DNA of 32,876 bases from a virus: positions 1 through 32,876 of IMG/VR virus record IMGVR_UViG_3300020156_000456; one strand, written 5' to 3'. Of the stretch, positions 1 through 32,876 are shown in pieces (position 1 is the first letter of the stretch; each line of letters begins with the position of its first letter). The notes under the pieces are model-generated. The model worked only from the letters and a program-made list of their open reading frames with translations. It made no database searches and was not told where the DNA came from. Made by a program: the position numbers and the translations under genes.

Positions 1-1188
1 ATGTTCACAACAACTTTGATGAACGAGGTTGAGTCATCTCTTTTAAAAGAATTTCCGTCTACATATCACTTTAACGAAAAGATAGCTAGGCTCCTAAAGT
101 CGAATGATGCAGCGATGGTGTTAAACCGAGTCATGTATTGGCTTGACAGTAGCATAGGTAAAGAGATGGATGGTAGAAGATGGGTCTACAATACGATGGA
201 TGAATGGCTGGATCAGTTTACGAATATAGGAGAATCTAAGCTCAGTAAAATTTTTCAGAGACTCCGGAAGATGGGTATTTTGATTGTCGGTAATTACAAC
301 CTTAAACGCTATGACCGTACCCTGTGGTACTCCGTAGATAAGGTTAAGCTTGTTCAGTTATTGGCCGATTATGAGGCATCTAATCCTCCATGCCCTAAAA
401 AGGAAAAGGTAGTACCAATTAATAAGAAAGCCTTGAAAAAAGCTAATTCGGAGATAGTAGGATGTTCAGATGAAGGTGCCGTTAAATCAACACCAGAGTC
501 TATATCGTGCACCCATCAAGATACCGTAGAAAACGATATACCATCTGGTAAAAAAGAAACTAACCATACCGTGAAAATCACGGCACCAATACCAAAAGAC
601 TACAACAAAGATATATCAACTAAGATATGTCTAGACAGACGAACTACAGAAGTTCGTGAGCTAACCGGTAAGCATAAATTATCTGCAAACAAGTATGTCC
701 GGTCTACCCCTAATAATATACATACCTTGGAGGCTGAATACGGAAAAGAAGTTGTAAGTCGAGCCAAGGCTGAGGTAGACGAAAAAGTTCAGAAAGGCTT
801 ATTACAGATAAAAAAATCCGCTACAGCCTACCTCACGGGTATGCTTCGAAACCTTCGTTTGGAGGGCAAGATGTGGAAATATATGAGCTCTACCCGGCTT
901 GAAGCGGAGTCAGTCGTTGAGCTAGAAAACCAAGCCAGGAGTAGGGCTGTGACAGAGCGGTTAGTACAGGACGCAGTCCACCGCAAGGAAGTAGCCAAAT
1001 ATTATAGCAGCAATTATCAGCAAGAAATGGCCAGATTGGATACTCTGCCTGTAGATATGCCTGAAGAGCCGTCCATTCCCAAAATGGAATATAAAACAAT
1101 TCTCCCGAAGACAACAGAAGAGCATCTGAAGGACGCAAAAAATATTATCAACGCCATGCTTGGAGGGCTGATACCCGAGCTTCCTTGA
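1..1188 (+). CDS. Winged-helix replication-initiator-like phage protein
   Basis: A 395-residue protein whose ATG is the first base of the window, so the true start could lie upstream. Residues about 20-120 look like the winged-helix domain of phage or plasmid replication initiators: helices around NDAAMVLNRVMYWLD, then a recognition-helix-like segment (ESKLSKIFQRLRKMGIL) and a YDRTLWYSVD wing. Residues 125-215 are polar and lysine-rich, probably a linker. The C-terminal part (about 235-300) resembles the tail of DnaD/replisome-organiser proteins (alternating charged helix, then SATAYLTGMLRNL). Inference: it binds an origin and recruits the host helicase loader. No helicase or loader gene follows; two tiny coiled-coil genes do. 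The family is recognised by shape only; a transcriptional regulator is the alternative. Confidence 0.6.
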   Translation: MFTTTLMNEVESSLLKEFPSTYHFNEKIARLLKSNDAAMVLNRVMYWLDSSIGKEMDGRRWVYNTMDEWLDQFTNIGESKLSKIFQRLRKMGILIVGNYNLKRYDRTLWYSVDKVKLVQLLADYEASNPPCPKKEKVVPINKKALKKANSEIVGCSDEGAVKSTPESISCTHQDTVENDIPSGKKETNHTVKITAPIPKDYNKDISTKICLDRRTTEVRELTGKHKLSANKYVRSTPNNIHTLEAEYGKEVVSRAKAEVDEKVQKGLLQIKKSATAYLTGMLRNLRLEGKMWKYMSSTRLEAESVVELENQARSRAVTERLVQDAVHRKEVAKYYSSNYQQEMARLDTLPVDMPEEPSIPKMEYKTILPKTTEEHLKDAKNIINAMLGGLIPELP

Positions 1189-1232
1189 GGCATATCATTG
1201 ACTATATCTCGTTTGCAAGGAGGTATGTGTCA

Positions 1233-1442
1233 ATGCCTGAGACTAACCTTCGGGGTCATGCGACCTTATGCGTAGTGCCGAAGATGTCTGCCCTAATTGG
1301 CCTTTATCGGGACCGGCTGGCAGATATGAAGAGTGAGAATGCGAGACTAAACGACGAAATCTTGGGTTTAAAGGCTGAGGTTGGACGACTTGAAACCGAA
1401 TGCCGTCGATTGCATTTGCTGTTGGATTCATATTCGAGTTAG
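1233..1442 (+). CDS. Small coiled-coil protein (69 aa)
   Basis: Unrecognised. The ATG at 1233 is preferred over the upstream in-frame ATG at 1185 because AAGGAGGT (1217-1224) sits 8 bases before it. Residues about 20-65 form a continuous charged heptad-type helix (RDRLADMKSENARLNDEIL, then LKAEVGRLETECRRLHLLL), so it probably dimerises as a coiled coil. The next gene has the same design, which suggests two related partner proteins. Position directly after the replication-like gene suggests an early role. No catalytic motif or membrane segment. Confidence 0.65.
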   Translation: MPETNLRGHATLCVVPKMSALIGLYRDRLADMKSENARLNDEILGLKAEVGRLETECRRLHLLLDSYSS

Positions 1443-1452
1443 GGGAATAAGG

Positions 1453-1656
1453 ATGGGTACGGAGTCGGAACTACTAGGAAGATACCGGCTACTGGCTGAA
1501 GAAAACAAGAGCTTGCGGTCAGTTAATGATTTGCTGCGGAAAGAGCTGATGAAGGCTCAAACGAGGCTTGAGAGCGTAGAGGTTGAGAGAAATCTGCTGC
1601 AAGTTATGGTGCGTTCACCCTATGCCGATGATGGGTTCGTGCAGCCGTTTATATAA
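1453..1656 (+). CDS. Small coiled-coil protein (67 aa)
   Basis: Unrecognised. The start ATG at 1453 follows AGGGGAATAAGG (1441-1452) and lies 10 bases after the stop of the preceding gene. Almost the whole protein is a predicted amphipathic helix (ELLGRYRLLAEENKSLRSV, then LLRKELMKAQTRLESVEVER). It is similar in length and composition to the upstream neighbour, so the pair may be a duplication or hetero-oligomer. It is the last gene before a strong bidirectional terminator. Confidence 0.6.
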   Translation: MGTESELLGRYRLLAEENKSLRSVNDLLRKELMKAQTRLESVEVERNLLQVMVRSPYADDGFVQPFI

Positions 1657-1690
1657 GGGTTCTAAACCAATTGCCCGTAATACACCAAAA

Positions 1691-1725
1691 AGAAATGGAC
1701 ACCTTCCGGCATCCATTTCTATAGC
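1691..1725. terminator. Bidirectional intrinsic terminator
   Basis: A perfect 9-bp stem, AGAAATGGA (1691-1699) with TCCATTTCT (1712-1720), and a 12-base loop. On the minus strand the hairpin runs into TTTTTGG; on plus it is followed by the T-rich stretch TGTCTTTTCTTTTTA. It separates the plus-strand early genes from the minus-strand AraC-type gene ending at 1757. Confidence 0.75.
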
Positions 1726-1756
1726 TGTCTTTTCTTTTTATGGTTATAAGATAAGA

Positions 1757-2611
1757 CTATTTCCTCTTGACTGGAATCCAAATCTCTCCGAAGACATTTT
1801 CATGGCTGGCTAACCCATAGTACATCTCGAATTGTATACCCTCCACCGATTCATATCCAGAGGTAGGAAACCACTCGGTCCAGATTCGTCTCCACATGGC
1901 TTGAATTTCACAGTCGGGCACATCAAAGACAGCCCATGTCGCCGCAGGAACATCAAGTACCGTAAATCTATCCGGTACCGAAAGGCCTTTGGGTAAGAAC
2001 TGGCAAAGCATGTACTTAAATGTTTTTTCTGTATGGTCGTACAACGCTGAGATTGTGTGATTATCATTGAAACGGCCTAAAAGTTCGTTGATTTCGTCCG
2101 GCACCAAGTCTTCATCGCACTTTCTAAAAAACTGCGGAACCTGTTCAAATGCAGTCTCCTGATTTGTGCTAATGTCCGCGTAAACGCCGAACACACGAAA
2201 CGCCTCTCGCTGTGTAATGCGATACTTCATCTCAACATTTCCTTTAATTGTGATAGAGAAGGTCATCTTCGGATAGGCTTTAAACGAAACTCCTATATCG
2301 CGCGCTGATACCGGCATGACGCCGTGCAGCTTTTTGAACGCTCGGCTGAATGCTTCCGGCGACTCGTATCCGTATTTTAATGCCGCATCAATAACTTTAC
2401 AATTTCCAGCTTGCAACTCGAAAGCCGCTAATGTCATCCTTCTGCGCCGGATATACTCCGACAGCGGTACTCCCGTGATGTATGAAAACATCCTCTGGAA
2501 GTGATAGGTCGAACAACATGCGATTTGTGCGGTGCGATCATAGGAGATTTCATCTGCCAGATGCGTTTCGATGTATTCTATTGCCGCGTTCATATTATCA
2601 AGCCAATCCAT
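1757..2611 (-). CDS. AraC-family regulator with GyrI-like ligand domain
   Basis: A 284-residue protein with the typical two-part build. Residues 1-110 carry two AraC/XylS helix-turn-helix motifs (IACCSTYHFQRMFSYITGVP and the second around YGYESPEAFSRAFKKLHGVMP). Residues about 125-284 form a GyrI-like/SOUL-type effector domain with the usual ending FEMYYGL..FGEIWIPVK. Proteins of this kind sense small hydrophobic molecules or drugs and regulate efflux or stress genes on chromosomes. It is unusual cargo for a phage. The minus start is an ATG preceded by GAGGGAA. Nothing in the neighbourhood is an obvious efflux target, so it may act on host genes or on its own dyad-bearing promoter. Confidence 0.85.
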   Translation of the reverse strand: MDWLDNMNAAIEYIETHLADEISYDRTAQIACCSTYHFQRMFSYITGVPLSEYIRRRRMTLAAFELQAGNCKVIDAALKYGYESPEAFSRAFKKLHGVMPVSARDIGVSFKAYPKMTFSITIKGNVEMKYRITQREAFRVFGVYADISTNQETAFEQVPQFFRKCDEDLVPDEINELLGRFNDNHTISALYDHTEKTFKYMLCQFLPKGLSVPDRFTVLDVPAATWAVFDVPDCEIQAMWRRIWTEWFPTSGYESVEGIQFEMYYGLASHENVFGEIWIPVKRK

Positions 2612-2951
2612 TAGATTCCCTCACTTCAAGATTAACACTACCACAAGGAAGATATTGTCACCTTGCTTTTCATGCACGAATAAATCATGGACACATAAAG
2701 AGGAAGACGAGAAGCGTAATACTTTGCCCTTGCAAATTGAGGAACTCAACGAATTCGATAGACGGCTTCTGTACTCAGGGCATTCTATACTTCTTAGTGT
2801 TGATCTTGCTTTAGCTAAGCCACTCGATGTTATCTTGCCAGGGGCGGGAAAAGCTTTTTTCCCTATGCCCTACACCATCAAATGGGCCCGTATTAGAACT
2901 GCCTGCCCAAAGTATCTCTAAGCTTTTGAAAGCGTTCCCACATATTTAAAA
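2612..2951. other. Gene-poor 340-base interval with possible coding remnant
   Basis: This interval separates two minus-strand units. It carries the upstream region of the AraC-type gene. On plus, one frame from about 2692 to the stop at 2921 reads protein-like (PLQIEELNEFDRRLLYSG, then ILLSVDLALAKPLDVILPG) but has no start codon with a ribosome binding site; the only ATG, at 2571, lies antisense inside the AraC gene. I regard it as a possible decayed gene or chance. A GGGAAAA/TTTTCCC hairpin at about 2846-2863 has no U tail. Confidence 0.3.
2644..2665 (-). promoter_or_regulatory. Inverted repeat upstream of the AraC-type gene
   Basis: CAAGG (2644-2648) and CCTTG (2661-2665) are separated by 12 bases, 33-54 bases before the AraC-type start. 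On minus, GTGACA lies within the dyad and could be a -35, with a poor GTTAAT -10 about 19 bases on. This resembles the operator-in-spacer layout of drug-sensing regulators. It is a weak prediction. Confidence 0.3.
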
Positions 2952-2973
2952 GGACCCGGTAAAACCCGAGTCC
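2952..2973 (-). terminator. Intrinsic terminator of the two-gene minus unit
   Basis: On minus, GGACTCGG and CCGGGTCC form an 8-bp stem (one T-G pair) with a 6-base loop, followed by TTTTAAAT. It begins immediately after the TAG of the membrane-protein gene. Confidence 0.8.
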
Positions 2974-3531
2974 CTACGATAACCACTTATTTTTACTTTG
3001 TGTACTTTTTAATTCAACTTCTTTTTGTTGAGTCTCCTTTTTTGCCTTTGCGGCTTCGTCAGCCTTATGCTTAGTTATTTTATGTACAACCAGCGACAAG
3101 AAGAAAACAGCAACGAAGAGCATGACAACTGAGGCGATAGTAATTAGAAAGATACTATGACCCAACCAAGACCAGACCACTATAAGCGCTTTAGAAGGCT
3201 TTTCTGGATTAGGCACTAGGCGTATTACTATACTAAAGACCAAAGCTATTGATTGAGTCCATATAGACCATACAAAGGACCGTAAAATATAGCTCTCCGC
3301 AACGCTTCCCCTAATAGGCATCAATGCCTCATGGTCTACCAATGTTAAGAGAATAGTAAGACCTGCTATTAAAAATCCAGCCAAACTACCGAATAGACCT
3401 ATAAGCGTACCATCCTGTCCTAAATCCAGCATAGCTTGACCGGGACAAAATAAATACTCTAAAAGGACACCCAAAAATAACGAAGTGGCTAGAGCCGTGC
3501 CTGTGATATGCCGCTTGAACCGCTCACGCAA
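2974..3531 (-). CDS. Four-helix membrane protein with charged cytoplasmic tail
   Basis: Unrecognised, 185 residues. Hydrophobic segments at about 10-28, 43-65, 84-105 and 120-150 suggest four transmembrane helices; the last 35 residues are Lys/Glu/Gln-rich (KADEAAKAKKETQQKEVELK) and probably cytoplasmic. The start is TTG at 3531, with GGGAG ten bases upstream inside the end of the preceding gene. The gap to that gene is only 6 bases and one terminator follows, so the two form one operon and are probably co-dependent. A soluble sensor plus a small membrane effector is a common layout of superinfection-exclusion or abortive-defence pairs, but no domain here proves it. Confidence 0.7.
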   Translation of the reverse strand: MRERFKRHITGTALATSLFLGVLLEYLFCPGQAMLDLGQDGTLIGLFGSLAGFLIAGLTILLTLVDHEALMPIRGSVAESYILRSFVWSIWTQSIALVFSIVIRLVPNPEKPSKALIVVWSWLGHSIFLITIASVVMLFVAVFFLSLVVHKITKHKADEAAKAKKETQQKEVELKSTQSKNKWLS

Positions 3532-3537
3532 CAGTTA

Positions 3538-4437
3538 TCAACTCCCTTTGCGAAGTACCGGGAGATAATCAACGATATCATTTTGGTAAAACTCATTAAT
3601 AGCGGTGTACATGCTAGATGACTGTACTATTCGAGTATTCTCCTCCACCGTAAGAACTGATACCTTGGCGTAGAGGTCCTCACCAACAAGGTCTATAACC
3701 TCATCCCCTGTTAACTCAACCTTCTTCAAAGCACTTAGTTCAGCCTTATTGGTATGTAGCCTTTTGACAAGGTTTCCTAGTAGACCTTGAGTTTCCTTTG
3801 GCAAGGTCTTTCTGCCAGCGCTTATAGTTATGTTTACGGTAACGTCATCAGGACTATCACCCATTACTTCAGTAGTACCCATTTTAAAAACATCCTCTAA
3901 AATTGTGAGAGCAGGGGATGTAATAGTTACTTCACAACGTCGGAAGGTTCCCTGTTGCCTTTTAACCCTATCAAAAGCATCTGTTCTTAATATAGGCCTT
4001 AAATCGCATTGTTGAACCTCAGAAACTAACTCTTTTATGTATGAACCAAACCTACCAAAACCTCTTGCCCCATAATGGTTATACTCAATCACCATTACTG
4101 TAGTGGAAGGATAGAAAATGAAATGAGCTCGCTCAAGCACGTTTTCTTCTCGTGCCAGTTTCAAAAAACGTTCCTTCCCTTGAGTTATATCGACTACTCT
4201 AGGAACTTCCCACCTGAGCCAATCAAAATGCCCCTTTACTGCAGCCGGACCTAGTCCATCCAAAGTAAGGCATACTCCTGTAGTTTCATCTATTTGCTTA
4301 ATATGGTCTTTATTGAAGACCTCAAATCTTCGAAACATGTCCAATGGAGTAAAACCCGGTGTCTCCGGGTCTGGTGTCATTACTAGGGTATAGCAGTATA
4401 AACTCCGAGAAGCCAGTTTAGGTGCATTGAGAGCCAT
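3538..4437 (-). CDS. Unrecognised 299-residue protein, partner of membrane protein
   Basis: No family recognised with confidence. There is no signal peptide or membrane helix. The sequence alternates beta-type stretches (SLYCYTLVMTP, CLTLDGLGPAAV, AHFIFYPSTTVMVIEYN, VTVNITISAG) with helical ones and looks like a soluble mixed alpha/beta protein. The centre has a distinctive YNHYGARGFGRFGSYIKEL segment (about 120-138). Start is an ATG at 4437 with a GGTGGA-like site. It is the first gene of a two-gene minus operon lying between phage early genes, a typical accessory (moron) position. Divergent transcription from the plus coiled-coil gene at 4657 suggests its own promoter and possibly lysogenic expression. 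A defence or exclusion role is inference from layout only. Confidence 0.65.
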   Translation of the reverse strand: MALNAPKLASRSLYCYTLVMTPDPETPGFTPLDMFRRFEVFNKDHIKQIDETTGVCLTLDGLGPAAVKGHFDWLRWEVPRVVDITQGKERFLKLAREENVLERAHFIFYPSTTVMVIEYNHYGARGFGRFGSYIKELVSEVQQCDLRPILRTDAFDRVKRQQGTFRRCEVTITSPALTILEDVFKMGTTEVMGDSPDDVTVNITISAGRKTLPKETQGLLGNLVKRLHTNKAELSALKKVELTGDEVIDLVGEDLYAKVSVLTVEENTRIVQSSSMYTAINEFYQNDIVDYLPVLRKGS

Positions 4438-4656
4438 AATTCCACCGCAATTCTTTCATTTTCCGCAGTCATTCGATGTGATTCGAAATATTCCTATAAA
4501 ACATTGGACATCTGATAGGGTTGAATTTGGAAAGTTATTTTAACTAGGATAAGAATTTTTGTAGATCATTACCTAAAGTATATATAGAGGGCAATGGCGT
4601 AGTCTTGTAGGTAGGGTAGACTAACTAAGAGCTCCGCAGGAGACAGGCACGATTAG
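4438..4656. promoter_or_regulatory. Divergent intergenic region with palindrome and promoter
   Basis: This region lies between the minus two-gene unit and the plus coiled-coil gene. It holds the palindrome TTCGA-N6-TCGAA (4472-4487), a candidate operator about 35-50 bases upstream of the minus start codon. On plus, TTGTAG (4559-4564) and TATATA (4581-4586), spaced by 16, form a weak sigma-A-type promoter giving a leader of about 65 bases. TAGTCT/AGACTA at about 4600-4623 can form a small hairpin. Confidence 0.35.
4454..4467 (+). repeat. 14-bp direct repeat, copy 1
   Basis: TTTCATTTTCCGCA here recurs exactly at 4968-4981. The two copies bracket the divergent intergenic region and the coiled-coil gene, a segment of about 500 bases. 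Confidence 0.6.
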
Positions 4657-4941
4657 GTGGAACTAAATATTATAATGAGCGAGCCTACAATGAAAGACTT
4701 AATGAATATTATGGAGTCAATGTTGATCTCCATAGATAAGTCCATGAAAAGCATGGAAGACCGGCTAGAAGAGTCTATGAAGGATATGGAAGACCGGTTA
4801 ACTAGAATGGTCAAGATCGAGACCGAAGAGACCCATCGAAAGATAGAGCTACTTGCTGAGAACGTCACAAAAACATCTAACTACGAGTTAGAAAAGCGAG
4901 TAGAGTGGATAGAAGAGAAGCTAGAAAAATTAGGCGCATAG
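4657..4941 (+). CDS. Coiled-coil protein (94 aa)
   Basis: Unrecognised, highly charged and almost entirely helical: repeats of the type MKDLMNIMESM, SMKSMEDRLEESMKDMEDRL and EKRVEWIEEKLEKL suggest a long coiled coil. MEDRL occurs twice, 11 residues apart, which hints at internal duplication. The GTG at 4657 is chosen because AGGAGA (4638-4643) lies upstream, though the 13-base spacing is long; ATG at 4675 or 4690 are alternatives. It resembles small XhlA-like or DUF1640-like coiled-coil proteins only in general build. It is a single-gene unit, closed by a hairpin terminator 6 bases after the stop, so it is regulated apart from its neighbours. Confidence 0.65.
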   Translation: MELNIIMSEPTMKDLMNIMESMLISIDKSMKSMEDRLEESMKDMEDRLTRMVKIETEETHRKIELLAENVTKTSNYELEKRVEWIEEKLEKLGA

Positions 4942-4947
4942 AAATAT

Positions 4948-4970
4948 CCCCGGGTTACCTGGGGAATTTT
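4948..4970 (+). terminator. Intrinsic terminator
   Basis: CCCCGGG, TTA loop, then CCTGGGG (4948-4964; 7 bp with one G-T pair) followed by AATTTT. It lies directly after the coiled-coil gene. Confidence 0.8.
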
Positions 4971-4981
4971 CATTTTCCGCA
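4968..4981 (+). repeat. 14-bp direct repeat, copy 2
   Basis: TTTCATTTTCCGCA, identical to 4454-4467. It overlaps the U tract of the terminator. Confidence 0.6.
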
Positions 4982-4989
4982 CTGAATTA

Positions 4990-5082
4990 ATGAATATGCA
5001 GGCTGCATATTACTATCGTAGCTTGGGAAATAATAACTCTGTGGAGTTGAAGGATATTTCCTTCTATAGAGCACTCCAATAA
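4990..5082 (+). CDS. Possible 30-residue small protein
   Basis: ATG at 4990 opens a 30-codon frame (starts MNMQAAYYYRSLGNN, ends FYRALQ) whose TAA overlaps the first bases of a terminator hairpin, as is usual for a last gene. There is no ribosome binding site upstream, so it may be only part of a small transcript. Confidence 0.2.
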   Translation: MNMQAAYYYRSLGNNNSVELKDISFYRALQ

Positions 5083-5125
5083 GCTGTCTTTGGTTGACTA
5101 TAAGTTAATCAAGGCAGCTTTTTCC
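5081..5125 (+). terminator. Intrinsic terminator
   Basis: AAGCTGTCTT (5081-5090) pairs with AAGGCAGCTT (5111-5120), with one T-G pair, and is followed by TTTCC/TTTTC. No confident gene lies between it and the terminator at 4948, so a short RNA may end here. Confidence 0.65.
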
Positions 5126-5165
5126 TTTTCATCTTGTTACTTAGACTTTCGAAATACCATATATA

Positions 5166-5207
5166 AAAACGGCTCAATTCTGGTAAAGAGAGAGCCGTTT
5201 TCTTTTT
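5166..5207 (+). terminator. Strong intrinsic terminator
   Basis: A perfect 10-bp stem, AAAACGGCTC (5166-5175) with GAGCCGTTTT (5192-5201), followed by CTTTTT. It is only about 45 bases after the previous terminator, giving tandem insulation before the recombination operon. Confidence 0.85.
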
Positions 5208-5470
5208 GGTGAGGGCTGGAAAGCCTGGTAGTAAGCCCATAAAGACCTCGAGGCAGTCCTCTGATAATATTATTATTGTTGGCGTTGGTTAGGTCAAGTA
5301 TCGAAGAGGAGGAACATATAAGTGACAGTACAAGGGTAACATGTCAACTCTTACGTACTGTGAAGGTGACATCTACCTTAAGGCCCCGATACCCTTGAGG
5401 GCTATCAGGTAGAGCATCGGATATTGTATAGCATTGCTGTTGGTGGTGGACTATAAGGGAGGCTAGAGCG
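5208..5470 (+). promoter_or_regulatory. Leader region of the recombination operon
   Basis: Non-coding apart from two tiny frames. GAGGAGGAA (5306-5314) precedes a 5-codon frame GTG..TAA (5322-5339), and ATG at 5341 starts a 23-codon frame ending at 5412 right after it. These could be leader peptides or chance. A repeat shared with 8174-8194 occupies 5428-5448, just upstream of the ribosome binding site of the next gene. I see no convincing -35/-10 pair. Confidence 0.35.
5428..5448 (+). repeat. 21-bp upstream repeat, copy 1
   Basis: ATAGCATTG, C, TGTTGGTGGTG; the copy at 8174-8194 differs at that single middle base. Both are followed by an AC(T/C)ATAA-type segment and a G-rich stretch. Here it lies 22 bases before the GTG start at 5471. 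Confidence 0.7.
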
Positions 5471-5941
5471 GTGGATAGACTCATCAATTTCATAACCGGG
5501 GAGATTCTGGACTTCGGGAGTATGACGGATGAAGAGATTGTTGAGCAGATAAAAGACCTTGAAGATGCGTATGCAATGGCTAATTTGACCCTAAAGGTTG
5601 CAAAGGCTGCCCTAATAGAGCGAATGCAGAAGGAAGGCGCTACCCTCAAACTAACGCCCATGGGTCAGGTCCGGCTTAAGGCAACCAATAGGGTTGTGAA
5701 TAAAGAGCTGGTAGAGGCTCTACACCGCGAGTGCCCTGAGCCAATGAAGAAAAAGTGTTTTGCCTTTGATATAAGGCCTTTGAAGAATGGGTTAAATGAG
5801 CTAGCCAAGCTGGGAAGTGACTGGAAGGCAAAGGTAGATACCATATACGAGACGACATATTCCCTGGGTATTGAGTGGGCGAATGAAATCCCTACAACAG
5901 CATCGAGTGAGATAGCAGCTAGTGATGAATGCCCATTTTAG
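5471..5941 (+). CDS. Unrecognised early protein, first gene of recombination operon
   Basis: 156 residues, GTG start at 5471 with AAGGGAGG (5455-5462) eight bases upstream. The N-terminal half is helical (MTDEEIVEQIKDLEDAYAMA, then KVAKAALIERMQKEGATLKL) and the centre is basic (PMKKKCFAFDIRPLKNG). No known motif or membrane helix. Its stop overlaps the AGGAGG of the next gene, so it is co-translated with the Sak4-like ATPase and a role in DNA replication or recombination is likely. Candidates are an ATPase partner, annealing factor or nuclease inhibitor, but none is supported by sequence. Confidence 0.75.
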   Translation: MDRLINFITGEILDFGSMTDEEIVEQIKDLEDAYAMANLTLKVAKAALIERMQKEGATLKLTPMGQVRLKATNRVVNKELVEALHRECPEPMKKKCFAFDIRPLKNGLNELAKLGSDWKAKVDTIYETTYSLGIEWANEIPTTASSEIAASDECPF

Positions 5942-5953
5942 GAGGCGATAGCG

Positions 5954-6964
5954 ATGGCAACAGAGATGATACAGCAAAGAACCTTCATGTGGGACGAGAT
6001 ACCCGAATCAGTAGTATTTAAGCCATGGGTATGCCTTATAGAAGGTATGCCAGGAGTAGGAAAGTCGCATTTGTCCCTAAGCTTCCCGGAGCCAATATTC
6101 CAGCTAGATACGGAGAATCGGGGCGAGGTCGTAGCTTCGAAATTTGCAGGCACGAAAGCGGTCTACCGTAAAAAGTGTCAGGGCTTGGCAGATATCAGAA
6201 CGGCTATCAAGGAGGGCATCTTCTATAAGTTCACGACTGGTACCATAGTCATAGATAGCGCAAGTGACTTGCAGAAGTACGCTGAGGCTGAATGGCTCTA
6301 CGAGAATCAAAAGAAAAAAGTTTTCCCGCAGGTCCTGTGGAGCGATGTCTTCCAGAAAATCGACAACTTAGTGGCGGCGATAAGGAATCGGGGATACTAC
6401 CTCGTCTTGACGGCCCGCTTAAAGGACGAATATGTCGGTGAGGGTGATAATCGGACCAGGACGGGGTCCTTAGTGATGGAAGGATATAAACGCCTCCCCT
6501 ACTTGAGTGATATTCACCTTAGGTTAACGGGCGGAGGCGAAGCACAGGTCCTAAAGAATGGCTTTAGAATTACCGCAGCGGAAAGGGTCCACCCTATGAC
6601 CAATATTTCTTTCGATAGCATCATGGAAGAACTGATAGGCGGTATCGTAGCCGAGGAGCTAGAGAAGGTGAAGACACCATCGCCTCCAACGAAGGCTAGC
6701 AAGACAAATCTGTCAGTCAAGATCAGGGAGAAGACATCATCACCCTTGGGAGAGGACCCAAATAATGAGAAGCGGCTGGCATTAAGTACGGAGATAAGCG
6801 AAGTATACAGTTGGGGTAAGTCGAAAGGGCTTGACGATGACACCATGAAGGAGCTGCTACGAGGGGCTAGGGATGGGGCGGACTCTACAAAGGGCATGAC
6901 CTATAAAGAGCTTCTGGAGTGGCATTCGAGAATCGTTGAAAGGTTGGAAGAGAAGGCGGTCTAA
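5954..6964 (+). CDS. Sak4-like AAA_24 recombination ATPase
   Basis: 336 residues. Walker A is GMPGVGKS (31-38), a conserved FQLDTEN follows at about 49-55 and the Walker B strand is TIVIDSASD (97-104), all typical of the AAA_24/Sak4 phage RecA-like ATPases. VLTARLKDEY and DIHLRLT correspond to later core strands. The core ends near residue 235; the rest is a Pro/Lys/Thr-rich linker and a helical tail. Sak4 proteins promote single-strand annealing or exchange, usually with an SSB. No SSB gene is visible nearby. ATG start with TAGGAGGCG upstream; same operon as the genes on both sides. Confidence 0.85.
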   Translation: MATEMIQQRTFMWDEIPESVVFKPWVCLIEGMPGVGKSHLSLSFPEPIFQLDTENRGEVVASKFAGTKAVYRKKCQGLADIRTAIKEGIFYKFTTGTIVIDSASDLQKYAEAEWLYENQKKKVFPQVLWSDVFQKIDNLVAAIRNRGYYLVLTARLKDEYVGEGDNRTRTGSLVMEGYKRLPYLSDIHLRLTGGGEAQVLKNGFRITAAERVHPMTNISFDSIMEELIGGIVAEELEKVKTPSPPTKASKTNLSVKIREKTSSPLGEDPNNEKRLALSTEISEVYSWGKSKGLDDDTMKELLRGARDGADSTKGMTYKELLEWHSRIVERLEEKAV

Positions 6965-6966
6965 TC

Positions 6967-7242
6967 ATGACTACCAAAGAGTGGGTTGAATCTAACCCTC
7001 TCAGAACGTTTAGAAAGGCGAATAGGCTCTCGTTAATGGAAATAGCATCTAGGATGGGTGTAGGACTCTCCGCTATCCAGACCTGGGAAAGGGGAGTCCA
7101 CATCCCTACGGGGCCTAACATGGGGAATCTATCAGCAATAATGGAAGATGCTGAGCTTGAAAAGAAATGGGCAGAGTGGTATGAGGCTCGCCCCTTTATC
7201 CAGGGGATGGGCTTGACACGGCGCTATGACAGGGATAATTGA
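6967..7242 (+). CDS. Small HTH protein, XRE-like
   Basis: 91 residues. Residues about 10-60 make a Cro/CI-type helix-turn-helix: LRTFRKANRLSLMEIASRMG, then VGLSAIQTWERGVHIP. The remainder is a helical tail. It follows the Sak4-like gene by 2 bases and is the last plus gene before a terminator. Four GACA sites of the neighbouring array fall in its last 30 bases and just after it. It could control the operon or the divergent/convergent partition-like locus; its operator is unknown. Confidence 0.75.
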   Translation: MTTKEWVESNPLRTFRKANRLSLMEIASRMGVGLSAIQTWERGVHIPTGPNMGNLSAIMEDAELEKKWAEWYEARPFIQGMGLTRRYDRDN

Positions 7243-7289
7243 CATAGCGACAAACAGCGGGGCAATGTCAACATGAAGAGATTTTTTCG

Positions 7290-7321
7290 AAGGCTAAGAG
7301 CTGTAGGGCTTTAGCCTTTTT
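7290..7321 (+). terminator. Intrinsic terminator of recombination operon
   Basis: AAGGCTAA (7290-7297) pairs with TTAGCCTT (7311-7318), 8 bp, followed by a T run that ends at the last base of the opposite-strand gene. Confidence 0.8.
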
Positions 7322-7776
7322 CATTTCTTAAATAGCTTTTTCCACCATGGCAAAGCGTCCCTCGCAGCGGCAGCTTCGGCCTGGGCTTGAATTATCTCTT
7401 CAAGGCGTGTCATACGGTCTACCAGGCTGTTGACACTTGTCATAGCGTTGTCAATCTGCTCCTTTGTCGCAAGGTTGGAAAGGGCTGACTGAAGGGTAGA
7501 CATCGCTTTGAGAAAGGCTTCCATGTCGAAGGGCGGGTTTGTGTCGTCTGAACTTGTCATAGTGCTGTCAACCTGTGAAAGTGTATTGTCCTCGTTGTCA
7601 CCCATAGACAAAATAAGGTTGTCAACGCTCACTTGGCCAACCATTACCTTATACCCGCCGTGGTCTAATGGCTGGGTGATAGACTCCAGTTTACCAGCCT
7701 TTATGTACCTTCTCACGGTCCTTTCGGAGCATTTTAACAAGGTGGCAGTTTCCTTTATTGTCAACCATTCTGTCAA
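7321..7776 (-). CDS. MerR-type HTH/coiled-coil protein, single-protein partition candidate
   Basis: 151 residues. Residues 1-55 hold a MerR/excisionase-like winged HTH (WLTIKETATLLKCSERTVRR, YIKAGKLE, then a GGYKVMV wing). Residues 56-85 are an acidic Ser/Thr linker, 87-135 a coiled coil (MDAxxSLVDRMTRLEEII-type heptads), and the end is a Trp/Lys tail, PWWKKLFKK. This order matches plasmid HTH-coiled-coil proteins such as pSK1 Par and MerR/DUF3967 plasmid proteins. The start is TTG at 7776; a TGTC site overlaps it. The gene is surrounded and partly overlapped by the TGTC/GACA array and has a strong promoter covered by these sites, suggesting autoregulation. Alternatives are an excisionase or a simple repressor. 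Confidence 0.7.
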   Translation of the reverse strand: MTEWLTIKETATLLKCSERTVRRYIKAGKLESITQPLDHGGYKVMVGQVSVDNLILSMGDNEDNTLSQVDSTMTSSDDTNPPFDMEAFLKAMSTLQSALSNLATKEQIDNAMTSVNSLVDRMTRLEEIIQAQAEAAAARDALPWWKKLFKK

Positions 7777-7819
7777 TGCGTTCTGTCATCCCTTTCAATA
7801 GGACAAAATCGGTAGGACA

Positions 7820-7847
7820 CTTATACTGTCCGGGTGACGTTTGTCAA
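7820..7847 (-). promoter_or_regulatory. Strong sigma-A promoter of the HTH/coiled-coil gene
   Basis: On minus, TTGACA (7847-7842) and TATAAG (7825-7820) are separated by 16 bases. The -35 itself contains a GACA site, a second site lies in the spacer and a third just downstream, so a protein bound to the array would block RNA polymerase. Confidence 0.65.
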
Positions 7848-8007
7848 CCCATGACATGTCCATATGGACAAAAACGTTATGACAGCCGTGCTGTCAAAGT
7901 GAACTTTGTCAATACGTAACTGAGAACACGAAAGTTATAAACCGCTGCTAAATAGGCATATAACGAAAACGATTCGGACAGCGCTTTGACAATGTGCAAG
8001 CACTGTC

Positions 8008-8324
8008 ACACGAAGATCCTTTATTTGGTAGAATTCGAGGCTTGTCCATGCGTATCCTTCAAGGTCAGATATTCTACAATTGGCTTGTGACCACTTCTTA
8101 ATGTTTACGGTCGCCTATCTCGATATGAAGTGTGTATCATTTCCATTCATTGGATAACCATTATTTGGAATCATAGCATTGTTGTTGGTGGTGTACCATA
8201 ATGGGGACTCCAGTACTGAGGCCGATTCACGAAAGGAAAGACGATGAATTGAGTTATGCAAGATGGTGGTAATAGGGCTTAGGAAGGCTCTTATAAGCAT
8301 TGCTGCGGAAGGGAATTTGAAAGA
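8008..8324. other. Non-coding stretch before the membrane-protein gene
   Basis: About 320 bases after the array. It holds one stray TGTC (8043) and the second copy of the 21-bp repeat (8174-8194). No convincing gene, tRNA or terminator is visible. Confidence 0.4.
8174..8194 (+). repeat. 21-bp upstream repeat, copy 2
   Basis: ATAGCATTG, T, TGTTGGTGGTG; one base differs from 5428-5448. It is followed by ACCATAATGGGGAC, which resembles the ACTATAAGGGAGGC after copy 1. It lies 130 bases upstream of the membrane-protein gene. Confidence 0.7.
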
Positions 8325-8777
8325 ATGACCCTAAATGACCGATTTACACGTGGCTTCATAGCAGGTGTTGGCGCAGGCGTAGTGCAGGCAATATTTATGT
8401 ACACGGCAGAGACCTTTAACCTTACGAATCTGATTTTCCGGAACTTTATGTCCGTCTTTGTTTATGGAAATAAGGTTCATACCTTCCATGCGAGGGCATT
8501 CTCCGAGCTTATGTTGATGGGATGGATGGGTCTTTTAGGAGTATTCTTTGCCTATTCCCTAACCTTCATATCAAGTGAGAACATTCGGTTTAAGGGTGCC
8601 GTCTATGGTATATCGATTTGGATGTTCTCTTACTTCATGACTACTCTATATCAAGTGCATCCTCTAGAACACATCACATTCAAAACAGCCGTGACTAATG
8701 CAGCTATAAGTGCCATTTGGGGAATTGCCCTAGCTCAGATACTGCTTTGGCTAGATAGAAAGGTTAGTGCAGATTAG
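8325..8777 (+). CDS. Four-helix membrane protein, YqhR/YagU-like build
   Basis: 150 residues with hydrophobic segments at about 9-30, 62-85, 90-112 and 122-145. The segments RGFIAGVGAGVVQAIFM, MGLLGVFFAYSLTFI and FKGAVYGISIWMFSYFM resemble a family of small integral membrane proteins common in Bacillota genomes; assignment is tentative. ATG at 8325 with GAAGGGAA upstream. Its 3' end overlaps the convergent Spo0E-like gene by 14 bases. Host-type genes of this sort suggest lysogenic-conversion cargo. The physiological role is unknown. Confidence 0.7.
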   Translation: MTLNDRFTRGFIAGVGAGVVQAIFMYTAETFNLTNLIFRNFMSVFVYGNKVHTFHARAFSELMLMGWMGLLGVFFAYSLTFISSENIRFKGAVYGISIWMFSYFMTTLYQVHPLEHITFKTAVTNAAISAIWGIALAQILLWLDRKVSAD

Positions 8778-8949
8778 TTAAAGAATTGAAGTTTTGATGT
8801 ACATAACGCTTTAAGGTGTAGTTTAGGATTAAGTGGTCTAGTGTCTGGGATAGGGATAAGACCTTAGGGGTTACTCTTCCAGCTTTAGCATATTCAAGGG
8901 TTAGCTTTCTTCTCAGGAACTCAATATAGGTTTCAAGTGTAGTTGTCAT
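8764..8949 (-). CDS. Spo0E-like aspartyl-phosphate phosphatase
   Basis: 61 residues, the usual size for the family. The family signature, a serine-containing S-x-x-LD-x-LI-x-x-Y block, is present as SQTLDHLILNY. The first half is a helix (LETYIEFLRRKLTLEYAKAG), consistent with the two-helix hairpin of Spo0E proteins. These remove phosphate from the response regulator Spo0A and so delay sporulation. The ATG at 8949 is chosen because AAAGGAG precedes it by 10 bases; an upstream ATG at 9018 has no such site. Expression on minus from its own promoter suggests activity in the lysogen or carrier state, where it would keep the host out of sporulation. Confidence 0.8.
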   Translation of the reverse strand: MTTTLETYIEFLRRKLTLEYAKAGRVTPKVLSLSQTLDHLILNYTLKRYVHQNFNSLTNLH

Positions 8950-8986
8950 ATCATCAGCTCTCCTTTTAAAGCTCATTACAGATATA

Positions 8987-9015
8987 AAAATAACTGAATC
9001 ACAGAATATTTTCAA
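8987..9015 (-). promoter_or_regulatory. Probable promoter of the Spo0E-like gene
   Basis: On minus, TTGAAA (9015-9010), a 17-base spacer and TATTTT (8992-8987). It lies 38 bases before the start codon in an AT-rich stretch. Confidence 0.5.
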
Positions 9016-9086
9016 CAAAAACCTAAAATCTTGTAATAAAATCCCATAAAAACAATATTCATCTGTTATTGGGCTAAAAAGTTATT

Positions 9087-9115
9087 GCCTCCCTCTAAGT
9101 CAGGGAGGCTTTGTT
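9087..9115 (+). terminator. Intrinsic terminator
   Basis: GCCTCCCT (9087-9094) pairs with AGGGAGGC (9102-9109), perfect 8 bp, 7-base loop, then TTTGTT. It ends plus transcription arriving from the membrane-protein gene before the nuclease unit. Confidence 0.8.
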
Positions 9116-9200
9116 AATTCTTGGCCCGGTATTTTTCCTGGTAAAAGTAGAAATCCACCTTCGCATGGGTACATAGAGATATAGGGTGGAGGTGGCACAA

Positions 9201-9590
9201 TTGAGAGCTCAGAGCATGGGAAATTATGGTGAGTCCTGGAATTACCATACGGAAGAAGCAGAACAACTTAAATTCGTCGAGTGGCTAGAAGCCAAAAACA
9301 TCCTATATGCTCATGTGCCTAATGGAGGTAAACGAACTGAAATCACAGGAGCAAGACTTAAGAAGGCCGGAACCAAAAGGGGAGTGCCTGACCTATTGAT
9401 ATTTGACCGTCCACCCAAACGGCCTGAGGTCCACTCAATAGCCGTTGAAATGAAGCGTCAAGGCGGTAAGTCGAGGGTCACAGCGGAACAGAAAAGGTGG
9501 ATGGATGAACTATCGAAGCGGGGATGGGGATGTCATGTGGCTTATGGGGCATACGAAGCCATAAAATTTATGGAATCTATGGGATTCTAA
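9201..9590 (+). CDS. VRR-NUC domain nuclease
   Basis: 129 residues. The VRR-NUC fold (PD-(D/E)XK superfamily) is visible: an N-terminal EEAEQLKFVEWLEAK helix, HVPNGGKR, then RGVPDLLIF with the catalytic Asp, and AVEMKRQGGKSRVTAEQKRW with the E-x-K pair and the conserved Q. Phage single-domain versions probably cut branched DNA or assist packaging. TTG at 9201 is preferred because GGAGGT (9188-9193) is 7 bases upstream; GTG at 9186 is in frame but would overlap that site. TCCACC (9154-9159) could pair with the ribosome binding region. It precedes the late regulator. Confidence 0.85.
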   Translation: MRAQSMGNYGESWNYHTEEAEQLKFVEWLEAKNILYAHVPNGGKRTEITGARLKKAGTKRGVPDLLIFDRPPKRPEVHSIAVEMKRQGGKSRVTAEQKRWMDELSKRGWGCHVAYGAYEAIKFMESMGF

Positions 9591-9603
9591 AGGAGATGGT
9601 GCG

Positions 9604-10014
9604 ATGGGTTTCGACTCCGTGCGAACCATCGTAGAGGGCAGACTGGTTGCATGGGCAATGTATAACCTCACCCTTCCTGGAGGAGGTACAGCAGCGTATG
9701 ACCGTATCGTGGCGAAGACCAATGACACTACAAGTGATCAGGAGAAATTTGTCGCAAGTCATGAAGAGACGATTGCTGATAACGAGATTATAAAACGGGC
9801 TATAAAACGAATGAGTAAGGACCAAAGAGAACTGATATGGTTGCGTTACTTTCAGCATAAGTCATGGGCTGAAATTGCCAGGGCAATCCATGTATCCTTC
9901 AGGGCCGTATACTCCATCAGGGATTCAATAATCGCAATTCTAGCTTACGAGCTTAATTTAACGAGCAGCACATTTGCAGAAGATGACAGAAATTGTACTG
10001 ACAATGTGCAATAG
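9604..10014 (+). CDS. Sigma-region-4-like late transcription regulator (ArpU/RinA type)
   Basis: 136 residues. The C-terminal half has a sigma-70 region 4 helix-turn-helix: AIKRMSKDQRELIWLRYFQH, KSWAEIARAIHVSFRAVYSI, RDSI. Small proteins of this type (ArpU, RinA and relatives) activate the late operon in phages of Bacillota. The position is the expected one: directly upstream of the terminase genes, with a terminator and a candidate promoter between. ATG at 9604 with AAAGGAGATGG upstream, 13 bases after the nuclease gene. The exact subfamily is unsure. Confidence 0.75.
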   Translation: MGFDSVRTIVEGRLVAWAMYNLTLPGGGTAAYDRIVAKTNDTTSDQEKFVASHEETIADNEIIKRAIKRMSKDQRELIWLRYFQHKSWAEIARAIHVSFRAVYSIRDSIIAILAYELNLTSSTFAEDDRNCTDNVQ

Positions 10015-10042
10015 GATATATCGATGAATTATGATAAAACAC

Positions 10043-10072
10043 AAGAGCTGGGAGTGTCCCCGGCTCTTTTTT
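10043..10072 (+). terminator. Intrinsic terminator after the late regulator
   Basis: AAGAGCTGGG (10043-10052) pairs with CCCGGCTCTT (10059-10068) with one T-G pair, followed by TTTT (T run 10067-10072). It separates early-type transcription from the late operon. Confidence 0.85.
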
Positions 10073-10124
10073 AGTAGTTATTGTATCCGACTGCTGGCTT
10101 GTTCTGCACCATATCATAAACCAG

Positions 10125-10153
10125 TTTACATTGCCATAAACGAGTGTTATGAA
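10125..10153 (+). promoter_or_regulatory. Candidate late-operon promoter
   Basis: TTTACA (10125-10130), a 17-base spacer and TATGAA (10148-10153) with an extended TG at -14/-15. It lies between the terminator at 10043 and the terminase gene start at 10280. The interval 10075-10279 has no convincing gene and may also hold a packaging site. Confidence 0.45.
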
Positions 10154-10279
10154 GCACGAGAAAGCAACATAGAGCATGTCGGACATGGTTTTACTTCATG
10201 GACACATACGGCATTCATCTAACGGTGGACAGCCAAATAGAAATTGAATCGTAGAATTAACCAAGGAGTGAGAGACGAT

Positions 10280-10726
10280 ATGGCTGGACGACCGTCAAAA
10301 TTGACTCCCGAATCCCAGACTCGTCTACTAGATGCGATAAGAGCTGGCAACCATTATGAGCCTGCTTGTAGATATGCGGGAATAGGATATTCGACCTTTA
10401 GAACATGGATGATTAAGGGCGAGGAACAGCGCTCGGGGCAATTTCGGGAATTTCTGGAGGCGGTAAAGCAGGCTGAGGCAGAAGCAGAAATGTCTATGGT
10501 GGCTGTTTGGCAGAAAGAGGCTGTGGACAACTGGCAAGCCGCAAGAGATTTTCTAGAGCGGAGATTCCCGGAGCGCTGGGGTAGGAAGGACAGGGTGTCA
10601 GCTGAACTGTCAGGGCCCGCAGGTGGTCCTGTTGAGGTAGATGTACATAGAGAACTCTTAAGTAGAATCGACTCAATAGCGGCTAGGCGGGCCGGAAAAG
10701 ACCAAGGGGTAGAAGAGGAAGGCTAA
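10280..10726 (+). CDS. Terminase small subunit
   Basis: 148 residues. The N-terminal GRPSKLTPESQTRLLDAI followed by HTH helices (EPACRYAGIGYSTFRTWM, IKGEEQ) is a standard phage small-terminase DNA-binding domain. A helical oligomerisation region (EFLEAVKQAEAEAEMSMVAV) follows, then WQAARDFLERRFPERW, common to this family. It recognises the packaging site and loads the large subunit. ATG at 10280 has AAGGAGTGAG just upstream; the in-frame TTG at 10244 has none. The next gene starts 3 bases after the stop. Confidence 0.9.
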   Translation: MAGRPSKLTPESQTRLLDAIRAGNHYEPACRYAGIGYSTFRTWMIKGEEQRSGQFREFLEAVKQAEAEAEMSMVAVWQKEAVDNWQAARDFLERRFPERWGRKDRVSAELSGPAGGPVEVDVHRELLSRIDSIAARRAGKDQGVEEEG

Positions 10727-10729
10727 GTC

Positions 10730-12034
10730 ATGGGAGCAGCCCTGGAGAAACTTTTGCTGATGCCTAAGAATGAGAGGACCAGAGTTATCCGAAGCATGAC
10801 ATCGACCCAGATACTCAAGCTGCAGTATGAATGGGAGTTCTGGGCCCGGGATAATCAACTGGCACCTTCAGGAAATTGGAATACATGGCTCATCCTGGCA
10901 GGCCGTGGCTTTGGCAAGACCCGGGCGGGATGCGAATGGGTCCGCCAGCAGGTAGAAGCTGGGGTGCAGCGCATCGCCATCGTATGCCCTACAGCTGCTG
11001 ACTGCCGGGATGTAGCCGTAGAAGGCGATTCGGGGCTTCTTGCCATCTCTCCACCGTGGAATATGCCAACCTATGAACCGTCAAAACGTCGGATAACATG
11101 GCCTAACGGGGCGACGGCGACCCTCTTTTCTGCGGAAACACCGAGCCGTCTTAGGGGTCCTCAGTTTGAAAAGGCGTGGGTCGACGAGCTAGTTAGCTCT
11201 AAGTATCCGGAAGAGACTTGGGATATGTTGCAAATGGGTCTACGCCTAGGTGACAATCCTCAGGTCATTGTAACGACAACGCCCAAACCTATCAAGCTCT
11301 TGAAGGAGATAATGAAGGACCCTATGACCGTCATCAGTCGGGGTAAGACCTATGACAATATGGATAACCTTGCCAAAGCTTATATCGAGACGGTTATACG
11401 GCGGTATGAGGGCACTACCTTAGGACGGCAAGAGCTAAATGCGGAACTGATTGAGGATGTCGAAGGGGCTCTATGGACTAGACGCCTAATCGAGGAGAAC
11501 CGGGTTCGGGAGGCGCCGGAGCTGGTCCGGGTTGTGGTGGGTGTAGACCCATCGGCAACGACAAAAGGCGACGAAGCTGGGGTCGTAGTCGCAGGTCTGG
11601 GTGCCGATGGAAACGCCTATGTCTTAGACGATTTGAGCATCCAAGGAAGCCCTGACACCTGGGGCCGGGAGGCCGTTGCAGCCTACCACAAGCACAAGGC
11701 CGACAGACTGGTAGCAGAGGCTAACAACGGCGGTGAGATGGTTCAGTTTCTCATCAAGACTATTGACCCTGGAGTCAGCTATAAACAGGTCCACGCAAGC
11801 CGGGGCAAAGCCACCAGGGCTGAACCTATTGTTGCCCTATACGAACAGGGCAAGGTCCGTCATGTTGGGGCCTTCCCCAAAATGGAAGATGAAATGTGCT
11901 TCTGGGTACCTGGAGAAGATTCCCCTAACCGTATGGACGCCCTAGTATGGGCCCTTACGGAGTTAATGCTGGGCAAAAAGACGCCGCAGATGGAAATACC
12001 TACGGCGATATCCCGGGTCAGTCCCTGGGTTTAG
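10730..12034 (+). CDS. Terminase large subunit
   Basis: 434 residues, usual length. ATPase: Walker A LAGRGFGKT (56-64), Walker B with catalytic Glu KAWVDE (148-153) and a TTTPKPIKLL coupling motif (~184). RNase H-like nuclease: VVVGVDPSATTKGDE with Asp273, a central EANNGGEMV acidic/helical motif, and NRMDALVWAL with Asp403 supply the three metal-binding acidic positions. It is the motor and nuclease that packages DNA into proheads, of the Terminase_6/gp17-like type. ATG with AGGAAGG upstream, 3 bases after the small subunit. Confidence 0.95.
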   Translation: MGAALEKLLLMPKNERTRVIRSMTSTQILKLQYEWEFWARDNQLAPSGNWNTWLILAGRGFGKTRAGCEWVRQQVEAGVQRIAIVCPTAADCRDVAVEGDSGLLAISPPWNMPTYEPSKRRITWPNGATATLFSAETPSRLRGPQFEKAWVDELVSSKYPEETWDMLQMGLRLGDNPQVIVTTTPKPIKLLKEIMKDPMTVISRGKTYDNMDNLAKAYIETVIRRYEGTTLGRQELNAELIEDVEGALWTRRLIEENRVREAPELVRVVVGVDPSATTKGDEAGVVVAGLGADGNAYVLDDLSIQGSPDTWGREAVAAYHKHKADRLVAEANNGGEMVQFLIKTIDPGVSYKQVHASRGKATRAEPIVALYEQGKVRHVGAFPKMEDEMCFWVPGEDSPNRMDALVWALTELMLGKKTPQMEIPTAISRVSPWV

Positions 12035-12042
12035 GAGGCTAG

Positions 12043-13332
12043 ATGATGCCGAAAAGAGTAGACCTTATGGCACTCCAAGAAATCGGATCCTCGGGCTTAA
12101 ATGAGTTCGGTGGAGTCGTATATGAGGAGTTTCTTAAACAGCTGCAAGGCACCCGGGGCATCAAAATATATCAGGAAATGTCGAGTAATGACGCCGTAAT
12201 TGGCGCCATTTTATTTGTCATAGACATGCTTATACGCCAAGTTAAGTGGGATGTAGTGCCTTTTTCCCAAGAGTCGGGTGACGTCAATCGGGCGGAATTT
12301 CTGAAGACTGTTCTATCTGACATGAGTATGACATGGGAGGACACCATCTCCGAGATAATGTCCATGCTGACATATGGATGGTCCTACCATGAGATTGTCT
12401 ATAAGGTGCGCTTGGGTAGCAATGCTGATTCGAGTCTATCCAGCAAGTATTCGGACGGCCTTATAGGCTGGAGGAAGTTGCCTATCAGAAGCCAGGACAC
12501 CCTCTATGAATGGCGATTCGATGAACATGCGGGCCTCCAGGGGATGGTGCAGTCTGCGCCACCGGATTGGATTCCGAAATTCATACCGGTGGAAAAGGCT
12601 TTACTCTTCAGGACACAAGTCCGCAAAGGTAACCCTGAAGGGCGGTCAATCTTGCGGAATGCATATCGGAGCTGGTACTTCAAAAAGCATATCGAGGAGA
12701 TCGAAGGTATTGGCATTGAGCGGGACCTAGCGGGCCTGCCCGTAGCCTGGGTACCTCCGCAGCTTTTGTCATCTAAGGCGACGGCTGAAGATTTGTCTGT
12801 CCTCTCGGCAGTCAAGAAGATAGTTACAAACGTCAGGAGAGACGAGCAAGAGGGCATTATATTTCCCCTGGTGTATGACGAGACGGGCCACAAGGCCTAT
12901 GACTTTGCCCTGCTATCAACGGGTGGCAGGCGGAACTTTGATACGGGAGCTGTAATCAGCCGATATGACCAGCGCATCGCCATGACGGTACTAGCGGACT
13001 TTATCCTTCTGGGCCAGTCGAATGTCGGGTCCTTTGCCTTATCATCAAACAAGACGACCCTCTTTGCTACGGCCCTTGGGGCGTGGCTGGATTCCATAGC
13101 AGCCGTATTCAACCGGTATGCCATTCCTAGGCTCTTCAAATTGAATGGATATGCAGAAGAGAGATTACCGGAGCTTAAGCCGGGTGACATCGTCATGCCG
13201 AGCCTGACGGAGCTAGGGGAATACATTAATAAACTATCTGGAGCAGGCATAAACCTCTCCCAAGACGTGCAATTGGAGAACCATCTTAGACGCCTGGCAA
13301 ACCTACCGCCGAAAGAGGGTGATGGAGCATGA
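12043..13332 (+). CDS. Portal protein (DUF935-like)
   Basis: 429 residues. The N-terminal pattern (YEEFLKQLQGTRGIKIYQEM, then SNDAVIGAILFVIDMLIRQV and the WDVVPF strand) and the centre (SMLTYGWSYHEIVYK, GWRKLPIRSQDTL, EKALLFRT) match phage portal proteins related to Mu gp29/DUF935. Twelve copies form the DNA channel at a capsid vertex. ATG at 12043 with AGGAGG eight bases upstream; a second ATG follows at 12046. It overlaps the next gene by 4 bases (ATGA), implying translational coupling. Confidence 0.88.
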   Translation: MMPKRVDLMALQEIGSSGLNEFGGVVYEEFLKQLQGTRGIKIYQEMSSNDAVIGAILFVIDMLIRQVKWDVVPFSQESGDVNRAEFLKTVLSDMSMTWEDTISEIMSMLTYGWSYHEIVYKVRLGSNADSSLSSKYSDGLIGWRKLPIRSQDTLYEWRFDEHAGLQGMVQSAPPDWIPKFIPVEKALLFRTQVRKGNPEGRSILRNAYRSWYFKKHIEEIEGIGIERDLAGLPVAWVPPQLLSSKATAEDLSVLSAVKKIVTNVRRDEQEGIIFPLVYDETGHKAYDFALLSTGGRRNFDTGAVISRYDQRIAMTVLADFILLGQSNVGSFALSSNKTTLFATALGAWLDSIAAVFNRYAIPRLFKLNGYAEERLPELKPGDIVMPSLTELGEYINKLSGAGINLSQDVQLENHLRRLANLPPKEGDGA

Positions 13333-14156
13333 CTATTTCGCAGAAGCAACAGGTGCCGCCTGAAGGCCCTGTAGACGCCGTCATAGCCTTTGTAGGCTCA
13401 TCTCCCAATGCAATTGAAGCTCTTAGAGGACGACTTTTCCTGGGCCCTATAGGCGAGATTTTCAAAGGTATGTATCTAGACCCTCTTGGAGTGAAGCGGG
13501 AGGATGTATTCATAACGAGCGCAGTCCCGCAGTTTTTGGGTCGAGAACCTACGGATGAAGAGATAAACGAGTTTAGGCCGTGGCTAGATTCGGAGCTCGA
13601 GAAGGCTAGACCTAAAACAATCGTAGCCCTAGGCTGTACAGCCCTGAAGGCCTTAGGCGATAAGGCTGATATCGTAATGCCCCATCCAAGGAATATACAA
13701 AGGTCTCAGAGTGTGCGGAAGTTAGCAGCCCTTGAGGAGCTGAAGGACCTCATACAAAAAAATCTCAACGTCGATCCAGACATCGGAGTGGTTGAAAAGC
13801 AGCTTGTAGTGTTTAAGCAAGACGAAGAGAAGCGAGAGGTAACGGGAATTGTCTTACAGCCGGATGTAGTAGATGCCCAAGGAGATATTATTTCGGCAGA
13901 AGAGATTGAGCAGGCAGCTCATGATTGGCTGATGAATTCCAGAGTTATAGGGGATTCTCACCGGAAGGAAGCCCAGGCCCAGGTGGTCGAGAGCTGGATT
14001 GCACCCTCAAGCCTGGAAATTGACGGGCAAGATATCCCGAAGGGCGCCTGGCTAATGACGGTCAAGGTACTAGATGACAGAATGTGGGAAGCCGTAAAAA
14101 GCGGGGATTACGGAGGATTCTCTATCGGAGGTAGTGCGAATAGGGAGGCGACATGA
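13329..14156 (+). CDS. UDG-like domain fused to XkdF-like head protease (N part)
   Basis: 275 residues with two domains. Residues about 15-140 look like the uracil-DNA-glycosylase superfamily: VIAFVGSSPNA, LFLGPIGEIFKGMYLDPLGV, FITSAVPQF, TIVALGCTALKAL and MPHPRN, in the order of family 4/5 motifs. The canonical catalytic Asp/Asn after GExPG is not evident, so glycosylase activity is doubtful. Residues about 155-275 match the XkdF/S78-type prohead protease: VTGIVLQPDVVDAQGDIIS, the H211 region GDSHRKEAQ, VVESWIAPSS and YGGFSIGG. The protein stops just after this segment. The usual continuation of the XkdF domain appears in the gene at 14381, beyond an intervening DUF1653 gene. Confidence 0.75.
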   Translation: MTISQKQQVPPEGPVDAVIAFVGSSPNAIEALRGRLFLGPIGEIFKGMYLDPLGVKREDVFITSAVPQFLGREPTDEEINEFRPWLDSELEKARPKTIVALGCTALKALGDKADIVMPHPRNIQRSQSVRKLAALEELKDLIQKNLNVDPDIGVVEKQLVVFKQDEEKREVTGIVLQPDVVDAQGDIISAEEIEQAAHDWLMNSRVIGDSHRKEAQAQVVESWIAPSSLEIDGQDIPKGAWLMTVKVLDDRMWEAVKSGDYGGFSIGGSANREAT

Positions 14157-14157
14157 T

Positions 14158-14406
14158 TTGCTTGATAAGGTACAACCCCTTACCTATTACAGGAACATCA
14201 AGACAGGTCACGACTACTATGTGATGGCTATAGCTACCCATACCGAGACAGAGGAGACCATGGTTGTTTATAGTTCTACGGGGCCAGGTCCGACTAAGGT
14301 TTGGGTCAGACCCTTATCCTTATTTTTGATTAAGTTTGAGGATACGCCCTCAGAATGCGGGCTAAGGAGTGAACAAGAGTGTGACAACCAGACTGCGGAA
14401 TCTTAA
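14158..14406 (+). CDS. DUF1653 family protein
   Basis: 82 residues from TTG at 14158, with GGGAGG (14143-14148) nine bases upstream inside the protease gene end. The family pattern is clear: TYYRNIKTGHDYYVMAIATH, TEETMVVY, then KVWVRPLSLFLIKFE. DUF1653 is a small beta-rich domain of unknown function that usually occurs alone in bacteria. Here it sits between the two parts of a head protease/scaffold unit and overlaps the following gene by 26 bases. It looks like an intruder in the morphogenesis operon; no structural role is known to me. Confidence 0.85.
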   Translation: MLDKVQPLTYYRNIKTGHDYYVMAIATHTETEETMVVYSSTGPGPTKVWVRPLSLFLIKFEDTPSECGLRSEQECDNQTAES

Positions 14407-15211
14407 AGTGAACGAAGTTTCGATCGTGGGACGGCCTGCTAACAAGCGGCCGTTTTTGCTTATGAAAGGATGTGGAGCCAGAATGAAGATGACCCCTGAT
14501 GAGGTATTGGCGTTGATCGGGACCGCCGTCGAGAAAGAGGATAAGGTTATCAAGCTTATGAAGCAAGAAAACCTTTCCGATGATGCCACAGAGGCTCTGA
14601 TGTCTGCTATGAGGATACTAGGGGCTTACAGCGACGCAATACCCCAGCCTGTCTTTGAGGTAATGGCTGAAACAATAGGTTATACAACCCCATCGCCTTC
14701 CAACCAAGTGAATAAAGGGGAGCCTAACCCTGAAGGCCCTATTAAAAAAGAAGACATCATCGGTAAGTTGCCGGAGACTATGAGGGACACGGTATCCGCC
14801 CTTTTCAAGGGATATGAGGACCTAGAAAAGCAGCTTAAAGAAGAAAAGGACAAAAGGGCTACGGAAGAGGCTATCGTTAAAGCGAAGGCCTTTTCTCATT
14901 TAGGGGTCAAGGCTGAGGAGTTCGGGCCTGTTCTCAAGGGTCTGCTCGAGAAGGCACCTGAAGAGGCAAAGGTTGTAGAGGGTCTTCTTACCAAGGCGGA
15001 CGCTGCTATCGCAGCTGGAGCGTTGTTTAAGGAGATCGGCACAGATGCCGCAGGAATTACAAAGGGCAGCGCATGGGCGCAGATCGAGGCCCTGGCAGGG
15101 TCTATAGTGGAGAAGGACGCTACAATGACCAAGGAGCAGGCCATTTCTAGAGTCATGGACCTGCATCCTGAACTATACCAGGAGTACCTGAACGAAAGGA
15201 AGGTGCGCTAA
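14381..15211 (+). CDS. XkdF-like C-terminal segment plus scaffold
   Basis: 276 residues from GTG at 14381 (AAGGAG at 14364-14369; GTG at 14369 overlaps that site). The start RLRNLKVNEVSIVGRPANKR, PFLLMK is the hallmark C-terminal end of XkdF/S78-like proteases. The rest is charged and helical with a coiled coil (YEDLEKQLKEEKDKRATEEA) and Ala/Glu-rich helices, as expected for a scaffolding protein that is cleaved or expelled during head assembly. It lies directly before the decoration and capsid genes. Alternative: an independent scaffold with a conserved cleavage motif at its start. Confidence 0.7.
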   Translation: MTTRLRNLKVNEVSIVGRPANKRPFLLMKGCGARMKMTPDEVLALIGTAVEKEDKVIKLMKQENLSDDATEALMSAMRILGAYSDAIPQPVFEVMAETIGYTTPSPSNQVNKGEPNPEGPIKKEDIIGKLPETMRDTVSALFKGYEDLEKQLKEEKDKRATEEAIVKAKAFSHLGVKAEEFGPVLKGLLEKAPEEAKVVEGLLTKADAAIAAGALFKEIGTDAAGITKGSAWAQIEALAGSIVEKDATMTKEQAISRVMDLHPELYQEYLNERKVR

Positions 15212-15212
15212 T

Positions 15213-15941
15213 ATGGCACGAGAGATACCGGTTCAAATGATGTCCTTAATAGCTGCAGCTGATCTGTCAGCCGCTCAATTTAAGTGCATAACGATTGACT
15301 CTAACGGCAAAGCAGCCCTATCGGGAGCTAATGCCAATGCCATAGGCGTCCTCCAAAACAAACCGACAGCGGGCCAGGTGGCAGGGGTCATGGTCCTGGG
15401 TGAAACAAAGGCGATCTACGGCGCTGCGGTTACGGCCGGGAATAATCTTATGACCGATGCGTCTGGTAGGTTAATCCCGGCAACGGGCACCAATCCCGTC
15501 GTCGGCATCGCCCTCGAGAGCGGTACAGCAGACCAGATCAAGACCGTCGCCCTGGCTACGAGAACATCCAGCGGGTCTAACACCAAAAGCGTCTTATCCT
15601 TCAGCGTACCCTTGGCAGCAATAACGGCTACCGGGGATGTTATCACGGGCTATGTCCCTGGATTCGCCGGTACCATCTCAAAATTTTCTTCAGCCGTGAC
15701 AACCCCGACGACGGACACCAATGCGGACATCTCGTTCAACCTGGAGATAGGCACTACCAACGTCACGGGCGGGGTCCTGCAATTGACCCATACCGATGTG
15801 ACACCCTTAGGCAATGTTGTCAATGCGACTGCCATCACCGCAGCTAATGCATTCACCGCATCCGATGCCATCAGCATCGAGGCAACGGTGACCCAAGCCT
15901 TCACGGATGGACAGGTCCAGTTTCTAATTGTCATAGGGTAA
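15213..15941 (+). CDS. Capsid decoration protein (DUF2190-like N-domain, extra C-domain)
   Basis: 242 residues. The first 115 resemble DUF2190 head-decoration proteins: LIAAADLSAAQFKCITID, NAIGVLQNKPTAGQ, ALESGTADQIKTVAL. Residues about 125-242 form a second beta-rich domain (ISFNLEIGTTNVTGGVLQL and following strands), absent from the short DUF2190 proteins and possibly a surface jelly roll. The stop of the scaffold gene is 2 bases upstream; ATG with AGGAAGG. Likely role: binding and stabilising the expanded capsid. Confidence 0.75.
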   Translation: MAREIPVQMMSLIAAADLSAAQFKCITIDSNGKAALSGANANAIGVLQNKPTAGQVAGVMVLGETKAIYGAAVTAGNNLMTDASGRLIPATGTNPVVGIALESGTADQIKTVALATRTSSGSNTKSVLSFSVPLAAITATGDVITGYVPGFAGTISKFSSAVTTPTTDTNADISFNLEIGTTNVTGGVLQLTHTDVTPLGNVVNATAITAANAFTASDAISIEATVTQAFTDGQVQFLIVIG

Positions 15942-15961
15942 AAGAAAGGAGATGAATCTAT

Positions 15962-16939
15962 ATGGCGCAGCCAACGGCCTCCGATGTCCATGTGAACGCA
16001 CCGCTTACGAATATATCGATTGCATATATTCAAGAGGCACAGAATTTCATAGCCGATAGGGTTTTTCCTATGGTGCCAGTTCAGAAACAGTCCGATAGAT
16101 ATTTTGCTTACGACCGAGGAGATTTCTTTAGGGTAGAGGCCCAGGAACGGGCACCAGCTACCCAATCCGCGGGTTCTGGATTCGATATCGACAACACGCC
16201 GACATACTATGCGAAGCTTTACGCCGTTCACAAAGATGTCGATGACCAGGTCCGGGCCAATGCGGACGCACCGATAAACATGGATCGTGACTCCACGATA
16301 TTCGTGACGCAACAATGCCTGTTAAAACGGGAAAAAGTCTGGGCAGATAATTATTTTACAACAGGAGTATGGGACACGGACCAGACCGGAGTTGCGGCAG
16401 CACCGGGTGCGAACCAATTTCTTCAATGGGACCAGACAGGCAGCACACCTATAGAGGATGTCACCAACCAGGGCGTACAGATTGCACAGCTTACAGGCTA
16501 TAAGCCGAATGTGCTAGTTCTGTCGCCCTTTGTTTTTAACGTGCTGAGAAACCACCCGAATGTCACAGACCGAATCAAATATACCCAGAGAGCGGTCGTA
16601 ACGACGGATATACTCGCCGGACTCTTCGAAGTCGATAGGGTCCTTGTGCCCTGGGGTGTCATCAACACGGCAGCAGAGGGTGCGACCGATAGCTTCAGCT
16701 TCATCTATGGCAAATCTGCCCTGCTGGTCTATGCTAACCCAAGGCCGTCCATCATGCAGCCAAGCGGAGGCTACATATTCGCCTGGACGGGGCTCTTGGG
16801 AGCTGGGGCCTACGGTAACCGCATCAAGAGATTCAGAATGGAGGAGTTGGCGGCAGATAGAATCGAGGGTGAAATCGCCTTCGATGCAAAGTTAATTGCC
16901 CCGGCACTCGGCAAATTCTTTGCATCTGCGGTCGGCTAA
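15962..16939 (+). CDS. Major capsid protein
   Basis: 325 residues. The sequence reads as an HK97-fold coat protein of the major-capsid E-like group: NISIAYIQEAQNFIADRVFP, VPVQKQSDRYFAYDRGDFFR, an E-loop with PATQSAGSGF, a long A-domain (NVLVLSPFVFNVLRNHPNVT) and a YGNRIKRFRMEELAADRIEG end region. ATG at 15962 with AAAGGAG. It is placed after protease/scaffold/decoration as expected. A strong terminator follows 18 bases after the stop, which is unusual inside a late operon. Confidence 0.9.
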   Translation: MAQPTASDVHVNAPLTNISIAYIQEAQNFIADRVFPMVPVQKQSDRYFAYDRGDFFRVEAQERAPATQSAGSGFDIDNTPTYYAKLYAVHKDVDDQVRANADAPINMDRDSTIFVTQQCLLKREKVWADNYFTTGVWDTDQTGVAAAPGANQFLQWDQTGSTPIEDVTNQGVQIAQLTGYKPNVLVLSPFVFNVLRNHPNVTDRIKYTQRAVVTTDILAGLFEVDRVLVPWGVINTAAEGATDSFSFIYGKSALLVYANPRPSIMQPSGGYIFAWTGLLGAGAYGNRIKRFRMEELAADRIEGEIAFDAKLIAPALGKFFASAVG

Positions 16940-16957
16940 AACGGTCCAAATGTAGAT

Positions 16958-16994
16958 AAGGGAGTCGCTTAAAATGCGGTTCCCTTTTATTTTT
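16958..16994 (+). terminator. Intrinsic terminator after the capsid gene
   Basis: AAGGGAGTCGC (16958-16968) pairs with GCGGTTCCCTT (16976-16986), 11 bp with two G-T pairs, loop TTAAAAT, followed by TTATTTTT. It is well placed to lower expression of the genes downstream of the capsid gene. Confidence 0.85.
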
Positions 16995-17019
16995 GAACGA
17001 TAAGAGGAGGGAGCCCTTA

Positions 17020-17424
17020 ATGTCCTTTACCGATTATCTGGAGAACAAGCTTCTAGACCACGTATGGGGCAATACGGCGTACTCGGCGCCGACCACCTTG
17101 TATATAGGCCTATCGACGACAACCCCTACGGATTCAGGCGGTAACATCACCGAGCCCGCAACGGGTGCCTATGCTCGGGTTAGCGTGACAAATAACACCA
17201 CGAACTGGCCTAATGCTTCGGGTGGTGCGAAGTCCAATGGTGTAGCCATTACCTTTCCGGAAGCGACCGCCAGCTGGGGCACGGTAACCCACTTTTTCAT
17301 CGCTGACACGAACTCAGGGTTTACCAATGTAATCGCAACCGGAGCCCTTACCGCATCTAAGACGATTGACACCGGGGATACTGCCAGCTTCGCAATTGGT
17401 GACCTCGATATTACTCTCGACTGA
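17020..17424 (+). CDS. Small beta-rich phage structural protein
   Basis: 134 residues from ATG at 17020, with GAGGAGGGAG (17004-17013) upstream; the in-frame TTG at 16993 lies in the terminator tail. The pattern PTTLYIGLSTTTPTDSGGNI, YARVSVTN, then AITFPEATASWGTVTHFFIA belongs to a family seen near head or tail genes in many siphophages (Gp80-like in some annotations). The function is not established; a virion surface component is likely. The gene is isolated by terminators on both sides. Confidence 0.75.
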   Translation: MSFTDYLENKLLDHVWGNTAYSAPTTLYIGLSTTTPTDSGGNITEPATGAYARVSVTNNTTNWPNASGGAKSNGVAITFPEATASWGTVTHFFIADTNSGFTNVIATGALTASKTIDTGDTASFAIGDLDITLD

Positions 17425-17440
17425 TATGGGGATTGAATAG

Positions 17441-17476
17441 AAAAGGGCGAGGGTGACGATCCCATCGCCCTTTTTT
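17441..17476 (+). terminator. Intrinsic terminator in the late operon
   Basis: AAAAGGGCGA (17441-17450) pairs with TCGCCCTTTT (17465-17474), extended by an inner GGG/CCC, followed by a T run to 17476. The next ribosome binding site lies directly after the T run. Confidence 0.85.
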
Positions 17477-17488
17477 GGGGTGAATGGT

Positions 17489-17857
17489 ATGCCTTGGAAA
17501 CCGGAAAAGCGAAATTATGACGGGGTGCAGTTCGGGGAATTTCGAAGCACCTTCGATGAAAAATACAACAGCATCCATGACGAGCTGTCGGATTGTTACT
17601 ATAACGGCTTGCCCTTCAGAAATTACGGCATCCTGACAAAGGAGCAATTCGACAAGCTCCACGGGCTTATCTTCTTAAAGCGGGACGTAGACTTCGACGA
17701 AACAAACAAGAAGCAGCCAAAGGAGAAGCAGATTCCAGAAGAGCGATATAACGACGCTTCGGACAATGGAGAAGTGCCCTTGACTAGGCGCAAGAGCGAC
17801 CTGGCCAAGCAGAGGATATTAGAGTTAAAGGCTGAGGGTTACGACCTGGATATCTAA
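17489..17857 (+). CDS. Unrecognised charged late protein (122 aa)
   Basis: ATG at 17489 with GGGGTGA five bases before it; the in-frame GTG at 17453 is inside a terminator stem. The protein is polar and charged, with EFRSTFDEKYNSIHDELSDC, YGILTKEQFDKLHGLIFLKR, a KKQPKEKQIPEER linker and a C-terminal helix DLAKQRILELKAEGYDLD. No membrane segment or known motif. It sits immediately before the giant fibre genes, so it may be an assembly factor or anchor for them, or a head completion protein. Confidence 0.7.
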   Translation: MPWKPEKRNYDGVQFGEFRSTFDEKYNSIHDELSDCYYNGLPFRNYGILTKEQFDKLHGLIFLKRDVDFDETNKKQPKEKQIPEERYNDASDNGEVPLTRRKSDLAKQRILELKAEGYDLDI

Positions 17858-17879
17858 CTATTGAGCGAGGTGGCATCAG

Positions 17880-20800
17880 GTGGCGGTATTCATCAGTCCG
17901 GTGGAGGTTACGCCGGGAACTGCGGGCGCCTGGACCGATGTCGATGTGTCGGCCTATGTACCTGCTGGTGCCACGGGTGTCATTCTGCAATTTGATATCG
18001 ACGATGGAGTATTAGCTCAGAATGTCGGATTCAGGCAGAACGGAAGCACAGACAACCGAATCAACACCTTGGCTGCAAACTGCATGTTCTGGTGTGCGGT
18101 GGGAGTAGACTCGAGCCGGATGTTCGAGGGGTATGTAAGCAATACCGGATTCGTTAGCATATATCTCCATGGATATTTTACGGCCGATGCAGCCTTTTTC
18201 ACTAACGCACCCGACAAATCCCTAGGCATAACCGGCGCCTGGACGGATATCAGCATCGCATCCGATACGGGAGCAGATACCGCTGTAGGTGCCATCCTGG
18301 AGGTATTGTCAGCCAGCATCAGCTGGGGTGTTCGAAAAAACGGTAGTACAGATAACCGTATATCCTATTACAGCGCTAATCATTCGGCTGCGGTAATAGG
18401 GGTCGATGGAACAGAGATTTTCGAAGGACAGATAGGAAACGTCTCCTGCGACTTTTTTCTGCTTGGCTACATAAAAGGCGGGGCTTCGTTTGAAACAAAC
18501 GGCATAGATAGGTCCCTGACTACCCCGGGCACTTGGCAGAATCTGCCTGTCCTAGCTTCGGGTGCGGTAGGCGCTATCTACGAGGTAATACAAAGCGATT
18601 CAACAGCAGAATATGGGTTTAGGCAGGACGGAAACACATCGAGCATTTTGAGCAGGCCCTTCGTCCACGCCTGGGGTATATCCGGGGCAGTCTCCCAAAT
18701 AGTAGAGGGCAGGATAAGTGCAACAAGCGTCGACTTTTTCCAGCTTGGCCATTTCAACGGCGTGACAATAGAATCCCTGGCTGGAACTATAACAGGGTCA
18801 TCTGTGCTATCTGGCAGCTTGAAGGCTACAGCGAAGATAAAAAGCCTCTTAACGGCTGCAGGGAATACGACCGGAGAATTACAGGCCCTGATTCGGATGG
18901 CTGGCCTTATCTCGGGAAGCAGCTCGTCGCAGGCAGTATCCAAGAGGACAAGAAAGCTGTCTGGGATATTTCAGGCTCAGAACGCAACGACGGGGAAGAT
19001 AGCCTTGGATGTAGGGCTATTCGGGCCTATAGAGAATGAGGCGAAGGCGCTTGGCAGGATCACTTTCGACAAGAGAGCCCTGATAGGGACAGTCGAAGTT
19101 GAAGCTATCATGTCTGGTCAGCTAACGACCATTGCCCTTTCTGGGTTAGTATCCGGGGTATCCGCCTTATCAACATCCTTATCCGTTGGTCTGATGTTGG
19201 GTGGCCTTATATCTGGAATCTCTTCCGTGACCGCAGACCTGGCTACAACTAAATTAACTATGTTCGGGGAGTATGCCACGGGTGATATGCCCGATGACTG
19301 GACCGTGAAGTGGGATAACGATAACCAGAGCTGGACGGTCGAGGCAGATGCCACCGCTACCAGGGGTCGGAATTTAAAGCATACTTCGACCATAACCAAA
19401 AGGCGGGTCCTGAGTTGGGACGCAATAGGCACGGTCACGGATGCAGAGATAACGGCAAGGCTTCGGGCATCTTCTTCAGCTGGTTATCAGCTGGGGTTAA
19501 TCATACGGGGAGCTGGTCCATCATCTTCCAGCTCTTTTGGATATCGGATTCTATTTCGAAATGGGGACGAGGTTCAACTGGTCCGCAGCGACCCTGCTTT
19601 GGTGGTCCTTGATACCAAAGTCTATACCTGGGAGTCCAATAAGTACTACCATGTCCGATTTAGTGTCATAGGCTCTACCCTGGAAGCCAAAGTATGGAAG
19701 GATGGGGAGGACGAACCGGGGTCACCTCTCCTGACAGCAGTAGATACCACCTACTCAGAAGGCTTTATCGGGGTGACAACCTTCGAAGCGGGGACCCACG
19801 ATTTTGACTTCGTAGGCATAGGGACAAACGGGTTGACAGCGCCGACACCCCTCTTTCTTAGGGGCGAGGCAGAGGGTATGGCAGCGGTGGCGGGGACCAT
19901 CGATATATCCTCCGCCTTGAGGGGTGCCATCCCTGGGACGACAACCGTAGAAGGCCGGATGATAGCCGCCAGGGAGCTGGTAAGTACCGCCATATGTAAA
20001 GGTGTGGGGTCGGGTTCCCTCTCCATCGATTGGAGCTTGGCGGGAACCACAGCCGGACTGGCGGTTATCGATGGGTTTTTGATGACCTCAAAATCGATAA
20101 CCGGGTCGGCGGACGCCTTGACAGCTGTCACAGGAAAGCTAAGAGCAAACGTGCCCGTTGCAGGCAGCATCCCGGTGGTGAGCGCCATAAGCGCACGCTT
20201 GGATATCTCGGCGGGTATGACAGGGGCTATGTCAACCCAGGCAAATGTCAACGCCCGCCTAACCTTCGAAACCTTGAGCTTGACGGGTAGTGTTCAGGGC
20301 CAGATTGCACATTTCGGCCTTCTGACGGTTCCGAAGGTCCTTGAAGGTATAACAACATTGTCCGTCACCTTTTCAGCTCTCCTGGGGCTCCTAAACGCCT
20401 TACAGGGGCAAACTATTAGTATGTCCGATACTGCCGGAAAACTATTCGCAGATGTTTCTCTAGAAGGTCTAGCCGATGTGAGGTCAACCTTCGCAGGAAT
20501 CCTCCGGGCCGATGTCCCTATCACAGGCGAGGTACCGGGTACCAGCGCAGGCGGCGGGGCCCTTTCCACATTCCGGCAGCTGGTGGGAGATATCGCGGGC
20601 CAGCCCACCGCAACAGGGGATCCCAGGGTATTCATGAGGGTCTTAGGGGATACGGTAGGAGACTCAGGGCTGGTAGGATTCCTCTCAGCCGGGGCCAGGA
20701 TGGAGTCAACTATAACAGCCTTGGGCCAGGTTATTGGTGCGGTGTCCGTCTTCATAAGACTTTCTGGGGCGATGCCCGGAGCGAGCGAACAGACCGGTAG

Positions 20801-21395
20801 TCTGCGAATCCTGGAGCCCATAGAGGGTGCCACCTCCGCATCGAGTACGACCACCGGAGACATCACTAGGCAGAGAGGCTTATGGAGTCAAACCCTTGGA
20901 TTTGCAGATATAATCGGGACCGCCAGGAATGCCCGACGACTGCCGGGAGCTATCCATGCTACCAGCACAGCAAGTGGATTCCTCGACCGTATCTTAATTG
21001 CACTCATCCGGAGGATAGATATATTGGGCCGTGTCCGCAACGGTAGGGCGCCCTTAGAAGAGGACTTCGATATGTACGCGGGCGAGACTCTTATTCTTTC
21101 ATGCCGAGTGGTAGACCGGGAAAACAGACCTGTAGATATAACCGGGGCGAGTTTTCGCTGGGAGGTCCAACGGGACCAGCTGGCGGGCCAGTCCACCTCT
21201 ATCATGAAGACATCGGCCTCGGGCATAGCCGTAGAAGATGACGAAGGTGGGCGGTTCCATATCGAATTAGCACCAGGCGATACCGATGGGAAGAGCGGAG
21301 CTTATTACCATGAGTGCCGAATGACCGACAGCTTGAATCACCCTACAAGTATATTCGCAGGGCGCATGACGATCATCAGGACAGTTATAGGCTAG
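17880..21395 (+). CDS. Giant repeat fibre protein 1 (1171 aa)
   Basis: GTG start with GAGGTGG six bases upstream. Domains: residues 1-299 are three related beta modules of about 100 residues (each with a GV/GFR-(K/Q)-(N/D)G-(S/N)-T and a G-Y/H-(F/I) strand). Residues 300-459 are eight 20-residue repeats. Residues 460-659 are a LamG/concanavalin-like domain (GDMPDDWTVKWDNDNQSWTV, then YYHVRFSVIGSTLEAKVW, FIGVTTF). Residues 660-1040 are nineteen further 20-residue repeats. Residues 1063-1171 are an Ig-like/BppU-N-like domain (GETLILSCRVVDRENRPVDI). The repeat has hydrophobic residues at odd positions and Gly at 3, 7 and 13, suggesting a beta-solenoid or fibrous shaft. It lies among head genes, so a capsid or neck fibre with carbohydrate-binding ability is more likely than a tail-tip fibre. 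Confidence 0.8.
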   Translation: MAVFISPVEVTPGTAGAWTDVDVSAYVPAGATGVILQFDIDDGVLAQNVGFRQNGSTDNRINTLAANCMFWCAVGVDSSRMFEGYVSNTGFVSIYLHGYFTADAAFFTNAPDKSLGITGAWTDISIASDTGADTAVGAILEVLSASISWGVRKNGSTDNRISYYSANHSAAVIGVDGTEIFEGQIGNVSCDFFLLGYIKGGASFETNGIDRSLTTPGTWQNLPVLASGAVGAIYEVIQSDSTAEYGFRQDGNTSSILSRPFVHAWGISGAVSQIVEGRISATSVDFFQLGHFNGVTIESLAGTITGSSVLSGSLKATAKIKSLLTAAGNTTGELQALIRMAGLISGSSSSQAVSKRTRKLSGIFQAQNATTGKIALDVGLFGPIENEAKALGRITFDKRALIGTVEVEAIMSGQLTTIALSGLVSGVSALSTSLSVGLMLGGLISGISSVTADLATTKLTMFGEYATGDMPDDWTVKWDNDNQSWTVEADATATRGRNLKHTSTITKRRVLSWDAIGTVTDAEITARLRASSSAGYQLGLIIRGAGPSSSSSFGYRILFRNGDEVQLVRSDPALVVLDTKVYTWESNKYYHVRFSVIGSTLEAKVWKDGEDEPGSPLLTAVDTTYSEGFIGVTTFEAGTHDFDFVGIGTNGLTAPTPLFLRGEAEGMAAVAGTIDISSALRGAIPGTTTVEGRMIAARELVSTAICKGVGSGSLSIDWSLAGTTAGLAVIDGFLMTSKSITGSADALTAVTGKLRANVPVAGSIPVVSAISARLDISAGMTGAMSTQANVNARLTFETLSLTGSVQGQIAHFGLLTVPKVLEGITTLSVTFSALLGLLNALQGQTISMSDTAGKLFADVSLEGLADVRSTFAGILRADVPITGEVPGTSAGGGALSTFRQLVGDIAGQPTATGDPRVFMRVLGDTVGDSGLVGFLSAGARMESTITALGQVIGAVSVFIRLSGAMPGASEQTGSLRILEPIEGATSASSTTTGDITRQRGLWSQTLGFADIIGTARNARRLPGAIHATSTASGFLDRILIALIRRIDILGRVRNGRAPLEEDFDMYAGETLILSCRVVDRENRPVDITGASFRWEVQRDQLAGQSTSIMKTSASGIAVEDDEGGRFHIELAPGDTDGKSGAYYHECRMTDSLNHPTSIFAGRMTIIRTVIG
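18777..21000 (+). repeat. 27 protein-level 20-residue repeats
   Basis: Residues 300-459 (8 units) and 660-1040 (19 units) of the 1171-residue protein. Units start L/I/V/M-x-G and run, for example, LRGAIPGTTTVEGRMIAARE. The period is exact apart from one 21/19 pair in the first block and one 21-residue unit in the second. The DNA copies are too diverged to see as 60-bp repeats; the periodicity is in the protein. Confidence 0.8.
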
Positions 21396-21414
21396 AAGGG
21401 CAGGTGGGGAGTAT

Positions 21415-23778
21415 ATGGCAGTATTCATGACACCTGTCGAGATAACCCCAGCCCTTACCGGATGGCAAGATGCGGATGTATCGTCTTATGTGCCTATCGG
21501 GGCTACAGGAATAATCCTACATATCGTCAACACAAGCACCACCAACGAGCGGGCCATCGGCTTCAGAATGAACGGCAGCACCGATTCCAGAACCACGAAC
21601 ATGGGAGCTACGCAGCATTTCTGGTGTGCGGTCGGCATTGATTCAAACGGAATAGTCGAGCTCAATGTGACATCAACCACGGGTCAGGACATATACCTCG
21701 TCGGGTACTTCAAAACCGATGCGGCATTCTTTACCAATGCACCGAATAAGACACCCGGCGCTTTAAGCAGCTTTGTAGATGTTGACATATCAACGGATAC
21801 GGGTACGGATACGGCGATAGCTGCGGTCCTGGAGCTAATCAGCCCAGACGGAACAGCCGCAAGCGTAGGGGTGCGCAAAAACGGCAGCAGCGACACTCGG
21901 AACAGTTCAGTAAGCTATCATATAGGCGCAATAATCGGGGTAGACGCATCCAAGATATTCGAGGCATATCTATCTTCAGCGAACGCCCAGGTGTGGCTCT
22001 TGGGATACATCAGGGCCCTCGGCACCTTCAACACCAATGCCTTGGACCGAGATATATCCACGACGGGCGCTTGGACAAATTTGGGAGACCTGCCGGTAGG
22101 TGCCCTTGGAGGCGTCTACGAGGTAGTGTCGAGGTTAAGCACGACTGCGACCTATGGCTTAAGAACCCAAGGCAGCACCGAAAACATCGTACGCCGGTCA
22201 AGGTCTCATACCTTCGGCATTATCGAGGGAAACGCTGGCAAGGTCGAAGGGCAGATCAGCGACACCGGGGTTGATATATGGGAGATAGGCGCATTCTTCT
22301 CGGGAGCAGAGATTCTGGCGGGAATTATTGATGGCGTCTCGTCAGTCACCGGAGCCTTGACCGTAGCAGGTGGAGCAATCGAGTTAGCCGGAACAATATC
22401 CGGGCAATCCGACGCTACGGCATCCTTACTCCTAACCGTGCCTTTAGAGGGAATGATTCAGGGAACGGCAACCGTTGAAGGTAGCTTGGATGCAAGTATA
22501 TCGATAACGGGCGCCAGCCAGGGATTATCGACTGCAAGTGGGACTCCCAGGATGTCCAGAAGGGTCATGGGGCTAACCCCTGGGATGTCTAGCCTAGCAG
22601 GTATCCTGAAAGTTAATGCTACGGTGGAGGGCACCGCAACAGGCGTCTCCGATCTTACAGTCTCCTTAAGCCGAGTTTTGGCCTTAGCCGGGAGCATAGA
22701 ATCTACGGCAACAGATGAAGGCACCTTATCTTTATCCTTGCCGATTCATGGGACGACGGCAGCGACGTCCATCGCAATAGGTGACATAACCATCGAGGCG
22801 GGTCTTAAGGGTGTAGTTGGGGCCAGCGCTACCGTTAGCGGTAGTCTAGGGGCAGATGTATTAATATCTGGGGCCATGAGTGGGAACGCCGAAGCGACTG
22901 GGCTTCTGGGTGTAATGTACCAGCCGAGTGGATTTTCGGTGGCCGTTTCAGAACTAACCGCAGGTCTGTCAGTAACGATATCTGAAAGAGGGAATATCGA
23001 AGACACATCATCCCTTGCGGGTATCCTCGAAAGACAACGGGGCATACATAGCTCAGCTGGTACTACAGTAGTAATAACCGGCAAACTAAAGTCTACTCTT
23101 CCAATGCTTGGAAATGTTATAGCCGACTCAGGTGCAAACGCAGACCTTTCAGCTGCAGTCCTTCTTAATGGGTCCATAGAAGTCACTTGTGCAACTTCGG
23201 GCAGCATATCAACCTCCATCGCCTTTAGAGGGCAGGTAGGGGTTACAACCGGCATGACCGGGGTCCTAACAGGTCAAGCGGTCCTTGCTAGCATTATCGC
23301 CGAAACTAGCCAGGTGAGCGGCACCCTTCAAGAGGTTGGCGATATATCCGGCATCATCGAGGCCAGCTCCCAGGTAGAAGCCAGTCTCCTGCTGGTCGTA
23401 GGGACATCTGGGACCATTGAAGATATCAGCGGCCTATCGGCTTTCTTAGGCAGGGCTAGGCAAATTCCGGGTAGCATCCCTGGAGCCGCGGGATTAGACG
23501 GGTTCTTATCGATGCAGGACTTCCTCCGGGGCCAGGTCCAGGCTGTAGGTTCTTCCCTGGCTAATCTCGAGGTAGGTTATAGGCTTTATGGGGCTACCGG
23601 TGCAGCCTCGGAAGTCGAGGCCTTCATGAATAGAAATACGCCCATCACCGGATTAGCTACAGCCAGGTCTGAGGTTTTAGGGAGGATGACTATACAACAG
23701 CTATTGTACATCGAGCTAGTAGGAAGACCGGACATAAACAGGGATATCCTGGTAGTCCTTGATTGGACGGTGAGCTAA
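21415..23778 (+). CDS. Giant repeat fibre protein 2 (787 aa), paralogue
   Basis: Starts with the same design as the upstream giant gene (MAVFMTPVEITP against MAVFISPVEVTP): three beta modules in residues 1-300. Then 23 units of the 20-residue repeat run without a break from 301 to 763, the first with three extra residues. A 24-residue end follows. It lacks the LamG insertion. The Ig-like C-domain found in the longer paralogue is encoded as a separate gene starting at the very next base after the stop. ATG at 21415 with GGTGGGGAG upstream. Tandem duplication followed by divergence is clear. The products may form hetero-fibres or alternative receptors. Confidence 0.8.
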   Translation: MAVFMTPVEITPALTGWQDADVSSYVPIGATGIILHIVNTSTTNERAIGFRMNGSTDSRTTNMGATQHFWCAVGIDSNGIVELNVTSTTGQDIYLVGYFKTDAAFFTNAPNKTPGALSSFVDVDISTDTGTDTAIAAVLELISPDGTAASVGVRKNGSSDTRNSSVSYHIGAIIGVDASKIFEAYLSSANAQVWLLGYIRALGTFNTNALDRDISTTGAWTNLGDLPVGALGGVYEVVSRLSTTATYGLRTQGSTENIVRRSRSHTFGIIEGNAGKVEGQISDTGVDIWEIGAFFSGAEILAGIIDGVSSVTGALTVAGGAIELAGTISGQSDATASLLLTVPLEGMIQGTATVEGSLDASISITGASQGLSTASGTPRMSRRVMGLTPGMSSLAGILKVNATVEGTATGVSDLTVSLSRVLALAGSIESTATDEGTLSLSLPIHGTTAATSIAIGDITIEAGLKGVVGASATVSGSLGADVLISGAMSGNAEATGLLGVMYQPSGFSVAVSELTAGLSVTISERGNIEDTSSLAGILERQRGIHSSAGTTVVITGKLKSTLPMLGNVIADSGANADLSAAVLLNGSIEVTCATSGSISTSIAFRGQVGVTTGMTGVLTGQAVLASIIAETSQVSGTLQEVGDISGIIEASSQVEASLLLVVGTSGTIEDISGLSAFLGRARQIPGSIPGAAGLDGFLSMQDFLRGQVQAVGSSLANLEVGYRLYGATGAASEVEAFMNRNTPITGLATARSEVLGRMTIQQLLYIELVGRPDINRDILVVLDWTVS
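22315..23703 (+). repeat. 23 protein-level 20-residue repeats
   Basis: Residues 301-763 of the 787-residue protein. After a first 23-residue unit, 22 consecutive units are each exactly 20 residues (examples: LEGMIQGTATVEGSLDASIS; LNGSIEVTCATSGSISTSIA). Typical features are an aliphatic residue at 1, Gly at 3 and 13, and an aliphatic residue at 5, 11 and 15. Confidence 0.85.
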
Positions 23779-24129
23779 ATGGCAGTTTCTGGACAGGACT
23801 TCCAGATGTATGAAGGGGAGAGTATCCGGCTGAAGGTCCGGGTTGTAGATGCCAATTTCGTTCCGGTAAATATATCAGGTGCGTCCCTAGCCTGGGAGGT
23901 ACAGCGGGATATCCTCTCGAGGAGCGGGGAAGTCATCTCAAAGACTACCACCAGCGGGATATCCATCACCAGCGCTTCTGGAGGGCTGTTTAGGATAGAC
24001 ATAGACCCATCGGATACGGAAGGGTTGTCAGGGGACTATTACCATGAAGCCCGTTTGGCGGATGTCTCCGGGAATGTATCGACCCTATTCGTAGGCCGTA
24101 TGACAATAATACCGACAGCCATCGGCTAG
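23779..24129 (+). CDS. Stand-alone Ig-like/BppU-N-like domain protein
   Basis: 116 residues, ATG directly abutting the TAA of the 787-residue gene (TAAATG). It aligns along its length with residues 1063-1171 of the first giant protein: DFQMYEGESI, RLKVRVVDANFVPVNISGAS, WEVQRD, SGDYYHEARL, GRMTIIPTAIG. Such domains attach fibres to phage particles (compare the N-domain of baseplate upper proteins). Here it has become a separate chain, made by re-initiation or coupling, either because a fused gene was split or because fusion happened in the other copy. It probably binds the shafts or the capsid/neck. Confidence 0.8.
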   Translation: MAVSGQDFQMYEGESIRLKVRVVDANFVPVNISGASLAWEVQRDILSRSGEVISKTTTSGISITSASGGLFRIDIDPSDTEGLSGDYYHEARLADVSGNVSTLFVGRMTIIPTAIG

Positions 24130-24171
24130 AAAATGCAACAAAATGTAACTGCATATTGTCTAAAAGGATTT

Positions 24172-24217
24172 GCCGAGGCCTCCACATCTTCGGGGTGGTG
24201 TAGGACAGGGCTTTTTT
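24172..24217 (+). terminator. Probable intrinsic terminator before connector genes
   Basis: Imperfect stem: GCC (24172-24174)/GGC (24209-24211), CCT (24179-24181)/AGG (24202-24204) and CCAC (24182-24185)/GTGG (24195-24198), followed by a run of six T. It is weaker than the other late-operon terminators. Confidence 0.45.
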
Positions 24218-24244
24218 CTTTACCCTTTTTTGGAGGTGGTTTAT

Positions 24245-24694
24245 ATATCCTGGAATTATTCAGGTGATCCATCAGTATCGTCAAAAGATGCTGTCAGGTT
24301 CTTAGTGGGCGACACTAACCCAGACGAACCCCTAGTTCAGGATGAAGAGATTGTCTATATGCTGGCGCTTGAGACGGACCCTAAAGGAGCTGCAGCAGCG
24401 ATATGTGAGGCCTTATCGGCAAAGTTTGCCACCGCCGTAGATATGCGTCTCGGAGACTATTCCATCTCGATGAGCCAAAAAGCGGAGAGCTTCGCAGCCC
24501 GAGCCCGACAGCTCAGAATCGCAAGCGGGATAAGGATAGGTGTGCCCTATGCGGGAGGTATCAGCGTATCCGACAAGGGTGCCCAGGAAGAAGATGACGA
24601 CCGGGTGCAGCCCGCATTTCGAAGACGTATGATGAACAATCCAGGCTCAGGCGACGAAGAGGACGAGAGGTGGGACGAACGCTATGGCGACTAG
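24245..24694 (+). CDS. Head-tail connector protein, probable ATA start
   Basis: 149 residues if translation starts at ATA 24245. The N-terminus SWNYSGDPSVSSKDAVRFLV, GDTNPDEPLVQDEEI is typical of a siphophage connector family whose members, as I remember them, begin Met-Ser/Ala-Trp. GGAGGTGG (24232-24239) lies five bases before this ATA, and no ATG/GTG/TTG exists at a suitable distance: TTG 24230 precedes the ribosome site and GTG 24236 is inside it. The helical domain (AAAAICEALSAKFATAVDMR) and the acidic tail fit a ring at the portal. It overlaps the next gene by 11 bases. Confidence 0.75.
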   Translation: MSWNYSGDPSVSSKDAVRFLVGDTNPDEPLVQDEEIVYMLALETDPKGAAAAICEALSAKFATAVDMRLGDYSISMSQKAESFAARARQLRIASGIRIGVPYAGGISVSDKGAQEEDDDRVQPAFRRRMMNNPGSGDEEDERWDERYGD

Positions 24695-25025
24695 CTCAGA
24701 GTTTCGGTCCCTACTCAATAACACTTTTAACATATACAAACATGAACGGACACAGGACGGGCAAGGTGGATTTATAAAATCCCCTGAGCCCGTTTTTACA
24801 TTCAGGGGAAGGCTCCGGCCCGCTACCGTTAGAGAGCAAATGATAGCTGCGGAATGGCAAGCCCATGTCACCCATATTCTTTATGCAGAGGCACCTCTTG
24901 ATATTGAGCGCCACGACCGGGTCGAAGGAGCGGGTAAGAATCTGAGGGTGGTAGGGGTAAGGGACCCCAGTACCATGGGCCACCACCTGGAGATAGACTG
25001 TGAGGAAGTCCAGCACGGTGTCTAG
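24684..25025 (+). CDS. Head closure / head-tail adaptor protein
   Basis: 113 residues; ATG with GAGGTGGGA upstream. It matches the SPP1 gp16-like/head-tail joining fold: LLNNTFNIYKHERTQDGQGG, TFRGRLRPATVREQM, HVTHILYAEAPLDIERHDRV, LRVVGVRDPSTMGHHLEIDC. It closes the head after packaging and docks the tail. Follows the connector gene with an 11-base overlap. Confidence 0.8.
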   Translation: MATSSEFRSLLNNTFNIYKHERTQDGQGGFIKSPEPVFTFRGRLRPATVREQMIAAEWQAHVTHILYAEAPLDIERHDRVEGAGKNLRVVGVRDPSTMGHHLEIDCEEVQHGV

Positions 25026-25062
25026 ACCGTGACTTAAAAGAACTATTTGGGAGGAATACAAA

Positions 25063-25389
25063 ATGGCGGCATTGGCAGTACAGACCATGACAACGGCGGG
25101 GTTAAGCGTGTCTTATGTGGCAGCGGACTCTACGGGTGATTCCTTTGTCAACAACGGCAAGACATTCATCCATGTCAAAAACGGCGGCGGTTCGTCCATC
25201 GATGTCACCGTCAATTCCGTAACCCCTTGCGACCAGGGCTTTGACCATAACGCCATTGTAGCGGTACCCGCATCCGGTGAGAAGATGATAGGGCCATTCC
25301 TTCAGACCAGGTTCAACTCATGCGACGGGAAGACGTCTGTCACATATTCCGCTGTGACATCTGTCACGGTGGCGGCAGTCAGCCTCTAG
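25063..25389 (+). CDS. Small beta-rich virion protein, function unknown
   Basis: 108 residues, ATG with GGGAGGAAT. The pattern TTAGLSVSYVAADSTGDSFV, NNGKTFIHVKNGGGSSIDVT, CDQGFDHNAIVAVPASGEK, IGPF..RF and SVTYSAVTSVTVAAV belongs to a family widely seen between head-closure and tail-completion genes in siphophages. It is probably a beta-sandwich structural or decoration protein; no experimental role is known to me. Confidence 0.75.
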   Translation: MAALAVQTMTTAGLSVSYVAADSTGDSFVNNGKTFIHVKNGGGSSIDVTVNSVTPCDQGFDHNAIVAVPASGEKMIGPFLQTRFNSCDGKTSVTYSAVTSVTVAAVSL

Positions 25390-25404
25390 GGCGGTGGTAA
25401 TTTC

Positions 25405-25791
25405 TTGGCGATAAGCTTCAGGGTGAAAATCACAGAATGGAATTCTGACGCCATGCTTAAGGTCATGAACCAGCGGATGCGTGCCGGGGCTCAGACAGTT
25501 GGCCAGCAGGTGTCAGGGCGAGCGAAGAACTTGGTATCAAGGCCTAATCCTGGAGGGGTTAACCCTTCAGCTCCCGGTGAACCGCCGAAACTTGTCACGG
25601 GCCAGCTGCGTAACTCCATCGATTATCGGGTTGACACATCTGCCAACTCTGTCACGGTGACTGTCCAAGCGGCGGCACCCTACGCAGGGTATTTGGAATT
25701 CGGCACGGTGAAGATGGCGGCGAGGCCTTTCCTAAGACCCGCCTTCGAGGAGAGCAAGGGGTCTATACTACGCATCTTGGTGGGTGGTTGA
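25405..25791 (+). CDS. HK97 gp10-like tail-component protein
   Basis: 128 residues, TTG start at 25405 with GGCGGTGG upstream. It has the N-terminal helix (MLKVMNQRMRAGAQTVGQQV), PNPGG..APGEPPKLVTGQLR, then APYAGYLEFGTVKMAARPFL, RPAFEE, which is the standard pattern of HK97 gp10/minor-tail proteins. It likely helps terminate the tail or join it to the head. It precedes the DUF3168-like gene by one base. Confidence 0.85.
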   Translation: MAISFRVKITEWNSDAMLKVMNQRMRAGAQTVGQQVSGRAKNLVSRPNPGGVNPSAPGEPPKLVTGQLRNSIDYRVDTSANSVTVTVQAAAPYAGYLEFGTVKMAARPFLRPAFEESKGSILRILVGG

Positions 25792-25792
25792 T

Positions 25793-26221
25793 ATGAGCGC
25801 TATGACAGAAGCCGTCTATAAAAGAATGTCGCAGGACTCGGCTCTCGTCTCCATGCTGCCTCGCTATCACGGGCAGCCGACTATATTTACCGCAGAACCT
25901 GTGCCACCTGATGCGCCCTTGCCCCTGATAATCACTGCAGGCCAGGTCTCGGATATTACTGATGTGCCGGAACACTCGAAGCAGAGGGTCGGGTCAAGGC
26001 CGGTCCGGGACATCCGAGTATTCGGGGATGCGACAGGTAGCATGAGGCAAGTCGAGTGCATCGCAGATCGGGTATGGGAGTTATTTCATAAGTACGATTT
26101 ACAGGTAACAGGGTGGGAGACGGTGAGGTGTAGGGCTACCAGGCCCTTCTTCGCTGTTGCAGACGGGCGGGTTTATGGGCTGGTTGTCACCCTTAACCTC
26201 GCCCTGAATAAGGAGGTGTAG
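25793..26221 (+). CDS. Tail completion protein (DUF3168-like)
   Basis: 142 residues, ATG at 25793 (GGTGGGTGG upstream; in-frame ATG codons at 25784 and 25802 are alternatives). Recognisable points: MTEAVYKRMSQDSALVSMLP, PLIITAGQVSDI, DIRVFGDATGSMRQVECIAD and RPFFAVADGRVYGLVVTLNL. The family forms the tail-terminator or stopper ring. Order gp10-like, DUF3168-like, tube is standard. Confidence 0.8.
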   Translation: MSAMTEAVYKRMSQDSALVSMLPRYHGQPTIFTAEPVPPDAPLPLIITAGQVSDITDVPEHSKQRVGSRPVRDIRVFGDATGSMRQVECIADRVWELFHKYDLQVTGWETVRCRATRPFFAVADGRVYGLVVTLNLALNKEV

Positions 26222-26224
26222 GAA

Positions 26225-26614
26225 TTGGCAAAGGATGGAGCCAGCGTCCTTTTACTTGTAAATGTGGGTGGAGTACCAACAGCCATCGCAGAGCAGACAG
26301 GGCTTACGGCAACGACTGAACGAGAGATGATAGAGGCTACCCACAAGCAGAACGATCACACTAAATTTCTTTATGGCAAGCGGGATGACACTTTGACCTT
26401 GGAGTCTTTATATATAGCAAACGATGCAGGCATGAACGAGCTTCGAAGGGCTTATGGGGCTAAGGAGTCCGTAATCTTGAGACGGAGCGATGATGGGGTC
26501 CATGTCGAGCAGGCGGAAGCTCTCATAACGTCGATCGAAGATGATTGGCCCGACAATGATACCTCGACCATAAGCGTGGAGTTTCAGTTGAATGAAGCGT
26601 GGACAACGCTCTAG
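26225..26614 (+). CDS. Tail tube protein
   Basis: 129 residues, TTG start at 26225 with GGAGGTG seven bases upstream. It resembles TP901-1-type major tail proteins: SVLLLVNVGGVPTAIAEQTG, TEREMIEATHKQNDHTKFLY, TLTLESLY, then TSIEDDWPDNDTSTISVEFQ. It forms the tube around the tape measure. Position between completion protein and chaperone genes supports this. Usual length is slightly larger, but the fold elements are present. Confidence 0.85.
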   Translation: MAKDGASVLLLVNVGGVPTAIAEQTGLTATTEREMIEATHKQNDHTKFLYGKRDDTLTLESLYIANDAGMNELRRAYGAKESVILRRSDDGVHVEQAEALITSIEDDWPDNDTSTISVEFQLNEAWTTL

Positions 26615-26628
26615 GGAGGCGGATTCTT

Positions 26629-26994
26629 TTGGCCTTAGGAGACAAAAAAATAACCTTGGATGACAAAACCATCACCCTCAGGTATGACGTAAATGCCCTG
26701 TGTGCCTTAGAGGACGAACTAGGGATGAAGTTCATGCAGATAGCTGCCAAATTCGAAAAACAGGATTTCGGTATGAAGGAAGTCCGGGCCCTTCTCTGGG
26801 CGGGACTATTATGGGAGAATCCGAACATCACGATAGGCGAAGCCGGAACACTTGTCGGAGAGATAGGCCTGGTTCGGGCTATAACCGCTGCCAGCGAGTC
26901 CTTCCAAGAAGCGTTTGGCAACATGCAGCAAGGAGCTACGACAAGCCCAAAAAAGGCGATGAATACGCCGATGAGTGGAACTGGCATGAGCTAA
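26629..26994 (+). CDS. Tail assembly chaperone, G-type
   Basis: 121 residues from TTG at 26629 (AGGGAGGC at 26613-26620). ITLRYDVNALCALEDELGMK followed by VRALLWAGLLWENPNITIGE is the usual core of siphovirus chaperone G proteins that coat the tape measure. Near its end, codons CCA AAA lie in the heptamer CCCAAAA (26946-26952), in the correct phase for -1 slippage into the long downstream frame, giving a G-T fusion. Confidence 0.85.
   Translation: MALGDKKITLDDKTITLRYDVNALCALEDELGMKFMQIAAKFEKQDFGMKEVRALLWAGLLWENPNITIGEAGTLVGEIGLVRAITAASESFQEAFGNMQQGATTSPKKAMNTPMSGTGMS
26946..26952 (+). promoter_or_regulatory. -1 ribosomal frameshift site
   Basis: C CCA AAA with the zero-frame codons CCA (26947) and AAA (26950). 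The -1 frame continues from AAA at 26952 to the stop at 27309-27311. A GGCG/CGCC hairpin (26955-26969) follows after two bases, closer than typical stimulators. Confidence 0.8.
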
Positions 26995-27311
26995 TGCGGG
27001 ATGCTGCCAAGTGTGGCATCTCACCCTTGGAATTTCGTCATATGACACCTTGTGAGATTCAGGCCGTCATCGACGGATGGGAGTTTCGATTCGAGATCCA
27101 AGCAGAACTACAGGCACACTTCACCGCTCAGATTATGAATGTATGGACTAAGAAGAAGTACAAGGGTCGAGACCTATACAGGTCAAGGGCAAATGCCAGG
27201 AGCAAGGAGAAGACTCGGGAAGAACGGCAACAACAGTTTGAGAAGGCGGTCCGGCTGATGGGGCCGGAGGTATACCCGGTCAAATTCGGCAGGAGAGGGC
27301 AAGCGAGATAA
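26952..27311 (+). CDS. Tail assembly chaperone T extension (by -1 frameshift)
   Basis: About 119 residues read only after slippage at CCCAAAA: begins KGDEYADEWNWHELMRDAAK, continues CGISPLEFRHMTPCEIQAVI, and ends in a basic helical tail. PLEFRHMTPCEIQAVIDGW is the typical T-domain motif of phage GT chaperones. The frame is open upstream to 26700 but has no ribosome site there, so independent translation is unlikely. The stop TAA lies in the loop of a terminator. Confidence 0.8.
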   Translation, partial: KGDEYADEWNWHELMRDAAKCGISPLEFRHMTPCEIQAVIDGWEFRFEIQAELQAHFTAQIMNVWTKKKYKGRDLYRSRANARSKEKTREERQQQFEKAVRLMGPEVYPVKFGRRGQAR

Positions 27312-27332
27312 CCGCTGTCCTCTCTATTTTTT
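27293..27332 (+). terminator. Strong intrinsic terminator before tape measure gene
   Basis: GAGAGGGC-A-AGCG (27293-27305) pairs with CGCTGTCCTCTC (27313-27324), one bulged A and one G-T pair, followed by TATTTTTT. It overlaps the chaperone stop codon. Confidence 0.85.
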
Positions 27333-27352
27333 GTATTTAAGGAGGTGAGGCT

Positions 27353-29557
27353 ATGGCAGGCGAGACGGTCCTAGGCCGAGCTGTCGTCGAGATAGTAGGG
27401 GATATGACACAGCTTTCCACAGACTTTGAAGCAGCAAAGACAAGCGCCCAGGACATCGGCAAGTCTATGCAGGGTGTAGGTACAGCGATATCTATAGGCC
27501 TAACGGCACCGATAACTGCGTTCGGAGTGTCTGCCCTTCGCACCTTCGGGTCCTTCGAATCAGCGATGAATCAAGTCAGGGCCTTAAGCGGGGCCACGGG
27601 AAGCGACCTCCAAAAGTTAACGGACCTAGCGATTACCCTAGGCGAATCGACCAGATTCTCCGCAACCCAGGCAGCTGAAGGCATGACCTTACTCGCTCAA
27701 GCTGGATTCAATGCACAGCAGACCATGCAGGCGATGCCGGGCCTGTTGAATCTGTCCGCTGCAGCAGGCGCCGATTTGGGCACAGCCGCATCTATAACCA
27801 CAGGGATACTAGCAGGATTCAACCTTCAGGCAGCGGAGGCCGGACGAGTAGCAGATGTGCTGGCAGCTGCATCTGCAAGGAGCCAGGCAGATGTCGCCAG
27901 CCTCGGAAGCGCCATGGCAATAGTTGGGCCTGTTGCCTCGAGCCTTGGCGTATCGTTCGAAGAGGCAACTTCAGCCATCGGATTGTTGTCAAATGCCGGA
28001 ATACAAGGGGCTACCGCAGGAACGGCTTTGAGGAACGTGTTCCTAGCCCTCACCGGGCCGTCGGGTACCGCAGCAAAAGCCATCCAGGATTTGGGAGTCC
28101 AATTGTTCAACGCTCAAGGCCAGCTCCTGCCCTTGCCTGCTATTATTAACAACTTCCAATCAGCCCTACAAGGTATGAGTGAGCAACAGAGGGCAGCTGC
28201 CTTATCCACCATATTCGGACGAGATGCGTCTGCTGCATTTTTAACCCTGCTGCAGCAAGGGCCAGCGACTTTGGGTGCCTTTACCAGCGGGCTTCAGAGT
28301 TCCGGCGGGGCAGCTCAGAGCATGGCTCAGACCATGCAGGCAGGGATCAATCCAGCTATGGAGCAGATGCGGGGAGCTTTGGAGTCGGCTCAAATTGGAC
28401 TGGTCACCCTTCTAGCACCCGCCATCACTCAGGTAGCACAGGGAGCGACAACCCTGATAACCGCTTTCAATGGGCTGAGTTCAGGGACAAGGATATTTAT
28501 CGTAACCGTAGCAGGACTTGTAGCGGGGCTGGGCCCTTTGCTTCTCGTCATCGGTTCTGTCGCTAGGGCCTTACCTTTGTTGCAAGCGGGTTTTGCGGTT
28601 TTATCAGGGCCTATAGGTATGGTGGTTATAGGGTTGGGCCTTATCACAGCAGCCTTTATCAGGGCGTATAACTCAAGCGAAACATTCAGGACGGCGGTCA
28701 TCACAGGATGGACGGCAATAAGGGCCATAGCAGGGCCTATTTTTTCATCCTTAAGCCTTTTGGTGGCGACGACTTTTACGCAGATAAATTCAGTAGTCAG
28801 GACCATAATGGCAGGCCTGGCGGCTTTTTGGAGCGCATGGGGTGGGACAATTAGAACGATTTTTAGTGCAACCTTCAACCAGATATCCCTTGTAGTACGG
28901 TCGGCCCTGAACATCATCCGCAGTATCATGGTGACCACAGCAGGGGTAATGAGGGGCGATTGGTCGAGTGCCCTTAATGGCATAAGGTCTATAACTCAAT
29001 CAGTAATGAATCTTATTACGGGTACATTCAGGAATGCTGCCAGCATAATACTTAGCGTAATAAGAAGCTTATGGAGCAATGCGGTAAGCTCTACCCGGAG
29101 CGCTTGGGGTGGGGTGCCGGGGTTCTTCTCAGGTATTTGGAACCGTATCGTTGGAGTGTTTAGCTCCGCAGCGGCGAGGATACGAGGGATTATAGCATCC
29201 ATCAACAGCGCCATAAGCAGCGTCGTCGGAGCTATAAATAACCTGCAAAGCATGGCAGGAAGGGTTATCTCAGGAGTTAGGGCCAGCGTAGGAAGGGCTA
29301 CCTCAGCTGTTAGTGCCATCCCAGGTCTGCAATCCGGTGGGGTCATCCGAAGGCCTGGCCTGTCCCTAGTCGGTGAGCGTGGCCCTGAGCTTCTGAGCTT
29401 ACCCCGGGGAGCTGCCGTTTCGCCCTTGTCGAGAAGCGACAGACCTGGAGGAGTCCAGCTAGTCCAGCACATCACAGCCCAGGCAGCACCTTCCGATCTG
29501 CAAAGATATACGGAAAGGGCCCTGAGACGGATCGCTACGGAATGGGGAGTGAGTTGA
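27353..29557 (+). CDS. Tail tape measure protein
   Basis: 734 residues, ATG with AAGGAGGTGAGG upstream. TP901-type core: GTAISIGLTAPITAFGVSAL, SFESAMNQVRALSGATGSDL, TRFSATQAAEGMTLLAQAGF, ASITTGILAGFN. Hydrophobic segments occur around 375-430, then Trp/Ser/Arg-rich helical repeats, and a C-terminal LVGERGPELLSLPRGAAVSP motif common to tape measures. At roughly 0.15 nm per residue the tail would be about 110 nm. It sets tail length and is ejected with DNA. Confidence 0.93.
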   Translation: MAGETVLGRAVVEIVGDMTQLSTDFEAAKTSAQDIGKSMQGVGTAISIGLTAPITAFGVSALRTFGSFESAMNQVRALSGATGSDLQKLTDLAITLGESTRFSATQAAEGMTLLAQAGFNAQQTMQAMPGLLNLSAAAGADLGTAASITTGILAGFNLQAAEAGRVADVLAAASARSQADVASLGSAMAIVGPVASSLGVSFEEATSAIGLLSNAGIQGATAGTALRNVFLALTGPSGTAAKAIQDLGVQLFNAQGQLLPLPAIINNFQSALQGMSEQQRAAALSTIFGRDASAAFLTLLQQGPATLGAFTSGLQSSGGAAQSMAQTMQAGINPAMEQMRGALESAQIGLVTLLAPAITQVAQGATTLITAFNGLSSGTRIFIVTVAGLVAGLGPLLLVIGSVARALPLLQAGFAVLSGPIGMVVIGLGLITAAFIRAYNSSETFRTAVITGWTAIRAIAGPIFSSLSLLVATTFTQINSVVRTIMAGLAAFWSAWGGTIRTIFSATFNQISLVVRSALNIIRSIMVTTAGVMRGDWSSALNGIRSITQSVMNLITGTFRNAASIILSVIRSLWSNAVSSTRSAWGGVPGFFSGIWNRIVGVFSSAAARIRGIIASINSAISSVVGAINNLQSMAGRVISGVRASVGRATSAVSAIPGLQSGGVIRRPGLSLVGERGPELLSLPRGAAVSPLSRSDRPGGVQLVQHITAQAAPSDLQRYTERALRRIATEWGVS

Positions 29558-30441
29558 CGTTGGAGTTTTTTCGAATATATACAACCAACCCGACCCTAGG
29601 CGTAGACTATATCGACATCGGGGAGGAGCCCTACATTCTACGGGAGTTTGACGGAACCAGTCAAAACTTATCAACTCCTCAGACCGTCAAAGGACCGCAA
29701 CAGATAGGGACGACCTTTATCAACACCGTAACCGCAGGTAGAACGGTGATTATATCTGCTCGGGTGATAGCAGACACCTGGGATGAGCTACACACCAGAA
29801 AAGCAACCCTAGCAAGTGCCCTCGCCATCGAGCCGACCACGGGCCTAACTCCACCTAATCTCCTGACCTTGGAGTATCACAGGGACGGATTTACGGCGGT
29901 CCGTCTTTCCGTGGTCCCGGTGGAGAGCCCTCAATTCAAGGACCAGGAAGGGGCCATCGTTTCCGATGCAGATATGGAATTCTACGCACCCGACGCATAC
30001 TGGACCCTAGACACGGACGAGGTAGTAAACCTTGCTAGTTCAGCCGGTGGGTTTCAGTTTCCCCTACAGCTGCCTGTAGAAATAGTTCTGGCAACGACAT
30101 CGATAAATATTTTTAATGTCAGCGACTATTCCGCACCGATAGTAGCCCGCATCTTTGGAAGCATCACAGGACCCCGTCTTGTCAACGTGACAACGGGTGA
30201 AATTCTAGAGATATCCGGGACTATTGCTGCGGGTAGTTACATCGAGATAGATACCAGCTTCGGGCATAAGTCCATCACCCTAGTCGAGCCCTCGACAACG
30301 AGCAATGTCTTCGACCGTCTTGTGTTGGGGTCTGTCTTCTGGCAGCTAAGGCCCGGTACTAATACGGTCAAATTGGAATCATCATCAAGTTCAGGCGGGA
30401 GTGCCACCATAGTTTGGCGCCCACGCTTTTCAGGGGTGTGA
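29542..30441 (+). CDS. Distal tail protein (Dit-like)
   Basis: 299 residues. An N-terminal beta barrel with a tail-component pattern (YIDIGEEPYILREFDGTSQN, VIISARVIADTWDELHTRKA, LASALAIEPTTGLTPPNLLT) and a C-terminal galectin-like domain (DADMEFYAPDAYWTLDTDEV, GGFQFPLQLPVEI, then strands) match siphovirus Dit proteins. It overlaps the tape measure end by 16 bases. Starts possible: ATG 29542, TTG 29554 or TTG 29560; GGGGAGTGAG lies at 29544-29553 and would fit the TTG starts better. Confidence 0.85.
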   Translation: MGSELTLEFFRIYTTNPTLGVDYIDIGEEPYILREFDGTSQNLSTPQTVKGPQQIGTTFINTVTAGRTVIISARVIADTWDELHTRKATLASALAIEPTTGLTPPNLLTLEYHRDGFTAVRLSVVPVESPQFKDQEGAIVSDADMEFYAPDAYWTLDTDEVVNLASSAGGFQFPLQLPVEIVLATTSINIFNVSDYSAPIVARIFGSITGPRLVNVTTGEILEISGTIAAGSYIEIDTSFGHKSITLVEPSTTSNVFDRLVLGSVFWQLRPGTNTVKLESSSSSGGSATIVWRPRFSGV

Positions 30442-30444
30442 GTC

Positions 30445-31578
30445 TTGGCTATAGCTTATATACTCGAGCCATCCGGTCTGCCCTTATCGATAATCGAGGA
30501 CTACAACCGCCTCGAATGGACTCGGGACTACTATAAGCCCGGGTCCTTCAGGCTTGACGTTAATTTTAACTTAGGTAGCTCAAAACAAATTCAAAAAGGG
30601 AATCTTGTCGCACCACAGGAGCAGGATGTCACAGGCTTTGACCCTGACGCCGTCTACCTCATCGAGCAGATAGAACGGAATATCGATGAGAACGGAAAAC
30701 AGGGTGAGATTTTCAATGTGTCAGGGCGTTCGGTCGGTGGCATCTTCGAGGAACGCCTGATACTGCCAGCTTCGGGCCAGGAATTTGACACCAGGACGGG
30801 ACCGGCGGAAACGGTAATGAAGGGGTATGTCAACGCCAATGTAGGACCAGGGGCAGCTGCTACCCGGAAACTGACCAACCTCACCATAGCATCCGATCTT
30901 GGGCGGGGTTCAAGTGTAACCTACCAGGGTAGGTACCAGACCGTGGCTCAGATGCTGGAAGAGCTAGCTTTGATATCGGGCGTAGGGTGGGAAGTGACCT
31001 ATGACAGCATGGGACAGTTTCAATTCGATGTCATACCGGGAGTGGACAGGACGGTTTCCTCTGGGACGCCCGTCTTCTTTGATGTAGGTTTCGATACCAT
31101 CAGGAGCCTTAAGTGGCTACAGAGCGACATCCAGACTAAGAGCTTCGCCTATGTCGGAGGTAAGGGCGAAGGGGTTACAAGGCCCATAGTTACCACCTTC
31201 ACGGGCGGTACAGAGCCCCAGGGCTTTGACAGGCGGGAGATATGGGTCGATGCCCAGGATCTAGACAACACCACTGCCCTCCAGGACAAAGGTAGGGCTG
31301 AGCTAGCCGACAAAGACGCCGAGGACGTAGTTGAGGTTGAGGTTCATTGGTATGGCAGCTTCAGGTATCGCCGTGATTGGGACCTAGGAGATACGGTGAC
31401 GGTACGCCGGGACGCCTGGGGCCTATTGGTAGAAGCCAGGATTATCGGGGTGACAAATACCTCGTCGAGTGGACAGTCACACATGGACACGACTGTCCAC
31501 TTGTCCAACCCATGGCCTACGCTAGTCTCAAGGGTTAATGACATACGCAAACTGAGCGATGCCGGAAGGAGGATATAG
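30445..31578 (+). CDS. Tail protein, Siphovirus ReqiPepy6 Gp37-like (Tal position)
   Basis: 377 residues, TTG start at 30445 with GGGGTGTGAG. Gp37-like points: AYILEPSGLPLSIIEDYNRL, EWTRDYYKPGSFRLDVNF, LIEQIERNIDENGKQGEIFN, VSGRSVGGIFEERL, ending in DLGDTVTVRRDAWGLLVEAR. This family occupies the tail-tip hub next to Dit. No peptidase or lysozyme domain is present, so it is a structural hub rather than a wall-cutting Tal. Confidence 0.85.
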   Translation: MAIAYILEPSGLPLSIIEDYNRLEWTRDYYKPGSFRLDVNFNLGSSKQIQKGNLVAPQEQDVTGFDPDAVYLIEQIERNIDENGKQGEIFNVSGRSVGGIFEERLILPASGQEFDTRTGPAETVMKGYVNANVGPGAAATRKLTNLTIASDLGRGSSVTYQGRYQTVAQMLEELALISGVGWEVTYDSMGQFQFDVIPGVDRTVSSGTPVFFDVGFDTIRSLKWLQSDIQTKSFAYVGGKGEGVTRPIVTTFTGGTEPQGFDRREIWVDAQDLDNTTALQDKGRAELADKDAEDVVEVEVHWYGSFRYRRDWDLGDTVTVRRDAWGLLVEARIIGVTNTSSSGQSHMDTTVHLSNPWPTLVSRVNDIRKLSDAGRRI

Positions 31579-31580
31579 TT

Positions 31581-32531
31581 ATGACGCAAGTCAGCGGATT
31601 CTTCGATTCCGTAGCGGGAGATAGAATTTATAATTCAGCCGCATTCGGTAGAACTTACCAGCTCATTCAGAGCGATGGATATGTGCCGGGGTACGCCAAC
31701 CAGCTACAAGTAATTCCAACATCACCAGCAACAATGGGCATACGGGTCGACCTGGGAGGGGCCTTTGTCCAGGGACGGCACTTTACCGTCGAAAACACCG
31801 CAGAGGTTCTGTCCCTGGCAGCTGCAAGCCCGACAAATCCACGGATAGACCGGGTGGTCATACGCCTAGACACTACAAATCGGGTGGTGTCTCTGGCAAT
31901 CAGGCAGGGCACAGCAGCCGTATCACCGACGGCACCAAGTCTTACCAGGACTGCAACAATATATGAGATGTCCCTGGCTCAGGTCCGGGTTAATGCTGGG
32001 GCGACCCAAATTACCGCTGCCAACATCACGGACGAGAGGAACAATGCCCTCTTGTGCGGACAGAGCGCACCACGGGTCCTGTCATCCTTAAACCTTACGG
32101 AACTGGACACGGCAAGGGTGACACGGGGCACATCTCAGAGCATACCGACAGGGGTAGCAACACCGATATCCTTTGATACTGTCAGATGGGATACGGGAGG
32201 ATTCTTCAACGCAGCAAGCCCTACCCGCTTTACCGCAAACACAACCCATGTCTACGAGATGACCGGGAACTTTGAATTTACACCCAGCACCGGAGGGAAC
32301 CATCGAGAGATAATGATTCGCCTGAACGGGACGACGATAATAGCTAAGAATGCAGATCGCAACCCAAGCGCATATGAGGAAGTCCTGATAGTCTCTTGCC
32401 TCTGGCAGATGAATGAGGGTGACTATGTGGAGCTCTTAGCCTACCACGACCGGGGTAGCGCCCTAGATGTAGCAAAGACGAATGCGTTCTCGCCTGAGTT
32501 CACGTTTGGGAGGAGAGGTCCGGCGAGTTAA
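31581..32531 (+). CDS. Baseplate/receptor-binding protein candidate
   Basis: 316 residues, ATG with AAGGAGG upstream. The N-terminal half (GFFDSVAGDRIYNSAAFGRT, VDLGGAFVQGRHFTVEN, NPRIDRVVIRLDTTNRVVSL, TRTATIYEMSLAQVRVNAGA) is a baseplate-attachment domain often found after Gp37. The C-terminal 130 residues (IPTGVATPISFDTVRWDTGG, HVYEMTGNFEFTP, YVELLAYHDRG) resemble a C1q/TNF-like jelly roll, a common receptor-binding head. It is the last gene of the late operon in this window. Confidence 0.8.
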   Translation: MTQVSGFFDSVAGDRIYNSAAFGRTYQLIQSDGYVPGYANQLQVIPTSPATMGIRVDLGGAFVQGRHFTVENTAEVLSLAAASPTNPRIDRVVIRLDTTNRVVSLAIRQGTAAVSPTAPSLTRTATIYEMSLAQVRVNAGATQITAANITDERNNALLCGQSAPRVLSSLNLTELDTARVTRGTSQSIPTGVATPISFDTVRWDTGGFFNAASPTRFTANTTHVYEMTGNFEFTPSTGGNHREIMIRLNGTTIIAKNADRNPSAYEEVLIVSCLWQMNEGDYVELLAYHDRGSALDVAKTNAFSPEFTFGRRGPAS

Positions 32532-32559
32532 GTTTGCTATACTAACAAAGGCTCTTCTG

Positions 32560-32582
32560 AAAATGAAAGGGCTTCATTTTTT
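32560..32582 (+). terminator. Late operon terminator
   Basis: AAAATGAA (32560-32567), loop AGGGC, TTCATTTT (32573-32580), continuing as T to 32582. It ends the tail module. Confidence 0.8.
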
Positions 32583-32708
32583 AGTGGAATTCTAGATTAT
32601 ATATTCATTTTCAAGTACGCCCTTGGTATTGTCATTCAAATAATAGAAACCATAGCGATTATTGACAATCCTGGCTACTTGTTTTCTTCAACCAATTAAT
32701 AAATTAAG
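32583..32708. other. AT-rich intergenic with inverted repeat
   Basis: ATTGTCA (32628-32634) and TGACAAT (32663-32669) form an inverted repeat, with an inner ATAAT/ATTAT pair that extends it. It looks like an operator upstream of the next unit. The same TGTC/GACA core is used in the array at 7215-8007, possibly by chance. Confidence 0.35.
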
Positions 32709-32717
32709 TGCTATAAT
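32709..32717 (+). promoter_or_regulatory. Extended -10 promoter
   Basis: TGCTATAAT is a perfect extended -10 element. No good -35 is present at 16-18 bases upstream. It lies 22 bases before the ATG at 32739. Confidence 0.55.
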
Positions 32718-32738
32718 GTAGACAAAGGGGGACTAGGC

Positions 32739-32876
32739 ATGGTTATGCAATTCACTTACAATAAATTCATGCCCAGAGACCCTAATAACTCTTCCTTGCC
32801 TTGCATTATATTAAAAGGTATTAAGGAGGAGCTATGTTTACAGTTAAAGAGATTTTCGAAGGTGTACTCTTCTTAA
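32739..32876 (+). CDS. Small protein at window edge (45 aa)
   Basis: ATG at 32739 with AAAGGGGG upstream, downstream of an extended -10 promoter; the TAA is the last three bases of the window. The sequence is not recognised (begins MVMQFTYNKFMPRDPNNSS). A second, better ribosome site and start lie inside it in another frame, so this could be a leader frame rather than the main product. The region's A+T content is higher than that of the late genes. Confidence 0.45.
   Translation: MVMQFTYNKFMPRDPNNSSLPCIILKGIKEELCLQLKRFSKVYSS
32834..32876 (+). CDS. Possible gene start cut by window end
   Basis: ATG at 32834 with AAGGAGGA (32823-32830) just upstream, open to the window edge (MFTVKEIFEGVLFL). 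The spacing is short (four bases after AGGAGG) but the site is the strongest in this unit. It overlaps the 45-residue frame in a different phase. Confidence 0.35.
   Translation, partial: MFTVKEIFEGVLFL

Follow-up and report, generated by a model that had tools for sequence, protein, structure and literature searches.

What purpose could be served, in a phage genome, by a dense cluster of one short DNA motif that covers the promoter of a small winged helix-turn-helix (HTH) gene and runs on into the gene itself? The question arises in virus record IMGVR_UViG_3300020156_000456, a linear sequence (positions 1-32,876) that we analysed whole and call the window. A preliminary description took the cluster for the binding array of a possible single-protein partition system resembling Par of plasmid pSK1; among the readings weighed below, this one is the best supported, in part directly and in part by comparison with plasmids that carry similar units.

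The 32.9-kb record encodes a DnaD/O-like replication protein, a Sak4-like annealing protein, terminase, portal, head and tail proteins. The start codon of its first gene begins at base 1, and base 32876 closes a stop codon; because it begins and finishes so exactly at gene ends, it is probably a piece cut there from a longer contig, and its appearance suggests a trimmed provirus, a fragment that lacks the left end of the phage. The preliminary description saw in the integrase-free window a sign of a phage-plasmid life style. The absence itself stands, as profiles for tyrosine and serine recombinases (PF00589, PF00239) find no match in the record, but it carries no weight in a fragment without its left end. 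A ParA-type ATPase likewise has no match in this fragment. The closest portals are 65% identical and belong to metagenomic phages carrying DnaD and ArpU-like genes, which suggests a host among the Bacillota. The records with relatives of the terminase and the portal (L002-L163) have phage genes in common with this one, but neither a gene like the minus-strand HTH gene described below nor an array.

Several other genes of the record deserve mention in their own right. A 275-aa protein (13329-14156, plus strand) joins a uracil-DNA-glycosylase domain (E=1.5e-21) to the head protease XkdF (PF14550, E=9e-32), and two adjacent, similar-looking large proteins of 1171 and 787 aa (17880-21395 and 21415-23778) contain internal repeats and match no Pfam family. 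An AraC-type HTH gene with a GyrI-like/Cass2 effector-binding part (1757-2611, minus strand) and a pair of genes for a DUF6731 and a membrane protein (2974-4437, minus strand) run opposite to the phage gene direction; these minus-strand genes are possible cargo expressed in lysogeny.

A half-site array over and inside a phage gene

The features of the locus are as follows, with one gene from the start of the record that matters for the argument.

1-1188: DnaD-like/O-like replication gene
6967-7242, plus strand: XRE-type HTH gene, 91 aa (HTH_3, E=1.3e-5); the array overlaps its 3' end
7215-8046, no strand assigned: the whole array of TGTC/GACA (TGTCAA) half-sites, 36 in all and in both orientations, from motif counts
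7215-7269, no strand assigned: five sites clustered over and past the 3' end of the XRE gene, from motif counts
7321-7776, minus strand: 151-aa gene with TTG start, encoding HTH_17, linker, coiled coil and amphipathic tail (open reading frame and HTH_17 match)
7627-7776, minus strand: HTH-coding part, aa 1-50, from Pfam; site-free over 7624-7758
7528-7623, minus strand: linker-coding part, aa 52-83, with part of the array, from motif counts
7354-7527, minus strand: coiled-coil-coding part, aa 84-141, with part of the array, from model helices and heptad pattern
7324-7356, minus strand: C-terminal cationic amphipathic tail ALPWWKKLFKK, a predicted membrane-targeting helix (hydrophobic moment 0.64, charge +4)
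7777-8007, no strand assigned: upstream/promoter part of the array, 14 sites from motif counts, proposed centromere-like and autoregulatory site
7801-7847, no strand assigned: four-site dyad module, copy 1, 47 nt
7866-7912, no strand assigned: four-site dyad module, copy 2, containing the palindrome TGACAGCCGTGCTGTCA at 7880-7896

The preliminary description had reported some 35 TGTC/GACA sites in 793 bases, far above expectation, and the excess is confirmed. Positions 7215-8007 hold 35 sites, compared with 7.3 predicted from the rate in the remainder of the window and 7.3±2.4 (maximum 15) in 1000 dinucleotide shuffles. The densest 800-base stretch of the window is the array (34 sites against a mean of 8.1), and the upstream DNA alone (7777-8047) has 15 sites where shuffles give 3.1±1.6. 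The sixteen sites formerly placed upstream of the minus-strand gene do lie in 7759-8007, but those at 7759 and 7771 belong to the opening 18 nt of the gene, which leaves 14 strictly upstream; a further site lies at 8043. The half-site is better described as TGTCA(A): TGTCA is present at 20 of the 35 sites, and TGTCAA/TTGACA occurs 12 times where 0.5 are expected. Sites stand in both orientations, most commonly 11 and 13 bp apart, and upstream of the gene they form a four-site dyad module, GACA-N10-GACA-N7-TGTC-N11-TGTC, in two copies 65 bp apart. The palindrome at 7880-7896 also has, on the minus strand, the look of a terminator hairpin followed by a T-rich stretch, upstream of the 7321-7776 gene on that gene's own strand. 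Exact copies of the module elsewhere in IMG/VR were discarded as leads: the 10 matches are about what chance gives and none lies within a dense array, one of them (L167) being a codon effect inside a DNA polymerase gene. Rfam returned no match.

The array does not stop at the start codon. The gene contains 16 sites, two at the start codon and 14 in the part encoding linker and coil, and not one TGTC or GACA lies between 7624 and 7758, in the HTH-coding part; apart from the two start-codon sites, this is the distribution that had been described. A count against codon-preserving shuffles, suggested in the preliminary description, puts the in-gene number above chance. Synonymous recoding with the codon usage of the window yields 6.5±2.1 in-gene sites, and none of 5000 recodings reaches 16; permuting the gene's own codons within amino acids yields 11.7±1.6 (P=0.011), a control that is partly circular because the biased codons are kept. 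Furthermore, the half-site picked from the upstream DNA recurs in the gene (P=0.001). The passage of the array through coding sequence had been singled out as the unusual part of the locus. It does exceed synonymous recodings, but it is not unique, since it recurs on several plasmids.

The protein and its plasmid counterparts

The 151-aa protein begins with a MerR-type winged HTH (Pfam HTH_17, E=4.3e-9; MerR, E=4e-5), and a match to phrog_66, 'excisionase and transcriptional regulator', spans aa 2-128. A single-sequence AlphaFold model of low confidence (pLDDT 55) has helices at 85-102, 105-141 and 143-149, and the heptad pattern supports a coiled coil; matches of so poor a model in the PDB are meaningless and were set aside. 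The hydrophobic moment of the tail, 0.64, is reached by 9.6% of shuffles of the tail's own residues. DUF536 has no match in the protein or anywhere in the record, PF13152 (DUF3967) has none in the protein at E<=1, and Pfam finds no Rep domain in it. IMG/VR and INPHARED contain no close relative, and a PLSDB search with the protein returned only a 29-aa match in the HTH. In GTDB the likeness of the matches (L082-L084) is limited to a KPWWKKLFKK motif ending an unrelated Bacteroidetes protein, and a scan with the tail pattern gave 16 matches, all spurious. The Bacteroidetes proteins with the KPWWKKLFKK terminus form a family of their own (1389-1439 in L082 and L083, 6001-6057 in L084).

Weak matches nevertheless opened the way to 14 proteins that have this layout and are carried by small Bacillota plasmids; most of them are encoded by uncharacterised 'DUF3967' or MerR genes. 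A plasmid search at relaxed threshold gave a 144-aa protein of pCALKR01 (best tblastn, E=5), and through it proteins of pADEG01, pNTHE02 and pSLIN08 and the MerR protein of pNTHE01, which in turn is related to DUF3967 proteins of Bacillus, Priestia and others. PF13152 is matched by five of the plasmid proteins (L211, L214, L217, L223 and L224); the literature searched held no mention of DUF3967. Large-plasmid HTH proteins (L190-L192) were dropped, as their layout differs and their array is unconvincing, and a profile scan with one alignment (A3) brought up short HTH proteins only. The phage protein is 17-23% identical to the plasmid proteins in the alignment, so low a value that common descent beyond the HTH is unproved. 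What the plasmid proteins have in common is an HTH, a coil and usually a W/F-rich cationic tail; a single tail criterion is passed by 11 of 13 layout members and by 4 of 229 other long open reading frames. A profile built from the 13 members recovers the DNA-binding domain of RacA (E=6.7e-4). In the recognition helix, T20 and R22/R23 are near-invariant in the alignment, and R23 aligns with Arg30 of BldC (phmmer alignment). The RacA counterpart of that arginine contacts a YpG step (PMC5859096), which fits a half-site containing TG. If the TG step is common to all and its neighbours are specific to each element, this would account for half-sites that differ from one element to the next while mostly containing TGA.

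Do the plasmid genes carry arrays as well? A motif-free scan took the best 6-mer cluster from 350 bp upstream to the end of each gene and compared it with all other windows of the same record. The cluster tops all others at pADEG01 (TGTCCA), pSLIN08 (TGACTA), a Peribacillus plasmid (TGAACG), a Priestia megaterium DSM 32 plasmid (GTGAGT), pNIB353_5 (ATGAGC) and, weakly, a Heyndrickxia plasmid (ATGACT), and the CGGTCA cluster of pNTHE01 is nearly the best of its record; in the strongest cases, 0 of 63, 0 of 7, 0 of 20 and 0 of 21 other windows equal it. Three of the 13 members, on pCALKR01, pNTHE02 and a Brevibacillus plasmid, have no convincing array. Most members have a half-site specific to their plasmid, in general with TGA as its core (TGACC at pNTHE01 and pA38H4, TGAGC at pNIB353_5, TGATTG at p1_GEB3), which clusters over the gene's own promoter and often extends into the linker-coding part. 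TGA/TCA ranks first among the cores in 7 of the first 13 members, for which it was chosen post hoc as the common core, and is outside the top five cores in nine control loci. Upstream-chosen 6-mers are found again within the gene more often than in synonymous recodings for 4 of 13 members and for 0 of 89 other genes (Fisher P 5e-4), upstream-chosen 5-mers for 3 of 13 and 2 of 89 (P 0.003). As in the phage, few in-gene sites fall on nucleotides that encode the HTH: 3 of 40 do, against an expectation of 10.5, and these three all belong to pSLIN08.

Four predictions were then fixed beforehand for two unseen plasmids, p1_GEB3 and pA38H4. At p1_GEB3 all four held, and its DUF3967 gene (1157-1555 in L224) is the clearest relative of the phage locus, with six TGATTG sites upstream and six in the linker-coding part (-123 to -33 and +184 to +265), unequalled by any of 12 other windows. 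At pA38H4 the predictions for core and tail held; the cluster is beaten by 1-2 of 52 windows, placing it second or third, and its sites are mostly upstream, with one in-gene site within the HTH part. No array accompanies five viral HTH_17 proteins whose recognition helix is similar but which lack coil and tail, and arrays are mostly absent from phage and plasmid control genes for HTH_17 proteins of this shorter kind. Two control loci on short records also rank first, and the archaeal plasmid pFS01 has a strong GATAAG array confined to the DNA upstream of its gene. That locus is of interest in itself: in this Methanocaldococcus plasmid (L203, 2619-2815), eleven GATAAG/CTTATC sites occur in the 200 bp before a 61-aa HTH_17 gene that neighbours an MCM gene, and they are probably an origin or operator.

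Weighing a tethering role against the alternatives

How might such a unit work? The N-terminal MerR/BldC-type winged HTH would bind TGTCA half-sites over its own promoter and into its own gene, the coiled coil would dimerise or multimerise the protein, and the C-terminal WW/KK/F tail would, when multivalent, attach the complex to the membrane. Since the half-sites cover the promoter and enter the gene, the array would be operator, for self-repression, and centromere-like site at once, and the unit would, with no ParA motor, keep the phage genome stable or in position, whether as an extrachromosomal prophage or in the form of replicating DNA. Binding of the array by the 151-aa protein is very probable judging from the sequence, and self-repression of the 7321-7776 gene is likely from the position of the array. 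Membrane attachment through the tail is suggested by the precedent of RocS (PMC13042908). The layout, the distribution on plasmids and the absence of a ParA-type ATPase from 9 of 10 complete small plasmids checked (pNTHE01 has ParA) point to a role in partition or positioning; as similar gene-plus-cluster units occur on many small bacterial plasmids, the phage unit is probably a device by which a single protein holds copies of DNA or shares them out. Firmly established are the array and its run into coding sequence, the order of the domains, and the fact that layout and array recur together on unrelated plasmids. We put the probability that the locus is a self-regulated single-protein DNA-tethering or partition module, in the manner of RocS, pSK1 Par and RacA, at roughly 0.55. 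The counter-indications are real. Some host plasmids encode what we take, from their annotations, to be a rolling-circle-type Rep or RepL; these may be multi-copy, with less need of partition, and pNTHE01 has its ParA. In addition, the trimmed-provirus look of the record would argue for integration.

The same domain and spacing would also suit an autoregulated transcription factor of the MerR/BldC/excisionase type, which would coat its own control region and so repress itself and perhaps the operons on either side, or a recombination directionality factor for an integrase encoded outside the fragment, with no part in partition. BldC and RdfS, both of the HTH_17 type, oligomerise head-to-tail on long sites, RdfS autoregulates, a spacing of 11-13 bp allows one subunit per turn, and the phage protein has the excise-type domain and the phrog_66 match. 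This leaves the long coil and the amphipathic tail unexplained, RdfS being a short winged HTH protein and BldC having no coil (PMC5859096). Moreover, a self-operator needs no 14 sites deep in the sequence for linker and coil, arrays are missing at most excisionase-like HTH_17 control genes, and the record, albeit a fragment, contains no integrase; we regard this alternative as rather unlikely. Less probable again is an array that serves as replication origin (iterons) or copy-control site, with the protein as initiator or copy-number regulator. Iterons inside a gene have a precedent in lambda O, dense direct repeats about one helical turn apart are what an origin would display, and the plasmid family lives on small plasmids, sometimes beside rep genes. 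However, the phage already has its DnaD-like/O-like replication gene, several plasmids with such a protein have separate Rep genes, the protein lacks a Rep domain, and no strong A+T-rich stretch adjoins the array, near which G+C drops only to about 41%.

Could the array be a functionless by-product of an Asp/Asn/Thr-rich linker, codon composition and chance? TGTC exceeds shuffles across the whole window (330 against 223), and all 11 Asp codons of the gene are GAC, including the four that lie outside sites, where the rest of the window has 175 GAC to 207 GAT; permutation of the gene's own codons retains much of the count. Yet the non-coding upstream DNA is just as dense, recoding with the window's codon usage falls well short of the real number, the half-site chosen upstream returns in the gene, and independent plasmids repeat the pattern with other half-sites. 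We hold this explanation to be very improbable indeed.

If the tethering module is the right reading, what of its relatives? Tentatively, and with somewhat less confidence than for the phage locus, we propose a widespread, unrecognised class of motor-free tethering systems on plasmids and this phage, in which a MerR/HTH_17, coil and membrane-tail protein would act on a centromere lying largely in its own gene, with element-specific TGA-type half-sites and linker codons selected to carry them. One DNA segment would then be protein, operator and centromere, with the centromere written into coding sequence, and a phage would be using a maintenance device of the plasmid type. How one DNA-binding protein can achieve partition with no motor is still being asked of pSK1 Par and of RocS (PMC11500499). 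With the phage locus and the DUF3967-type genes of plasmids, many systems that are small and easy to clone would become available, their sites predicted and their half-sites all different, and the membrane-tether model could be tested on them directly.

Relation to known systems

Among the closest known systems is RocS of Streptococcus pneumoniae, described in PMC11500499 and PMC13042908 as a single protein of ~160 aa with a MerR-type winged HTH, a coil and a cationic amphipathic membrane-targeting helix, and with no ATPase of its own. Its parts (winged HTH 1-55, coil 68-102, DUF536 104-146, amphipathic helix 153-163; PMC11500499) include DUF536, with its three conserved glutamines; this domain is missing from the phage protein. 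RocS also serves the chromosome, and the text consulted (PMC11500499, PMC13042908) describes no half-site array in its own gene. Par of pSK1 has the single-protein partition layout of winged HTH, coil and tail. Upstream of its own promoter, and overlapping it, is a repeat site comparable with the 14 sites at 7777-8007 of the phage locus; we know of no in-gene sites in pSK1 par. According to PMC11500499, Par ends in a helix nearly identical to that of RocS and has DUF536, absent here, where the carrier is moreover a phage. The proposed correspondence with the HTH, coil and tail order of pSK1 Par holds for the layout, the promoter repeats and the plasmid analogues, but the phage protein, without DUF536, stands outside the Par/RocS family. 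RacA of Bacillus subtilis offers a MerR-type DNA-binding domain, recovered by the 13-member profile as given above, a coil, and tethering of DNA to the envelope. Its site contains TGAC, resembling TGACA; its sites are GC-rich and scattered over the chromosome, and its anchor is DivIVA, not a tail. The phage sites, in contrast, are clustered TGTCAA and not GC-rich or dispersed, and to our knowledge racA itself contains no array.

The DUF3967 (PF13152) MerR proteins of Bacillus and Priestia plasmids have a MerR-type HTH, a coil, a W/F-rich cationic tail and an array over the promoter and often the linker-coding part; the phage protein differs in lacking PF13152 and has the shorter HTH_17 form, as in pADEG01 and pCALKR01. 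BldC, RdfS and phage excisionases have the same class of winged HTH and bind cooperatively to direct repeats about one helical turn apart, but they lack the helical region (84-141) and tail of the 151-aa phage protein, and the controls of this type examined have no in-gene arrays of such density. StbA of plasmid R388 is a DNA-binding protein that acts through direct repeats at its own promoter and can stabilise its plasmid without the help of its ATPase partner; it differs in that the repeats, 9 bp long and in two sets of five, surround the promoter region, with none described inside stbA, and in sharing an operon with an ATPase gene (PMC3098194). Partition by a single tethering protein is already known in kind. 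What is new here is the phage carrier, the absence of DUF536, the link to uncharacterised DUF3967-type plasmid proteins, and the arrays that enter the linker-coding sequence of their own genes.
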